Assembly (NCBI GenBank): GCA_902517565.1
Contig: CABYCU010000001.1
Coordinates: 248,001-312,000 of the forward strand
DNA length: 64,000 bases
Source: an uncultured SAR86 cluster bacterium
GTDB taxonomy: Bacteria > Pseudomonadota > Gammaproteobacteria > Magnimaribacterales > Magnimaribacteraceae
Reading direction: 5' to 3'
Shown here: in pieces, positions 1-64,000 of the stretch
Position numbering within the stretch: position 1 is the first letter of the stretch
Layout of the letters: each line of letters opens with the position of its first letter
Notes under the pieces: model-generated
What the model saw: only the letters and a program-made list of their open reading frames with translations
Told to the model about the DNA's origin: nothing
The model's database searches: none
Translations under genes and position numbers: made by a program

Positions 1-451
1 TCTTTAAACCATCTCCGATTTGCCTGGATGCTGCGAGAGCGATGTGATTAGATTTTCCTTCTACAAAAGTTTCAAAAGTAAAGTTTTCGATAAGATTGCT
101 TTTCTTGGGGGGCTGAATAGATGGTGTCTCCAAAAAAAACGGTTCGCTTTCTTCTGGTTCATTGGCTTTACTTGACGGCACCTTGTCATGATAATCCACA
201 AATATTTCGAAGTTTAGGTTTAGGTCTCTGTTACTAGTAATGGCAGACAATCTTTCTTTAATTGTGGTGCCATAGTTGTCTTGAACCCAATCTGATATAA
301 ATTTATTAGGAGCTAAAACACTGTAAGACAAAGGGTTTGAGCCATTATTTTGTTCTAGTGTCAAGGGGGCAATCCATGTAGAATACTCTTCAACTGGCAA
401 GTCTCTCTCCAGTGTTTTTTTACATTCTCCCCAAAAGTGCAAATCAGTCAT
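1..451 (-). CDS. dnaA: Chromosomal replication initiator DnaA (N-terminal part, cut by window edge)
   Basis: The reverse strand reads from an ATG at 451 to the window edge, giving 150 residues. It starts MTDLHFWGECKKTLE, which fits DnaA domain I, followed by a variable acidic linker and then the FTFETFVEGKSN segment that opens the AAA+ domain III in the DnaA family. The rest, with the Walker motifs and the DNA-binding domain IV, lies outside the window. DnaA binds DnaA boxes and unwinds the origin. The gene is divergent from rpmH, and two DnaA boxes lie in the gap, consistent with autoregulation and with an origin here. Identification by sequence recognition is firm although the gene is incomplete. 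Confidence 0.93.
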   Translation of the reverse strand, partial: MTDLHFWGECKKTLERDLPVEEYSTWIAPLTLEQNNGSNPLSYSVLAPNKFISDWVQDNYGTTIKERLSAITSNRDLNLNFEIFVDYHDKVPSSKANEPEESEPFFLETPSIQPPKKSNLIENFTFETFVEGKSNHIALAASRQIGDGLK

Positions 452-480
452 GAATTAGGATTATATATAAATTAACATAG

Positions 481-518
481 TTATCCACAGTATAAACACA
501 GATTTTTATTGTGGATAA
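481..518. other. Pair of inverted DnaA boxes, candidate origin or dnaA operator
   Basis: A perfect TTATCCACA at 481-489 faces a perfect TGTGGATAA at 510-518, separated by 20 AT-rich bases, inside the 153-base dnaA/rpmH gap. In Pseudomonas-type gammaproteobacteria oriC lies between dnaA and rpmH. Only two consensus boxes are visible, so this may equally be a dnaA autoregulatory site. Confidence 0.65.
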
Positions 519-548
519 CATGTTAATATATTGTATGAATTATTTTAC

Positions 549-577
549 TTGTTTTAAACTTACAAAAACTCTATTAT
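549..577 (+). promoter_or_regulatory. Sigma70-type promoter for rpmH-rnpA-yidD-yidC-mnmE
   Basis: TTGTTT at 549-554 and TATTAT at 572-577 are 17 bases apart and lie 28 bases before the rpmH ATG. It is the only good promoter-like pair in the gap on this strand. Confidence 0.55.
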
Positions 578-604
578 GCGCATCCCTTTAAACCTTTAAG
601 CATC

Positions 605-739
605 ATGAAAAGAACTTATCAACCAAGTAGAATCAAAAGAGCCAGAACACACGGTTTTCGTTCAAGAAATTCAACTCTAGGAGGTAAAAAGGTTCTGAGC
701 AATAGAAGGAAAAAAGGGAGGCTCTCTTTGACGGTCTGA
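605..739 (+). CDS. rpmH: 50S ribosomal protein L34
   Basis: The 44-residue protein begins [18 protein letters not shown] and continues with the RNRRKKGR-type basic tail (here [11 protein letters not shown]), the full length and signature of bacterial L34. It is a small, highly basic protein of the large ribosomal subunit. It is first in the conserved rpmH-rnpA-yidD-yidC-mnmE run; the stop is one base before the rnpA ATG, implying translational coupling. A DnaA-box pair and a promoter lie upstream. Confidence 0.97.
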
Positions 740-740
740 A

Positions 741-1082
741 ATGACCCCAAAACGCTCTATATCATCTAAAGAAGGTTTCGAAGATATCTTTTCTTCGCCA
801 AAACAAAAATTCTCTACTAAGAACATACTCGTACTATCAAAGACAAATAACTTGGGCTTTGCAAGGATTGGTGTTGCTATTAGAAAAAAGGACGTCAAAC
901 TTGCAGTTAATAGAAATAACATTAAGAGAAAAATTAAAGGAAGTTTTCTTTCAAAGGTTCTAGAATTACCTCTTAGAGATTTTGTGGTTTATGTAAAAAG
1001 AGATCTTGTAGGGAAAGAAGTTGAGCTCAAGAAAGATTTAGAAAAAATTTGGGGTAAATTTAATCAAAAAAATGATCAATAA
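741..1082 (+). CDS. rnpA: Ribonuclease P protein component
   Basis: The 113-residue basic protein (usual length about 110-120) binds the RNase P RNA and assists 5' maturation of tRNAs. The family signature appears as the segment [12 protein letters not shown] around residues 54-65, corresponding to the RNR motif that contacts the RNA. The start follows the rpmH stop by one base, and the end overlaps the yidD start by 11 bases. Sequence is divergent from model enterobacterial RnpA, but position and the RNR-type motif are decisive. Confidence 0.93.
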
Positions 1083-1308
1083 AACAATAATTAAAATCAT
1101 AAGAATTTATCAAAAATTTATTAGCCCTTTATTAGGTCAAAACTGCAGATTCCACCCAACGTGTTCTCAATATGCAATAGAGGCATATACTGTTCATGGG
1201 GTGGTGAAAGGAACTTATTTATCTGTTAAACGTATCTTGAAATGCAACCCCTGGGGTGCCAGCGGTGTAGACTATGTACCTGGAGGAAATAAGCATGGAT
1301 GTGATTAA
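1072..1308 (+). CDS. yidD: Membrane protein insertion efficiency factor YidD
   Basis: This 78-residue protein carries the hallmark pattern of the YidD family: an amphipathic N-terminus with [10 protein letters not shown], then [14 protein letters not shown] with conserved cysteines, and the C-terminal [13 protein letters not shown] segment. YidD is a peripheral inner-membrane protein that helps YidC-dependent insertion. It overlaps rnpA by 11 bases and yidC by 14 bases when yidC starts at 1295, the usual coupled arrangement. Confidence 0.95.
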
Positions 1309-2929
1309 AACCTCACTTATTTTTGCTATCGCAATTACTCTTTATTACCTTCTTCTTCAATGGCCCGTCAATACTATTGAGGAACCTTATATAGAAGAAA
1401 TAGCCAATCAATCAATGGATTTAAATGATAGTGAGCAGTTACTATCAGAAACACTTGCACCCTTGTCTTCATCATCGAAAATCGAGCCCGTGGCAAAGAT
1501 AGATGAGTCAAGTTACTTTGAAATACAAAACGATGATTTGTCGCTTTTGATAGATTCTCGAACTGGAAGATTTTTTGCTTCACAGCTCAAAAATATTTCT
1601 GAAACAAAAGGTTCTGAGGAAGGCTTTATGGTCCTGGGTAGGACCTATAATGCAGATTCCGGAGGGGAAAATATTTACTTTGCCAACAGTGGTTTTTACA
1701 CCAGAACTCAAGGCTACTTGGACCCTGACTTCTCAAAAATTTCGGAACTAAATAGCAGCGAAGGAACGATGACTTATCTGTTGGAAGGTTCTGGGAATGG
1801 TATGACTTTTTCTAGAAGAATTGAAGTTCAGAAAAGTGGTTATGCGATAGATGTTGAAGATAAGGTTAGTTCTTCTCTTGATGAAGACATTGTGATCACT
1901 CCTTATGTCGTAATTGAAAGAGATGCATCTACCGTTGAAGAGAGTGGGCTAATGTATACATACTTGGGGCCGGTGTTTTCTTCTTCAAAGGACACTTATG
2001 AAAAATACGATTTTGATGACATTAAAGAAGCCTCTTATCAAAACAAATCATCTGGTGGTTGGGTGGCGCTGATACAGCACTACTTCTTGTCTGCTTGGGT
2101 ACCTGATCAGGCAAATGAGTATCTATATCAGGGTAGGTATGGTGAAAACTCTGGTCGATACTCTCTTGGGTACACCTCGAAGGACCTTATTGTGTCCTAC
2201 GGTGGCTCAATTTCCGCAAAAAATACATTGTATGTTGGGCCTAAGCTGCCAAAACAACTTGCTGAAATAGAAGAAAACCTTGATTTAACTGTAGATTACG
2301 GCTTTCTCTGGTGGCTTGGCAAGCCGATGTATTGGCTTCTAGACCTCGGACACGATATTTTTAAGAACTGGGGTCTTGCCATAATATTCCTGACGGTTGT
2401 TTTGAAGTTGGCCACTTGGCCTCTTTCGGCAAAAGCCTATGTTTCGATGGGCAAAATGAGGGAGTTGGCTCCAAAAATGCAGCTTCTTCAAGAAAAACAC
2501 GGTGAAAATAAGCAGGCTATGAGCCAAGAACTAATGGAAATGTATAAAAAAGAAGGTGTAAACCCTCTTGGAGGTTGTTTGCCTATGCTTGCCCAAATGC
2601 CTTTCTTTCTTGCTTTTTATTGGGTTCTGCTCGAAACGGTTGAATTAAGACACTCACCTTTCTTTTTGTGGATAGATGATCTTTCGGCAATGGACCCTTA
2701 TTTTGTTCTCCCTATACTTAACGGAGCAGGAATGTATCTTTCCCAAAAACTCACTCCTACTCCACCAAATGCAGATCCAATGCAGGCACAGATGATGAAG
2801 TTCTTTCCGCTTATCTTTGCTGTTATTTTTGCCTGGTTTCCCTCTGGGCTGGTTCTGTACTGGTTGGTTAATATGTTGATACAAATTTTTCAGCAGTGGT
2901 GGTATTCAAGAAAGGCTAAGGCCTCTTAG
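1295..2929 (+). CDS. yidC: Membrane protein insertase YidC
   Basis: The 544-residue product is the Oxa1/Alb3-type insertase of Gram-negative type. It has an N-terminal membrane segment (about residues 5-22, after [10 protein letters not shown]), a large periplasmic domain to about residue 325, then the conserved hydrophobic core with [38 protein letters not shown] and the final [17 protein letters not shown] segment. I chose the ATG at 1295 because GGAGG lies at 1281-1285 just before it and the protein then aligns with family N-termini; an in-frame ATG at 1274 would add seven residues. It acts with SecYEG and YidD in the inner membrane. Confidence 0.96.
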
Positions 2930-2930
2930 T

Positions 2931-4241
2931 TTGAACAAAAGGACAATAATAGCTCCTGCAACAGCCCCTGGTAGGGGCGGTATTTCTGTTATAAGAATGT
3001 CTGGAACAGACGCAAGAAAAATATCAGAGGAAATGTGCGGTCAAAGGGTTGAGGTGTCTCGTTTAAAGAAATGTAATATTAAGTCTTCAGATGGATTAAC
3101 TTTAGACAGTGGTATGGTGGTTTTCTTTGAGTCCCCTAATTCTTATACTGGCGATGATGTTGTTGAGTTTCATTGCCATGGCAATCCAACCATTGTTGAT
3201 TTGGTTGTGGAGGAGGCTTTGAGGTTGGGTGCGGTTGTTGCTGAACCCGGAGAATTTACTAAAACAGCCTTTTTAAATGATAAGATTGATTTGGCTCAAG
3301 CAGAGTCAGTTGCAGATCTTATACACGCTCAAAGCAAAAGTGCTGTAGTAGCTGCAAACTCGTCTCTTTCTGGAGATTTCTCAAAAAAAATAAACTTACT
3401 TATTGATGGTGTTATAAATGCGAGAGTTTTTATAGAAGCCAATATAGATTTTCCTGAAGAAGAAATAGATGAGAAATCTTTCAGTGTTATCAATTCAGAC
3501 CTTTGTAAATACCGGGACGAAATTAATGACCTACTTTCTGTGGTTAAAGGGGGTGTAAGGCTCAGAGAGGGGTACTCAGTTGCCATAATAGGTCCGCCTA
3601 ATGCTGGTAAATCTTCTTTGTTGAACCTCTTAGCTCGAGAGGATGTCGCTATAACATCAGAAACACCCGGTACAACAAGAGACTTGGTGAGAACATCTGT
3701 GAATCTCGGAGGGGTTGTGGTTGAGTTTATAGATACTGCGGGTGTAAGGGAGAATCCTGCAGATTTGATTGAGGCTGAAGGTATATCAAGGTCAAAGGAG
3801 GTTATAAGGAAGTCCAATTTAAGTATCTTAGTTCAAGATGTAACAGATCAGAGGGATTTTGATTTTGAGTTAACTGATCATATAACAGTACTCAATAAGT
3901 CTGATTTATTGCAAGGTGATAGTTTGGAAAAAGGTCGTCTTTATTTATCGTGTACAAGCGGTGAAGGGGTTGAAGATCTCTTAAAAGTCATACTGTCGAA
4001 GTTGGGTGTGGATGAGGGTGTCGAAACGGCTTACCTTTCTAGAAAAAGGCACGTGGTTTCTTTGCAGGGAGCTAAGTTGTTAATTGAAGAGACTGTCGTT
4101 TCTTTGAACGAAGGTCAGGCTCTTGAGCTTGTGGCTGAAAATTTGAGATCAGCCCACCATATGCTTGGTGATATTTTGAGACCAATGAGTGCAGATGATT
4201 TGTTGGGAGAAATCTTTTCTGAATTTTGTATTGGTAAGTAA
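2931..4241 (+). CDS. mnmE: tRNA modification GTPase MnmE
   Basis: The 436-residue protein (family about 450) has the N-terminal tetrahydrofolate-binding domain beginning TIIAPATAPGRGGISVIR, the G domain with GPPNAGKSS (residues 221-229), DTAG and NKSD motifs, and the invariant C-terminal FCIGK. With MnmG it forms the complex that adds carboxymethylaminomethyl groups to wobble uridine 34 of certain tRNAs. The start is TTG, one base after the yidC stop. Coding strand is markedly G/T-rich, unlike mnmG downstream. Confidence 0.96.
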   Translation: MNKRTIIAPATAPGRGGISVIRMSGTDARKISEEMCGQRVEVSRLKKCNIKSSDGLTLDSGMVVFFESPNSYTGDDVVEFHCHGNPTIVDLVVEEALRLGAVVAEPGEFTKTAFLNDKIDLAQAESVADLIHAQSKSAVVAANSSLSGDFSKKINLLIDGVINARVFIEANIDFPEEEIDEKSFSVINSDLCKYRDEINDLLSVVKGGVRLREGYSVAIIGPPNAGKSSLLNLLAREDVAITSETPGTTRDLVRTSVNLGGVVVEFIDTAGVRENPADLIEAEGISRSKEVIRKSNLSILVQDVTDQRDFDFELTDHITVLNKSDLLQGDSLEKGRLYLSCTSGEGVEDLLKVILSKLGVDEGVETAYLSRKRHVVSLQGAKLLIEETVVSLNEGQALELVAENLRSAHHMLGDILRPMSADDLLGEIFSEFCIGK

Positions 4242-4472
4242 ATGTGTAAAAGTTGTTCAAAAATTTTTTCATTTTGTGAATTATTTTTTTAGTTAACAAT
4301 CCATACAAACATACTCCGGTTACTTCAGCCCAACTTCAACAACTTTCTATACCCAAACACGATAAGAAAACAAAGGTTTTGGTTTAACTGTCCACAGAAA
4401 ACTAAAGCCTAATAATAATAAATTAATATAAAATACATTTATCTAATAAATCTATATCTTTTTTTATAGGCT
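4242..4472. other. AT-rich 231-base gap before mnmG; possible secondary origin-like region
   Basis: The largest intergenic gap of the window. It contains long A/T runs (about 4400-4470 is nearly pure A/T) and one DnaA-box-like CTGTCCACA near 4387-4395 (7 of 9 matches to TTATCCACA). In enterobacteria and vibrios oriC sits immediately upstream of mnmG. No convincing terminator or second perfect DnaA box was seen, so an origin role is only possible. Confidence 0.3.
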
Positions 4473-6335
4473 GTGAATAAGTTCGACATAATTGTAATAG
4501 GTGGTGGACACGCGGGGGTGGAGGCAGCTTCAGCCGCCTCAAGATCAGGTGTGAGAGTATTATTGATTACACACGATGAAAGCAAGATAGGGGAGATGTC
4601 ATGCAATCCAGCAATAGGCGGAATCGGCAAGAGTCACCTAGCTAAAGAAGTAGACGCGCTGGGCGGTTTGATGGCCAGAGCGGCGGACAGGGCGGGTATA
4701 CATTACCGGGTTCTTAATTCCACTAAAGGTCAAGCGGTCAGGGCAACACGAGTTCAGACCGACAGAGATCTTTACAAGGCAGCCATACAAGAATTTCTTC
4801 AATCCTCAGAAAATCTAATCATAAAAGAAGGTTCTGTAATAGACTTCAAAATAGAAGAATCAACAATAAAATCAGTTATTACAGAAACAGGAGAAGAGAT
4901 TAAAGCCGAAGCCGTAATCTTGACCACAGGGACGTTCCTAGGTGGTGTTATGCATACAGGTCTAGAGCAATCTCCTGGGGGTCGCGTAGGTGACCCCTCT
5001 AGCGACAAATTAGCAAAAAAGTTAAGAGGTCTAGACCTTAAAGTTGGGAGACTTAAGACCGGTACACCCCCAAGGCTCAACAAACACTCTATAGATTGGT
5101 CGGCACTTATATCCCAACCAGGCGATGTTCCCACTCCTCTACTTTCATACACATCAAAAACAGAAGACAGACCTCAACAACTGAACTGTTTCATGACCAG
5201 AACAAACAAAAAAACACACCAAATTATACTTAACCACTTAGATCAATCACCAATGTATTCTGGAGTCATAGAAGGTATCGGGCCAAGATACTGCCCCTCT
5301 ATTGAAGACAAAATAATGAGATTCTCCGAACGAGACTCACATCAAATATTTGCAGAACCGGAAGGGCTTAATTCAGACCTTATTTATCCAAACGGAATAT
5401 CAACAAGCTTGCCACTATCGGCACAACGAGAACTCATAAAATCAATAAAAGGATTCGAGAAAGCAGAAATAGTTAGACCAGGTTACGCAATAGAATATGA
5501 TTTTTTTGACCCAACAGGCCTAAAACACTCCCTTGAGACAAAGGCCATAAAAGGCCTCTACTTTGCAGGTCAAATTAATGGCACCACAGGGTACGAAGAA
5601 GCCGCAGCACAGGGAATAATGGCAGGTATAAATGCGTCACTAAGAATAAAAAATGAGAATGCTTTCGAGCTTAAAAGAGATGAAGCCTATATAGGCGTTT
5701 TAATAGACGACCTGGTTAGCTTGGGAACAAAAGAGCCCTATAGGATGTTTACCAGCAGAGCAGAGTACAGGCTTATTTTACGAGAAGACAATGCCGATAG
5801 CCGGCTTACAGAAAAGGGAAAGTCCCTAGGAATTGTTTCCGATGTTCTTTGGAAAAACTTTCAGCAAAAAACTGAAGCAGCAAAACAAGAAACCCTTCGC
5901 CTGCAAAAAGAAAAACTGAAACCAAACTCATCCGCGGCTGCCAAAATACAAAAACTTTCAGGCGAACGAATAACCAACAACACCAGCCTTTATGAAATGT
6001 TAAAAAGACCAAGGGTGCTCCACTCTCACCTACCCCAAGGAAGTGATGTTCTGGAAAGAAACGTGGTAGACGAAATAGAGGCTTCTGTAAAATATGAGGG
6101 CTATATAAAAAGACAAAAAACTGACATAGAAAGATTACAAAGAAACGAAAACACACCGATACCTAACCACATAGACTTCGAGAGCGTTGTTGGCCTTTCA
6201 AACGAGGTTAAGCAGAAGCTCTCAGAGGCGAGGCCGGAAAGTCTGGCTAGAGCATCAAGGTTACCGGGTGTCACACCCGCAGCAATCTCACTATTGATGG
6301 TACACCTCAAAAAAGAAAGGCGGGCAGTTGGATAA
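4473..6335 (+). CDS. mnmG: tRNA uridine-5-carboxymethylaminomethyl modification enzyme MnmG
   Basis: The 620-residue FAD enzyme (GidA family, usual length 620-630) starts with the dinucleotide-binding GGGHAGVEAA at about residues 9-18, followed by the family motifs MSCNPAIGGIGKSHL and RVLNSTKGQAVRATR. A later GYEEAAAQGIMAG segment is also typical. It partners MnmE in wobble uridine modification. The start is GTG. Its 3' end overlaps rsmG by eight bases. The coding strand is C- and A-rich, the reverse of most genes in the window. Confidence 0.97.
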   Translation: MNKFDIIVIGGGHAGVEAASAASRSGVRVLLITHDESKIGEMSCNPAIGGIGKSHLAKEVDALGGLMARAADRAGIHYRVLNSTKGQAVRATRVQTDRDLYKAAIQEFLQSSENLIIKEGSVIDFKIEESTIKSVITETGEEIKAEAVILTTGTFLGGVMHTGLEQSPGGRVGDPSSDKLAKKLRGLDLKVGRLKTGTPPRLNKHSIDWSALISQPGDVPTPLLSYTSKTEDRPQQLNCFMTRTNKKTHQIILNHLDQSPMYSGVIEGIGPRYCPSIEDKIMRFSERDSHQIFAEPEGLNSDLIYPNGISTSLPLSAQRELIKSIKGFEKAEIVRPGYAIEYDFFDPTGLKHSLETKAIKGLYFAGQINGTTGYEEAAAQGIMAGINASLRIKNENAFELKRDEAYIGVLIDDLVSLGTKEPYRMFTSRAEYRLILREDNADSRLTEKGKSLGIVSDVLWKNFQQKTEAAKQETLRLQKEKLKPNSSAAAKIQKLSGERITNNTSLYEMLKRPRVLHSHLPQGSDVLERNVVDEIEASVKYEGYIKRQKTDIERLQRNENTPIPNHIDFESVVGLSNEVKQKLSEARPESLARASRLPGVTPAAISLLMVHLKKERRAVG

Positions 6336-6900
6336 AAAACAAAAAAACCAACTTTTAGAATATCAATCTCATCTTATAGCGTGGAATAAAACTCATAACC
6401 TCATTTCAAAAAAACAAGAAAAAAACATTGCAGAACACATAGAAGATTCTTTGTTGATATCCCCTTTGCTCAAAAACAACATAATAGACCTGGGGAGTGG
6501 AGGAGGCTTGCCAGGAATTCCGTTAGCGCTAACCAATCCAAATAAAAAATTCTATCTTGTAGAAAGCAACACCAAAAAATCCGCTTTTTTGTTAAACACC
6601 ACCTCAAAACTAGGTCTAAACAACACCACCGTAATAAACCAAAGGCTAGAAGATATAGATGTAAACCTTTTCTCAATGCCTTTTGACATAGTCTGTAGGG
6701 CGGTGGGCAGCACGGAAGTTATTGTTAATCTGACAGCCCGGTTACTACAAGCCCATGACACCAGCCTAAAACTAATGAAGACACTTGAACAATTTGAGAA
6801 AGAGTCTGTGCCAGACGGATTTACTTTAAAAAAAATTGATAAATTTGCCCCAAAAGCGAAAGACAAGACGCGTATCTTGGTTACAATAGAAGCTGAATAG
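6328..6900 (+). CDS. rsmG: 16S rRNA (guanine-527-N7) methyltransferase RsmG
   Basis: The 190-residue protein (family about 200-215) has the SAM-binding motif IDLGSGGGLPGIPLA near residue 50 and the N-terminal WNKTHNLIS segment characteristic of RsmG/GidB. It methylates G527 of 16S rRNA. The TTG start lies inside the mnmG 3' end (eight-base overlap), and the order mnmG-rsmG-parA-parB is the conserved one. A/C-rich coding strand like mnmG. Confidence 0.94.
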   Translation: MDKKQKNQLLEYQSHLIAWNKTHNLISKKQEKNIAEHIEDSLLISPLLKNNIIDLGSGGGLPGIPLALTNPNKKFYLVESNTKKSAFLLNTTSKLGLNNTTVINQRLEDIDVNLFSMPFDIVCRAVGSTEVIVNLTARLLQAHDTSLKLMKTLEQFEKESVPDGFTLKKIDKFAPKAKDKTRILVTIEAE

Positions 6901-6903
6901 AAA

Positions 6904-7698
6904 ATGGTTAACACTTTAGTTATAGCAAACCAAAAAGGGGGTGTGGGAAAGACCACCACCGCAGTTAACTTGGCCGCATCTTTGTGTGCGATGAAGAGGT
7001 CGGTTCTTCTGGTTGACTTAGACCCACAAGCAAACGCAACAACCGGTTCGGGTTTAAATAAGTGTGATCAGACAGAGGGCTCTGCCGCTGCACTTATGGC
7101 CACTGGAGGCAAGGTGATCTTTGGAACTGAACTTGGGTATGACTTAATGCCGTCCGGACCTCAGCTTATAGCGGCCGAATCTTTCTTGAGGGGAGGCGGT
7201 GACCAAGAAAAAGCGCTGCTAAATTATTTATCCGAAATAAAGGAAAATTACGACTACATAATTACAGATTGTCCACCTTCGCTTAATCTACTAACGCTCA
7301 ATGGGCTCAGGGCAGCACAAGACTTGCTAGTTCCAATGCAGTGTGAATATTTTGCTTTAGAGGGCCTCGCAGGTCTTTTAGAGACGGTCAGTCAGCTCAA
7401 CAACAGCACCGGACACAACCTTCAACTGAAGGCGGTCGTAAGGACCATGTTTGACCCTAGAAACAAACTTGGCCAACAGGTCACAGTCGAACTGCAGAAA
7501 CATTTTTCATCAGAGCTATACTCCACAGTTATACCAAGAAATATAAAATTGGCCGAGGCACCCAGCTTTGGACAATCAGCTTTGTCATACGAACCCAATG
7601 CTAAAGGTTCCTTGGCTTATTTGGCCCTCGCCGGTGAACTAATTGGCAAAATGGAAGATCAATACACAGAGAAAAGTCATGAACAAAGACAAATCTAG
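6904..7698 (+). CDS. parA: Chromosome partitioning ATPase ParA (Soj)
   Basis: The 264-residue protein starts [21 protein letters not shown], the deviant Walker A motif of ParA ATPases, followed by [14 protein letters not shown] (Walker A') and [16 protein letters not shown] (Walker B). It is the nucleoid-bound ATPase that moves ParB-parS complexes. The length is usual for chromosomal Soj proteins. The 3' end overlaps parB by 20 bases. Confidence 0.96.
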
Positions 7699-8527
7699 CC
7701 TGGGTACTGGATTAGATTCTTTGTTAGGAAACAGGCCTAAGCCCGACGGGCTGGCTGTAACTCAGATATCAACAGACCAACTTACTCCGGGTCAATATCA
7801 ACCCAGAACTAAGATGCACAAGTCAACACTGGACGAGCTTTCTCAAAGCATAAAAGAACAAGGCGTGCTTCAGCCCTTAGTGGTTCGAAGACTGGCTTCA
7901 GGAAGGTTTGAGATAGTTGTAGGAGAGAGAAGATGGAGGGCGGCGCAACTCGCAGGCATCGACACTGTACCTGCAATCATCAGAGACCTTAACAATGACG
8001 AAACAGCGAAAATAGCGTTAATAGAAAACCTTCAACGAGAAGATCTTAACTCCCTTGATCAGGCGAGAGGCCTTTTGAGGCTTCAAAAAGAATTTAATCT
8101 ATCACAAGAAGAGCTAGGCAAAGCAGTTGGAAAGTCTAGATCCACAGTAACAAATCTAATGAGGCTTTTAACACTATCTGCAGAGGTTCAGGAGCTTTTA
8201 CAGGAAGGCAAGATTGAGATGGGGCATGCACGATCACTTTTAACTTTAAACGAACATGACCAACTTGAATGCGCTAAAAGAGTTATATCTGAATCACTAT
8301 CAGTAAGGCAGTGTGAGGCAATGGTAGGAGGCATTCTTGGTGGTAAAAAAAGTCAAAGCAGCCCAAAAACAACCAAAGACCCCAACACCTCCTTGTTGGA
8401 AAGGGAACTATCAGAAATTCTAGGGTCAGCAGTTGAAATAAAACACAATAAACGAGGCAAGGGAAAGCTGGTTATCAGTTTTAAGAATCTAGAAGTGCTC
8501 CAGGGCATTATTGAAAAAATGAAATAA
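7679..8527 (+). CDS. parB: Chromosome partitioning protein ParB (Spo0J/Noc family)
   Basis: The 282-residue protein has the N-terminal [11 protein letters not shown] segment, the ParB/Srx-like CTPase domain with [12 protein letters not shown] and ENLQREDLN motifs, a helix-turn-helix around [19 protein letters not shown], and a short C-terminal dimerisation domain. It binds parS sites near the origin. I chose ATG 7679 because it matches the usual ParB N-terminus; an in-frame ATG at 7643 inside parA would add twelve unusual residues. Confidence 0.95.
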
Positions 8528-8546
8528 AAACAATTCGTGGACTAAT

Positions 8547-9551
8547 ATGGATATTGAAGAACATTACTTAGAGACCTCAAGGCATAAAACATTTTATCTT
8601 GCCTGTGGACCAGAAGACGGGGACTTAATAATAATGACCCACGGTTGGCCAGAGCTTTCCATGAGTTGGCGACACCAATTAGAGTTCTTGGGAAATAAAG
8701 GCTTCAGAGCAATAGCACCGGACATGAGAGGATATGGGCGTTCAGCGGTTTATAAAGAGAAGAGCGCATATTGTCAGCAAGAGATTGTTAAGGATATGGT
8801 TGAACTTCTGGAATCTACCAAAAAAGAAAAGGCCATATGGATAGGTCATGATTGGGGTTCTCCTGTTGCATGGAACATGGCGCTGCATCATCCCGAGCTC
8901 ACTACGGCCGTTGCAAGCCTGTGCGTTCCTTATGGCTTTGGAGCTCATCCCAAGACCATGCTAGACACGGTCAATAGAGAAATTTATCCCGAATCAGAAT
9001 ATCCCGCTGCTCAATGGGACTATATGTTTTTTTATTACGAAAATTTTGAGAAGGCTCAAGAAGAAATGGACGAAAACCCCGATAGCTTTGTAAGGTTATG
9101 CTTTCGTAAAGGAGATCCTGCCGGAGCAGGGCTCCCTTCTTTTAATGCCTCAATAAGAAAAAACAACGGCTGGTTTGAGTTGATGGGCGGAATACCAGAT
9201 GTCTCTGTGATACCCCTTGATACTGATTTGATTTCTTCTGAAGAGGCATCCATTTACGCCAAGTATCTTAAAGAGAATACTTTTTTCGGTCCCAATGCCT
9301 GGTATGTTAATGGAGACTTAAACGAAGCATTCGATCAAACCAAATCCGATAAAAAGCTTGTGATGCCCTCTCTGTTTGTGCACGCAACCTATGATTACGT
9401 TTGCGACACCCTCACAACTGACTGGCCAAATTTCATGAGAGAAAACTGTACAAACCTTACAGAAAAAACAATTGATTCAGGCCACTGGATGTCGCAAGAA
9501 AAACCACAAGAATTGAACGAAATGATTGATGAGTGGATCTCAACTTTTTAA
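8547..9551 (+). CDS. Epoxide-hydrolase-like alpha/beta hydrolase
   Basis: The 334-residue protein has the alpha/beta hydrolase fold with HGWPE (32-36) supplying the oxyanion loop, GHDWGS with Asp102 as nucleophile, a cap domain rich in tyrosines around 145-160, an acid in HATYDY (Asp283) and His313 in SGHWMSQ. The Asp nucleophile and the HGxPE motif point to soluble epoxide hydrolases rather than esterases or dehalogenases; substrate is unknown. It sits between parB and atpB, where atpI is found in many gammaproteobacteria. Gene start is supported by the position 19 bases after parB. Coding strand composition returns to G-rich here. Confidence 0.85.
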   Translation: MDIEEHYLETSRHKTFYLACGPEDGDLIIMTHGWPELSMSWRHQLEFLGNKGFRAIAPDMRGYGRSAVYKEKSAYCQQEIVKDMVELLESTKKEKAIWIGHDWGSPVAWNMALHHPELTTAVASLCVPYGFGAHPKTMLDTVNREIYPESEYPAAQWDYMFFYYENFEKAQEEMDENPDSFVRLCFRKGDPAGAGLPSFNASIRKNNGWFELMGGIPDVSVIPLDTDLISSEEASIYAKYLKENTFFGPNAWYVNGDLNEAFDQTKSDKKLVMPSLFVHATYDYVCDTLTTDWPNFMRENCTNLTEKTIDSGHWMSQEKPQELNEMIDEWISTF

Positions 9552-9580
9552 AAAATTTTATTAAAAAAATAGATTAGTGC

Positions 9581-9609
9581 TTGGAGACTCAGAGCAGGGT
9601 CTTTATAAT
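9581..9609 (+). promoter_or_regulatory. Sigma70-type promoter of the ATP synthase operon
   Basis: TTGGAG at 9581-9586 and a perfect TATAAT at 9604-9609 are spaced by 17 bases and lie just upstream of the atpB ATG at 9625. This suggests the atp operon is transcribed independently of the parAB-hydrolase block, with a short leader. Confidence 0.7.
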
Positions 9610-9624
9610 CACGCCCGAAAATAA

Positions 9625-10542
<918 letters not shown>

Positions 10543-10563
10543 TTTTTATCTAAGGAGAATAAA

Positions 10564-10794
10564 ATGGAAGAAGCAGAAGCTATAAGAAGGGTCGCAGGAG
10601 CCCTACTGACAGGAGGAGGCGCTATTGGCGTTGGCATCGGTGTTGGTTTAATTACTGCAAAATATCTAGAAGGGATTGCGAGACAGCCTGAACTTCAGCC
10701 CTACTTGTTTACACAATTACTTATCGGTATGGGCTTAGTTGATGCGATACCCATCGTTTCTTTGGCTATCGGTTTATTATTCTTATTCACATAA
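10564..10794 (+). CDS. atpE: F-type ATP synthase subunit c
   Basis: The 76-residue hairpin protein has two hydrophobic helices with a glycine-rich first helix (GGGAIGVGIGVGLI), the polar loop ARQPELQP, and the second helix with the proton-carrying Asp60 in MGLVDAIPI. The residues around Asp60 fit the proton-type rather than the sodium-type ring. A strong ribosome-binding site, AAGGAG, lies before the ATG as expected for the most abundant F0 subunit. Confidence 0.97.
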   Translation: MEEAEAIRRVAGALLTGGGAIGVGIGVGLITAKYLEGIARQPELQPYLFTQLLIGMGLVDAIPIVSLAIGLLFLFT

Positions 10795-10814
10795 AATAAG
10801 AACGGAGTCTTTGA

Positions 10815-11285
10815 ATGAATTTTAACGCTACATTATTCGGCCAGCTCCTGGCCTTTATGTTTTTTGTATGGTTCACCATGCAATACGTATGGCCATATAT
10901 ATTAGAAGCCCTTGAAGAGAGAGAAAAAGAAATCTCGGATGGACTTGAAGCGGCCAGCAGAGGTAAAAGAGAGTTAGACGAGGCTCATCAGAAGAAAGCT
11001 GAGATTCTCGAAGAGGCCAAGAAAGAAGCTGCAGACCTTGTAAATCAAGCCAATGCTAGAGCTAATCAGTTGGTTGAGGATGCTAAGTCGAGCGCTAACG
11101 AGGAAGCTGAGAGAATCAAAGTTTCTGCACAAAGTGATTTAGAGCAGGCTGCTAAAAGAACAAAAGAAGAGCTTAGATCGGAAGTTGCGGCACTGGCTGT
11201 GTCTGGAGCAGAAAAAATCCTTGGTTCAGAGATTGACCAAGAAAAAAACTCTCAACTTATTGATCAAATCGCACAGGAGTTATAG
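10815..11285 (+). CDS. atpF: F-type ATP synthase subunit b
   Basis: The 156-residue protein has one N-terminal membrane helix (about residues 5-27, with [14 protein letters not shown]) and then a long charged helical stalk rich in Ala, Glu and Lys, the peripheral stator dimer of F0F1. Length matches the E. coli subunit (156). It ends two bases before atpH. Confidence 0.96.
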
Positions 11286-11287
11286 CT

Positions 11288-11800
11288 TTGAATCTTGAAA
11301 CAGTTGCAAGACCCTACGCACAAGCGATCTACGATCATTCGGAAGGGTGGGAAGCTGACCTTAGTCAGCTCGAGCTGGCTCTAGAAACAACTGAAGTCCA
11401 GTTGTTGATAGATTCCCCTAAACTTGCCTACAAAGAAAAAACAGAAGTCTTTCTATCATTATTTGAGGGCGAAATAGAAAGTAAGACAGCAAACTTTGTT
11501 AAGGTTTTGGGAGAGTCAAAAAGAATATCCTTGATCCCTCAAATATCCAAAGAATACAGAAAGCTATTAGCCGGCACTACAGGGTCCAGTGAAGTAATTA
11601 TTACCTCGGCATTTCTTTTGTCAGATGAACAACTCGACAAAGTTACAGACTCTCTCAAAGAAAGATACGGAGACTTGCTTACAGTTGAGCAGGTAATCGA
11701 TAAGAGTTTAATAGGTGGTTTTTCTATCAGATGCGGTGACGAAGTTACAGACTACAGCATCAAAGGAAAGCTTGAGAAATTAAGAAATCAAATTAAATAA
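11288..11800 (+). CDS. atpH: F-type ATP synthase subunit delta
   Basis: The 170-residue protein (family about 177) starts [16 protein letters not shown], the usual delta N-terminus, and ends with the [21 protein letters not shown] segment typical of the OSCP/delta family. It links the b stalk to the top of F1. The start codon is TTG, two bases after the atpF stop. Confidence 0.94.
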
Positions 11801-11804
11801 AAAA

Positions 11805-13349
11805 ATGGAAGAATTAAACCCATCCGAAATAAGTCAAGTTATCAAACAAAAGATTGATGCTCTTGATACAGCCTCCACCCCCAGCAACGAAGGAACAATA
11901 GTTTTCTTGGCAGACGGTATCGCAAGAATTCATGGTCTTGGTGAAGTCATGAATGGTGAGCTTATAGAATTTTCACACGGCGTTATGGGTATGGCCCTTA
12001 ACCTTGAAGTAGATTCTGTAGGAGCCGTTATCTTAGGAGATTACAAGCTATTAGCAGAAGGCGGCTCGGCGAAATGTACCGGCAGAATTCTTGAAGTCCC
12101 AGTTGGCGAAGCACTCATGGGCAGAGTTGTTGATGCTCTTGGTACACCAATCGATGGAAAGGGCGAAGTTCAGACAGACTTAACGGCACCGGTTGAGAAA
12201 GTTGCCCCTGGAGTTATCTCTAGAAAGTCGGTAGACCAACCAGTTCAGTTGGGGATAAAGGCTGTAGATAGTATGGTTCCCATCGGTAGAGGTCAGCGCG
12301 AGTTGATCATCGGAGACAGGCAAACAGGCAAGACTGCGATCGCTATTGACGCGATTATTAATCAAAAAGATACGGGTGTTAAGTGTATTTATGTGGCAAT
12401 TGGACAGAAACAATCTTCAATAGCCCAAGTTGTTAGAACACTTGAGCAATATGGTGCAATGGAAAACACCATTGTTGTCGCTGCAGGTGCGGCCGATCCA
12501 GCACCGATGCAGTATATTGCACCTTTTGCGGCTTGTTCAATGGGAGAATATTTTAGAGACAAGGGCGAGGACGCGTTAATTATTTATGATGACCTTTCAA
12601 AACAGGCAGTAGCTTACAGGCAAATGTCCTTACTTCTTAGAAGGCCTCCAGGAAGAGAAGCCTATCCAGGTGACGTTTTTTATCTTCACTCAAGACTTCT
12701 TGAGAGAGCAGCACGGGTTAATGAAGAATATGTAGAAAAGCAAACTAATGGTGAAGTTAAAGGAAAGACAGGATCACTAACTGCATTGCCAATTATCGAA
12801 ACTCAGGCAGGCGACGTATCTGCTTTTGTACCTACAAACGTTATCTCCATAACAGATGGTCAGATTTTCCTTGAGTCATCTTTATTTAGCTCTGGATTGA
12901 AACCTGCAATGGACCCAGGAATCTCAGTTTCTAGGGTTGGTGGTGCCGCTCAGGTACCAATAATCAAAAAACTTGGTGGCGGTATTAAGACTGCACTAGC
13001 TCAATACAGAGAGTTAGAAGCATTTGCTCAGTTTGCATCAGACCTTGATGAGGCATCCAAGGAGCAACTTGAACACGGCGTTAGAGTGACCGAACTTACC
13101 AAACAAGATCAGTTTTCTCCAATGTCGGTCGCTGAGATGGGCTTAATGTTATTCACGGCCAATGAAGGCTACCTCATGAAAGTTGAAGTAGACAAGATAA
13201 GAGACTTTGAAAAAAGTCTTATCGCTTATATGAATTCAGAATACAAAGACTTGATGGATAAAGTATCTGCAACTGGTGAGTATGGCGATGATATACAAAC
13301 CGCATTTAAGGAAGCCTTAGATAAGTTCATGGAAACCCAAACTTGGTAG
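11805..13349 (+). CDS. atpA: F-type ATP synthase subunit alpha
   Basis: The 514-residue non-catalytic nucleotide-binding subunit of F1. Walker A is GDRQTGKT at residues 170-177, and the [13 protein letters not shown] motif near residue 370 is diagnostic for the alpha/beta family. Length matches E. coli (513). It is tightly packed between atpH and atpG. Confidence 0.98.
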
Positions 13350-13355
13350 GACCAC

Positions 13356-15634
<2,279 letters not shown>

Positions 15635-15637
15635 CCT

Positions 15638-16051
15638 ATGTCTACTATCCAGTGCAATATAGTTAGTCCAGAAGGAGAACTTTTTTCTGGACCTGTAGAG
15701 CTATTGAGTGCTGAAGGTGGTGCAGGTGAAATTGCCATTACTCCGAGGCACGCTCCTCTTCTTACAAATTTAAAGCCCGGGCCGGTTAAGCTTGTTTTAG
15801 AGGGCGGCGAAGAAGAAATATTTTTTGCTTCAGGCGGCTTTCTTGAAGTTCAGCCAGGAGAGGTAACACTTTTAACGGATGTGGCCGAAAGAGCAGATGA
15901 TATTGACTCTGCTGCAGCCGAAAGAGCAAAAGAATTAGCAGAGAGAGAACTAGAAGATCAAAAATCAGAAATGGATTATTCCTTGGCAACAGCACAACTA
16001 GCTGAAGCCGCCGCAAGACTAAAAGCCTTGCAGAAACTGCGCAAGAAGTAG
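15638..16051 (+). CDS. atpC: F-type ATP synthase subunit epsilon
   Basis: The 137-residue protein (family about 139) starts TIQCNIVSPEGELFSGPVE and contains GEIAITPRHAPLLTNLKPG, the epsilon beta-sandwich signature, followed by a two-helix C-terminal region rich in Ala and Glu that can inhibit ATPase activity. It ends the atp operon and is followed by a 43-base gap before glmU. Confidence 0.96.
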   Translation: MSTIQCNIVSPEGELFSGPVELLSAEGGAGEIAITPRHAPLLTNLKPGPVKLVLEGGEEEIFFASGGFLEVQPGEVTLLTDVAERADDIDSAAAERAKELAERELEDQKSEMDYSLATAQLAEAAARLKALQKLRKK

Positions 16052-16094
16052 TTAAATAAGGAAAACCACTTGGGGCGAATGCGCCATTGTTCCA

Positions 16095-17441
16095 ATGAAT
16101 ATAGATTTTATAATTTTAGCTGCCGGAAAAGGTACAAGAATGGGAGGAAATTCTCCTAAGGTTCTGGCCAGTCTCGCTGGCAGGCCAATGATCCAGCATC
16201 TTATTCAAACAGTTGATTCCTTTCCAAGATCAAAAACCTCTGTAATTGTCGGCTACAAATCTAAAGAGGTTGAACAAAGTATTATTTCTACAAAAAAAAT
16301 AAGCTTTATAAGTCAGAAGAACCAACTTGGGACCGCACACGCTGTAAAGCAGACTCTACCTTCTCTAAAAAAGAACTCCATTAGTGTCGTTCTCTATGGA
16401 GATGCGCCCCTCGTAAAAAAGAATACTTTAAATAAACTTATTAATTCCGCCGCTAAAGGAAAATTATCATTATTAACTTTCATAAAAGAAGATCCAATGG
16501 GATATGGAAGAATTATACGAGGCCCAAGGAACAGCGTTCAAAAAATCGTAGAACACAAAGATGCTTCAAGCTCGGAAAAAGAAATAAGCGAAGTCAATTC
16601 CGGAATACTGGCTATTAAGACTGACCTTTTACAAAAGTTTATTCCTAGCATCAAGAATAATAACGCAGCTAAAGAATATTACCTGACTGATTTAGTTGAG
16701 ATAGCAAATAAGAACTCGGTAGGTGTGGTGGCAACCGTTTGTGATTCCCATGAAGTTGGCGGCGCCAATAATAAGAAGGAGTTGCATGACCTGGAAAGGC
16801 AGTGTCAAAGAAGACTGGGAGAAGACTTGCTACGTAAAGGTATATCTGTTGCGGATACATCAAGAATTGATATCAGAGGAGAAACCAAGATAGGTGAAAA
16901 TTCATTCATTGATATTAATAATGTTTTTGAAGGCAGTAATGTTTTAGGAAAAAATGTTCAAGTAGGTCCTAATTGTTACATTGCCAATTCAACGATCAAA
17001 GACAATACCATCATCTATGCCAACACAGTCATAGAAGACTGCGTGGTTGGAAAAAACTGTAAGCTCGGACCTTTTGCAAGAATCAGGGGAGGCACTGAGT
17101 TAAACGAGGGTGCCGAGCTTGGCAATTTTGTAGAAGCCAACAGGAGCAATGTAGGAAAGAGCTCTAAGGCAAAACATTTAACATACCTAGGAGATGCTCA
17201 GTTGGGATCTAAAGTTAACGTAGGTGCTGGCACTATAACCTGTAATTACGATGGCAAGAATAAACATAAAACTACTATCAAAGATGGATCTTTTATAGGC
17301 TCCAATAGCTCTTTAGTCGCCCCTTTAACTTTGGGGGAGGGATCCTATACGGGCGCTGGTTCAGTAATTACAAAAGATGTACCCAAAGGTAAATTAGCTG
17401 TTGGCAGGGGAAAGCAGGTAAACTTGGATAGAAAGAAATAA
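16095..17441 (+). CDS. glmU: Bifunctional GlmU: GlcNAc-1-P uridyltransferase / GlcN-1-P acetyltransferase
   Basis: The 448-residue enzyme (E. coli 456) makes UDP-GlcNAc for peptidoglycan and lipopolysaccharide. The N-terminal pyrophosphorylase domain has LAAGKGTRMGGNSPKVL near residue 7, and the C-terminal left-handed beta-helix has hexapeptide repeats and the GAGTITCNYDGKNKHKT motif near residue 375. It sits after atpC and two bases before glmS, as in many gammaproteobacteria. Confidence 0.97.
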   Translation: MNIDFIILAAGKGTRMGGNSPKVLASLAGRPMIQHLIQTVDSFPRSKTSVIVGYKSKEVEQSIISTKKISFISQKNQLGTAHAVKQTLPSLKKNSISVVLYGDAPLVKKNTLNKLINSAAKGKLSLLTFIKEDPMGYGRIIRGPRNSVQKIVEHKDASSSEKEISEVNSGILAIKTDLLQKFIPSIKNNNAAKEYYLTDLVEIANKNSVGVVATVCDSHEVGGANNKKELHDLERQCQRRLGEDLLRKGISVADTSRIDIRGETKIGENSFIDINNVFEGSNVLGKNVQVGPNCYIANSTIKDNTIIYANTVIEDCVVGKNCKLGPFARIRGGTELNEGAELGNFVEANRSNVGKSSKAKHLTYLGDAQLGSKVNVGAGTITCNYDGKNKHKTTIKDGSFIGSNSSLVAPLTLGEGSYTGAGSVITKDVPKGKLAVGRGKQVNLDRKK

Positions 17442-17443
17442 TT

Positions 17444-19279
17444 ATGTGTGGAATTATTGGTGTTGCGTCTAGTAAACCTTCGGTAGACAAATTGCTGATA
17501 GGGCTATTACGCCAAGAATATAGAGGTTACGATTCAGCTGGACTAGCTATTTTCGACGAGGCTGAACAAATTCAGGTTTTTAAGAGCACGGGTAAGGTCG
17601 CCGAGCTCCAAAACTCGATTGATAACAACCCTGTCAATGGAAATACCGGCATAGCTCATACCAGATGGGCAACTCACGGCTTACCAACAGAAGCCAATGC
17701 TCACCCCCATCACTCAAATAATGAAGTCTTTGTCATACATAACGGCATAATAGAGAACCATCAAGAAATAAGAACCACCCTTAAAGCTCTTGGATATACA
17801 TTCGAGTCTGAAACCGATACTGAGGTTATAGCTCATTTGATACATGCAAAAATGTCAGAGAATGATTTATCTTTGATGGAGGCACTAAAGATGGCGGTTA
17901 AGGACCTAAGAGGCGCTTACGCAATAGGCGCTGTTTGTGAAGCAGAGCCTGGTATGTTGGCCGCTGCAAGAAAAGGAAGTCCATTAGTGGTCGGTATCGG
18001 ACACGGAGAAAATTTTATTGCCTCTGATCAACTGGCCCTGGCTGATTTTGCAGAAAACTTTGTATTTCTAGAGGAGGGCGATCTTGCTGAAATTACATCA
18101 ACTTACATAAAATACTGGAACCTAAATGATGACGAAGTAGAAAGACCGGTCGTTGTGGCAAAGTCTTTAGGCGAAACAGTAGACAAGGGTGAATATAGAC
18201 ATTTCATGCTCAAAGAAATAAATGAGCAACCAGCTAAAATAAAAGGGCTTTTAGATGGCCAATTAACAGAATCAGGTGTTCAAGAAGAAATTTTCGGACC
18301 TAATGCACCTGAAATCTTTAAAAATGTTCAGGCAGTTCAAATTGTTGCATGTGGAACCAGTTTCCACGCAGGCACCGTGGCTAAGTATTGGCTTGAAGGC
18401 CTTGCTGGTTTGCCTTGTAGTGTTGAGGTTGCAAGTGAGTTTAGGTATAGAAATAAGGTTGTGGCACCGAATACTTTATTTATAACTATATCTCAGTCTG
18501 GAGAAACGGCTGACACTCTGGCCTGTTTGAGTGCTGCAAAAGATGCAGGCTATCTATCACGCTTAGGTATTTGCAATGTGCCTTCTAGCTCTTTGGCGCG
18601 TGAATCTGATTTAGTTTTCTTGACTAAAGCCGGACCAGAGATAGGTGTAGCGTCCACAAAAGCCTTTACAACTCAACTGGTAGGCTTGTTGATGTTGACT
18701 CTTATTCTGGGAAGATACCATGGCCTTTCATCTGCGGCTGAGAATACTATTAACAATTCGCTAAGGGCTTTGCCTGAATCCTTAGATGCCGTTATGTCGC
18801 TAGAAGATCAGATTATAGAGATGGCTGAGGACTTTGATTCTAAAGAACATGCTTTGTTTCTAGGAAGAGGAATTCATTACCCTGTTGCGATGGAAGGGGC
18901 CTTAAAGCTTAAAGAAATTTCTTACATTCATGCAGAAGCTTATCCAGCAGGGGAGCTGAAACATGGCCCACTCGCTCTTGTTGACTCGGAGATGCCTGTT
19001 GTAGCTGTTGCACCAAACGATGATTTATTAGAAAAACTTCAATCTAACTTGGAGGAAGTGCGAGCGAGAGGCGGTAAGCTGTATGTCTTTGGACATTCCG
19101 AAGCTCATCATAACGATGAGTCAATAACTAAGTTTATAGAGCTGCCTGAGATTCCTGAACTTATTGCACCTCTGATTTATTCTATACCGTTGCAGTTACT
19201 TGCATATCATGTCGCTATTCTAAAGGGCACTGATATTGACCAGCCAAGAAACTTGGCCAAGTCCGTCACCGTTGAATAA
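17444..19279 (+). CDS. glmS: Glutamine-fructose-6-phosphate aminotransferase (isomerizing)
   Basis: The 611-residue enzyme (E. coli 609) starts MCGIIGVAS, placing the glutaminase nucleophile Cys at position 2, with the GIAHTRWATHG motif following. Two SIS domains make up the C-terminal half (CGTSFHAG, SQSGETADTL), and it ends LAKSVTVE as usual. It supplies glucosamine-6-P upstream of GlmU. No glmS ribozyme is visible. The next gene, a restriction-type nuclease, begins only three bases later. Confidence 0.98.
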   Translation: MCGIIGVASSKPSVDKLLIGLLRQEYRGYDSAGLAIFDEAEQIQVFKSTGKVAELQNSIDNNPVNGNTGIAHTRWATHGLPTEANAHPHHSNNEVFVIHNGIIENHQEIRTTLKALGYTFESETDTEVIAHLIHAKMSENDLSLMEALKMAVKDLRGAYAIGAVCEAEPGMLAAARKGSPLVVGIGHGENFIASDQLALADFAENFVFLEEGDLAEITSTYIKYWNLNDDEVERPVVVAKSLGETVDKGEYRHFMLKEINEQPAKIKGLLDGQLTESGVQEEIFGPNAPEIFKNVQAVQIVACGTSFHAGTVAKYWLEGLAGLPCSVEVASEFRYRNKVVAPNTLFITISQSGETADTLACLSAAKDAGYLSRLGICNVPSSSLARESDLVFLTKAGPEIGVASTKAFTTQLVGLLMLTLILGRYHGLSSAAENTINNSLRALPESLDAVMSLEDQIIEMAEDFDSKEHALFLGRGIHYPVAMEGALKLKEISYIHAEAYPAGELKHGPLALVDSEMPVVAVAPNDDLLEKLQSNLEEVRARGGKLYVFGHSEAHHNDESITKFIELPEIPELIAPLIYSIPLQLLAYHVAILKGTDIDQPRNLAKSVTVE

Positions 19280-19281
19280 AA

Positions 19282-20190
19282 ATGGATATTAGTTTTTTAG
19301 ATAAATTCCTTCAGCAAACAAAAACCACAAACTTAAAAACAAAAGATCTTTATCCGGATTTAATAAATGACCTAGATGTCAAAGTGTCTTTTGGCATGGG
19401 AACACCTACACATGTTCCTTGGATATCTACTCTTGGACCGGGAATGTCTACCAGCAACGGTTATTACCCAGTTTATCTTTACTATAAAAAAGAAAATATC
19501 TTAATTCTTGCATACGGAATTAGTGAAACAGTAGATTATGAAGAACCTTGGACAAGAGAGATTGTAGACTCTAATCAAAAAATAAAAGATTTTTTGGATA
19601 AACCATTCAGGTATGGTGAATCTTATGTGTTCCAAACATACGTTCCAGAAATAACAGAAACCGAGGTCAAATATTTCAGAAACGAAAGAGAGATCTCAAA
19701 AGAAGATATCGCAAAAGATCTAAAAGATATCACTGACAAATACAAAGAGTGTTTAGATATTGAGGTTAAAGATGAAGGTTCAGACCTAAGCAAAGGTTTG
19801 TTCTATATGGAAAGTCAACTAGAAGATTTCATTATTCAAAACTGGAATGAGAGCGAATTTGGAAAGAAGTACGATTTAATAATTAAAGACGGTGAATTGG
19901 AAAGTCAGCAATACAGAACCGATATTGGTCCAATTGATATTCTAGCAACTGATAAAAATACAGGTGAGTATGTTGTTATTGAACTCAAAAGAAACCAAAC
20001 GAGTGACCAGACAATAGGACAAATTGCACGGTACATGCAATGGGTGGAGGAAAATCTCAATAAGGGAGTTAAAGGAGTTATTGTTTGTGGCAAATGGGAC
20101 GAAAAACTAGACTATGCAAGAAAAAGAATGGGAGATGTAGAAGTTCTTCTTTATGAAGTGAATTTTAGTCTTAAAGAATATAAGAAATGA
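19282..20190 (+). CDS. McrB-N (DUF3578)-like domain fused to NucS/PD-(D/E)XK nuclease domain; putative type IV restriction enzyme
   Basis: The 302-residue protein has two parts. Residues about 1-130 resemble the MrcB/DUF3578 N-terminal domain of modification-dependent restriction systems (MGTPTHVPWIS, then GYYPVYLYYKKENILILAYG). Residues about 175-302 resemble the NucS-type nuclease core: an LEDFI helix, DIGPIDIL with Asp219, VVIELKR with Glu234 and Lys236, and QIARYMQWV. This Asp-Glu-x-Lys set fits a PD-(D/E)XK active site. The inferred role is cleavage of modified foreign DNA. It is a single-gene unit without visible methylase, directly behind glmS. No frame damage is seen. The assignment rests on recognition of motifs, not on a search. 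Confidence 0.7.
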   Translation: MDISFLDKFLQQTKTTNLKTKDLYPDLINDLDVKVSFGMGTPTHVPWISTLGPGMSTSNGYYPVYLYYKKENILILAYGISETVDYEEPWTREIVDSNQKIKDFLDKPFRYGESYVFQTYVPEITETEVKYFRNEREISKEDIAKDLKDITDKYKECLDIEVKDEGSDLSKGLFYMESQLEDFIIQNWNESEFGKKYDLIIKDGELESQQYRTDIGPIDILATDKNTGEYVVIELKRNQTSDQTIGQIARYMQWVEENLNKGVKGVIVCGKWDEKLDYARKRMGDVEVLLYEVNFSLKEYKK

Positions 20191-20249
20191 ATATTGGGTG
20201 GGGTAAGAACACTCCGTTACGGTAGAGTAATTTTGGATAATGGAGTTTT

Positions 20250-20435
20250 ATGATTGAGTTTTTGTTAACTTGTATTCTGGTTACCTTGGTTTTTATAGGT
20301 TTACAGATTGAAGATCTCACAAAAAAAGACTACCAAGTTAGATCAGATTTTTGGGGATTTTTGAAGTATATCATTGGTTTTTCATTACTTATTTTTGGGG
20401 TACTTAAGTTAGTAAATTGGATTTTATTTTCATGA
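20250..20435 (+). CDS. Small membrane protein of unknown function
   Basis: The 61-residue ORF encodes two hydrophobic segments (about residues 2-20 and 38-60) separated by a charged loop with DLTKKDYQVR. TGGAG lies a few bases before the ATG. I do not recognise a family. It stands alone between the nuclease and a MORN lipoprotein, and is preceded and followed by similar degenerate sequences (see findings). A real gene is plausible but unproven. Confidence 0.5.
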   Translation: MIEFLLTCILVTLVFIGLQIEDLTKKDYQVRSDFWGFLKYIIGFSLLIFGVLKLVNWILFS

Positions 20436-20513
20436 AAAAACCTCACTACCCAAAATCATTCGGTAACGGTGGAATAGTTTCCACATAGGGTTTTTACAAA
20501 GACCTGGAGAGAT

Positions 20514-21035
20514 ATGAAAAAAATAATTGCTCTTCTTTCACTGCTTCCCTTGTTATCTTGTTCTGCTCCAGAAGGAGTGGTAGAAAGTTTTTATGACAGT
20601 GGACAACTAGAAATGAAAACTACTTATATTGATGGTTATAAAAAATTTAAGGTTGAGACTTTTTCAAAAAATGGCAACTTAAAGGCAGTCGCAGATTGGA
20701 AAGACAATCAAATGAATGGTGATTATTTGGATTATCATGAAAACGGTAAGCTAAGAACAAAAACCACCATGATAGACAACAAGATGAATGGGAAAATTGA
20801 GACTTTTTATGAAAATGGGAAAATAGAATCTTCTGGAAATATCAAAGATGATGCTTATGAAGGTGAGGTTACTATATTTTCTGAGGATAAAAAATTGGAA
20901 TATGCATACACAACTGCAGTTTACAAGAAAGGCAAGGCAAACGGTTTGAACATCAGTTATAGACAGGATGGAACAGAGCACTCTAGAAGATGCTTTCTTA
21001 AAGACAAAGAGGTAAGGTTGGAACTATGCGATTAA
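20514..21035 (+). CDS. Lipoprotein with MORN-type (YwqK-like) repeats
   Basis: The 173-residue protein has a lipoprotein signal with a lipobox ending in Cys16 (LPLLSC). The rest is made of MORN-variant repeats of the form FYDSGQLEMKT, YHENGKLRTKT and FYENGKIESSG, spaced about 22-24 residues, followed by further weaker copies. Such repeats occur in YwqK-like proteins, some of which are annotated as antitoxins, but no toxin partner is visible here. It is probably an outer- or inner-membrane-anchored protein. Function unknown. Confidence 0.8.
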   Translation: MKKIIALLSLLPLLSCSAPEGVVESFYDSGQLEMKTTYIDGYKKFKVETFSKNGNLKAVADWKDNQMNGDYLDYHENGKLRTKTTMIDNKMNGKIETFYENGKIESSGNIKDDAYEGEVTIFSEDKKLEYAYTTAVYKKGKANGLNISYRQDGTEHSRRCFLKDKEVRLELCD

Positions 21036-21054
21036 GCTTTACCCTTCAAAATAG

Positions 21055-22575
21055 ATGAGCTGTTTAATTAAATATATCAAAAATTACATTACGTCTTTTA
21101 TGATGTTTAGCATTGTTTTTACTTCTCAGATCTATGCAGACGAATTTAAAGTTGGTTTTGCTGAGCTTCCAATTACTCCCAATCTAATTGATGCATGGGA
21201 AGATATAAACAACGATGCTCAATTTGATCCAGATATCGACAAGTGGACTGATGTAAACGGCAACAACCAATTCGATGCTGTGTGGATGGCTGGTTTTCAA
21301 AATAAACGAGCTGCCCAAAGAGTTAAAGATGACCTCATGGTGGTAACTGCGGTGATTGACGACGGCCAGACTCGGATAGGAATTATAAGCGCTGACACTA
21401 TTGGGCTAATGCGAAAATTTGTACTTAGTGTCCGTGAGGATGTTCCTGCAGAGTGGGGTCTAGATTACATCATGGTGCATGCAACACATAATCATGAGGG
21501 TCCAGATACTCAAGGTCTTTGGGGCCCAAGTTTTTTTAAAAGTGGTGTTGATGAAGTTTATATGGAGCAGCTTAAAAGAGATTTCATAAGCACATTAAAA
21601 ATGGCTATAGATAATTTGGAGCCTGCAGAAATGAGTTTGGCTTTAATTCCGACTAATCCCCTCACGCCTATCAAAGATAAACGTAAACCCATCGTTATAG
21701 ACGACGACATAAGAGCAATTTTGTTTAATCGCCCTGATGGCTCAATTATAGGCTCATTAATTAACTTTGGAATTCATGTCGAACTTGCATGGGATAAAAA
21801 TCTAGAATTAACTGCTGATGTTGCAGGCTACTTAAGAAGAGGTATCAGTGAAGGCATTAATTATAATGATCAGCTTATTAAAGCTGGCCTTGGTGGAACC
21901 ACTTTATGGCTTACAGGAAACATTGGAGGTTTGATGACATCAGGACCAACCGATTCAATTTATGATCCCGTTTTAAAAAAAATGCTCACTAAACCAAGTC
22001 ATGCTAAAGCACGTGCATATGGATATAGCTTAGCAAGCAGTGTCATAGAGGCTTTTCATGCAGGTAATTTTAAGCAGTCTCCAAAGCCATCCATAGCTGT
22101 CTACTCTGCAGAAATAGAATTAGGTATAGAAAATTTCATGCTCTCATTAGGCACTTTGCTTGGCGTGATTGATACCGATCCTAAATTTAGCGTGATGCCA
22201 CCATTTATACGTTATCTCAGTGAAGTGGCATTCATACAATTAGGAGATGCATCTATTACCGGCGTTCCTGGGGAACTCTATCCAGAAATTGCTGTTGGAG
22301 GCATAGAAAATCCTGTAGGCGCTGATTACGTCATAGTTCCACAAGAAGTTCCACATTTGCGAAGTCAATTTCCAGACAAACTAAATTTAATGGTGAATTT
22401 AGCAAATGATTCTATTGGTTACATCATTCCAAAAAGTGAATGGGATGAAGACGCTCCCTGGATCTACGGAGAGGATGAAGAAACTTATGGCGAGGTGGTA
22501 TCTTTGGGTCCAAATACCGGACCTATAATTCATGAAAATCTTGTTAAGCTCATAGAAGAATCAAAAAATAAATAA
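21055..22575 (+). CDS. Secreted neutral/alkaline ceramidase-like protein with calcium-loop-like insert
   Basis: The 506-residue protein has an N-terminal signal (about residues 1-29, ending IYADEF) and a body resembling the neutral/alkaline non-lysosomal ceramidase N-domain family (GFAELPITP, VHATHNHEGPD as a histidine-rich metal-binding stretch, GFGIHVELAW-type segment). Shortly after the N-terminus there are two acidic loops, DINNDAQFD and DVNGNNQFD, similar in spacing to EF-hand or dockerin calcium loops. A periplasmic or exported amide- or ester-cleaving hydrolase is inferred; the true substrate is unknown. The ATG at 21055 gives a 29-residue leader; in-frame Met17 or Met18 are alternatives. 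Confidence 0.75.
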   Translation: MSCLIKYIKNYITSFMMFSIVFTSQIYADEFKVGFAELPITPNLIDAWEDINNDAQFDPDIDKWTDVNGNNQFDAVWMAGFQNKRAAQRVKDDLMVVTAVIDDGQTRIGIISADTIGLMRKFVLSVREDVPAEWGLDYIMVHATHNHEGPDTQGLWGPSFFKSGVDEVYMEQLKRDFISTLKMAIDNLEPAEMSLALIPTNPLTPIKDKRKPIVIDDDIRAILFNRPDGSIIGSLINFGIHVELAWDKNLELTADVAGYLRRGISEGINYNDQLIKAGLGGTTLWLTGNIGGLMTSGPTDSIYDPVLKKMLTKPSHAKARAYGYSLASSVIEAFHAGNFKQSPKPSIAVYSAEIELGIENFMLSLGTLLGVIDTDPKFSVMPPFIRYLSEVAFIQLGDASITGVPGELYPEIAVGGIENPVGADYVIVPQEVPHLRSQFPDKLNLMVNLANDSIGYIIPKSEWDEDAPWIYGEDEETYGEVVSLGPNTGPIIHENLVKLIEESKNK

Positions 22576-22669
22576 AGACTGGATAATAACCGGTATATTT
22601 AAATCAAATATATAGTTTGCGCCAATAACACTGCTTTGATGTAGAATTATTTGAGGGAGAAAAAAGAGC

Positions 22670-23878
22670 GTGCAAACAACAACAGATAAGACTTCAGAGA
22701 GTTTAGAGCTACCCAAAGTGGATTGGCTGGACAGAGAGTCAAACCCAGAACAATTTTTTAAAGATCTTTCTTACGCATTGTCAGAATATGGATTTATGGT
22801 GCTAACTAATGCACCTGGGCTTTCTGATGAATTTCAGCAACGAGCTTTCAAGGAAGTTCGTGGCTTTTTTGATTCTCCTATGGACTTAAAAAAAACGGCT
22901 CATATATCTAATACTCCTTATTTTCGAGGGTACAGCTTGCCCACACCAGCTGATCGTGGGCACGGTCAAGTCATAGAAGCTTTTCAGTATGGATTTGAGC
23001 AAGAACCCTTGTGCGACTTCGATGATAAAACTAAACCAATTCATCATCGACTCTTTCGAGGCCCCAACACTTGGCCAGATGATAGTTCACTACCGGGCTT
23101 TCGACCTTTGATTGATGATTTGAATGGTCGTTATCACAAATTGACGCATGAATTGGGCGAGGCCATTGTAGAGTCTTTGGAGGAGGATGTTGCGTCATTT
23201 CGGGAGTATTTTGATTTTGAAAATCCGGACTTGGCCGCCAGCTTGAATCATAATTACAGCCTTCAAGCTTTTGCAGAAGAAGATCGTGCAAATGTTAAGG
23301 AAGAATATAAGAAATTCTCTAGTCGTAGAGTGGGTGCTCATATCGATGGACCTCCATTCATAGCGTTGTTGATCAACGACCGTCCTGGATTACAAGTAGT
23401 AGCTGGAGAAGGTCAGTGGATCGATGCCCCTGTAACATGTCAGACAGCACCTGGAGACTATCATGTACCTGTTATTCCAGGATCAGTCATAGTCAATACT
23501 GGTGGAACTTTAATGCACTTAAGCGAAGGAAGATATTCTGCTACTCTTCACCGAGTGAATACAACTTTGATACCTGATGGAGAAACGCGAGTTTCAATGC
23601 CTTACTTTTTATTACCTAAAATGGAAGGAGACCTGATACCTTTTGGCAAACCTGAAGCTAGTTTAGTTGGAGCAGCGGGTTATGAATCTGGACGCGACCG
23701 AGGTGCTAATGCTAGCGTTAATCGGATGGGCACCTTTCCCCAAGTTACAAGGCGATGGTGGACTGAAGAATACGAAGAGCTTCGTCAAAAACAGAGTGCC
23801 GAGGTAGAGGCTGAGACGCAGGCCGCTTTCAAATTGGCCAAAGAGCGGGGCGAACGTTTTAAACAGCAATCAGATTAA
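22670..23878 (+). CDS. Isopenicillin N synthase-like 2-oxoglutarate/Fe(II) oxygenase
   Basis: The 402-residue protein has the non-haem iron dioxygenase fold. The N-terminal DIOX_N-type part contains EYGFMVLTNAPGL. The metal triad is His224 and Asp226 (GAHIDG) with His294 (ATLHRV), and the 2-oxoglutarate-binding pair Arg307 and Ser309 lies in TRVSMPYF. It hydroxylates or oxidises an unknown small molecule, which might be shared with the hydrolase gene that follows 11 bases later. The start is GTG, preceded by GAGGGAGA. It is longer than the usual 300-350 residues because of a charged C-terminal tail. Confidence 0.88.
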   Translation: MQTTTDKTSESLELPKVDWLDRESNPEQFFKDLSYALSEYGFMVLTNAPGLSDEFQQRAFKEVRGFFDSPMDLKKTAHISNTPYFRGYSLPTPADRGHGQVIEAFQYGFEQEPLCDFDDKTKPIHHRLFRGPNTWPDDSSLPGFRPLIDDLNGRYHKLTHELGEAIVESLEEDVASFREYFDFENPDLAASLNHNYSLQAFAEEDRANVKEEYKKFSSRRVGAHIDGPPFIALLINDRPGLQVVAGEGQWIDAPVTCQTAPGDYHVPVIPGSVIVNTGGTLMHLSEGRYSATLHRVNTTLIPDGETRVSMPYFLLPKMEGDLIPFGKPEASLVGAAGYESGRDRGANASVNRMGTFPQVTRRWWTEEYEELRQKQSAEVEAETQAAFKLAKERGERFKQQSD

Positions 23879-23889
23879 GCTTAATCTCT

Positions 23890-24828
23890 ATGTCTGAGCA
23901 TAAATTTAAATCAGGTGAAGATGGCGTAATAACTTATAAGTCTTCTAACCCCTTTGAATTTTTTCATATTTTGGCATCTCAGGAATGTGAAGAACAACAT
24001 ATGTTTGGGTCTCTAATTTTTCCTGATGAAAAGAAAGAAAAATATCCTTTGGTTATTTGTATGCATGGAAGCATGGGCTGGAGAGGCCATCACCACGAGC
24101 ACTCAGTAAATTTTCTGAATAATGGTTTTGCCATTTTTAGAGTAAACAGTTTTGACGCTAGACAAGTCGTTTCTATTGTTGAGGATCAAATACAAGTGAC
24201 ATTAGCAACAGTTATGACCGATTGTTTTAATGCCTTAAAAATTCTATCGAAGCATCCAGATATAGATAGCTCGAAAATTTTTATTGCTGGCTGGAGCCTC
24301 GGAGGCAGCACGGCTATATATTCTGCTTGGGAACCGCTTGCAGAGAAATTAGCACCAGATGGTGAGAGGTTTGCTGGCCACTTAGCCTTTTATCCGGGTG
24401 CATTTATGTGGCCAGAAGAGATGCGATGGAGTAAATCACCAATCTTAACTCTCATAGGTGCCGATGACGATTACACACCCGCTGTTCTCATTGAGAAACT
24501 TTCACCAGCAATCAACCAAAATGGAGGTAACAGTAACTTAATTGTTTATGAAGGCGGTCATCATTCCTTTGATTCAATAGATCCGGTTGTTTATGTTCCT
24601 AATGCCATAGCTGTTGGGGGCAGACATACTTTTGTGGGAAAAGATGGACATCACTACCATGAAGATAAAGAAGGAAAGAGAACACCAATGGATGAGCCGC
24701 ATGAAAGAACTAAGATTTTTAAAGATAGGGCTAAGATAGGCGCTCACCTGGGAAGAAACTGGAAAGCCAGAGAGGCTTCAATGAAAGATTCAATTGAGTT
24801 TCTTTTATCAAATACACCATCTGTATAG
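23890..24828 (+). CDS. Dienelactone hydrolase-like alpha/beta hydrolase
   Basis: The 312-residue protein shows the alpha/beta hydrolase pattern: HGSMGWRGHHHEH oxyanion region, nucleophile Ser136 in GWSLGG, an acidic loop LIGADDDYTPA and a catalytic His in EGGHHSFD. It fits the dienelactone hydrolase/prolyl oligopeptidase group. No signal peptide. It follows the 2OG oxygenase and may act on its product, an inference from spacing only. Confidence 0.85.
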   Translation: MSEHKFKSGEDGVITYKSSNPFEFFHILASQECEEQHMFGSLIFPDEKKEKYPLVICMHGSMGWRGHHHEHSVNFLNNGFAIFRVNSFDARQVVSIVEDQIQVTLATVMTDCFNALKILSKHPDIDSSKIFIAGWSLGGSTAIYSAWEPLAEKLAPDGERFAGHLAFYPGAFMWPEEMRWSKSPILTLIGADDDYTPAVLIEKLSPAINQNGGNSNLIVYEGGHHSFDSIDPVVYVPNAIAVGGRHTFVGKDGHHYHEDKEGKRTPMDEPHERTKIFKDRAKIGAHLGRNWKAREASMKDSIEFLLSNTPSV

Positions 24829-24844
24829 GGGCAACGGGGTAAAT

Positions 24845-25114
24845 ATGAGCAACTTTTCTAATTCGGAAAGAAAAAATTTGAGAACTCAGGCCCATCCATT
24901 AAAGCCAGTAGTCATGATTGGCCAGCTAGGCCTTACAGAGTCAGTGCTTAGTGAAATAGATATAGCCCTTAATGCTCATAAGCTGATAAAGGTAAGTATT
25001 AGGAGTGCCAACAAAGATGAACGTATCAAACAAGGAAAGAATATTGAAAATATTCTTGGTGCTGAGGTAATTAGCCAGATTGGGAGCATTACTGTTTTAT
25101 ATAGACCCGTATGA
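24845..25114 (+). CDS. yhbY: YhbY-family CRS1/CRM RNA-binding protein
   Basis: The 89-residue protein starts LRTQAHPLKPVVMIGQLGLTESVL, the CRM domain with its glycine loop, and includes LIKVSIRSANKDERIKQ. YhbY associates with pre-50S ribosomal particles. I chose ATG 24845, preceded by GGGGTAA, since upstream in-frame codons to 24794 overlap the hydrolase gene and do not look like YhbY. It is not next to rlmE here, unlike in E. coli. Confidence 0.92.
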   Translation: MSNFSNSERKNLRTQAHPLKPVVMIGQLGLTESVLSEIDIALNAHKLIKVSIRSANKDERIKQGKNIENILGAEVISQIGSITVLYRPV

Positions 25115-25187
25115 AAGAATCTAAAACTATAATTTTATTTGTATTTTTTAACTTAATAACTTAAAGTTCCTCGCCCTGTTCAAAATC

Positions 25188-25586
25188 ATGAGATTAACGC
25201 AAGAATATTCAGACAAAACTGCCATTAGCTTATCAGCACTATGTTTAGTGCACTGTCTATTGGTACCCTCTTTTTTAGTTTTTCTGTCAGGCTATATATC
25301 ACTTTCCTATAATAATGAACTTATACATTATGCAATTTTGTTTATAGCAATTCCCGTCAGTTTTTATGCTCTATTCACTGGCGTAAAAAACCATAAATCC
25401 TTCATTTATTTGTATGTTGGTTTGTCTGGCATTTTGGCCCTTCTTTTAGCCGTCACTCTTGGAGCTCAAATCTGGGGAGAAGCAGGTGAAAAGATCCTCA
25501 CCACTATAGGTGCATTGTTGGTTGCTTTTTCACACTTTAAAAACTACAGACTTTGTAGGGAAATAGAGTGTGATGACTGTCACTAA
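25188..25586 (+). CDS. MerC-domain membrane protein
   Basis: The 132-residue protein has four predicted membrane helices. The first contains Cys19, His22 and Cys23 (ALCLVHC), the signature of MerC-type mercury transporters, and the end has a Cys cluster (CREIECDDC). No merA, merR, merT or merP lies nearby. Such solitary MerC-like proteins are common in marine bacteria and their substrate may not be mercury. Confidence 0.82.
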   Translation: MRLTQEYSDKTAISLSALCLVHCLLVPSFLVFLSGYISLSYNNELIHYAILFIAIPVSFYALFTGVKNHKSFIYLYVGLSGILALLLAVTLGAQIWGEAGEKILTTIGALLVAFSHFKNYRLCREIECDDCH

Positions 25587-25674
25587 AGACTAAAGACCAG
25601 ATTATTCTTAATTACCCAAAACAATTAATTTGTTATCCTCTGCCTATAAAGGGAAATAACTTTAAGGGAGAAAA

Positions 25675-26196
25675 ATGAGAAGAATAATAACCGGACATAA
25701 TGAGTCAGGAAAATCAGTGGTTTCAATTGAAGGTCCGCCTTCTCGATCATTGGGCGAGGATGCGGGTGGATTGTATGAAATATGGAATACTGATGGAGAG
25801 GGCTTTGATACTAAGTCCACAGAAGATAGGGCAGATATAGATGTTGTTTTATCTCCATCTAAAGGCGGGACTAAAATTAGATACTTTCAAATAAATCCTA
25901 TTCCAGAAGGTGTGCCACAAGAAGTAATAGAGGCCTCAACTGCAGCTGCATTTGAGAAAATGGGCGCCGCTCATCATCGCGTGGACACATCAAGAAATGC
26001 GGCAATGCATGAGACTGATACTATTGATTATATAATTCTATTAAAGGGAGATGTGAAGCTGATCCTTGATGAAGAGGAAATAAAGGTTAATCCTCACGAT
26101 ATTGTGGTTCAAAGAGGAACTAATCATGCTTGGGTCAATAATGGAACTGAGCCTGCTTTATTAATAGCTGTTTTAATTGATAGTAGTTTGGTTTAG
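25675..26196 (+). CDS. Cupin-domain protein
   Basis: The 173-residue protein carries the cupin fold in its C-terminal half: HETDTIDYIILLKGDVKLIL for the first motif, DIVVQRGTNHAWVNN for the second. The metal-type His and Glu residues (HETD, NHAW) are present. The N-terminal 100 residues contain GHNESGKSVV and a GGLYEIW segment common to small cupins of unknown substrate. It may be an enzyme or a binding protein. Confidence 0.82.
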   Translation: MRRIITGHNESGKSVVSIEGPPSRSLGEDAGGLYEIWNTDGEGFDTKSTEDRADIDVVLSPSKGGTKIRYFQINPIPEGVPQEVIEASTAAAFEKMGAAHHRVDTSRNAAMHETDTIDYIILLKGDVKLILDEEEIKVNPHDIVVQRGTNHAWVNNGTEPALLIAVLIDSSLV

Positions 26197-26214
26197 TTAA
26201 CTATGAGGCCTTAA

Positions 26215-27432
26215 TTAGACCTTTAATTTTACTTCGGTAAAACCTCGAGACATTCTCTCAATTAATTCTTTTCTTAAGTTATCTGTAAAATTGAACTTAA
26301 AAAGAAGCTTTAAAACTGGAACTATTATTTCAACCATTAATACATTTTGCGCGATAAATTTAGGTGGTCTAGATTGTATTTCTTGAACTTTCGTGACTTC
26401 TTCTATTCTTTCTTTTTCAATTGCTTCAAAGGCTTTATCTAGAGATGAATTAGAAGGGTTACTATCCATCAAAGGAACAAGATGGTTAGCGCAAACCACT
26501 GCATCTCGTAAGGCAATATTTAATCCTTGCCCTCCAACGGCATTCATTGTGTGAGCCGCATCTCCTAGAAGAAGGGCACCCTTCTTGGACCATTTTTTTA
26601 CTCTATCTAGAGTCATTTTTAAAATAAATGGATCAGAAATTGAATTTTCATCTAGACACTTTTGGAGATGATCTGCAAAGCCACTAGGGGATTTCTCTTT
26701 AATGTATTGTATCCATTGCTCCTTACCTTTCTTTTTTAACTCTCCATAGCTTCCGGCAGGAATTATCCATCCAACTTGTAATTTTTGGTCATAAACAGGC
26801 ACAGCAACCAAAAAAGATTTAGGAAATAAGCTAAAAAAAGCCTGCGATCCAGGCAAGAATTTTTCTGGATATGGAATTTTAAACCATAAAACATCCGGCT
26901 GAAGTTTGTACTCTTTTACCTCAAAGTTTAGTTTTCTGCGCACCATGGAATTTCTACCGTCAAAGCCTATTACCACTTTTGCTTTGATGGATGCTTCTTT
27001 GTTACCATCGGTTATCACAACCCCATCAACCCGATCTTTGTTATAAATTAAATCTTGCGCTTTGTATCCTCTATAGAAGATAAAGTTATCAAAACCAGAA
27101 GCCTTTTCTATCAATTTCTCTAGTAGCTGCGGTTGAGAGACCCATCGAAATTCTCCTTCTTTTAGAAATTCAATTTCTGGATTGGCCGCTAATTGACCTT
27201 TATAAAAAAGATTCATCTCTTCAACCTTTCTGTAATCTACATCATCTAAATCAAAACCAATTTGTTCTAAGACTGCTTTTCCACTTGGCATTAACCCTTC
27301 GCCCCTAAATTCTTTTGAAAAGTCCTTTTGCCTTTCAATTAGTGCAGTGGACACCCCTCTAGAGGCTAGTATATTTGCCAAAGTAGCACCTCCGGGACCG
27401 CCTCCAATAATTGCAACGTCAACTTTTTCCAT
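26215..27432 (-). CDS. FAD-dependent monooxygenase
   Basis: The 405-residue protein has an N-terminal FAD-binding GGGPGGATLAN motif at about residues 10-20, the middle DG motif (VIGFDGRNSMVRR) and the GDAAHTMNAVGGQGLN motif near residue 290, all typical of the p-hydroxybenzoate hydroxylase group (UbiH/GeranylReductase-like). Substrate unknown. It is convergent with the cupin gene (18 bases apart). Length is normal. Confidence 0.9.
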   Translation of the reverse strand: MEKVDVAIIGGGPGGATLANILASRGVSTALIERQKDFSKEFRGEGLMPSGKAVLEQIGFDLDDVDYRKVEEMNLFYKGQLAANPEIEFLKEGEFRWVSQPQLLEKLIEKASGFDNFIFYRGYKAQDLIYNKDRVDGVVITDGNKEASIKAKVVIGFDGRNSMVRRKLNFEVKEYKLQPDVLWFKIPYPEKFLPGSQAFFSLFPKSFLVAVPVYDQKLQVGWIIPAGSYGELKKKGKEQWIQYIKEKSPSGFADHLQKCLDENSISDPFILKMTLDRVKKWSKKGALLLGDAAHTMNAVGGQGLNIALRDAVVCANHLVPLMDSNPSNSSLDKAFEAIEKERIEEVTKVQEIQSRPPKFIAQNVLMVEIIVPVLKLLFKFNFTDNLRKELIERMSRGFTEVKLKV

Positions 27433-27490
27433 AACAAGTACTTTATAATAATTTCTTTCTAAATAGAGAATTTAATCGACTGAAACAATA

Positions 27491-27910
27491 GTGACTAAGT
27501 ATTTAACAACCTTGTGTCTGATTGGCGGAGGCATTCTTCCTATCTTGGTTGATGTTAATACTTCGCATTTATTAAATCCCGACTGGGACTCTCATGCTAG
27601 AGTCCATGAAGCCTGGCGCCTCTCAACTAATTTTTTAGTTTTCTCTTTGGGAATCTTTTTATTGTGGTCTAAGAATAAAGAGATCCTTGCGGGCCTCTTG
27701 AGTCTCTGCATTCACTTGGGTTTTATAATAGCCGTGACCCTGATGCCTTTATATGGGGGAGAGCCTGTAGGCGAAGGTATACCAGAGCCTGAGATTTTGA
27801 TGGTCCCTTTCAACGTATTCTTTTTTGGTTCTATGTTTCTTTTACAGGGTACAGTTATTTTTGTTTTATTTAAGAAAAAGAAATTCTCCCTTTCTAATGA
27901 ATTGAAATAA
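27491..27910 (+). CDS. Membrane protein of unknown function
   Basis: The 139-residue protein has four predicted hydrophobic segments and a short basic tail (FKKKKFSL). A HARVHEAWRLS segment lies after the first segment. I do not recognise a family with certainty; small four-helix DUF6640-like proteins look similar. GTG is the start, 58 bases from the divergent monooxygenase start. Confidence 0.7.
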   Translation: MTKYLTTLCLIGGGILPILVDVNTSHLLNPDWDSHARVHEAWRLSTNFLVFSLGIFLLWSKNKEILAGLLSLCIHLGFIIAVTLMPLYGGEPVGEGIPEPEILMVPFNVFFFGSMFLLQGTVIFVLFKKKKFSLSNELK

Positions 27911-27945
27911 CTGTAGTTTTTAAAACTCGAAAATAAATAAAAAGA

Positions 27946-29775
27946 TTACTGTGCATTGTTTTCGGCCTCTATCCAATCATCTATCAAATTTTCTAAAACA
28001 AACAAAGGCACTATTCCCTGGTCCAGTACTATGGAATGAAATTGCTTGAGATTGAATTTATCACCCATTTTATTTTTGGCTCTTTCTCTAAGCTCTAAGA
28101 TTTTTATCATACCCATCTTGTAGCTAGTGGCTTGAGCAGGCCAAACTATATACCTTTCTATTTCAACCCTTACTTCTGTATCAGACATACCGGTAGTTTT
28201 TTTCATATAGTCCATGGCTTCTTCTCTAGTCCATTTTTTATAGTGCATCCCAGTATCGACCACCAACCTATTTGCTCTGAACATCTCACTTTGAAGAACT
28301 CCTAACTCATCGAAAAGATTTTTTGTCATACCTACTTCAACAGCTAATTGTTCGGAATATAGGGCCCACCCTTCAGTATAGGCTGATGTCCTGTAGCCTA
28401 ATTTTCTATACAGAGTTAAATCTTCATTCTCTTGATTCAGCGCAATTTGGAAATGATGCCCGGGGACGGCTTCGTGAAATGTTAATGTCCTCATGCCAAA
28501 TTTTGGCGTCTGTTTAATGTCATATAGGTTTGCATAAAAGACACCGGGTCGAGATCCATCAAGGCTTGGGGCTTGATAGTAGCCCCCAGCAGCAGTTTTT
28601 TCCGAATACTCTGGAACAGCCCTCACCTCAACAAGACTTACAGGAAATTTTTCAAAATAAGGCCTTACATCTTCTTCTGCCTCTTTTACCATCTGGTTGT
28701 AGTCTTTAATGACAATTTCTTTTCTGTCTGGAGTATCGGCATATAAAAACTGAGGATCTTCATTTAAATCATTCATCATCTCGCCAATTGGCTTATCTAC
28801 CGTGTAACCCAGCTCCAGAAAAATATCTTTCATTCTATTTTCAATCCTGGCGACCTCTTTTAGTCCAATTTGATGTATCTCTTCCGCCGAATAGTCTGTA
28901 GTGGTATAAGATTTAAGCCTCAAGGCATAGAAAGCGTCTCCATCAGGAAGAGACCAAACGCCATGGTGTTGATTAGCGTTTTCATAATTTTCTAGCATGT
29001 AGTCTAAGATTAAACTGAACCCCGGTTTAACATTTAACTCAATAGTTCTACTTAAGTCCTCAGTGAGTTTATTTATTTTCTCAGACTCAAGATCTATTTC
29101 TTTTAATTTCTTTATATATACCTGCATCAAGGGATTTTCAGAATCTTGATAGGCTAGCTGTTCTTTGAGTTGTCGAATTACATGATCAAAAACATATACA
29201 GGAGCAAATATTCCTGATTTTTTTTGCTCTTCCAACCATAAAAGGTTTGCGCGAAGAGCATCGTCAAACATTTTCACCCTTTCAATGTAATCAGCAGCCT
29301 CTCTTTCATTTCTAATGGGATGGGTGTCCGTCATAAACTCTACAAGGTTTAAGTGATTGCCACTTATTTGATTAAACGGATAGGAGTGATATCTAAACCT
29401 TTCAAACCTTTCAATATCTATTTCAGTATCGAATACCGCTATCTCATGAGTAATTTTTTGATTTTTAGTTAAACTATCAACATCGTAATTTTTAAGAATT
29501 TTTAATCTTTCTAAATTTTCTAAGTAAGTTTTCCCCCCATCCTCAAGTGAAGAAATAGATAGTTTCTGATTATGTTTTGATATGAAATTAAATCCATCAA
29601 ATATACCCAGGTACGTCATATATTCCGGGGAATCAATTACGCTCATAACTAATTCTTTGGCTAGATAGTGGTCTATTGAATAAGGTTTCTTAGAGAATAG
29701 ATTCATCAGATAAAGTGAAGCAACAATCAGCAAGATCAAGACAAAGAATCCAAGATATTTGAGTGTTATTTTCAT
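27946..29775 (-). CDS. DUF885-family protein, membrane-anchored, metallopeptidase-like
   Basis: The 609-residue protein begins with one N-terminal hydrophobic anchor (about residues 7-27) and then the DUF885 domain. The diagnostic motif HEAVPGHHFQ lies at residues 434-443, with a GWALYSEQL segment about 30 residues later, the layout seen in this family and suggestive of zinc hydrolase function. Many marine Gammaproteobacteria and Bacteroidetes carry such proteins; the substrate is unknown. An AAGGAG site precedes the ATG. A strong palindrome lies just upstream of it. Confidence 0.88.
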   Translation of the reverse strand: MKITLKYLGFFVLILLIVASLYLMNLFSKKPYSIDHYLAKELVMSVIDSPEYMTYLGIFDGFNFISKHNQKLSISSLEDGGKTYLENLERLKILKNYDVDSLTKNQKITHEIAVFDTEIDIERFERFRYHSYPFNQISGNHLNLVEFMTDTHPIRNEREAADYIERVKMFDDALRANLLWLEEQKKSGIFAPVYVFDHVIRQLKEQLAYQDSENPLMQVYIKKLKEIDLESEKINKLTEDLSRTIELNVKPGFSLILDYMLENYENANQHHGVWSLPDGDAFYALRLKSYTTTDYSAEEIHQIGLKEVARIENRMKDIFLELGYTVDKPIGEMMNDLNEDPQFLYADTPDRKEIVIKDYNQMVKEAEEDVRPYFEKFPVSLVEVRAVPEYSEKTAAGGYYQAPSLDGSRPGVFYANLYDIKQTPKFGMRTLTFHEAVPGHHFQIALNQENEDLTLYRKLGYRTSAYTEGWALYSEQLAVEVGMTKNLFDELGVLQSEMFRANRLVVDTGMHYKKWTREEAMDYMKKTTGMSDTEVRVEIERYIVWPAQATSYKMGMIKILELRERAKNKMGDKFNLKQFHSIVLDQGIVPLFVLENLIDDWIEAENNAQ

Positions 29776-29788
29776 TTGTATCTCCTTT

Positions 29789-29808
29789 ATATAGAAAGTT
29801 TTCTATAT
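29789..29808. promoter_or_regulatory. Palindrome upstream of the DUF885 gene
   Basis: ATATAGAAA (29789-29797) and TTTCTATAT (29800-29808) form a perfect inverted repeat with a two-base centre, just upstream of the DUF885 ribosome-binding site. It could be an operator or a leader hairpin. Confidence 0.45.
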
Positions 29809-29830
29809 TTGAGCGCTCCCTCTATTTGCT

Positions 29831-29848
29831 GCTCAAAATTATTTGAGC
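29831..29848. repeat. Inverted repeat GCTCAAA/TTTGAGC in divergent promoter region
   Basis: GCTCAAA and TTTGAGC are separated by ATTA. A further TATTTGAGCG copy overlaps 29806-29815, so the motif TTTGAGC occurs three times in about 45 bases between two divergent genes. This suggests a regulator-binding cluster. Confidence 0.4.
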
Positions 29849-29912
29849 GAGTTAAGCTAATTATTAGATTTATTATAGAATGAAAAGATTAACCCGATAA
29901 TATATTTGAATT

Positions 29913-30278
29913 ATGGAATTTTGGTTTTTAATAGTTAGTTCGGCCTTATCTTTTGTTGGCATGTTGTTCCATGGAATATTGGGCCAACAAAAATATATGG
30001 GGAATATTAATAATAGCGAATTACAGTCTCTGACTAAATCGCTCAGCCTAGTTAGTTGGCATGTTTTTACTATATTTCTTTTTGTGAGTTCAGTGACTTT
30101 ATTTTATGTTGCATTTAATCCGGCAATATACATTGCCGTGTACCCCATAATTGGTATTAATGTCCTAGGCTCTATCCTATTTTTATTGCTTGGGCTTATC
30201 GGGCACAAACAATTATTAAGCATGCCCGGTGCTTATCTAATGGGCTTTACGGCATTATTCGCCTACTTGGGACTATAA
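29913..30278 (+). CDS. Membrane protein of unknown function
   Basis: The 121-residue protein consists of four hydrophobic helices with little soluble sequence. It includes GMLFHGILGQQKYM early and SWHVFTIFLF in the second helix, so two conserved-looking histidines lie in or near the membrane. No family is recognised. It is divergent from the DUF885 gene and followed by a NIPSNAP gene 45 bases later. Confidence 0.7.
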   Translation: MEFWFLIVSSALSFVGMLFHGILGQQKYMGNINNSELQSLTKSLSLVSWHVFTIFLFVSSVTLFYVAFNPAIYIAVYPIIGINVLGSILFLLLGLIGHKQLLSMPGAYLMGFTALFAYLGL

Positions 30279-30323
30279 TAAATTATTCATTTTCTTAAAA
30301 AAATCTTAGCACGGAGGTGTTGT

Positions 30324-30719
30324 ATGAAGTATTTAGCAATTTTGATTTTTTCTTTTTCAATGTCTTTAAAAGCAGATATCTATGAAATAAGAGACTATAC
30401 AATTGCAGAGGAATGGTTCGATGCATATGTTTACTGGGCAGAAAATCATTTTATGCCTTATGGCAATGAGCGAATAGACATAATTGACTTTTGGGTCAGC
30501 ACTGGAGAAGAGGCAATAGTCGAGGGCACAAATCCTATCGTATCACCTAATGGCCAGCCTAATGTGACTTGGGTAGCAAGGTACAAGAGCCGAGAGGATA
30601 GAGATGCATTTTTTGCTAACCTCGATGTTGATCCTGAGTGGGAAAAAGTCTGGGCTAAGCATCCCAATCCAGAAGCTTATGTGCACTCCAATGCAAGATT
30701 TTTTGGTTCAATAAAATGA
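30324..30719 (+). CDS. Secreted NIPSNAP-like protein
   Basis: The 131-residue protein has a signal peptide (about residues 1-17, ending SLKA) and then YEIRDYTIAEEWFDAYVYW, followed by a WVARYKSREDRDAFF stretch, which fits the NIPSNAP/dimeric alpha-beta barrel fold. GGAGGTG precedes the ATG. Function unknown; the signal peptide suggests export to the periplasm. Confidence 0.8.
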   Translation: MKYLAILIFSFSMSLKADIYEIRDYTIAEEWFDAYVYWAENHFMPYGNERIDIIDFWVSTGEEAIVEGTNPIVSPNGQPNVTWVARYKSREDRDAFFANLDVDPEWEKVWAKHPNPEAYVHSNARFFGSIK

Positions 30720-30743
30720 GCCTTAAGGATCAGAACGATTAAA

Positions 30744-31373
30744 GTGATTTGTCCGGTTTGCTTGGGTTCCGACACTGAACTTTCTCATTTAATAGAAGGA
30801 AAAGAATATTTTAAATGTAACTTCTGTGATGTATTATTTTTAAGCCCTAAAGACCACTTAGACCCCTATGAAGAGAAAGATAGATATTCTCAGCACAAGA
30901 ATGATATCTATGATCCTCAATATAGAAAATTTCTATCAGCTTTATATCGCCCACTAACCCAGAAGCTAAAGCCTGACATGAAGGGATTGGATTATGGATG
31001 TGGTCCTGGTCCTGCACTTGCTGAAATGTTTAGAGAGGATAACTACACTATAGATATATACGATCCTTATTTCTTTCCAGATAAATCTCTTCTAAATAAA
31101 AAGTATGACTTCATTGTGTGTACTGAGACGGCAGAGCACTTCTATGAACCTAATAAAGAATTCATGAGGCTTGATTCGCTCTTAGAGAAGGGAGGGTGGC
31201 TAGGGGTAATGACAAATTTCTATAACGATTCTATAGACTTTGAAGATTGGTATTATAGAAAAGACCCGACCCATGTAGTTTTTTATACAGAACAAACCTT
31301 GGAGGCTATTGCTTTAATGATGACCTGGAGTATAGAAATACCCGCTAATAATATTGTTTTATTTAAAAAATAA
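30744..31373 (+). CDS. Class I SAM-dependent methyltransferase with N-terminal zinc ribbon
   Basis: The 209-residue protein starts with a CxxC...CxxC zinc-ribbon-like pair (CPVCLGS, CNFCDVLF) and then a Rossmann-type methyltransferase core: LDYGCGPGPALAEM as the SAM motif near residue 80, and FIVCTETAEHF as the acidic post-motif region. This layout is common in methyltransferases acting on small molecules or saccharide. The start is GTG. Substrate unknown. Confidence 0.85.
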   Translation: MICPVCLGSDTELSHLIEGKEYFKCNFCDVLFLSPKDHLDPYEEKDRYSQHKNDIYDPQYRKFLSALYRPLTQKLKPDMKGLDYGCGPGPALAEMFREDNYTIDIYDPYFFPDKSLLNKKYDFIVCTETAEHFYEPNKEFMRLDSLLEKGGWLGVMTNFYNDSIDFEDWYYRKDPTHVVFYTEQTLEAIALMMTWSIEIPANNIVLFKK

Positions 31374-31415
31374 TTGTGTTTGAATCTAGTTGCATAAACA
31401 ACAAAGGGGATAAAA

Positions 31416-31808
31416 ATGTTCAGTCATATAATGGTAGGGGCAAATGATATTGAGGAGTCTAAAAAATTCTACGACAGCACTTTAGGTGTATTGGGTGCGG
31501 AGCCGGGGGTGCTTTCTGTTAATCCTACGGGACATAAAAGGTATATGTATTTTTTAGACGGAAATGTATTTCTTATATCTGAACCTATAGATGATCAAGA
31601 AGCTACAATAGGTAATGGCAGCACTATAGGTTTTGCTGTTAAAAGTTCAGAACAGGGCGATGAATGGCATGAGGCTGGCTTAAATAGTGGGGGTACTACA
31701 TGTGAAGACCCTCCTGGCATGAGGGAAGGCATGGGGATGAAGCTTTATCTTGCTTACCTAAGAGATCCTTCAGGAAACAAACTTTGCGGTATTCTTAATC
31801 TTTCATAA
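31416..31808 (+). CDS. VOC-family (glyoxalase/bleomycin resistance-like) protein
   Basis: The 130-residue single-domain protein has the VOC fold: FSHIMVGANDIEESKKFYD at the N-terminus and YLAYLRDPSGNKLCGI at the C-terminus, with a His near the first strand and Glu/Asp in the last as possible metal ligands. It could be a lyase, dioxygenase-like enzyme or binding protein. AAAGGGG precedes the ATG. It is five bases from the hydrolase gene and likely co-transcribed. Confidence 0.85.
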   Translation: MFSHIMVGANDIEESKKFYDSTLGVLGAEPGVLSVNPTGHKRYMYFLDGNVFLISEPIDDQEATIGNGSTIGFAVKSSEQGDEWHEAGLNSGGTTCEDPPGMREGMGMKLYLAYLRDPSGNKLCGILNLS

Positions 31809-31813
31809 TTGTC

Positions 31814-32569
31814 ATGGAGTTAGATCTTGAAACGGCCAAGCTAAATTTCGAGACTCAAGGTAATAAAAATAACCCGCCCTTAGTGCTTTGGCATGGAGCG
31901 GGTTGCACCTTACGAATGTGGGATTTCGTTGTCAAAGAGTTAAAAAAAGAATTTTATACTATTGCCTTTGATGTTAGGGGAGCAGGAAAAAGCATAAATT
32001 TAGAGACAGACCAAGAATATTATTCCTTTGAGCAATATTCTCAAGACTTGAATGATATCCTGGACTTCTTATCTGTTGAAAAGGTTCATGTATGGAGCAT
32101 GGCATGGGGGACAAGAGCTGCGATTGCTTATTCTTCTATGTTTCCTAATAAAGTTATTTCTGCAGTTTTTAGTGATGCCAGCATAGGCATTGCAGACATA
32201 GATGCTCAAAAATTTGGTTTAAAAGATGCTCTAAAAAAACAAGAAAAGGCAGGAATAGAAAAATTTAAAATGCCAGAAGCATGGAATATTCATTTAAACC
32301 AAGAAAGCGCTTCATTGTCCCTTCAGGCAGCTGGCAAGTTTGACCTGACTAAGGCAATAAAAAAAATAAGTTTTCCTTATTTGGTTATGACAGGTGACCA
32401 TGATCCTAATTTACCCTCTAGCAAAGACATTGTTAAAAACTCAATATCTGGAGAGCTTAAAATATTAGAATGTGTTGGTCATGGCTCGGTACTTCAAAGA
32501 CCAGACTTAACATTAGAATCTTTCTTAGAATGGCATAAACTAATTAAATCAAGAGATGCTAAAAGATAA
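31814..32569 (+). CDS. Alpha/beta hydrolase with atypical nucleophile elbow
   Basis: The 251-residue protein has the alpha/beta hydrolase fold: LWHGAGCTLRMW, then VRGAGKS, an acid in MTGDHDPNLP and a catalytic His in VGHGSVLQRP. The nucleophile elbow reads VWSMA (Ser95) instead of the usual GxSxG, so glycine is missing at both flanking positions. The catalytic triad is otherwise present. It may have unusual activity or reduced activity. It overlaps the SDR gene by 14 bases. Confidence 0.8.
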   Translation: MELDLETAKLNFETQGNKNNPPLVLWHGAGCTLRMWDFVVKELKKEFYTIAFDVRGAGKSINLETDQEYYSFEQYSQDLNDILDFLSVEKVHVWSMAWGTRAAIAYSSMFPNKVISAVFSDASIGIADIDAQKFGLKDALKKQEKAGIEKFKMPEAWNIHLNQESASLSLQAAGKFDLTKAIKKISFPYLVMTGDHDPNLPSSKDIVKNSISGELKILECVGHGSVLQRPDLTLESFLEWHKLIKSRDAKR

Positions 32570-33296
32570 AATAATTCTTATAACCGGTGCCGCAAGCGGT
32601 TTGGGCAAGGCCTGGGCAGAAAATTTTCATAAAGAAGGAGCGGTTGTATTTGCTTGTGACGTAAATGAAGAGGGCTTAAGAGATTTAGATAATATAGGTG
32701 TAAATACTAGAGTTACAGACGTGTCAGTTGCTCAAGAGGTAAGTTCATTTATTGATTATGCTATTCAAACTTCTGGCAGGGTCGATGTTTTATTTAACAA
32801 CGCGGGCATGGGTTTTGGTCATAAGATGGATAGTTTTCCCGATGGATCATTCGAACATCACGTAGCAGTGCATCTTTTTGGCTCTGTATACGGCATGAGA
32901 TACGCATTACCTATTATGCAAAAACAAGGATATGGAAGGATAATTAATACAATTTCCAGGAACGCTGAAACCGATGCAGAAACTACGTCCGCATACGCAG
33001 CTGCAAAGTCAGGTATATGGTCAGCGACAAGAGTAGCAGCCAAAGAAAACAGCGATTATGACATCCTCATTAACATGATCATCCCTGGTCCAACAAATAC
33101 AAGTATCTGGGGCAAGGATATGCCTCATTTACAAAAACCCGAAGAAACTTTTCCTACCGCTAAATTGTTAGCCTCTTTAGGAAAGGGCGGTCCGACAGCA
33201 AAAGTTTATTGGGATGAGACAGAATACTCGATGTTCAACTCAGATAACGAAATATTAAAAAAGGATCGAGCGACTAGAAAAAAAAATAGGCCCTAA
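32556..33296 (+). CDS. Short-chain dehydrogenase/reductase
   Basis: The 246-residue SDR has the cofactor motif TGAASGLG at about residues 10-17, NNAG near residue 88, and a YxxxK catalytic pair in SAYAAAKSG. The Asp in the CDVNEEG segment suggests NAD(H) preference. It overlaps the preceding hydrolase gene, so VOC protein, hydrolase and SDR probably form an operon handling a related small molecule. Substrate unknown. Confidence 0.9.
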   Translation: MLKDKIILITGAASGLGKAWAENFHKEGAVVFACDVNEEGLRDLDNIGVNTRVTDVSVAQEVSSFIDYAIQTSGRVDVLFNNAGMGFGHKMDSFPDGSFEHHVAVHLFGSVYGMRYALPIMQKQGYGRIINTISRNAETDAETTSAYAAAKSGIWSATRVAAKENSDYDILINMIIPGPTNTSIWGKDMPHLQKPEETFPTAKLLASLGKGGPTAKVYWDETEYSMFNSDNEILKKDRATRKKNRP

Positions 33297-33309
33297 GACC
33301 TATTTTTTT
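33281..33309. terminator. Bidirectional terminator between SDR and secreted protein gene
   Basis: An A-run followed by AATAGG, an eight-base loop and CCTATT then a T-run. It can end transcription of the SDR operon and, on the other strand, of the 33327-33761 gene. Confidence 0.7.
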
Positions 33310-33326
33310 ACCGGCTTACTTAAAAA

Positions 33327-33761
33327 TTAAAATTGATGGGCTTTAAATTTCAAAGTTCCTTCAACTAGGTCTACTTTTCCTTCAGCATAGATCATCCCAC
33401 CATCTGAAAATGTATCTAGTGTGTACATATTTACTATCTTGCCTTCTCTCTTCCAAATTCCCTGAAGAGTAGCGGATACCATAACACCATCATTGTTTAT
33501 TGATCTAACCTGACCATCAAAGTCACCTTGATTATTATCTCCTGATCTAGATCTGAAATTATGTGTTAAGTATACTTTTCCAAATCCCTCTCCAACAATC
33601 CCTTCTGATGTAATGGTGCTGTCATCATTCGTTGCATGCCACGAAGTTATTTTAAATTCTGCATCAAATGAATCTCCAACAACTTCCAGAGCAAATATAC
33701 TCCCAGCGCTTGATAGCAATAATGAACACAAAGTAATTAAGCTTAATTTTTTTATTTGCAT
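33327..33761 (-). CDS. Secreted protein, paralogue of the 34555-34977 product
   Basis: The 144-residue protein has a signal peptide (about residues 1-24, ending IFAL). The mature part aligns well with the protein at 34555-34977: shared GxSF, KITS, GKVYLTHN/GKVFLTYN, QGDF/QGYF, NDG, REGKI/REGAI and a LD..DG pattern. A beta-rich single domain seems likely. No known family is recognised. Opposite in strand and divergent to its paralogue, with another secreted gene between. Confidence 0.75.
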   Translation of the reverse strand: MQIKKLSLITLCSLLLSSAGSIFALEVVGDSFDAEFKITSWHATNDDSTITSEGIVGEGFGKVYLTHNFRSRSGDNNQGDFDGQVRSINNDGVMVSATLQGIWKREGKIVNMYTLDTFSDGGMIYAEGKVDLVEGTLKFKAHQF

Positions 33762-33840
33762 GTTTTTTCTCTTTTATTATTTAAGTTAGTTCAATCTAAC
33801 TAAGACCTACTTTAATAAGTCTATTTTTTATACACAACAA

Positions 33841-33866
33841 AAAAATAGGCCCGAAGGCCTATTTTT
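33841..33866. terminator. Terminator between secreted protein genes
   Basis: A perfect stem AAAAATAGGCC / GGCCTATTTTT with a CGAA tetraloop and flanking A and T runs. It fits a terminator of the minus-strand gene at 33882-34490 and would insulate it from 33327-33761. Confidence 0.8.
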
Positions 33867-33881
33867 TATTGATCTACGTTT

Positions 33882-34490
33882 TTATTTAGGTTCTGCGCTA
33901 GGTTGATAATCATAATACCCTTCTGTTGGTATCATGAGGTGAACATAAGGAGAGTCTTTAAACATGACGTAAGGAGCTCCCGTATTAAATTCAGTAGTTT
34001 GAGTATCTAAACTTTTAGGATCTCTAGGTAGAAGCATCAAATGAGGACCAGACTCAATAAAATGTATAGGATTTGAACCTTCTCTATCGCCCTCTGAATA
34101 AGCTCTAAAGTTGTCTACACCAGTATCTCCATGAAGCATCCATAGCCATCCGTCACTTTCCATATCAGGAATTGTGTTGTTCATATATGCATCCACCCAA
34201 GCTAGAGAAGCTGCATCTCCACAAGCTGGATTAGCATCATGAGGGGTATCAAAACCTCCTTCTGGCATAGGATTAAAAGCAACACAGACCCAGCCATTTG
34301 ACCCTTCTTTTAGGATTTCTCCATCCGCTCCTCTTACGGTAGCAAAATCTCCGATAAAGTCAGGCGCTGCTGTTGAATATGCCCATATTTGCCATTCTGC
34401 TGAGGTATGCGCTACTGCAGGTTCTTTTGAGAACAACCCTGAACAAACTATGGCACTCAGAGCTATTGTAGTTAGGATTTTTTTAAACAT
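33882..34490 (-). CDS. Secreted protein of unknown function
   Basis: The 202-residue protein starts with a signal peptide (about residues 1-27, ending AVAHT). The mature part has two cysteines (WVCVAF and PACGDA), several WLWMLHG- and HLMLLPRDP-type motifs and a YVMFKDSPYVHLM stretch. I do not recognise a family. It lies between the two paralogous secreted genes and faces the 34555 gene head to head. Confidence 0.75.
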   Translation of the reverse strand: MFKKILTTIALSAIVCSGLFSKEPAVAHTSAEWQIWAYSTAAPDFIGDFATVRGADGEILKEGSNGWVCVAFNPMPEGGFDTPHDANPACGDAASLAWVDAYMNNTIPDMESDGWLWMLHGDTGVDNFRAYSEGDREGSNPIHFIESGPHLMLLPRDPKSLDTQTTEFNTGAPYVMFKDSPYVHLMIPTEGYYDYQPSAEPK

Positions 34491-34554
34491 TTTTACTCCA
34501 ATGATTATTTTGATAAGGTTTAGTATATCTTTTCATATAACAAAGGAGAACATT

Positions 34555-34977
34555 ATGAATTTTTTCAAGATTTTAATTACTACTCTGCTAGCAGTGTTAT
34601 TTTCTTTATCAATTTTTGCCCATGATCCAAAAGGTGAATCTTTCACATTGTCAGGAAAAATAACTTCCGTAGAGCTAACTGATGGCGGAGGAACTATTAC
34701 GGTTTCTTCTGAGGCCGGTAGGTACGGAAAAGTTTTTTTGACTTACAACGTAACCCTTAATCCCGCTCTTCCAGATCAAGGATACTTTTCAGGCAGGGGT
34801 GTTGGCTTCAATGACGGAGCACGACAAGCTGGTTCTAGACAAGGTGTTTTTAGACGAGAAGGCGCTATTATGAAATTTTGGTCATTAGATGACGTAACAG
34901 ATGGCAATATGAACTATTGTGAAACCGTAATGAATTTGGAGACTGAAAGCGTCGAAATGACCTTTTATCCTTTTTAA
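34555..34977 (+). CDS. Secreted protein, paralogue of the 33327-33761 product
   Basis: The 140-residue protein has a signal peptide (about residues 1-21, ending IFAHD). I chose ATG 34555 because AAAGGAG precedes it and it gives a proper signal peptide; an in-frame ATG at 34450 would run through the divergent gene. The mature domain shares its pattern with the protein at 33327-33761 along its whole length, indicating a duplication. No known family recognised. Confidence 0.75.
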   Translation: MNFFKILITTLLAVLFSLSIFAHDPKGESFTLSGKITSVELTDGGGTITVSSEAGRYGKVFLTYNVTLNPALPDQGYFSGRGVGFNDGARQAGSRQGVFRREGAIMKFWSLDDVTDGNMNYCETVMNLETESVEMTFYPF

Positions 34978-34989
34978 ATTTTATCATTA

Positions 34990-35020
34990 AAAAGACCCTC
35001 CTTTTTGGAGGGTTTTTTTG
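34990..35020 (+). terminator. Intrinsic terminator
   Basis: CCCTCC (34996-35001), a five-T loop and GGAGGG (35007-35012) followed by seven T. It ends the 34555-34977 transcript. Confidence 0.85.
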
Positions 35021-35094
35021 TCCTTAAGCTCAAGGAAATTGTTTAAACTGACAAGTAAGGAGAGGACCACTGACAAAGAGGGTCTGTTAATACA

Positions 35095-35823
35095 GTGATT
35101 CAAAAAAGATTTTTAGTTTTTTTATTTTTTATATTTATTATTGGTTGCAGCGAAACTAAAGTTGTAACTCTAGAGCATTTTAACGAAGAAAATGATGTCT
35201 TTGAGTCAGGTAAATCCTTAATGAGCTTATCGTTTGGGTTACATTTACTTGAAGAGGATAATCTTGATCAAAGTACTCTGTTAGTAAGTGTTCATGGCAG
35301 TGCCAGTAGAGGTTATGAGTGGATCTACCCACTTCAGGCTTTAAATAATGAAAAAAACTTAGTTTCTTTTTTTCGATGGAATGATAACGCATGTCCGGGT
35401 CCATCAATAATTTCTTTACTTGAACTTATAAAAGACAAACTTAATCAGAATCCCTACTTAAATCGGGTTGAATTGATCGGACACAGCTACGGAGGTGTTT
35501 TGGTAACTGATTTTTTAAAATTTTGGGACATAGAAGTGCCCTTACAGATTCACTCTGTTGCTGCACCCTTGAAGGGTTTGGGGGCATCCTCCTCATTATG
35601 TAACTATCAACCTCCTGCCAGCGTAGAAGAGGGTACAAGTCTTCATCAATGGAGAACAGTTCAGGAACTTGATGGCGCTTTTAATAACTTAGATTATGAC
35701 CCGCAGGTAGTAGAAATCAGAGATAGTTTAGTTACCCGATTACCTGAGACATACAAAGGAAATAAATTAGGACACAATTGGTCTATTAGCTGGGTGGCAG
35801 ATGAGATTAATAAGACTAGATAG
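35095..35823 (+). CDS. Alpha/beta hydrolase lipoprotein
   Basis: The 242-residue protein has a lipoprotein signal ending in Cys18 (FIIGC). It shows LLVSVHGSASRGYEW, nucleophile Ser131 in GHSYGG and a late LGHNWS which may hold the catalytic His. Probable membrane-anchored esterase or lipase, substrate unknown. The start is GTG; the next gene (MFS) begins 21 bases later, so the two may be co-transcribed. Confidence 0.8.
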   Translation: MIQKRFLVFLFFIFIIGCSETKVVTLEHFNEENDVFESGKSLMSLSFGLHLLEEDNLDQSTLLVSVHGSASRGYEWIYPLQALNNEKNLVSFFRWNDNACPGPSIISLLELIKDKLNQNPYLNRVELIGHSYGGVLVTDFLKFWDIEVPLQIHSVAAPLKGLGASSSLCNYQPPASVEEGTSLHQWRTVQELDGAFNNLDYDPQVVEIRDSLVTRLPETYKGNKLGHNWSISWVADEINKTR

Positions 35824-35843
35824 AGGTATTTCTAGATACTAAT

Positions 35844-37070
35844 ATGCTTAATTTAGAAAATCTTTTACAGAAACATGATATCAATTATGGCTGGGTCATG
35901 GTTCTAGTGGTCTTTGTTTTAAGTGGTCTTGCTTTTGGTTCCTTGGCCTCAATTTCTGTATTTATGAAACCAGTTTCATTGGAATTTGGATGGTCTAGAG
36001 GCGAAACGTCCTTTGCGTATACTGTCGCTTCGTTTGCTTCAGCGGTATTTGGAGTAATCTGGGGACAAGTTGCAGATAAATATGGAACTAAATGGTTCGG
36101 ATTTATCGGTGCAATTTGTATGAGCTTAACATTATTTAGTTTAAGTAGCTTAGACTCGATATTTCAATTTTATCTTTTTTATTTTCTGTTTGGGGCCATG
36201 GGAAGTGCACTATTGTTTTCACCTTTATATGCCAATGTTGGTTTTTGGTTTAGAGAGAACCCTGGACTTGCTCTTGGCTTAGCTGCCTCTGGAGGGGCTA
36301 TTGGTCAAGCATTCATCCCTCATTTAAGTGGAATATTAATTGAGAGCTCAGGCTGGAAAGCTGCTTATATCAATTTGGCTGCTATTTATATCTTAATAGC
36401 CATCCCCATTTCTTTTTTGATAAAAGAATCTCCGTGGAGAATAAGCGCAAGATCAGATGATGCATCAGAAGATACTGATTTCCCTCTTTCTGAGAAAGAA
36501 GTAGTTGCCTGGATAAGCTGTGCTGTTATTTTTTGTTGCGTGTGCATGTCAATACCAATAATGCATTTAGTGCCCTTACTTACTGATAAAGAATTTTCTC
36601 TTGAGTTTGCTACCTCAGTTTTAATGGTACTGATGTTTTGCGGTGCCTTTGGAAGAATACTGGGAGGAATGTTGGGGGATCGCATTGGAGCCTTACCTGG
36701 CTATGCTTTAATGTCTCTAGGTCAGACAATTTTTGTAGTTTGGTTTCCTCATCTTATTTCACCTACTAGTATCTTCATTATGGCAGCCTTGTTTGGATTT
36801 ACTTATTCAGGAGTTATGTCGAGTATTTTAGTTTGTACAAGGGTTATGGTTTCTGCAAAATTTGGGGCAAGAGCTATGAGCTTAACATCTTTTTTTGGGT
36901 GGATAGGAATGGGATTAGGGGGTTTCCTTGGGGGTTATTTCTTTGATATGTATGGAAACTATAATTGGGCATTCACTTTTGCAGGCTTAATGGGATTAAT
37001 TAATCTGATCGTGCTTTCTCAATTTTGGTTACGCATTAGAAATGTTAAGAAATCTATAGTTTCAATATAA
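35844..37070 (+). CDS. MFS transporter
   Basis: The 408-residue protein has 12 predicted membrane helices with a cytoplasmic loop near residue 200 (DDASEDTDFPLSEKE). The loop 2-3 motif reads GQVADKYGTKW, matching the MFS signature, and its counterpart in the second half reads GGMLGDRIG. Overall it resembles the monocarboxylate (MCT)-like MFS group. Substrate unknown; the lipoprotein hydrolase upstream may release a carboxylate for it (inference). Confidence 0.85.
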   Translation: MLNLENLLQKHDINYGWVMVLVVFVLSGLAFGSLASISVFMKPVSLEFGWSRGETSFAYTVASFASAVFGVIWGQVADKYGTKWFGFIGAICMSLTLFSLSSLDSIFQFYLFYFLFGAMGSALLFSPLYANVGFWFRENPGLALGLAASGGAIGQAFIPHLSGILIESSGWKAAYINLAAIYILIAIPISFLIKESPWRISARSDDASEDTDFPLSEKEVVAWISCAVIFCCVCMSIPIMHLVPLLTDKEFSLEFATSVLMVLMFCGAFGRILGGMLGDRIGALPGYALMSLGQTIFVVWFPHLISPTSIFIMAALFGFTYSGVMSSILVCTRVMVSAKFGARAMSLTSFFGWIGMGLGGFLGGYFFDMYGNYNWAFTFAGLMGLINLIVLSQFWLRIRNVKKSIVSI

Positions 37071-37169
37071 ACGCGCTTATTTTTCGTAAAAGAGTATACT
37101 GCGTGCGCCTTTTGCGCAAAGCCAGATTTTTTTGGTAATTTTTATTATAGAGGCTTACCAAAATAACAC

Positions 37170-38486
37170 ATGTCATTTAATAATCTTGGTCTTTCTGAAG
37201 CACTTCTTAAATCTGTTCGGGAAAAGGGTTATACCAAACCTTCCGATATACAAAAAGAAGCTATCCCTGAAATTTTAAAAGGCAAAGATATTCTTGCTGG
37301 AGCCCAAACAGGAACTGGGAAAACAGCTGCTTTTGCACTGCCTCTTCTTAATATACTCCAAAATGCTAGCTCTAAAAGGAGAAGAATCCGAGTTCTCGTG
37401 CTTGTCCCCACTAGAGAGCTTGCTTCGCAGGTTGGAGAAAGCTTCAGGGAATATGGTAGCAATCTAAGATTTAAAACTTCTATTTTATATGGAGGTGTCA
37501 GCATTAATACTCAGATAGATAAATTAAGAAAAGGAATAGATATAGTCGTCGCTACACCCGGAAGACTCCTTGATCATCTTAATCAAAAGACAGTTAACCT
37601 TTCTGAGTTGGAAACATTTGTTCTGGATGAAGCAGACAGAATGCTGGATATGGGATTTATAAGGGATATAAAGAAGATATTAAAATATTTACCTGAAGAG
37701 AAACAGAACCTTCTGTTTTCAGCAACCTTTCCTAAAGAAATATTATCATTGGCAGACAGTTTGTTGAATTCTCCAAAGAGAATACAAGTACGCTCTAATA
37801 ACTCTACTGCTGATAAAGTTATACAAGCTGTTTATCCTGTTGATAAATCCAGAAAGAGAGAATTATTAGCTCATTGCATTAAAGAAGAGCGGTGGTTTCA
37901 GGTGCTAGTTTTTTCAAGAACAAAGCATGGAGCTAATAAGCTAGCTCAACAATTAAAAAAAGAGGGAATAAATGCAGATGCTCTTCACGGAAATAAATCT
38001 CAGTCTCAAAGGACAAGAGCATTACAGGATTTTAAGGATGCAAAGACGCAAGTTTTAGTTGCCACTGACATAGCAGCCAGAGGGATAGATATAAATTTAC
38101 TACCTCAGGTAGTTAACTTTGATCTTCCTTATGTACCTGAAGATTATATTCATAGAATTGGAAGAACCGCTAGAGCCGGACAGGAAGGTAAGGCAATTTC
38201 TTTGGTCAGCGCCGATGAACACAAGTTGTTGTTTGATATTGAGAAACTTTTGAAGTCTGCCATACCTAGAGAAATCATAGATGGATTTGAGCCAGAACAG
38301 AATCTCAAGACAGAGGCACCTAAATCAAGACCCAACAGAAGAAAAAGACCACCCAGAAGCTCTAGAAAAGCACAAAAATCTAGAAGTTCCAAGAGTTCAG
38401 AGCAATCTAACACATCAAAAGCCAGACCTTCATGGAGAAAAAAAAGAAATAAAAGTAATACTGCAAAAAATAGACATTCATCCTAA
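37170..38486 (+). CDS. DEAD-box RNA helicase, RhlE-like
   Basis: The 438-residue helicase has all motifs: Q-motif (YTKPSDIQKEAIP), I AQTGTGKT, Ia PTRELA, Ib TPGRLLD, II DEAD, III SAT, V RGIDI and VI HRIGRTARAG. The final 70 residues are a basic, disordered tail rich in Arg, Lys and Ser. RhlE-type enzymes act in ribosome assembly and RNA decay. Upstream, the 5' gap contains two small hairpins (TGCGC/GCGCA and GGTAA/TTACC), possibly in the leader. Confidence 0.92.
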   Translation: MSFNNLGLSEALLKSVREKGYTKPSDIQKEAIPEILKGKDILAGAQTGTGKTAAFALPLLNILQNASSKRRRIRVLVLVPTRELASQVGESFREYGSNLRFKTSILYGGVSINTQIDKLRKGIDIVVATPGRLLDHLNQKTVNLSELETFVLDEADRMLDMGFIRDIKKILKYLPEEKQNLLFSATFPKEILSLADSLLNSPKRIQVRSNNSTADKVIQAVYPVDKSRKRELLAHCIKEERWFQVLVFSRTKHGANKLAQQLKKEGINADALHGNKSQSQRTRALQDFKDAKTQVLVATDIAARGIDINLLPQVVNFDLPYVPEDYIHRIGRTARAGQEGKAISLVSADEHKLLFDIEKLLKSAIPREIIDGFEPEQNLKTEAPKSRPNRRKRPPRSSRKAQKSRSSKSSEQSNTSKARPSWRKKRNKSNTAKNRHSS

Positions 38487-38537
38487 GTTTATTTTTTTAC
38501 TTAAACTCCTAATGTATTATGAATTTTAAATGGCAAG

Positions 38538-39662
38538 ATGAATACTAAACCAGCCAAAACAAAAATAAATCTTTTAAGCCTCAGCAAGCAAGAGCTGGCA
38601 GACTTTTTTGTCTCTATCGGTGAAAAACCTTTCAGGGCTACACAGATAATTAAATGGATCCATCAAAGAGGAGTTTCAGATATCTCGCTAATGACGGATT
38701 TATCTAAAGACCTTAGAGAAAAGCTATTAAAGGAATGTGAAATCAGAGCTCCTGAAATTGAGCGAGAGGAATATTCAGAGGATGGGACAAAGAAATGGAT
38801 CATTAAGGTTGGCGAAAAAGATTTAATTGAGATGGTTTTGATACCTGAGAACGATAGATCTACTCTATGTGTGTCTTCTCAGGCTGGATGTGCAGTTGAC
38901 TGCAGCTTTTGTGCGACAGGAAAACAAGGTTTTTCAAGGAATCTTGGCCTTGATGAAATAATAGGTCAGGTCTGGATCGCAGCTAATTCTTTTGGTCTTC
39001 CAAGAGAATCAGCTTCTAGAAATATCACTAATGTTGTAATGATGGGCATGGGAGAGCCACTTCTAAATTTTATACCTGTAGTAGAGGCTATGAAATTGAT
39101 GATGGATGACAATGCATATGGCCTTTCTAAAAGGAAAGTGACTCTTAGTACTTCGGGAATAGTCCCAAAAATAGATGAGTTAAGTAAAGTTAGTGATGTC
39201 GCTTTAACAATATCCCTTCATGCACCAAATGATCAACTAAGAAATGAACTCGTTCCCATCAATAAAAAGTACCCCATTCAAGAACTTTTGGACTCTGTAA
39301 AACGATATGTAGCTTCTTGTGATGATAAAAGAGTCACTACAATTGAATATATTCTCATTGATGGCATTAATGATGATTTAAGCCATGCCGAGGAACTTAG
39401 TGTGCTACTAGAACAATTACCCAGCAAAATAAACTTAATTCCCTTTAATGCATTTGAAGGTTCAAACTACCTGAAACCCTCTGGGAATAGAGTAAAGAGA
39501 TTTCAAGAATATCTCAAAAATAAAGGCTACGTAACTACAATCCGTTCAACAAGAGGGGACGATATCATGGCTGCCTGCGGTCAGTTAGTAGGTCAAGTAA
39601 ATGATAAGACCCGAAGAAAGGAAAGGGCACAAAAAAACAAAATACAGATCAAGGCAATATAG
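38538..39662 (+). CDS. rlmN: 23S rRNA/tRNA A2503/A37 methyltransferase RlmN
   Basis: The 374-residue radical SAM enzyme (family about 370-390) has the CxxxCxxC cluster at Cys118, Cys122 and Cys125 ([19 protein letters not shown]), the MGMGEPL motif and a late CGQLVG region with the resolving Cys. It makes 2-methyladenosine at A2503 of 23S rRNA and A37 of some tRNAs. It follows the helicase gene and overlaps the next gene by one base. Confidence 0.96.
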
Positions 39663-40819
39663 TGGTCAGTCACGTTGCAATAATAGGTGCTGGAGTATCT
39701 GGCTTGACGGCCGGGTATGCCCTAAGAAAGATTGGCATAAAAGTTGATTTGTATGAAAAGTCTAAATCTGTGATTGAATTTGGTGCCGGTATTACACTCT
39801 CCAAGAATGCAACATCTTTGCTAGAAGAACTCGGATTGATGAATGTAATTGCAGAGAAGGGTTATCGACCAATGGGCTCTTATATTCGAGACTTTAAAAA
39901 TGCCAAAATTGTCAGCAGCATGGAATTTGATGAAAATTTCATAACTATAGATCGCAGAGTTCTAGTAGAACAATTATCAAATAAATTCCTTGAGATGGAG
40001 GGTAATATTTATTTTGGTAGAGACATTCAGTCATTAAATTCATCTACGGGACAAGTTAAAATTTCTGACCACAGTTATAAAACCTATGACCTAATATTAG
40101 TATGTGATGGGATCAAATCATCTTTTAGGAAAAAGTACTTTGACACTAGTGAGCCCGTTTTTACTAACTATGTAGCTTGGAGAGGAATGGTAGAAACAAA
40201 AAATCTTCCTGCACATAATGGCAACGAAAAAGTAAATGTATACTACGGGCCAGGATCTCATTGTGTTCACTATCCTACAGGCCATAAGAACCTTATAAAT
40301 TTTGTTGCTATTGAATATAACGACAAATGGCTCGAAGAGTCTTGGAGAATAGAAGGAGAAAGAGAAGAATTGAAGAAATCTTTCAAAGGCTGGAATCCAA
40401 AGCTCCTTTCTATGCTAATGTCTTCTAAAGAATTATATAAATGGGGGATATTTGATAGGCCTATGCCCAAAACTTTATATAAGGGAAAGTGTGTTCTATT
40501 AGGTGACGCCGCTCATCCAATGGTGCCTTTCTTGGGGCAGGGTGGATGTCTTGCTATTGAAGATGCTTACTGCCTGATGTCTCTACTAAAAGATAGTGAA
40601 GATCTCTTAGCATCTCTGGAGACATATAACAGCATTAGAAATAGCAGGGCTAATTGGATACAGAAAAGATCAAAAATCCAAGGCAGATTTAATCATATAT
40701 CCAATCCGTTTATGGTGGCTCTTAGAAATTCCATTACAAAGTTAATGATGAAAAGGAGTGTTAATAAGATTCATTCATATAATCTTATATATGAGCTTTC
40801 TAGAGTTAATAACACTTAA
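39662..40819 (+). CDS. FAD-dependent monooxygenase (salicylate hydroxylase-like)
   Basis: The 385-residue protein has GAGVSGLTAGYALR (FAD site, residues 8-21), an internal CDGIKSSFR (DG motif) and LGDAAHPMVPFLGQGG (GD motif), as in the PHBH/salicylate-hydroxylase group. It is the second such enzyme in the window and unlike the one at 26215-27432. Start GTG, sharing one base with the rlmN stop, so translational coupling is likely. The transporter gene follows immediately. Confidence 0.9.
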   Translation: MVSHVAIIGAGVSGLTAGYALRKIGIKVDLYEKSKSVIEFGAGITLSKNATSLLEELGLMNVIAEKGYRPMGSYIRDFKNAKIVSSMEFDENFITIDRRVLVEQLSNKFLEMEGNIYFGRDIQSLNSSTGQVKISDHSYKTYDLILVCDGIKSSFRKKYFDTSEPVFTNYVAWRGMVETKNLPAHNGNEKVNVYYGPGSHCVHYPTGHKNLINFVAIEYNDKWLEESWRIEGEREELKKSFKGWNPKLLSMLMSSKELYKWGIFDRPMPKTLYKGKCVLLGDAAHPMVPFLGQGGCLAIEDAYCLMSLLKDSEDLLASLETYNSIRNSRANWIQKRSKIQGRFNHISNPFMVALRNSITKLMMKRSVNKIHSYNLIYELSRVNNT

Positions 40820-42178
40820 ATGAAAAAGACACCTTTCGGAACAACAATAGCTTATGGATTCCCTGCAATCGGTGCAGGATACATGTATCTATTGATGAGC
40901 TTATACGTTATGAAATTCTCTACAGATGTATTGCTCATTGCTCCTGCTGTGATGGGTGTAATCTTTAGTATTTCAAGAATCTGGGATGCTGTCTCAGATC
41001 CCATTGCAGGCTATTTAAGCGACAGAACTACATTTAAATTTGGTAGACGAAGGACCTGGATGCTAATTAGCTTTATTCCAATATCTCTAGGTTTCTTGGC
41101 AGTCTTTTCCCCTCCTGAATCAATACAAGGCCAATCCCTTGATCTGTGGATGATGATTGCAATCTTAAGTTTTTACTCTGCTATAACCCTCCTTAATGTT
41201 CCTCATATGGCCCTAGGAGCAGAGCTATCTGAGGACTATCACGAAAGAACCAGACTTTTTGGAGTAAGGCATATAGGGTTTACCTTAGGTTCTATTCTTG
41301 CCTTGGTTTCTATGAGCCTATTAATTAGCGAAGAAAACAAACCAGAAGGTAATGTTAGAGAACTGGCAAGTAACCTGGCTTTCTTTGCTATAGCGGCAAT
41401 GTCTTTAATGATATTTTATGCAGTTTCAAGGCTTAAAGAAAATCCAGAATTTCAGAATAGAGTAAACAAAAATCCATTTAAGGCTTTCAGGGATGTGTGG
41501 GTTAATCCGCATGCGAGAATACTAATTGCAGTTCTATTTATTGAAAATATTGGCGGAGCAGTGATTGGCGTACTCACACTTTATGTAACTCAATATGTCG
41601 TAGAAGCTCCTGCTTGGGCTCCTTTGATAATTTTTGCCTATATGCTCCCATCTGCTTTGTCAGTTCCTCTTTGGATACCACTATCTCGGAGATTTGGAAA
41701 AATCAATTTATGGGTATTCAGCCTTGCCTTTACTGGCATATCTTTTGGAGGAATATTTATTATTCCTTTTTTAGACTCTATTAACGATAGACTCATTATT
41801 ATGTTCGCAGGAGCATTCTTGGGTGGTATGGCTGCCGGTTGCGGGGGTGCAATTGGCCCCTCTGTGAAAGGCGATGTTATAGACTATGATGAATATTTAA
41901 CCGGGGAAAGAAAAGAGGGCTCTTATTTTGCAGCACTTAATTTCGTTTTTAAAACAGCAACTGGAATAATGCTTCTTGTAACAGGATTTGTTCTCCAGTT
42001 TTCGGGTTTCATACCAAATCAACCTCAAACTATGGAAGTAAAAGTAGCCCTAATCAGTTTGTATGGTTTAGTTCCTTTAGTCTTTTACAGTCTGGGTGCA
42101 TACCTCTTGTATAAGAAGTTTACGTTTGGAGAAGAAGAACATGCTGCTATAAAAGAACAGATTCAAGGAAGAATTTAG
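40820..42178 (+). CDS. GPH-family (MelB-like) cation symporter
   Basis: The 452-residue 12-helix transporter belongs to the glycoside-pentoside-hexuronide:cation group. Motifs include SRIWDAVSDPIAGYLSDRT and KFGRRRTW in the first half, and a final-half KGDVIDYDEYLTGERKEGSY segment. Sequence resembles the muropeptide/sugar branch, but substrate is unknown. It abuts the monooxygenase gene (stop and ATG adjacent), suggesting one transcript. Confidence 0.85.
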   Translation: MKKTPFGTTIAYGFPAIGAGYMYLLMSLYVMKFSTDVLLIAPAVMGVIFSISRIWDAVSDPIAGYLSDRTTFKFGRRRTWMLISFIPISLGFLAVFSPPESIQGQSLDLWMMIAILSFYSAITLLNVPHMALGAELSEDYHERTRLFGVRHIGFTLGSILALVSMSLLISEENKPEGNVRELASNLAFFAIAAMSLMIFYAVSRLKENPEFQNRVNKNPFKAFRDVWVNPHARILIAVLFIENIGGAVIGVLTLYVTQYVVEAPAWAPLIIFAYMLPSALSVPLWIPLSRRFGKINLWVFSLAFTGISFGGIFIIPFLDSINDRLIIMFAGAFLGGMAAGCGGAIGPSVKGDVIDYDEYLTGERKEGSYFAALNFVFKTATGIMLLVTGFVLQFSGFIPNQPQTMEVKVALISLYGLVPLVFYSLGAYLLYKKFTFGEEEHAAIKEQIQGRI

Positions 42179-42191
42179 GTAAGCTCCAAGG

Positions 42192-43160
42192 TCAAGAGTT
42201 TTCAGCTATAAAACACTCAATTTGATTTTCGATTTCATCGGCATGTGTCGCGTGCATCATATGGTCCCCTTCCTTCACAATATATAAGGAGGACCCTTGA
42301 ATCTTATTCTTTACAAATTCTGCATGCTCTATATCAACATTCCTATCTTCATCTCCATGAATAATTAAGGTAGGAACAGAAATATTTTCGTAAGGAATTT
42401 TCAGACTAGTAAACTCCTTATAGTCATTTTTGATTCCCTGCCTTCTTCTGCTTATAGGCCATATAGACCAAATGGTACTTTTGAGCTTTTTAATATTTTC
42501 TTCTTTTGATAATAGTCTAGACCTATTATTTTTATTAGGAAGCATGGACGAAGCCAATCTATCATTACCAAAGAAAGTGACAAAAGAAAGTTGGATAAAA
42601 AGGTTTATATCCCAGGAATTAATTAATGCTTCATCTTCTTTATGAAAGTCTCGAGAGTGAGTAACTGCTTCAAATAATATTAACCCTAAAGTGCTTTCTG
42701 GATACTTGGCTGCAAAGTGCATTGCAGAGGGACCTCCGCCTGATACACCCATAATAAATACCTTCTCTATTTCCATTGAATCAATTAAGGCTTTGAAACA
42801 TTCAGCTTGCTCAGCTGGACTTCTTCCAGAGGTAATGTCAGTACCAAGATAACCTGGTCTTGATGGCGCTAATATACTGTAGTTTTTACCTGCTTCAATA
42901 CTTTGATCATAACCTCCAGGAGAGCCATGGATATACAAAAGCACAGGCCCAGTATCACCTTTTCCTACATATTGAACCCAGCCTAGATAAGTAATGATTT
43001 GTCTGGCCCCCCGCCTTAATTTAATTAAGGTAAAACATTTATAGAAAAGATAGGGAATAAATCCTAAGACCTTTATAGCGTTATAAGGATAAAAATAAAA
43101 AAATACTATAAAGAAAATTAATATTAGAAAAATTACTAATAATAAGGAACTGAAAGTCAT
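42192..43160 (-). CDS. Alpha/beta hydrolase with N-terminal membrane anchor
   Basis: The 322-residue protein has one hydrophobic N-terminal segment (about residues 4-24), then the fold: YIHGSPGGYDQ, nucleophile Ser140 in GVSGGG, acid in HGDEDRNVD and catalytic His in EGDHMMHATH. Possibly an esterase on the inner membrane. It lies after the PhyH-like gene on the same strand, six bases apart. Confidence 0.85.
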   Translation of the reverse strand: MTFSSLLLVIFLILIFFIVFFYFYPYNAIKVLGFIPYLFYKCFTLIKLRRGARQIITYLGWVQYVGKGDTGPVLLYIHGSPGGYDQSIEAGKNYSILAPSRPGYLGTDITSGRSPAEQAECFKALIDSMEIEKVFIMGVSGGGPSAMHFAAKYPESTLGLILFEAVTHSRDFHKEDEALINSWDINLFIQLSFVTFFGNDRLASSMLPNKNNRSRLLSKEENIKKLKSTIWSIWPISRRRQGIKNDYKEFTSLKIPYENISVPTLIIHGDEDRNVDIEHAEFVKNKIQGSSLYIVKEGDHMMHATHADEIENQIECFIAENS

Positions 43161-43166
43161 CAGCTT

Positions 43167-44048
43167 TTAAGGTTTTAAGATACCTATAGACTCTTTTTTT
43201 GGATCGAATTCTGCTGGGGATACGCTAGAACCATCATGCCCTCCGAGACTTCCAAAGGGGCTAAACCCCAGGATATTTTTTTGTTTGTCGGTTATTTTAT
43301 CTAATACTTCATCTCTAATACTATAAGGATGATTTTCTTGTGATCTAACCCAAGGCTGTAAGAAAGCTGTTGAGATATTACTTCTAATTGAACCAGATCT
43401 ATTAAGACCATTGCCATGCCAGAGTCTGCCTTCCCAAACAATAGCAGTTCCTTTGGGGGCATTTAAAGAAACGGCTTTTTTCTGGATTTCCTCAGCATTT
43501 GCTGTTCTGTAATCAACAGTAGGCCATTTATGTGATCCCGGTATAAGCCTTGTACCTCCATTTTCAGGAGAATTATCTGAAATTAGATACATAACATTTG
43601 CCATAAAAGGGAAATCCATTGGGTGTGGTACCAAGGGCCATTGATCTTGATGTAAAGCCATTCTTTCATTACCGCTACCGTTCATATGGGCTCCCATTGA
43701 GCACAGACAAACTCTTTCCCCAATGATATGTTGTATTAGAGGTAATATTTTTGGATGATCTATTAATTTTAAAAAGCAGTCTCCTTTATTGATCAAGTTC
43801 CAAACAAGTCTGCTGACCTTCTCTTCTTCAGAAGATTGAACACCAAAACCCTCATCTCCTCGAACTTTCGAGCCAACTTTATATTTCTCTTCACCTAAGA
43901 ATTGTTCATTTAACCTTCTATCCATTTCCTCAACTTCGTCTTCATTTAAGACATTTGCAATTAAGGCCATTCCGTATTTATCCAGATGATTTTTTGCTTC
44001 CTCAGTGTCCTCTGTTAAGGGCGGATAGTCCAAAGTTTCTAGTTCCAT
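43167..44048 (-). CDS. Phytanoyl-CoA dioxygenase (PhyH)-family protein
   Basis: The 293-residue Fe(II)/2-oxoglutarate oxygenase has the metal triad His133 and Asp135 (LHQDQW) with His211 (WHGNGL), and a 2-oxoglutarate-binding Arg222 in IRSNIST. The GGTRLIPGSHKWP segment is characteristic of the PhyH family. Substrate unknown. It is divergent from the carotenoid oxygenase gene and probably shares a transcript with the anchored hydrolase downstream. Confidence 0.88.
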   Translation of the reverse strand: MELETLDYPPLTEDTEEAKNHLDKYGMALIANVLNEDEVEEMDRRLNEQFLGEEKYKVGSKVRGDEGFGVQSSEEEKVSRLVWNLINKGDCFLKLIDHPKILPLIQHIIGERVCLCSMGAHMNGSGNERMALHQDQWPLVPHPMDFPFMANVMYLISDNSPENGGTRLIPGSHKWPTVDYRTANAEEIQKKAVSLNAPKGTAIVWEGRLWHGNGLNRSGSIRSNISTAFLQPWVRSQENHPYSIRDEVLDKITDKQKNILGFSPFGSLGGHDGSSVSPAEFDPKKESIGILKP

Positions 44049-44140
44049 TCATCAAATATTAGCACGAAAGAATTGACTACTGTAATTTCTAAAGCAGTCA
44101 AAACTGGAAAAGTCTTAAATATAAAAAAGTAGGATTCAGT

Positions 44141-44146
44141 TATAAT
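44141..44146 (+). promoter_or_regulatory. -10 element for the carotenoid oxygenase gene
   Basis: A perfect TATAAT 26 bases before the ATG at 44172, with a poor -35 region. The region also holds TTGACT near 44071 in the divergent gap. Confidence 0.35.
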
Positions 44147-44171
44147 TAATTTTCTGAGTTTAAACTGCGCG

Positions 44172-45458
44172 ATGAACAATAATATATACCTACAAGGAAA
44201 TTACGCACCCGTAAGAAATGAGATTAGTGAACAGAGATTGAAGGTCACAGGAAATATCCCAAAAGATCTTTCGGGTCTTTTCCTCAGAAATGGGCCTAAT
44301 CCTCTGTCGGTCTTAAATGAAGAGACCCATCATTGGTTTATGGGGCAGGGAATGCTCCATGGTATTAGATTAGATTCTGGCAATGCCCTCTGGTATAAAA
44401 ATAAATCAGTAGACGGCAATCAATCCGTAGCAAATACAAGTGTCATATCTCACGCAGGAAAAATTTATGCAATCGTAGAGGCAGGATCCTATCCAGTTGA
44501 GATTGATGAAGAGCTAAACTCTCTAGAGACAAAACCTTTTTATGGTAATAAGAATGAAGGTTTTACAGCACATCCAAAACTTGATCCCAGAACAGGTGAA
44601 CTTCATGCAATGTGCTATGACTACGCCAATAAGTTTGACACAATCGATTATGTTGTAATTGATAAAAACGGATCACATAAAAAGACTCAAACTATTCCAT
44701 TTGAATCAAGATCAATGCTTCATGAGTGCGCAATTACAGAAAATTATGTATTAGTATTAGATCTATCCGTTACCTTTAGCCTAGAAAAGCTTGGAAGTGG
44801 TTATTTTCCTTTTTCATGGAATGATGAGCATCAATCCAGGATAGGTTTGCTAGATAGAAATGATGAATCAAAAGACGTCAAATGGTTTGAGATAGACAGG
44901 ACATATTTTTTTCATACTTTTAATGCTTATGAAGACCATAATGGAAATGTTGTAGTCTCAGCAACAGCTTACGACAGATTATTTGACAAAGATTGGAATG
45001 GTCCTTTTACGGAATCTCCTCCTAATCTTACTAGATGGGTCCTAGATCTAAAATCAGGCAATGCTCAATCCTCAAAACTTGACGAACGATCCGTAGAGTT
45101 TCCCAGAATTCATCCAAATTTTATAACTAGATCAAATCAATTTGGTTACGCATTAGCTTCTTCAAATACTCAACAACCGGATTTTAAGGAGATAATTAAG
45201 TATGATTTTGTTAATGATTCTTCTGAAGTTTATCAGTATGGCCCTGGAAATTTTGGAGCTGAACCAGTATTCGTTGCTGCGGATGGAGGGACTGGCGAAG
45301 ATGAGGGCTATCTTCTTTCACTTGTCTATAATCATGAAACAGATAAAAGTGATCTTATAATCTTAAATGCACAGGAACCTAGTTCAGGGCCTATGGCTAC
45401 GGTGCACCTACCACAGAGAGTTCCTTTTGGATTTCATGGGGACTGGATAAGCATTTAA
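44172..45458 (+). CDS. Carotenoid oxygenase (RPE65/CCD family)
   Basis: The 428-residue beta-propeller enzyme has the four iron-binding histidines in the expected spacing: His134 (HPKLDP), His184 (HECAIT), His248 (HTFNAYED) and His422 (HGDW). FLRNGPNPL and HWFMGQGMLHG at the N-terminus are typical. Such enzymes cleave carotenoids, stilbenes or related alkenes; in a proteorhodopsin-bearing organism retinal production would be one option, but no rhodopsin or blh gene is in the window. Confidence 0.93.
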   Translation: MNNNIYLQGNYAPVRNEISEQRLKVTGNIPKDLSGLFLRNGPNPLSVLNEETHHWFMGQGMLHGIRLDSGNALWYKNKSVDGNQSVANTSVISHAGKIYAIVEAGSYPVEIDEELNSLETKPFYGNKNEGFTAHPKLDPRTGELHAMCYDYANKFDTIDYVVIDKNGSHKKTQTIPFESRSMLHECAITENYVLVLDLSVTFSLEKLGSGYFPFSWNDEHQSRIGLLDRNDESKDVKWFEIDRTYFFHTFNAYEDHNGNVVVSATAYDRLFDKDWNGPFTESPPNLTRWVLDLKSGNAQSSKLDERSVEFPRIHPNFITRSNQFGYALASSNTQQPDFKEIIKYDFVNDSSEVYQYGPGNFGAEPVFVAADGGTGEDEGYLLSLVYNHETDKSDLIILNAQEPSSGPMATVHLPQRVPFGFHGDWISI

Positions 45459-45480
45459 CTATCAAAGGGGAGAATAAAGC

Positions 45481-45972
45481 ATGCCAGAAATGACATTATT
45501 AGGTTGGTTCCATACTATCTTGGGGATCTTGGCTGTTTCAACTGGATTTTATACTTTATATAAGTATCGCATCATATCTACTAAAGAGAGTTCAGGAAGA
45601 TTATATGTTCTAGTGACTCTCCTTGTTGCAGGGTCTGCTCTAGGTATTTATAACCAGGGGGGTTTTGGAGTTGCGCATGTATTAGCCGTCCTAACTCTAA
45701 TTGCTCTTTCTGGGGGATACATTATGGAGAAATATAAGTGGTTTGGTTCTTTCTCGAAATACTTCCAAGCCTTAGGCTACACCTCAACATTACTTTTCCA
45801 TATGATACCTGCAATAACAGATTTTTTAAGAAGGCTTCCTGTTGGAGATCCATTCATAGACTCCTTTGAAGATCCGCTCCTACTAAATTTTCATTTCGCA
45901 TTTTTGATTGTTTATGTTGTCGGTATTATTGTCCAAATGTTTTGGTTAAAAAGACAGATCATTCAAATATAA
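45481..45972 (+). CDS. Membrane protein, DUF2306-like
   Basis: The 163-residue protein has about five hydrophobic segments with histidines at the ends of helices (GWFHTILG, GVAHVLAV, LFHMIPA, NFHFAFL). The pattern resembles DUF2306-type membrane proteins. It follows the carotenoid oxygenase gene by 22 bases and probably shares its transcript. The clustered membrane His residues might bind haem or metal, an inference only. Confidence 0.65.
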   Translation: MPEMTLLGWFHTILGILAVSTGFYTLYKYRIISTKESSGRLYVLVTLLVAGSALGIYNQGGFGVAHVLAVLTLIALSGGYIMEKYKWFGSFSKYFQALGYTSTLLFHMIPAITDFLRRLPVGDPFIDSFEDPLLLNFHFAFLIVYVVGIIVQMFWLKRQIIQI

Positions 45973-45991
45973 TAAAAAACCTATGACAGTG

Positions 45992-46013
45992 GTTAGAGTT
46001 TGCTCTAACTTTT
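45992..46013 (+). terminator. Intrinsic terminator after the carotenoid oxygenase pair
   Basis: GTTAGAG (45992-45998), loop TTTG and CTCTAAC (46003-46009), followed by TTTT. Confidence 0.7.
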
Positions 46014-46042
46014 ATAATTTAAAGAAATAAAAGGGAAGAAAT

Positions 46043-47056
46043 ATGGAAACAGTTTTAGTTACTGGAGGAACAGGGTTTATCGGCTTGCATTGCCTTCAAC
46101 AGCTATTAGATAAGGGCTATAAGGTGAGAACAACTATAAGGTCTGAATCAAGAAAACAAGAAGTTTTGGATGCAATGAATAAGCATTCATCAAATGTCGA
46201 AAATTTAGAGTTCTTTATGGCTGACTTATTGAATGATGAAGGCTGGAAAGAAGCTGTTGAAGGATCGGATTTTGTTTTGCATGTTGCTTCACCTTTCTTT
46301 CTTGGTGAACCAGAGAATGAAGATGTTTTCATAAAACCTGCAGTTGAAGGGACCCTCAGAGTTTTGAGTGCATGTGCAGAAGCAGAAGTCAAAAAGGTTG
46401 TTTTAACATCATCTTTCGCAGCAGTTGGTTACGGCCATCCTAGAAATAAAGAAAATTATGATGAGGAAGACTGGTCAAGCGTGGATGGCGTAATAAGCCC
46501 TTATGCTAAAAGCAAAACGCTAGCAGAAAAGGCTGCATGGGACTTTGTTAATAATCTTGAAGATTCTAAGAAATTTAGTCTAACGGTTATTAATCCAGTC
46601 GCTGTTACTGGCCCAATGCTTACAGATGATATTGGTAGCTCTAATGATTTTTTACTTAAACTTATTTCTGGTTCAATGCCAGCATGCCCAAAGATACATA
46701 TGGGTTATATCGATGTTAGAGATGTTGCCAAGGCTCATATATATTCTATGACTGAAGAGAGGACTGATGGGGAGAGAATTATAGTTAGTGAAAAAGAAAT
46801 GTTTTTTGCTGAAGTCGGACGAACTCTGAACGAAGCTGGTTTTAAGAAATCACCTACTAAAGAAATGCCAAACTTCCTTGTAAAAATAATGTCTTTATTT
46901 GTTGGTGAACTTAAAGGCCTTTTACCTGCACTTAGTAGAAAAGGGGATATTGATAAATCAAAGGCTAAAAGCTTTTTTGATTGGAATTATATTTCAACTG
47001 AGCAGTCGGTGACTGAGACAGCTCAACAGTTACAAGATATGGGGTTAACAAAATAA
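46043..47056 (+). CDS. NAD(P)-dependent epimerase/reductase (dihydroflavonol reductase-like)
   Basis: The 337-residue extended SDR has TGGTGFIGLHC as cofactor motif, and catalytic Tyr-x-x-x-Lys in SPYAKSKTLAEKA. The domain and the VLTSSFAAVGYG segment match the dihydroflavonol-4-reductase/aldehyde reductase group, which reduces carbonyls to alcohols. AAGGGAAGAA precedes the ATG. The aldo/keto reductase gene follows two bases later, so the two enzymes are probably co-expressed. Confidence 0.88.
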   Translation: METVLVTGGTGFIGLHCLQQLLDKGYKVRTTIRSESRKQEVLDAMNKHSSNVENLEFFMADLLNDEGWKEAVEGSDFVLHVASPFFLGEPENEDVFIKPAVEGTLRVLSACAEAEVKKVVLTSSFAAVGYGHPRNKENYDEEDWSSVDGVISPYAKSKTLAEKAAWDFVNNLEDSKKFSLTVINPVAVTGPMLTDDIGSSNDFLLKLISGSMPACPKIHMGYIDVRDVAKAHIYSMTEERTDGERIIVSEKEMFFAEVGRTLNEAGFKKSPTKEMPNFLVKIMSLFVGELKGLLPALSRKGDIDKSKAKSFFDWNYISTEQSVTETAQQLQDMGLTK

Positions 47057-47058
47057 CT

Positions 47059-48042
47059 ATGCAACAAAGAGCTTTTAAACCTTTTGGATCTATTAGCGCT
47101 TTGACACTGGGAGGCGGGGGATTAGGTCAGGTTTGGGGACAAACAACTAGAGAAGAAGCTATAGCAACTGTTAATCTAGCTTTAGAAAGAGGAATAAATC
47201 ACATCGATGTTGCTCCTATGTATGGCAATGGCGAGGCAGAAAGTGTTATTGGAGAGGTTTTTCAAGGTAAAGAATTTGATGGCGTCAAAATAACTACTAA
47301 ATGCAGATTGGGGACATTGCTGGATGAGGAGGTTTATGACCACTTAAACTCATCTCTTACGAAAAGCCTAGATCGTCTAAATATGGAAAGAGTTGATCTT
47401 TTTCTTTTACATACTCAATTAAGACAAGATAATTTTCAGTTACTCACCTTAAATGAATATAGAGAAAAAGTTACCACTTCGTTATCTTGTTATTTTAATG
47501 CTGTAATCCCTGCTTTTGAGAAATTAAAGTCAGAAGGCAAAATAGGCAGTTGGGGTATCGGCGGACTAGGTCAAAATAAAGCCATAATTGAAGCAATAAA
47601 TTATGAAATACCTCCCGAAGCTATCCAATGTGTTGTTAATCCATTGAATTCTGCTGGCGCTATCGCCTACGTAGATAATGACTATAATCCAAGCCAAATA
47701 CTTCAAGAATGTCAAAATGCAGACATACCCATTCTAGGCATCAGGGCGGTTCAGGCAGGCGCTTTAACTTCTGAGATGGACAGAATGCCACATGAATCTG
47801 GAAGAGATATCAAAGATTTTGAAGACTATGATAGAGCCGGGCCCTTTAGAATTTTGGCAAAAGAGTGGGATACCACTCCTTCGCTTCTCGCACATAGATA
47901 CGCCTTAACTGCCCAGAAAGTTTCTTCTGTGATACTGGGAGTAAAAAACAGGTCTGAACTATTAGAATGTCTTGAGGCCGAAGAAATCGGAAAGTTGGAA
48001 GATGATCAAATTGACAAAATAGATGAAGTTTTAACTGGTTAA
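47059..48042 (+). CDS. Aldo/keto reductase
   Basis: The 327-residue barrel enzyme has the AKR motifs: NHIDVAPMYGNGEAE with the catalytic Asp and Tyr, ITTKC for the Lys, and a late SVILGVKNRSELLEC NADPH-binding segment. Substrate unknown. It is the last gene of the plus-strand block and is convergent with hemG; an AAAGAAT/ATTCTTT inverted repeat (48041-48064) across both stops could act as a weak terminator. Confidence 0.88.
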   Translation: MQQRAFKPFGSISALTLGGGGLGQVWGQTTREEAIATVNLALERGINHIDVAPMYGNGEAESVIGEVFQGKEFDGVKITTKCRLGTLLDEEVYDHLNSSLTKSLDRLNMERVDLFLLHTQLRQDNFQLLTLNEYREKVTTSLSCYFNAVIPAFEKLKSEGKIGSWGIGGLGQNKAIIEAINYEIPPEAIQCVVNPLNSAGAIAYVDNDYNPSQILQECQNADIPILGIRAVQAGALTSEMDRMPHESGRDIKDFEDYDRAGPFRILAKEWDTTPSLLAHRYALTAQKVSSVILGVKNRSELLECLEAEEIGKLEDDQIDKIDEVLTG

Positions 48043-48063
48043 AGAATGTTTTAAGCTATTCTT

Positions 48064-48591
48064 TCAAATAGAACCTACTAACTTGTCAGAAAATTCATCG
48101 ACTGCTGCCCAGTCAGTAAATTCATATTCACCAGATAAATCAGTTGGACCATTTCCAATCCACATAATTAGACGAATCATATGTTTGTCTATAAAGCCAT
48201 ATTTACTATAGTTAATTTTTCCTGCAAAAACGCCAATCCTTTTTGGCTTCCACTCGGATTTAGAGAGAAACTTTTGAATATAAGGATTAGTATCAGGAGT
48301 ATTCTTATCTTGCTTCCTGGCAACCACATTCACACTAAAGAAAGAGCTATCTTTTGATTCTAGAAGCTGGAGGTTCTGATTTATAAATTCATAAACTTTA
48401 GGATTATGCTTGCCGTATCTTATGCTTGCCCCAATTATTATCCTGTCAAATGAATCTAGATTATAAATATTAGCATCAGCAATCGTAGCTATGTCTGCTT
48501 CGCCTGATTTTTCTATCCTTTCTGATATCCTCTTGCAGATCTTGTAAGTATGTCCATCAGTCGAACTATAAAGAATAAGAACTTTCAGCAT
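48064..48591 (-). CDS. hemG: Flavodoxin-type protoporphyrinogen IX dehydrogenase HemG
   Basis: The 175-residue flavodoxin-like protein (E. coli HemG 181) starts LKVLILYSSTDGHTYKICKRI, the FMN-binding loop with the insertion typical of HemG rather than of other flavodoxins. It oxidises protoporphyrinogen IX to protoporphyrin IX using quinone acceptors. It ends the minus-strand haem operon, with hemF 14 bases upstream. Confidence 0.9.
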   Translation of the reverse strand: MLKVLILYSSTDGHTYKICKRISERIEKSGEADIATIADANIYNLDSFDRIIIGASIRYGKHNPKVYEFINQNLQLLESKDSSFFSVNVVARKQDKNTPDTNPYIQKFLSKSEWKPKRIGVFAGKINYSKYGFIDKHMIRLIMWIGNGPTDLSGEYEFTDWAAVDEFSDKLVGSI

Positions 48592-48605
48592 TACACTTTA
48601 TTAAT

Positions 48606-49418
48606 TCAGCTCCATTTTGCAGATGGAGGCATAGACATGAGAATTGCATCTGTATTGCCACCTGTTTTTATACCAAAGGCAGTACCCCTATCCCAGAGTA
48701 GATTAAACTCAACATAACGACCTCTTTTGACAAGCTGCAGCTCTTTCTCTTGATTGCTCCAGCTTTCATTCTTTAGGTTTCTTACGATAGTAGTGATGGC
48801 TTGGAATGTTGATAAACCGACTTCTTTTATGAAATCAAAATCTTTTTTCCAGTCATCTGTTTTCAGATGATCTATAAAAATACCTCCTTCACCTCTAGCT
48901 TCCGATCGGTGGGGTAGATAAAAATATTCATCGCAAGCTTTTTTATACCTCTCATAATATTCAGGATGCGCTGAGTCACAGGCTTCTTTCATGCAATTAT
49001 GGAAGAATTCTATTTCTTTATGTGGTTTGATTGTTGGAGTTAGATCTCCCCCGCCACCAAACCAGGAGTCACCTGTCACTATAAATCTTGTATTGAAATG
49101 GAAAGCTGGGATTTTAGGAGAATGCATATGTGCAACAAGACTAATACCACTTGCCCAATAGTTAGGCGTCTCTTCGGTACCTTTAACTTCTGATTTGAAG
49201 TCATTATCAAACTCCCCTGATACCGTAGATATGTTTACTCCTACCTTTTCAAATATGTCACCCTTCATGAGGCTTATTTCACCACCGCCTTCATATTTAT
49301 GATCCCATTTTGTTCTCTCAAAACTGGTACCATCTATAATTTCAAATTCCTTACAGAATTTATCTCTTAGCTCTTTGAACCAAGAGGAGGTGAGTGATTT
49401 TTTTTCTTCAATATCCAT
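48606..49418 (-). CDS. hemF: Oxygen-dependent coproporphyrinogen III oxidase
   Basis: The 270-residue enzyme (E. coli 299) carries the family core: WFGGGGDLTPT, the FYLPHRSEARGEGGIFID stretch and GRYVEFNLLWDRGTAFG near the C-terminus. It makes protoporphyrinogen IX from coproporphyrinogen III and needs oxygen, implying aerobic growth. Slightly short at the N-terminus. Spacing to hemE is seven bases. Confidence 0.95.
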   Translation of the reverse strand: MDIEEKKSLTSSWFKELRDKFCKEFEIIDGTSFERTKWDHKYEGGGEISLMKGDIFEKVGVNISTVSGEFDNDFKSEVKGTEETPNYWASGISLVAHMHSPKIPAFHFNTRFIVTGDSWFGGGGDLTPTIKPHKEIEFFHNCMKEACDSAHPEYYERYKKACDEYFYLPHRSEARGEGGIFIDHLKTDDWKKDFDFIKEVGLSTFQAITTIVRNLKNESWSNQEKELQLVKRGRYVEFNLLWDRGTAFGIKTGGNTDAILMSMPPSAKWS

Positions 49419-49425
49419 TTAGATC

Positions 49426-50445
49426 TTAAAAAGCTTCCCTGATCCTTGTCACAAATTCCTTAACATTATTTTGCGGGGTAGTTTTCAGAACACCATGCCC
49501 TAGGCCACATACCCATCCGAGTCTATCTTCTGGACTTAAATCTGACAGTTGAAGAATATAGTCTTCTAATTTTGGCAAGAATTCTTTACTAGGCAGCGTA
49601 AGTAAATGCTCGCTAAAATTTCCTTGTATAAAGCCATCACCTGTTTTATTAAAAAAATCTCTCAGATCAATATTAGAATCTAACCCCATCCCTGCAAGTT
49701 TTATGCCTTGATTATTTTTATTTGCAATAACAGTTTCATAATTCACACCATCTTTTGCGTAGTAACCTACCTTATTAGGGAAATCTTTAGCCAAAGAATT
49801 GAACGTTTTATCTAAGTAAAAATTTAAATCTTCTTTGGCTAATTGGTGAGCTGCAGAGTCAAAAATCATTACTATTTCGGCACCAGCATCAAGTTGTAAT
49901 TTAACGTTCTCTTTCAAAAGAGGAAGAATGACATTGTCTAGTAAACCCAACTGAAAATTATTTAGAGAAATATTTCTTAAATCTTTATCCACATGGCAAG
50001 CATAGGCAATTAAGGTCCAAGGACCACCTACAAAGCCAATAAGAGACTTGTCACTAGGCAGTCTTTCTAATGTTCTTTCTATAGCTTCTCCTTGGAAATC
50101 CATAAAATTTATTGGGTCGGAGTTTGTGAGCAGACTAGCGGCATTTTCTTCATTGAGATGAAGTCCAAACTGAGGTCCTGGGCTATATGACAGATCCATG
50201 CCAAGAGCTTCAAGAGGAAATAAAATATCGCTAAAAAGAATTGCGACATCAAAATCGAATTCATTTATTGGACCCATTGCTGTTTCTGCTGCAAGACTTG
50301 GTTTTTTGCAGAGTTCTTCAAAAGTGTAGTCTTTTTTTAAATTCTGATAATGATCGTGATATCTTCCGGCTTGTCGCATTAGCCATATAGGAGGACAAGC
50401 TTGAGGCTTTCTTTCTATGGCATTTATAAATTTGGTATTTGACAA
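49426..50445 (-). CDS. hemE: Uroporphyrinogen decarboxylase
   Basis: The 339-residue enzyme has the N-terminal signature PPIWLMRQAGRY and the GFVGGPWTLIAY motif. It removes four carboxylates from uroporphyrinogen III. Length matches the family (about 354 in E. coli, 340-350 in others). It lies between hemB and hemF in the operon. Confidence 0.96.
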   Translation of the reverse strand: MSNTKFINAIERKPQACPPIWLMRQAGRYHDHYQNLKKDYTFEELCKKPSLAAETAMGPINEFDFDVAILFSDILFPLEALGMDLSYSPGPQFGLHLNEENAASLLTNSDPINFMDFQGEAIERTLERLPSDKSLIGFVGGPWTLIAYACHVDKDLRNISLNNFQLGLLDNVILPLLKENVKLQLDAGAEIVMIFDSAAHQLAKEDLNFYLDKTFNSLAKDFPNKVGYYAKDGVNYETVIANKNNQGIKLAGMGLDSNIDLRDFFNKTGDGFIQGNFSEHLLTLPSKEFLPKLEDYILQLSDLSPEDRLGWVCGLGHGVLKTTPQNNVKEFVTRIREAF

Positions 50446-50451
50446 GACAGT

Positions 50452-51447
50452 TTATCGATTTAACTTATTTGCTATTTCATTGGCTGCATAGGTCAAAACG
50501 CAATCAGCACCTGCGCGTTTAAAGCTAAGTAACGATTCCATCAACACATCTTCAACTAGCCATTCATTTTGAATTGCCGCTTTGAGCATCGCATACTCAC
50601 CGCTTACTTGGTAAGCAAATGTAGGAACCCTAAAAGTTTCTTTTACAGCTTTTATTACATCTAAATAGGGCATTCCAGGTTTAACCATAACTATATCTGC
50701 ACCTTCTTCGAGATCCATTCTTACCTCATGGAGAGCCTCATCAATATTGGCAGGAGACATTTGATAAGTATCTTTACTTCCCACACCTAAATTTGAAGAA
50801 GAACCAACGGCATCTCTAAAGGGGCCGTAGAACTTAGAGCTATATTTCGCAGCATAAGAAAGAATAATGGTGTTAACAAACCCATTCTCTTCGAGAGAAC
50901 TTCTAATGCTTGCTATTCTTCCATCCATCATGTCCGACGGAGCAACCATATCTGCTCCAGCTTTAGCTAGGGTCATTGCTTGAGCGGTAAGTGAGGCAAG
51001 ACTTTTATCATTATCCACATAGCCTGATTCATTTAGCAAACCATCATGTCCATGAGATGTGTATGGATCAAGTGCAACATCTGCAATAACGGTTAGATCG
51101 GTGCTATTTTTAATTTGCTTTATAGCTTCGCAAACTAAGTTATCTTCATTTAAGGATTCAGTCCCATTGTCGTCCTTTTTCTTAGGATCAATTACAGGAA
51201 AGACAGCGACAGCATTAATTTTATTATTTTGAATTCTCTCTAATTCAGAATCTAGTGCATTAAGGCCATATCTCTTTATATCGGGCAAAGAATTTATAGC
51301 TTCAGAGCCATCAAGTCCTTCTTTTACGAATATTGGTTGAATTAAGTCGTTAACCGTAAGGTTATTTTCAGCAACTAGGCTTCTAATAGAAGAGGTAAAT
51401 CTATTTCGCCTTAATCTTGAATGAGGGAATTTTCTCGATACGTTCAT
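50452..51447 (-). CDS. hemB: Porphobilinogen synthase (delta-aminolevulinate dehydratase)
   Basis: The 331-residue enzyme condenses two ALA molecules. Schiff-base lysine lies in IVMVKPGMPYLD, and a second lysine in SSKFYGPFRDA. The N-terminal arm and RLRRNR segment fit the family. Metal residues around DVALDPYTSHGHDG suggest the Mg-responsive rather than Zn-cysteine class (no Cys cluster). It is upstream of hemE by six bases. Confidence 0.96.
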   Translation of the reverse strand: MNVSRKFPHSRLRRNRFTSSIRSLVAENNLTVNDLIQPIFVKEGLDGSEAINSLPDIKRYGLNALDSELERIQNNKINAVAVFPVIDPKKKDDNGTESLNEDNLVCEAIKQIKNSTDLTVIADVALDPYTSHGHDGLLNESGYVDNDKSLASLTAQAMTLAKAGADMVAPSDMMDGRIASIRSSLEENGFVNTIILSYAAKYSSKFYGPFRDAVGSSSNLGVGSKDTYQMSPANIDEALHEVRMDLEEGADIVMVKPGMPYLDVIKAVKETFRVPTFAYQVSGEYAMLKAAIQNEWLVEDVLMESLLSFKRAGADCVLTYAANEIANKLNR

Positions 51448-51493
51448 ACTAATTGAAAAAAAAGGTAATTATACCTCACGCTAAAGGTGTGTC

Positions 51494-52993
51494 TTATTTT
51501 ATCTTCTTACTTATTTCTTCTTTCCAGCTCTCATAACTTAGAAATGCATATGTATCAGGCACTTCTGCTTGAATGATATCTAGAGTCTTTCCAAGGCCAC
51601 ATGCATGATTCCTATTTAAAATTTCTGGAAATTGCCTCGTTACTAATTTGAAAGAACTAGCACTCATCCAGTAAAAATATTCACAATCCTTTAGTCTACT
51701 TGAAATCTCAAGAGGTCTTAATTTGTATGTTACAAGAAGTTCTTTAGAATCTTCAAGATTATCTGCATGTGAAATTTTAAGCCAATCAACTTCCCTAAAA
51801 GGACTTTCTTCAGGCGAGTTATTTTCCCCAAGGCTGTCTGAAGAACCATTAACCCAATAACCTTTTTTTGCTAAAGACTTCCAAGTATCTATACCGCTTG
51901 TCCAAATAATATTAGATTCATCTATTAAATTCCCTTCGCTTAAAGCATTTGAACGGCTGACATAAATCCCTTTATTTTCAATGGTTCTAATATATGCACT
52001 AGCTTCAGAGATGGGTTCTCTACTAAAAAATTTTTGTTCCTCTATATTTTTTGGAAAAAAGTTCTCTTCATTCACGGAAGAAAAATAGTCCTTATTAGTA
52101 TTTGTAGTGAAAGATCTTACTGAAATCTCCTTGCCTTCTTCGGTTTCTCCTTTAACTGTGAGTATATTTCCACCTTTAATTAATTCATTACTGACCCCAA
52201 TTTTTTGATGGCAGCCACCTCCGTAAGATTTCAATATCCTTCTCTCTGACTCTACTGCGCTGAAGTCATTTTCATTGGAGATAGTGGCAATAATCTTTTT
52301 TATGATCTCATCATTTTGTCTGCCTTCTATGGCCAATGCTCCTTGGGCAGCTGCACAAGGGTTTTGAGAAATAGGCAGTATCATCCAGTTTAGAGATTCA
52401 ACTATTTCAAATAATTCTTCTTTTTCTTCTTTAAATTCATCTCCTTTATTTTCAATAAATCTGTCTATTGCTGCTTTCGCTATAACAAGTGCATCTTCTT
52501 TACCGGCAAGAAGTTTTTTTAATCTAGTATGAATATTTCCCCTCACATCTTTGAAGGAAATGTTTGCCTCAAAAGGAAGAGCAAAAGGCAAAAAACTGGA
52601 AAGGTTTTTTTCTCTTCTTGGAGAAGAACTAAGTACAACAAGGTCTTTCTTTAACATGCTATCTTTTTTTAAAAAGATCATATCTCGCATATCAGCTCTT
52701 TCTATAGTCCCAACTATCTCAGTACCTTCCTCAAGTTCTACAGGAAGATCTTTCCAGGAGTGAACGGCAATGTCTGCATATTTAGAAAGCAGGTCATTTC
52801 TTATGTCGTTTGTAAAAACACCAATATCTGGCATTTTATTCAGTGGCGTATTTAAATCCTCGTCGCCTAATGTACTTTTAAAGATATGTTCTATCTCAAT
52901 ATCAGGAAAAGATTCTGATATTTTTTTTGCTACAAGAAAAGCTTGAATTCTTGCGAGAGGACTTTTCCTTGAAACTATTTTTAAGGTTTTCAA
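51494..52993 (-). CDS. hemC: Hydroxymethylbilane synthase with C-terminal uroporphyrinogen-III synthase-like domain
   Basis: The 499-residue protein is far longer than a usual HemC (about 310). Residues about 1-320 are porphobilinogen deaminase: SRKSPLARIQ, HSWKDLP, RGNIHTRLKKL, and the dipyrromethane-cofactor Cys261 in GGGCHQKIG. Residues about 330-499 resemble HemD (GIYVSRSNALS, WTSGIDTWKSL, YKLRPLEI, SASSFKLV). The fused HemC/D layout is known from Leptospira-type bacteria and the sequence deviates from the E. coli type (HSMKDVP, GGCQVPIG there). The two activities give uroporphyrinogen III from porphobilinogen. First gene of the haem operon. Confidence 0.85.
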   Translation of the reverse strand: MKTLKIVSRKSPLARIQAFLVAKKISESFPDIEIEHIFKSTLGDEDLNTPLNKMPDIGVFTNDIRNDLLSKYADIAVHSWKDLPVELEEGTEIVGTIERADMRDMIFLKKDSMLKKDLVVLSSSPRREKNLSSFLPFALPFEANISFKDVRGNIHTRLKKLLAGKEDALVIAKAAIDRFIENKGDEFKEEKEELFEIVESLNWMILPISQNPCAAAQGALAIEGRQNDEIIKKIIATISNENDFSAVESERRILKSYGGGCHQKIGVSNELIKGGNILTVKGETEEGKEISVRSFTTNTNKDYFSSVNEENFFPKNIEEQKFFSREPISEASAYIRTIENKGIYVSRSNALSEGNLIDESNIIWTSGIDTWKSLAKKGYWVNGSSDSLGENNSPEESPFREVDWLKISHADNLEDSKELLVTYKLRPLEISSRLKDCEYFYWMSASSFKLVTRQFPEILNRNHACGLGKTLDIIQAEVPDTYAFLSYESWKEEISKKIK

Positions 52994-53002
52994 TTTAAAC
53001 TT

Positions 53003-53020
53003 AAATGAGAATTGTTCTTA
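53003..53020. promoter_or_regulatory. Fur-box-like palindrome between hemC and hemA
   Basis: AAATGAGAATTGTTCTTA matches the general Fur-box type pattern (GAGAAT/TTCT inverted halves), about 11 of 16 positions. It lies downstream of a possible hemC promoter (TTGACG at 53066-53061 on the minus strand and AATAAA at 53042-53037), so it would sit in the hemC leader. Iron control is inferred. Confidence 0.4.
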
Positions 53021-53101
53021 ATAAACGACGCACAGATTTATTGTTTTACAATGCTTTCCGCGTCAACCTTAATTATATTAACTTTTATTAATAATTAATT
53101 C

Positions 53102-54352
53102 ATGAACTATAAAAAATTCTTTTCTGACGAACTAATATCACTCAAATCACAAGGTCTCTACAGAAAATTTAGAGCTATCAACCGCAATAAGTCTAGTTTC
53201 CCTAAAGCCACAGAACGGTTCGAAGGAAAACAAAGAGAAGTGGAAGTATGGTGCAGCAATGACTACTTAAATCTAAGTCAACATCCTGAAGTAACCAAGA
53301 CTTCTGTTGAAGTTATCAGTGAACTCGGAACAGGTTCCGGTGGAACAAGAAATATATCTGGAACTTCCACATATCATGTTGACCTCGAAGCTTTATTAGC
53401 CGATCTTCATAGCAAAGAAGCTGCCTTGCTTTTCCCTTCTGCTTATACCGCGAATCAATCTACTTTGTGGACTCTGTGTAAAAATTTGGAGGGAGTAGAA
53501 ATTTTTTCTGATGAACTTAATCATGCTTCGCTCATTCAAGGTATTAAAAATGCAAATGTAGAATGTCATGTCTTCAGACATAACGATACAGAACATTTAG
53601 AAGAACTCATAAACAACGCAAATGCTGACTCACCAAAAATTATAGTTTTCGAATCTCTTTATTCTATGGAAGGTCTCAGGTCACCACTTCAAAAGATCAT
53701 AGAGATAGCAAAAAAGTACAATGCTTTGACATATTTAGACGAAGTACACTCAGTAGGTCTATATGGACCTGAGGGGAGGGGTATAACGGCTGAAAAGGGT
53801 CTAGAAGATGGTATCGACATCATCAACGGAACTCTTTCAAAGGCATTTGGACAGATGGGAGGGTATGTAGCTGCTAATTCGGATATTATTGATTATATTA
53901 GGAGTTTTGCTCCTGGTTTTATTTTCACTTCTTCAATGAATCCTTCTATAGCAGCTGCGTCGATTACAAGTATCAAAATAGCCATGGCCTCTGAAGATCT
54001 CAGAGATAATATTAGGATCAATTCCGATCGTATTAGACTTGGTTTGAGAGACCTCCAAATTCCTTTTCTAGAAAACGATAGTCACATAATTCCAATACAC
54101 CTATACGATCCTAGGTTATGTAAAGAGGCTGCTAATCTTCTCTTAGAGAAGCATGGTATTTATATTCAGCCTATCTTCTATCCTACTGTACCTAAAGGAG
54201 ATGAAAGATTTAGAGTCACAATAACACCTCGTCATGATGCTAGCGACATTCAACACTTTTTAGACGCTCTTGATGATGTATGGACAATTATGGATCTTAA
54301 GAGAGATAATTCTGCAGAAGCAGAAAAGCCAATTGTAGCTAGAATTTATTAG
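53102..54352 (+). CDS. hemA: 5-aminolevulinate synthase (C4 pathway)
   Basis: The 416-residue PLP enzyme condenses glycine with succinyl-CoA to make ALA. Motifs separating it from 2-amino-3-ketobutyrate ligase (KBL) are [37 protein letters not shown] and FESLYSMEG; the PLP lysine is Lys247 in [14 protein letters not shown]. Length and domain order match alphaproteobacterial and mitochondrial ALAS. It is divergent from the hemCD operon and has a stop one base before the mazG-like gene end on the other strand. No C5 genes (gtrA/hemL) lie in the window. The C4 route is uncommon in gammaproteobacteria. Confidence 0.92.
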
Positions 54353-54766
54353 TTAGAGATCTCCATCTACTCTTACTTCGCTCTGGTTGATACTAAACTG
54401 TTCGCCATATCTAGCCTCAAGCTTTTTCTGATTTTCAGAAATAACTTCTACGGGGTCTAAATCTAAAGCCATACATGCAGTTACCCAATACCACATAACG
54501 TCTCCGAGTTCTCTTTTCATATGAAAAATATTGTCTGCATCAGCAGGCTTACCCTGAAGAATCATTTTCTTAACTATCTCAACAAATTCTCCTGTTTCGC
54601 TCCCTAAGCCAAGTGCAGCAGTCAGTAAACGAGGTACATCAATAGGTGAATTATCTTGTATTTCTTCAAGAGATTTTTTTAGATCCTCTATTTTTAAACT
54701 AGGATCGCTAGTAACCTTTGTTACAAAATCACAATAAGTTTCAAAGAATTTATCTGCATTATTCAT
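54353..54766 (-). CDS. MazG-like nucleoside triphosphate pyrophosphohydrolase
   Basis: The 137-residue all-alpha protein has the metal-binding ExxE...ExxD pattern: Glu57 and Glu60 (GSETGEF) and Glu86 and Asp89 (RELGDVMWYW). Such proteins hydrolyse nucleotides to monophosphate and pyrophosphate, either house-cleaning damaged dNTPs or acting on a specific substrate. It is convergent with hemA, ending at the base next to its stop. Confidence 0.85.
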   Translation of the reverse strand: MNNADKFFETYCDFVTKVTSDPSLKIEDLKKSLEEIQDNSPIDVPRLLTAALGLGSETGEFVEIVKKMILQGKPADADNIFHMKRELGDVMWYWVTACMALDLDPVEVISENQKKLEARYGEQFSINQSEVRVDGDL

Positions 54767-54893
54767 CCTTTAATGATACCTAAAGAATAGGATATTAATA
54801 GAGACTTTAAATAATTTTGCGTACGGGTAAAAAATTTTTAATTTAAACTCAATTACTCAAGATTGAATCTTAATTCTTAGTTAAAATATAACA

Positions 54894-57059
54894 GTGGATG
54901 TATCTGAAATTTTTGAAAGTCTAAATGAACCTCAAAGGAATGCCGTAACTTCAGACTCAAAGAATTTATTGGTTCTTGCTGGAGCAGGTTCTGGAAAAAC
55001 CAGAGTTATTGCTCATAGAGTAGCTTGGCTCATTAAGGCTGAGAACATTAATCCACATTCTATTTTGACGGTAACTTTTACAAACAAAGCCTCTAGAGAA
55101 ATGCGAGGTAGGATTGAAGATATTGTTCAAGAAGAGATGGGAAATTTCTGGTGCGGAACCTTTCATGGCATATCTCATAGATTATTAAGAACTCATTGGG
55201 AAGAGGCAGGTCTTAGGAAGGAATTTGCAATCCTAGATTCTGAAGATCAGTACAGAGTGATTAAAAGGGTCATTAAATCCATGGGTTTAGATGATACTAA
55301 ATGGCCACCCCGTCAAGTTCAGTGGTTTATAAATAAACAAAAAGATGAATGCAGGCGATCAAAAGATGTGGAAGTTGCAGATGATTATTTTGCAGAGAAA
55401 ATGGCTGAAATTTATAAAGTTTATGAAGATTTATGTGAACGTGAAAGTTTAGTAGATTTCGGAGAGCTTTTATTGAGGGTTTACATTTTACTCAAGACTA
55501 ACGACGAGGTACTAACTCATTATCAAAGAAGATTCAGTCATATTTTGGTAGATGAGTTTCAAGATACGAATGAGGTTCAATATCAATTTTTAGGATTGTT
55601 GGCGAATGGGGGTGCTAACTTCATGTCTGTTGGAGATGATGATCAATCAATTTATGGCTGGAGAGGTGCCAAGAGTGAAAACATCAATAGATTCACAAAG
55701 GATTATGAGAAGACCGAGGTAATAAGACTTGAACAGAATTATAGATCCACATCAGTAATTTTAAACGCCGCAAATGCTGTTATTAAGAACAATCAAGGGC
55801 GAATGGGCAAGGAGCTCTGGACTGATCAAAAAGAAGGAGAGCCTATTTCCGTTTACTCAGCCTACAACGAAGATGATGAAGCAAGATATGTTGTCGGGAG
55901 TATTCAGAACTGGGTTAATCAAGGTAGAAACCTTGACGAGGTGGCTATTCTTTATAGATCTAATGCTCAATCCAGAGTATTGGAAGAAGCAATTCTAAGA
56001 GAAGCTCTGCCTTATAAGATATACGGGGGGTTAAGGTTTTACGAAAGGGCAGAGATAAAAAATGCCATGAGTTATTTAAGACTTATTTATGGAAGAGAGG
56101 ATGATGCTGCATTCGAGAGAGTGATAAACATTCCCCCTCGAGGAATCGGTGCTAAAACGATTGATATTATTAGGGCAAAGGCAGCTGAGAAAAGTATTTC
56201 ATTATGGAAGGCGTGTGAAGAATTAATAGATATTGAGGGTTTCACTCCAAGGGCCTCCCAAGCCATTCAAGGTTTTATGTCTAGTTTTAATTTACTTGAA
56301 GAAGACACGAAAGACTTACAACTGAGAGATATTGTTGATATGGCAATAGAAAGAAGTGGACTGATTCAATATCACAAGAAAGAGGCAGGAGAAAAAGGAA
56401 GAACCCGAGTTGAGAATCTATCGGAATTAGTTGGGGCAGCAAGAGATTTTGAGCCCGATTCTTTTGAAGAAATAGAAGAGAGTGCTTTAAAGAAGTTTAT
56501 TGATCATGCTGCTCTTGATGCAGGAGAAACCCAAGCATCTGATCATGAATCAGCTATACAGCTCATGACATTGCATTCAGCAAAAGGTTTAGAGTTTCCT
56601 TTAGTGTTCGTTACTGGATTTGAAGAAGGGTTATTTCCTCACAAACTATCTATTGAAGATCCAAATCAGCTTCAAGAAGAAAGACGACTATGCTACGTCG
56701 GCATGACTAGATCTATGGAAAAGCTCTATATAACTCATGCTGAAATGAGGAACTTATATGGCTCGGAAAACTTTAACCCTGTCTCAAGGTTTTTAAGGGA
56801 GATACCGGATGAACTAACATTAGAAGTAAGGACTGGAGGGAATGTTTCAAGATCATCTAAATTTCCTTCAAAAAAAATGTCTGCAGAAGTCCCGAACACC
56901 GAGTTTAAATTAGGTCAAAGAGTTCTGCATGAAGCCTTCGGAGAGGGGGTTATTCTGAATTACGAAGGGCAGGGGTCAAACGCAAGGGTGGAAGTAAATT
57001 TTGATTCCAGTCAAACTAAGTGGTTAATGGTTACTTACGCTAAACTGCAACAAATATGA
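54894..57059 (+). CDS. uvrD: DNA helicase II UvrD
   Basis: The 721-residue superfamily-1A helicase (E. coli UvrD 720) opens DVSEIFESLNEPQRNAV and has Walker A GAGSGKT near residues 30-36, DEFQDTN, GDDDQSIYGWRGA, QNYRS, and the late LMTLHSAKGLEFP motif. The C-terminal Tudor-like end (GEGVILNYEGQ) is typical of UvrD/PcrA. It works in mismatch and excision repair. The GTG start is close to a possible -10 region at 54882-54893. The next gene overlaps its stop by four bases. Confidence 0.96.
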   Translation: MDVSEIFESLNEPQRNAVTSDSKNLLVLAGAGSGKTRVIAHRVAWLIKAENINPHSILTVTFTNKASREMRGRIEDIVQEEMGNFWCGTFHGISHRLLRTHWEEAGLRKEFAILDSEDQYRVIKRVIKSMGLDDTKWPPRQVQWFINKQKDECRRSKDVEVADDYFAEKMAEIYKVYEDLCERESLVDFGELLLRVYILLKTNDEVLTHYQRRFSHILVDEFQDTNEVQYQFLGLLANGGANFMSVGDDDQSIYGWRGAKSENINRFTKDYEKTEVIRLEQNYRSTSVILNAANAVIKNNQGRMGKELWTDQKEGEPISVYSAYNEDDEARYVVGSIQNWVNQGRNLDEVAILYRSNAQSRVLEEAILREALPYKIYGGLRFYERAEIKNAMSYLRLIYGREDDAAFERVINIPPRGIGAKTIDIIRAKAAEKSISLWKACEELIDIEGFTPRASQAIQGFMSSFNLLEEDTKDLQLRDIVDMAIERSGLIQYHKKEAGEKGRTRVENLSELVGAARDFEPDSFEEIEESALKKFIDHAALDAGETQASDHESAIQLMTLHSAKGLEFPLVFVTGFEEGLFPHKLSIEDPNQLQEERRLCYVGMTRSMEKLYITHAEMRNLYGSENFNPVSRFLREIPDELTLEVRTGGNVSRSSKFPSKKMSAEVPNTEFKLGQRVLHEAFGEGVILNYEGQGSNARVEVNFDSSQTKWLMVTYAKLQQI

Positions 57060-58171
57060 GAAAGGTAAAAAGAATGAAACAATTATTAATTATCGCTTTA
57101 ACTTTATTATTTATTTCTTGCACAGAAGTTGAGGAGTTGGAGCGGGAAGCTCAGAGTTGTTTTTCAAATGGCAGTGCAAGTTATAAGTGGACCATGGTAA
57201 CAACATGGCCCAAGAACTTTCCAGGATTGGGCATGGGTCCAGAAAATTTTTCTAAGTATGTTGATGAAATGACTTGTGGAAGAATGAAAATAAAAGTTTA
57301 TGGTGCGGGAGAATTTGTTCCAGCACTGGGTGTCTTTGATGCAGTTTCACAAGGTAATGTGCAGCTTGGGCATGGAGCATCTTATTATTGGACCGGAAAA
57401 GTAAAATCTTCCCAATTTTTTACGGCCGTTCCATTTGGCTTAACTGCTCAGGAGATGAACGGATGGCTAAACTATGGAGGTGGAATGGAGCTATGGGAGG
57501 AGGCCTATGCGCCTTTTAATCTTATACCACTTGCAGGAGGGAACTCAGGAGTTCAAATGGCTGGATGGTTTAAAAAGCAAATTAACTCTCTAGATGATCT
57601 AAAAGGCTTAAAGATGAGAATACCTGGATTAGCTGGTGAGGTCTTCACAAGAGCAGGTGCAGAAACAGTTACTCTTCCAGGTAATGAGATTTTTTTATCC
57701 TTACAACAGGGAGTTGTTGATGCTGCAGAATGGGTGGGGCCATACAATGACCTTACTTTTGGATTCCATCAAGTTGCTGATTATTACTACTACCCTGGAT
57801 GGCACGAACCAGGATCAACCCTAGAAATTATAATCAATAAAGAGGCTTATGAAGCTTTACCGGATGATCTTAAAGCCGTAATCAAATATGCAGCTAAGTC
57901 AGCCAATCAAGAGATGCTTGATGAATATACCGCAAGAAATAATAAAGCGCTCACTGAATTAATCGAGAAGCATAATGTAGATCTGAGAAAGCTTCCTGAT
58001 AGTGTCTTAATAGAACTAAAAAGAATCACCGATGATGTAATGCAAGATTTTATTCAAGACGATCCTATGGCTCAAAAAGTTTATAAATCATATACAGAGT
58101 TTAAAGAACAAGTCATTAACTATCATAGAATCTCTGAGAAGGCGTATATAGACACAAGAGAGTTAGATTGA
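57056..58171 (+). CDS. dctP: TRAP transporter substrate-binding lipoprotein DctP
   Basis: The 371-residue protein has a lipoprotein signal with Cys22 (LLFISC). The body matches the DctP/TAXI-type solute receptor: TMVTTWPKNFPGLG, ALGVFDAVSQGNVQLGHG, LKGLKMRIPG and NEIFLSLQQGVVDAAEWVG, which resembles the mannitol/chloroaromatic-type subclass with keto-acid ligands. ATG 57056 overlaps the uvrD stop; ATG 57074 is an alternative that would also keep the lipobox. Its DctQ and DctM partners lie at 59735-61598 on the opposite strand. Confidence 0.9.
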   Translation: MRKVKRMKQLLIIALTLLFISCTEVEELEREAQSCFSNGSASYKWTMVTTWPKNFPGLGMGPENFSKYVDEMTCGRMKIKVYGAGEFVPALGVFDAVSQGNVQLGHGASYYWTGKVKSSQFFTAVPFGLTAQEMNGWLNYGGGMELWEEAYAPFNLIPLAGGNSGVQMAGWFKKQINSLDDLKGLKMRIPGLAGEVFTRAGAETVTLPGNEIFLSLQQGVVDAAEWVGPYNDLTFGFHQVADYYYYPGWHEPGSTLEIIINKEAYEALPDDLKAVIKYAAKSANQEMLDEYTARNNKALTELIEKHNVDLRKLPDSVLIELKRITDDVMQDFIQDDPMAQKVYKSYTEFKEQVINYHRISEKAYIDTRELD

Positions 58172-58782
58172 GGAATCTGGAAGTAAAAGATTTAGGTCTT
58201 ATTGAATATCATGAAGCCTTACGGCTCATGACCGCTACAACACAACAAAAAAAGGGTGATGAAATTGATGAGGTTTGGTTAGCTGAGCATAATCCTGTTT
58301 ATACGCTGGGGCACGCTGCAAAAGAAGAGAATATCTTCTTAAAAAATGATATCCCCATCATAAGATCAGATCGAGGAGGCCAAGTGACCTATCATAGCCA
58401 TGGACAGTTAATGATCTACTTCTTGTTAAATCTAAGAAGGCTCAGATGGGGACCAAAAAAACTAATTTGTGAACTTGAGCAGCTAATAATAGATCTCCTT
58501 TCGCATTATGGAATTTCATCAAAAAGAATATCTGGAGCTCCAGGAATTTACGTTGAAAACAAAAAGATCGCTTCAGTAGGGCTTAAAATTACGAAAGGCC
58601 ATTGTTATCACGGAATAAGTCTAAATGTTGATATGGATACTAAACCTTTTGAAAATATTATAACTTGTGGCATCGAGTCACTTGAAGTGACTCAGGTAAG
58701 TGATATTGCAGACATCTCGATGAACCAGATAAAAGTTGATCTAATCAAGATACTCAAATTGCGTAACTCCGAAGCAGCCTAA
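58168..58782 (+). CDS. lipB: Octanoyl-[ACP]:protein N-octanoyltransferase LipB
   Basis: The 204-residue enzyme has the family motifs: RGGQVTYHSHGQLMIY, SGAPGIYVENKKIASVGL with the catalytic Lys near residue 140, and YHGISLNVDMD. The catalytic Cys is Cys167 in ITCGIESLEVT. It transfers octanoate from ACP to lipoyl domains. TTG start overlapping the dctP stop; it also overlaps the lipA ATG by one base. Confidence 0.95.
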   Translation: MRNLEVKDLGLIEYHEALRLMTATTQQKKGDEIDEVWLAEHNPVYTLGHAAKEENIFLKNDIPIIRSDRGGQVTYHSHGQLMIYFLLNLRRLRWGPKKLICELEQLIIDLLSHYGISSKRISGAPGIYVENKKIASVGLKITKGHCYHGISLNVDMDTKPFENIITCGIESLEVTQVSDIADISMNQIKVDLIKILKLRNSEAA

Positions 58783-59738
58783 TGAATAATTTGATCCCTA
58801 CTAAGACCATTAAGGATAATGGAGTAATCGCTATCAAAAATGGAATAAAACCTAATCCTAATAAACTAGTACCTATTGAAAGAAAGCCTACCTGGCTAAG
58901 GGTTAAATCTCAAAACTCAGCTAAATATAGAGAGTTAAAGAATATTGTTAGCTATAAGAAATTACATACAGTATGTGAAGAAGCAATGTGTCCAAATATT
59001 CAAGAATGCTGGAGTCACGGAACGGCTACTTTTATGTTGCTTGGATCTGTTTGCACCAGAGCATGTAAATTCTGTGCAGTAGATACAGGCAACCCTAAGG
59101 GCAAGTTAGATAGAGAAGAACCTCAAAAAGTTGCTAATTCAATAGCTCATATGAATCTAAAGTACGCGGTACTAACCTCAGTAAATAGAGATGATTTGCA
59201 TGATGGAGGTGCAGAACACTTTTCTGAAACCATAAAGTCAATTAAAGAAAAAGCACCAAAAGTTATTATTGAGGCATTGGTTCCAGATTTCCTGGGAAAG
59301 ACAGAATCAATCGAAACACTTATGGATTCAAATTTAGAGGTTTTTGCACAGAACCTTGAGACGGTCAAAAGGTTAACAAAGGAAGTGAGAGATCCGAGGG
59401 CAGGATATGAACAAACACTAAATGTTTTGTCTTATGCAAAAGAATACAACCCTTTAGTTATAACTAAAACAAGCTTAATGCTAGGTTTGGGTGAGACCGA
59501 GAAAGAGATAAGAGAATCATTTTTTGATATTAAAGACTCGGGGGTCGATGTATTAACATTGGGTCAATATATGAGACCTACCATAAATCATTTACCTGTC
59601 GTGAAGTGGTACTCACCTCAAGAATTCAAATACTATAAAGATTTGGCATTAGATTTTGGTTTTTTAGAAGTAGCTTCTGGACCTATGGTCAGATCTTCTT
59701 ATAGGGCAGATAGAATTGCCCACCTTGTCTCAGGCTAG
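58782..59738 (+). CDS. lipA: Lipoyl synthase LipA
   Basis: The 318-residue radical SAM enzyme has two iron-sulfur clusters: the auxiliary cluster Cys65, Cys70 and Cys76 (CEEAMCPNIQEC) and the radical SAM cluster Cys91, Cys95 and Cys98 (CTRACKFC). A final RSSYRA segment binds the auxiliary cluster. It inserts sulfur into the octanoyl chain on lipoyl domains, working after LipB. It ends in a four-base convergent overlap with dctM. Confidence 0.97.
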   Translation: MNNLIPTKTIKDNGVIAIKNGIKPNPNKLVPIERKPTWLRVKSQNSAKYRELKNIVSYKKLHTVCEEAMCPNIQECWSHGTATFMLLGSVCTRACKFCAVDTGNPKGKLDREEPQKVANSIAHMNLKYAVLTSVNRDDLHDGGAEHFSETIKSIKEKAPKVIIEALVPDFLGKTESIETLMDSNLEVFAQNLETVKRLTKEVRDPRAGYEQTLNVLSYAKEYNPLVITKTSLMLGLGETEKEIRESFFDIKDSGVDVLTLGQYMRPTINHLPVVKWYSPQEFKYYKDLALDFGFLEVASGPMVRSSYRADRIAHLVSG

Positions 59739-61108
59739 CTTCCATAAACGGCTCGCGGGAGAGCAGTAACCAGTTCCGGGAATATAGCTAGGCCAATTAA
59801 GACAGCTAATTGTATTACGATAAAAGGAATTACTCCTCTATAGATATCTTTAGTTGCAAGACTATCGGGTGCTACTCCTCTCAAATAGAAGAGAGCAAAG
59901 CCAAATGGTGGAGTTAGGAATGAAGTTTGAAGATTTATGGCAATCATTATTCCTAACCATATGGGGTCAACGCCTAGCATTAATAATGCAGGGCCAACTA
60001 TTGGGACGACCACTAAAGTTATTTGAATAAAATCTAAAATAAATCCCAGCAGAAATATTATTATCATTACAACAAACACAGCACCAAAAGCTCCGCCAGG
60101 TAATTCTGTAAATATGCTAGTTATAAGGTCATCACCTCCAAACCCTCTAAAGACTAACGAAAATATGGATGAACCAAGTAAAATCATGAAGACCATGGCG
60201 GTAATTTCGGTGGTCGTCTCAACGGCCTCAGTTAGATTTTTTCTTGTTAAGCTGGTTTTACTAACTGCAAGCAGAATAGCTCCAAGAGCTCCAACACCGG
60301 CAGCTTCAGTTGGTGTCGCAATCCCCAGAAGAATGGAACCTAAGACCGATGAAATAAGAATAAAAGGTGGAAGAAGTGAAAATAACATTATCTTCCATCT
60401 GCCTGAAGCTATAGTCGTTTCATGAGCCGGAGCCATTTTTGGAGAAAAATGTGCCCTGACTATTACGTATAGCGCGTAACAAAATACTAATATTATTCCC
60501 GGAACAATTGCTCCCATAAATAGATCACCAACAGAAACTGTTCTAGCAGAAAAATTTCCAATACTTAATTGAGATTGTTGATAAGCAGATGAGAGAACAT
60601 CTCCTAAAATGACAAGAGCTATTGAAGGAGGAATAATTTGACCTAATGTTCCGGTAGCACATATCGTACCTGCGGCAAGACTTGGATCGTATTGTCTAGA
60701 TAACATTATAGGTAATGAAATTAATCCCATTGCAATTACGGTTGCTCCTACTATCCCGGTACTTGCTGCTATAAGTGCACCTACGAATATTACTGATATA
60801 GCCAAACTACCTTTAAACCCTCCTATTACTTCTGCCATATTGCTCAACAGGTCTTGAGCTAAGTTAGATTTTTCAAGAAGAACGCCCATAAAAACAAAGA
60901 GAGGTATTGCAACCAATGTCATATTGGTCATATCTCCATATAGTCTGTTTGGTATAGCACCCAGGAAAGCACTTTCAAATGTTCCAGTTAAGACTCCTAT
61001 TCCGGCAAAGATAAGTGCAGTACCGGCAAGTGAGAATGCAACTGGAAATCCTGCAAGAAGAATTAGGCATATTACGCCAAACATCAATAAAGGTATAAAC
61101 TCAACCAT
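59735..61108 (-). CDS. dctM: TRAP transporter large permease DctM
   Basis: The 457-residue protein has about 12 hydrophobic segments in the DctM arrangement: an N-terminal GVICLILLAGFPVAFSL, then NMTLVAIPLFVFMGVLLEKSN, and GTICATGTLGQIIPPSIALVILG with the conserved IPPS signature, and a final-half STGIVGATVIAMG-type helix. It moves the substrate with DctQ; substrate is unknown. Its start overlaps the dctQ stop by eight bases. Confidence 0.95.
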   Translation of the reverse strand: MVEFIPLLMFGVICLILLAGFPVAFSLAGTALIFAGIGVLTGTFESAFLGAIPNRLYGDMTNMTLVAIPLFVFMGVLLEKSNLAQDLLSNMAEVIGGFKGSLAISVIFVGALIAASTGIVGATVIAMGLISLPIMLSRQYDPSLAAGTICATGTLGQIIPPSIALVILGDVLSSAYQQSQLSIGNFSARTVSVGDLFMGAIVPGIILVFCYALYVIVRAHFSPKMAPAHETTIASGRWKIMLFSLLPPFILISSVLGSILLGIATPTEAAGVGALGAILLAVSKTSLTRKNLTEAVETTTEITAMVFMILLGSSIFSLVFRGFGGDDLITSIFTELPGGAFGAVFVVMIIIFLLGFILDFIQITLVVVPIVGPALLMLGVDPIWLGIMIAINLQTSFLTPPFGFALFYLRGVAPDSLATKDIYRGVIPFIVIQLAVLIGLAIFPELVTALPRAVYGS

Positions 61109-61598
61109 TCTTAAGTGTGATGTAAGATTTGAATATTTCAGAAAGGCTTTGCAGTGCTAACAATAATGCAACGGCAATCAGTAAGGACTTTTGCAGAAAT
61201 ACGAACGGCAGTCCGTCAGGTTCGGGAGAGACCTCCATTATCCTCCATGAGAATTCAACATAACCCCAAGAGTAAAAGAGTATTGTCCAGCATACAGGCT
61301 GTAAGAAAATGAGATTGCCTAATAAGTCTACGATAGCCTTTTTTGAATCAGAAAAATTTCTATAAAAAATATCAACACGGACATGTGCACCTCGCTTTAG
61401 AGCAAATGCCGAACCCAATAAAAATAAAGCTCCATGAAGATATAGCACTACATCTTGTAATAATACTGAACCCATATCTAGGCCGTATCTCATCACAACA
61501 ACAACACATGTCACTAAAACCATTACTGCGACAAACCAAGAACAAATTTTTCCTGTTACTTCAGAGAAGTTATCTAAATAATTACTAATGCTTTCCAA
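61101..61598 (-). CDS. dctQ: TRAP transporter small permease DctQ
   Basis: The 165-residue protein has four hydrophobic helices with LQDVVLYLHGALFLLGSAFALKR-type segment and a HVRVDIFY motif, characteristic of DctQ. It partners DctM. The DctP gene sits 2.9 kb away on the other strand with lipB-lipA in between. Start ATG 61598, 55 bases from the divergent acyl-CoA dehydrogenase gene. Confidence 0.92.
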   Translation of the reverse strand: MESISNYLDNFSEVTGKICSWFVAVMVLVTCVVVVMRYGLDMGSVLLQDVVLYLHGALFLLGSAFALKRGAHVRVDIFYRNFSDSKKAIVDLLGNLIFLQPVCWTILFYSWGYVEFSWRIMEVSPEPDGLPFVFLQKSLLIAVALLLALQSLSEIFKSYITLKNG

Positions 61599-61653
61599 GG
61601 TAAATCTATTTTTTGTTAGTGTGAATTTGAATTATAATTGAGGAGAGGTATAT

Positions 61654-62865
61654 ATGAACTTACAATTTACAGAAGAAGAATTAAATTTTCAAAAAGAAGT
61701 TAAAGATTGGATCAAAGATAATTATCCTGAGGACATGAAAGAGAGGCTGATGAACTCTCCTAATGGACATGTTACTAAAGAAGAGCATGTGCAATGGCAG
61801 CAAGCACTTTTCGCCAAAGGTTGGGCGGGTATAAATTGGCCTAAAGAATATGGCGGTGCCTCTTTTTCGGCCTCACAAAAATATTTATTTAGTAAAGAAA
61901 TGGCAGCTGCTCGAGCCCCTGGATTCACTGCTTTTGGTATCTCTATGGTTGCCCCTGTAATTATGGCATTCGGGTCTGATGAACAAAAAGCTAAATATCT
62001 TCCAGATATACTCTCTTCAAAGGTATGGTGGTGTCAGGGATATTCTGAGCCGGGCTCAGGTTCTGATTTAGCTTCTCTTAAAACTAAAGCTGAAGATAAA
62101 GGAGATCACTATTTAGTGAATGGTGCAAAGACATGGACAACCATGGCACAACATGCGGATATGATTTTTTGTCTTGTTAGAACAAGCCAAGAAGATATAA
62201 GGCAAAAAGGTATTTCTTTCTTATTAATGGATATGCATTCAGATGGTATAGAGGTTCAACCTATAAATACTTTAGATAACACTCCCATAGGACATCACGA
62301 AGTAAACACTGTCTTTTTTGAAGACGTCAAAGTACCTAAAGAGAATCTTATTGGAGAAGAGGGTAAAGGCTGGACTTATGCAAAGTACTTACTTGAGTTT
62401 GAAAGAGGGAATGGATACTCTTCTGAGCTTCACCAACAACTGCAACAAATTAAGAAGAAGGCAGAGACAGAGGATGTTAGTGGTTCCAAGCTATCCGAAG
62501 ATCAAAATTTTAGGGAATCTGTTGCTGAGATTGAAATTCAAATTAACGCAATGGAAGCTACAGAACTAAGAATATTGGGCAGTTTAACCGCAGGCCAAAA
62601 TGTTGGACCGGAATCCTCTTTGCTCAAAACAAGAGGTACTGAGATTGGACAGGCGATAACAGAATTAGCTGTTGAGTTAGTCGGTTACTACGGAATCCCT
62701 TTTAATAATCCAGGGCCTGAAATAGGAAATAATGAGCCTGCAATTGGTAGCAGGTTTGCTAATACTGCAGCTCCTAGGTATTTTAATTATCGAAAAGCAA
62801 GTATCTATGCAGGATCAAATGAAGTTCAAAGGAATATCATGGCTAAGTTAGTTTTAGGCTTATAA
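61654..62865 (+). CDS. Acyl-CoA dehydrogenase
   Basis: The 403-residue flavoprotein has the N-terminal alpha-helical domain (NFQKEVKDWIKDNYPEDM), the beta domain with CQGYSEPGSGSDLASLKT (FAD and substrate site), and the C-terminal helix bundle with YRKASIYAGSNEVQRNI. The usual catalytic Glu could be in the late segment, but its position was not verified by alignment. It oxidises an acyl-CoA and is probably linked to the enoyl-CoA hydratase at the window edge. GAGGAGA precedes the ATG. Confidence 0.9.
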   Translation: MNLQFTEEELNFQKEVKDWIKDNYPEDMKERLMNSPNGHVTKEEHVQWQQALFAKGWAGINWPKEYGGASFSASQKYLFSKEMAAARAPGFTAFGISMVAPVIMAFGSDEQKAKYLPDILSSKVWWCQGYSEPGSGSDLASLKTKAEDKGDHYLVNGAKTWTTMAQHADMIFCLVRTSQEDIRQKGISFLLMDMHSDGIEVQPINTLDNTPIGHHEVNTVFFEDVKVPKENLIGEEGKGWTYAKYLLEFERGNGYSSELHQQLQQIKKKAETEDVSGSKLSEDQNFRESVAEIEIQINAMEATELRILGSLTAGQNVGPESSLLKTRGTEIGQAITELAVELVGYYGIPFNNPGPEIGNNEPAIGSRFANTAAPRYFNYRKASIYAGSNEVQRNIMAKLVLGL

Positions 62866-62868
62866 ATT

Positions 62869-63642
62869 ATGCTCATTCTAGTTTCACCTGCTAAAACCCT
62901 GGATTATGAGTCTGATATACGAATTGATAATTTTTCCATTGCATCACATCTTTCAGACAGCGAAATACTGATCAAAGAACTACAGAAAAAAAATCCAGAA
63001 GACCTATCATCTTTGATGGGGTTAAGCGAGAAACTATCAATTCTTAACTTTGAAAGGTATATGAACTGGAAGAAGCCTACTAAGCCTTCCGATAATACAA
63101 GACAGGCCATCTTTGCTTTTAAGGGAGATGTGTATCAAGGTCTGGATGTTAATTCCCTTTCTAAGACTGAAATAAATTATGCACAAAAGAACCTCTGTAT
63201 CTTGTCTGGGTTATATGGTTTGCTGAAACCACTTGATTTAATGTATCCCTACAGACTTGAGATGGGTACAAAAATGAAAAATAAGCATGGTGCTAACCTT
63301 TATGAATTTTGGGGATCAAAAATAAATAAAACAATAAATGATCTCTCCAGAGAAAATAAGTCCAAGGCAATAGTTAATTTAGCATCTGTAGAATACTTCT
63401 CAGTGCTTAAGAAAGACCACATTAATTTACCTGTAATAAACCCAGTTTTTAAAGATTATAAAAACGGAACCTACAAGGTTATAAGCTTCTATGCCAAAAA
63501 AGCACGCGGAATGATGGCTAGATTTATTATCCAAAACAAGATAAAGAAAGCTGAAGATCTTCTTGGTTTTAATCTAGATGGCTATCGTTATAGTAAGAAA
63601 GACTCAAAAGAGAATGCGCCAGTCTTTCTAAGGAAGAGCTAA
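62869..63642 (+). CDS. yaaA: YaaA (DUF328/UPF0246) peroxide-stress protein
   Basis: The 257-residue protein (E. coli YaaA 258) starts LILVSPAKTLDYES and has the family motifs GLYGLLKPLDLMYPYRLEMG and IVNLASVEYF. YaaA lowers free iron and protects DNA during hydrogen peroxide stress. It begins four bases after the acyl-CoA dehydrogenase stop. Its stop overlaps the convergent hydratase gene by four bases. Confidence 0.95.
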   Translation: MLILVSPAKTLDYESDIRIDNFSIASHLSDSEILIKELQKKNPEDLSSLMGLSEKLSILNFERYMNWKKPTKPSDNTRQAIFAFKGDVYQGLDVNSLSKTEINYAQKNLCILSGLYGLLKPLDLMYPYRLEMGTKMKNKHGANLYEFWGSKINKTINDLSRENKSKAIVNLASVEYFSVLKKDHINLPVINPVFKDYKNGTYKVISFYAKKARGMMARFIIQNKIKKAEDLLGFNLDGYRYSKKDSKENAPVFLRKS

Positions 63643-64000
63643 ACTCCTACCTCTCCATCTAAATATTTTCTTCTTGGAAGCATATCTTCAAATTCGGGCT
63701 CAGTATTTTCGGCCTTAGCTTTAAATGCTACTGACATCTCATCACTAATACCAACAGCGGTATTCCATAAAGCAATATGATTGAGAGATTCTTCAACAGT
63801 ATGATCTCTTCCATAATTTAAAGATTCTTTCGTTCCAGCTATGGCAAGAGGTCCTTTAGATGCTATATCTGAAGCCACTTCCATAACTCTTTCCATCATT
63901 GCTTCTTTAGTCTCAAATACTTCATTTACTAGGCCATGTTTCATTGCTTCTTCAGGTAGAAATCTTCTTCCGGTATAGGCAAGCTCTCTGACAACACCTT
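63639..64000 (-). CDS. Enoyl-CoA hydratase/isomerase family protein (C-terminal part, cut by window edge)
   Basis: The reading frame is open to the window edge; the visible end is about 120 residues. It includes RELAYTGRRFLPEEAMKHGLVNEVF, the conserved late crotonase segment, then the C-terminal helical region (GPLAIAGTKESLNYG). The oxyanion-hole and catalytic residues lie beyond the window. Probably involved in fatty acid or acyl-CoA breakdown together with the acyl-CoA dehydrogenase. The ATG at 63944 is internal. Confidence 0.88.
   Translation of the reverse strand, partial: GVVRELAYTGRRFLPEEAMKHGLVNEVFETKEAMMERVMEVASDIASKGPLAIAGTKESLNYGRDHTVEESLNHIALWNTAVGISDEMSVAFKAKAENTEPEFEDMLPRRKYLDGEVGV

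Follow-up and report, generated by a model that had tools for sequence, protein, structure and literature searches.

The window, that is, the whole 64,000-nucleotide stretch of SAR86 DNA that was analysed, contains the gene glmS on the forward strand at positions 17444..19279, an ORF that ends in ...DIDQPRNLAKSVTVE* and has 26 orthologues in relatives. Starting 2 nt past the glmS stop, an ORF on the same strand (19282..20190) encodes a 302-residue fusion of an MrcB_N and a NucS_C domain. The end of glmS is itself repeated behind this gene: the pattern TCNGTNACNGTNGARTRR is matched exactly at 19262, 20213 and 20460, with no other mismatch-free match in the window. The three copies, all on the forward strand and within 1.2 kb, encode S-V-T-V-E-stop with differing synonymous codons and follow the 18-bp attachment (att) pattern TCNGTN-AC-NGTNGARTAR. 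Copy 1 (19262..19279) is the glmS 3' end, TCCGTC-AC-CGTTGAATAA, in which positions 19268-19269 are the exchange dinucleotide AC predicted from the exchange analyses described below; copy 2 (20213..20230) reads TCCGTT-AC-GGTAGAGTAA and copy 3 (20460..20477) reads TCGGTA-AC-GGTGGAATAG, both synonymous with the glmS end. Among the 47 long ORFs of the window, which served as a control, only glmS has a synonymous 3' end that is repeated in the window.

Copies 1 and 2 bound cassette 1, the nuclease cassette (19280..20212, forward strand, 933 bp), which is followed by cassette 2 (20231..20459, forward strand, 229 bp) with its inverted arms TTTTGGATAATGGAGTTTT / AAAACCTCACTACCCAAAA and a small ORF of 61 amino acids (20250-20435). 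At their right ends, two cassettes in the SAR86 genome G465 (L226) match 25 of 26 bases of the right attachment arm of cassette 1, ATGAATATTGGGTGGGGTAAGAACAC (20187..20212, forward strand). Although its right arm recurs in this way, cassette 1 presents no clear inverted left arm (score 7.0), so the cassette may be decayed or hybrid and perhaps immobile now. The window's own array contains no large serine recombinase. Judged by its sequence, glmS is more than a quiet insertion point: it ends in an attachment site, and the array behind it includes the nuclease as one of its cassettes.

The first-pass annotation had assigned the N-terminal half of the fusion to DUF3578/MrcB and the C-terminal half to a NucS-like PD-(D/E)XK nuclease with D219, E234 and K236 in its active site. 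Both assignments held. The N-terminal McrB-N-like (MrcB_N) reader domain (19282..19752, forward strand, approximately residues 1-157) scores above the Pfam cut-off (E-value of 1.2e-7, 31.9 bits, cut-off of 25), and its nearest solved sequence, the E. coli McrB N-domain (3ssc), aligns with residues 5-115 at E=2e-18, ungapped across the pocket region. The C-terminal NucS-type PD-(D/E)XK domain (19795..20181, forward strand, approximately residues 172-300) matches NucS_C with an E-value of 2.2e-11 and 44.3 bits against a Pfam cut-off of 24. When the full AlphaFold model (mean pLDDT of 71.8) was compared with the PDB, the best matches were McrB-N structures (E ~4e-9), followed by EndoMS/NucS (3e-6). 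SNAP-25 entries of the PDB also came up in the comparisons and were set aside as weak coiled-coil look-alikes. The nuclease half, modelled separately on a 17-row alignment (pLDDT of 85.6), has NucS 2vld (1.6e-7) and EndoMS 5gke (3.2e-7) as its top structures. D219 (codon at 19936-19938), E234 (19981-19983) and K236 (19987-19989) align to NucS positions 160, 174 and 176, which we take to be catalytic in NucS, and are invariant among 13 fusions and 17 diverse nuclease domains. The profile and structure check that had been proposed for the protein found both the nuclease fold and the active-site residues present.

In the reader domain, M39, W47, Y62 and L66 correspond to McrB Y41, W49, Y64 and L68, respectively. 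Across the 13-row alignment of fusions, the pocket equivalents W47 and L66 are invariant, Y62 is a tyrosine in 12 of 13, and the Y41 equivalent is M or Q. According to published work on E. coli McrB (PMC3874153), Y64 and L68 contact the methyl group of the flipped-out 5mC, Y41 occupies the space that the flipped base vacates, and the substitutions Y41A and Y41Q weakened binding. Given these effects, the M or Q at this position suggests the base specificity of the fusion may differ.

The fusion belongs with the McrB N-domain (MrcB_N, DUF3578, ADAM) of the Type IV system McrBC by family and fold, yet it differs from McrBC in having no GTPase, no adjoining McrC, the nuclease in the same chain, and M/Q at the Y41 position. 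Scans with Pfam, NCBIfam and PADLOC found no McrB AAA+ GTPase domain in the protein, residues 157-302 being nuclease, which bears out the initial description of a protein lacking the GTPase. McrC is not adjacent to the fusion gene in the window; a search for PF10117 (McrC) in the source genome, which is 74.6% complete, was likewise negative, but this is weak evidence, since the genome is incomplete and the same search was positive in only 1 of 14 control genomes and missed E. coli. With NucS/EndoMS the fusion has in common the catalytic fold and the residues at D160, E174 and K176, whereas the N-terminal DNA-binding domain is replaced by McrB-N and the scores against the NucS equivalog models lie far under their cut-offs (47.6 versus 216 bits, and 39.2 versus 252 bits). 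The nuclease half is also that of PDC-S02, a PADLOC phage-defence candidate (PDLC04824, PDLC04799; 1.5e-39, residues 147-298), whose N-terminal half is different, such that the fusion aligns only from model position 154. Other relatives of the nuclease half carry N-termini that are DUF3427 or unassigned. The family is thus a single nuclease whose N-terminal halves are interchangeable and presumably act as sensors.

A scan of 84,980 species genomes yielded 16 loci. The full-length alignment of 13 fusions leaves out one near-duplicate and one truncated locus, and includes the window and G038. The relatives are 53-88% identical, and the hosts are SAR86, an alphaproteobacterial MAG, SAR324, two Chloroflexi MAGs, Prochlorococcus, Pelagibacteraceae and Nealsonbacterium. 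In comparison with the protein of G450 (SAR86 AG-899-P03, of the same order as the window genome but a different family), pN/pS is 0.099/0.784 in the N-terminal half and 0.042/0.902 in the C-terminal half, i.e., synonymous sites are saturated and amino-acid-changing differences are few in either half. By this measure, both halves are under strong purifying selection, and this together with the 13 full-length members indicates the ORF is not a chance one. The nuclease is 88% identical between the window and G450, whereas the glmS protein is only 52% identical, which shows horizontal transfer. The fusion occurs in only 3 of 203 genomes of the SAR86 order, belonging to three families, and in none of the 18 genus-mates of the source genome, and the first gene behind glmS differs between genomes. 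The proposal that an accessory gene had inserted behind a housekeeping operon is therefore upheld; surveying relatives showed that the locus varies, and a stable presence as a core gene is ruled out. No relative was found in phage records (tblastn) or in a protein scan of viral contigs, and on plasmids only the nuclease half has relatives.

The domain composition suggests a mode of action in which the McrB-type domain would flip out and read a modified cytosine and the NucS-type PD-(D/E)XK domain would cut the DNA. The fusion would then be a one-protein, nucleotide-independent Type IV-like restriction nuclease. Both the cleavage of DNA and its dependence on modification are what we infer from sequence, and the nuclease probably cuts modified (foreign) DNA. 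No C5 cytosine methylase was found in the source genome at its 74.6% completeness, so the nuclease need not spare its own DNA. Two other functions were weighed. The protein could be a repair enzyme, i.e., a mismatch endonuclease of the NucS/EndoMS kind with an odd N-terminus, as its NucS_C catalytic domain and its best structural match to NucS/EndoMS would allow; we regard this as decidedly unlikely given the equivalog scores far too low for NucS, the McrB reader in the N-terminal half, the patchy and mobile distribution of the fusion, and the joining of the nuclease half to other N-termini (including DUF3427 and the N-terminal half of PDC-S02). The company it keeps also argues against repair, since restriction genes of types I, II and III are among the other cassettes of glmS arrays. 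These arrays further contain HNH nucleases and PDC-S18, a defence candidate. An abortive-infection or modified-RNA nuclease with the McrB fold as its sensor is unlikely too: relatives of McrB-N can be coupled to predicted RNA-targeting effectors in CoCoNuTs (PMC11090510), but NucS-type PD-(D/E)XK folds and the E. coli McrB-N act on DNA, and the protein itself contains no indication of RNA.

The glmS ends of the window are one case of a widespread arrangement, which was characterized mostly on MAGs and single-cell assemblies. In 26 genomes, a second copy of the glmS end was repeatedly found downstream of the gene, and 24 relatives contain 36 exact downstream att copies, where 0.005 would be expected. 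The att pattern is present in 152 of 202 genomes of the SAR86 order, many of them with 2-10 copies, nearly always on a single strand and a single contig; in the class but beyond this order, most genomes contain none or a single copy, the latter presumably being glmS itself. In two genomes of another SAR86 family (L080, L081), the serine at the glmS end is encoded by AGT/AGC and no exact copies of the TCN type occur, so arrays there, if any, need a different search pattern.

With up to one mismatch allowed per site, 66 SAR86 glmS regions were surveyed, yielding 233 sites that bound 167 cassettes with a median length of 611 bp, 98 of which have a single ORF. The main ORF is directed away from glmS in 146 of 160 cassettes. 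The start of a cassette is complementary to its own end, with a score of 9.55 versus 5.90 (sd of 0.12) for permuted pairs (n=167); the arms vary from cassette to cassette, yet covary within one. Where the arms are strong (83 cassettes), the symmetry is centred in 77 on position 6.5 of the 18-mer, which lies between A and C. The same cassettes recur in different SAR86 families. One cassette of 168 bp, with no ORF of 50 codons, is shared at 95-100% identity by four SAR86 genomes, whose arrays contain it at differing positions (L058 5809, L062 1819, L065 2240 and L071 3593), and may be a small peptide, an RNA or a pure att carrier.

The point of exchange was located with a recurrence test on 37 pairs, each made up of the same cassette in two different SAR86 genomes. 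At the left site, identity at synonymous positions is 0.25 and 0.19 before AC and 0.5-1.0 after it; at the right site, it is 0.66 and 0.57 before AC and 0.29-0.57 after it. Hence linkage in the recurrent cassettes switches between site positions 5 and 8, at both ends. An exchange of two base pairs with dyad symmetry is a signature of serine integrases.

Two complete elements at glmS, one of them in a SAR86 genome, carry such enzymes. In a search of viral contigs, DNA patterns for the common cassette starts gave none; a broader pattern returned 37 contigs, mostly unrelated chance sequences, among which three from viral collections (L172, L195 and L185) are real glmS elements and apparently one element at the glmS of different hosts. 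L172 and L195 contain both ends of the element, which is approximately 10.5 kb long, and L185 contains the left end; the travelling part starts at the A on the left and stops at the C on the right, and the DNA outside differs by host. Independently of the recurrence test, these contigs confine the exchange to AC. Adjoining the right att site, L172 encodes a large serine recombinase of 556 amino acids (Resolvase, Recombinase, zinc ribbon), and the first glmS element of G534 (L248), approximately 6 kb, encodes one of 551 amino acids (Resolvase, Recombinase); the two are 38% identical. Speaking against such an enzyme, a Resolvase-domain match exists in only 6 of 202 SAR86 genomes. The large serine recombinases of G041 and G044 were considered as helpers and excluded by position, since their genes lie away from glmS. 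G041 contains a 1.7-kb cassette that lacks an integrase but shares its arms with the G534 element (GTTTA[G/A]TCGGTCTTTC) at 15 of 16 and 18 of 20 bases, the next best left arm reaching 11 of 16, and no DNA match is detectable between the interiors of the two. Arms common to an element with a recombinase and a cassette without one are the pattern expected of movement in trans.

Other genes were seen in these elements. L172 encodes a 669-residue fusion of an Asn-synthase/QueC-like part and a C5 cytosine methylase (2799-4805), and, at the left end of the element, a small protein (156-434). Short ORFs resembling the latter are found at the left end of the G534 (L248) element, in other glmS cassettes and at L019:5912-6310; one short ORF in L019 matches the Recombinase DNA-binding domain (PF07508).

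The nuclease and its relatives are cargo at several sites besides that of the window. In G450 the nuclease is a precise glmS cassette (L083, sites 8412 and 9390), and the alphaproteobacterial MAG carries it between glmS ends (L019, 4959 and 6259) in a cassette whose 14-bp inverted repeat, TGTAAGGGGGTACT, has AC at its centre. The first glmS cassette of the SAR86 genome G431 is a full-length PDC-S02 protein, and proteins of L003 and L209 match PDC-S02 over its full length; in G060, a relative lies just before a glmS site. Elsewhere, relatives are found in small repeat-bounded insertions at the guaA 3' end (G038) and at tRNA-Sec in SAR324, and adjoining tRNA-Val and tRNA-Gln (L017, L027). The nuclease of Pelagibacteraceae lies in an integrase-free insertion of approximately 1.8 kb at tRNA-Met with direct repeats of 48-53 bp (L022 4787/6633, L023 4787/6592, L025 1148/2898), and that of L026 in an insertion between two copies (4832 and 6616) of a 26-bp repeat from the tmRNA gene end.

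Two further observations concern neighbouring genes and sites. In two SAR86 genomes, one and the same gene for approximately 107 amino acids is convergent to the nuclease (L002 1153-1482, L003 1117-1440) while the N-terminal halves of the nucleases differ, hinting at an exchange of the sensor in place or at a common insertion site. The guaA 3' end is likewise duplicated in SAR86 genomes (L082, reverse complement, 7807 and 10441; L251, 1146 and 4466; L252, reverse complement, 5314, 12364 and 13642), and the guaA elements of G426 and G439 carry small serine recombinases of approximately 210 amino acids, suggesting a sister system at guaA.

We propose the following mechanism for the array. Each cassette would carry one attP-like site, composed of the last five glmS codons and the stop, with inverted arms around AC. 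A complete element visiting glmS would supply a large serine integrase, and this enzyme would exchange strands at AC, with a circular cassette and the end of glmS as partners. The insertion would restore the glmS reading frame and push the former glmS end downstream, where it would become the next repeat. The circular intermediates, the action in trans and the expression of the cargo from the glmS transcript are parts of this scheme that we infer. It is quite likely, in our judgement, that the fusion is a one-protein, Type IV-like nuclease carried as a cassette of the glmS array, with the cassettes exchanged at AC by a large serine integrase.

The closest known counterpart is SCC/ECC at rlmH, with the large serine recombinases CcrA/CcrB, where the att site is also the 3' end of a housekeeping gene (PMC6222049, PMC8407400). 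There, att sites in the 3' end of a gene, with their direct and inverted repeats, are the substrate of the recombinases (PMC6222049), and some cassettes have no recombinase gene (PMC8407400). SCC/ECC and the glmS array have in common direct repeats at cassette ends, inverted repeats at the att centre, and both tandem and integrase-free cassettes. The glmS arrays display the end repeats, the dyad symmetry (weak in cassette 1) and a recombinase in the complete elements (G534, L172). They differ from SCC/ECC in their glmS anchor, their Gram-negative marine hosts, their variable arms, their cassettes, which are mostly a few hundred bases and one gene long, and the usual lack of an integrase in SAR86 genomes. 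Integron cassettes are likewise single genes in one direction, promoter-less in appearance, behind a fixed site and with complementary cassette ends; unlike integrons, however, the glmS array has no integron integrase, its site is the end of glmS, and its 2-bp exchange fits serine rather than tyrosine recombination. The array is thus SCC-like and integron-like, with cassettes probably moved in trans. No published description of glmS arrays in SAR86 was found in a literature search that reached few subscription papers.

These likenesses raise the alternative of a true integron mechanism, in which a tyrosine recombinase reads the folded single-stranded arms as attC and glmS as attI. The short, mostly single-gene cassettes, the nearly unidirectional ORFs (146 on the plus strand versus 14 on the minus strand) and the differing yet covarying arms agree with it. 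Nevertheless, we consider it highly improbable: complete or near-complete SAR86 genomes contain only two full Phage_integrase proteins, of approximately 300 amino acids and neither at glmS, which fits XerC and XerD as their presumable identity; IntI was not seen at any array examined; the complete elements at glmS carry large serine recombinases; and the exchange is limited to two bases with flanking dyad symmetry. The idea of a folded attC hairpin was dropped given that the symmetry is centred on the 2-bp exchange point and that the complete elements encode large serine integrases. That the array was produced by Tn7-like transposons targeted to glmS is barely credible, even though the glmS 3' end is the classical attTn7. 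Tn7 joins approximately 25 bp downstream of glmS and duplicates 5 bp, whereas the junction here is inside the last five codons, the 18-bp glmS end recurs with synonymous changes, and the cassette arms are variable rather than constant ends. A target-site duplication by a transposase was also rejected, since most differences between the copies and the local glmS are synonymous. Exchange at AC by large serine integrases is therefore the reading we retain.

More broadly, and with the evidence moderately in its favour, the glmS 3' end of SAR86, and at least occasionally of other marine bacteria, would be a gene-capture platform for integrase-free single-gene cassettes, many of them for defence, that circulate between families. 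Their attP arms would address changing large serine integrases arriving in trans, and their cargo would be read through from glmS. If true, this would be a second integron-like cassette economy, built on recombination of the serine and not the tyrosine type. Streamlined ocean bacteria are considered to hold few mobile genes, often with no recognisable integrases; the glmS site, present in many SAR86 genomes and datable through the synonymous changes of its displaced copies, offers a place where their trade in defence genes may be sought and read. The fusion itself is a compact reader-plus-cutter that could serve as a GTP-independent tool against modified DNA, and a single nuclease half joined to varied N-terminal halves provides a natural series for finding what each N-terminal half reads.
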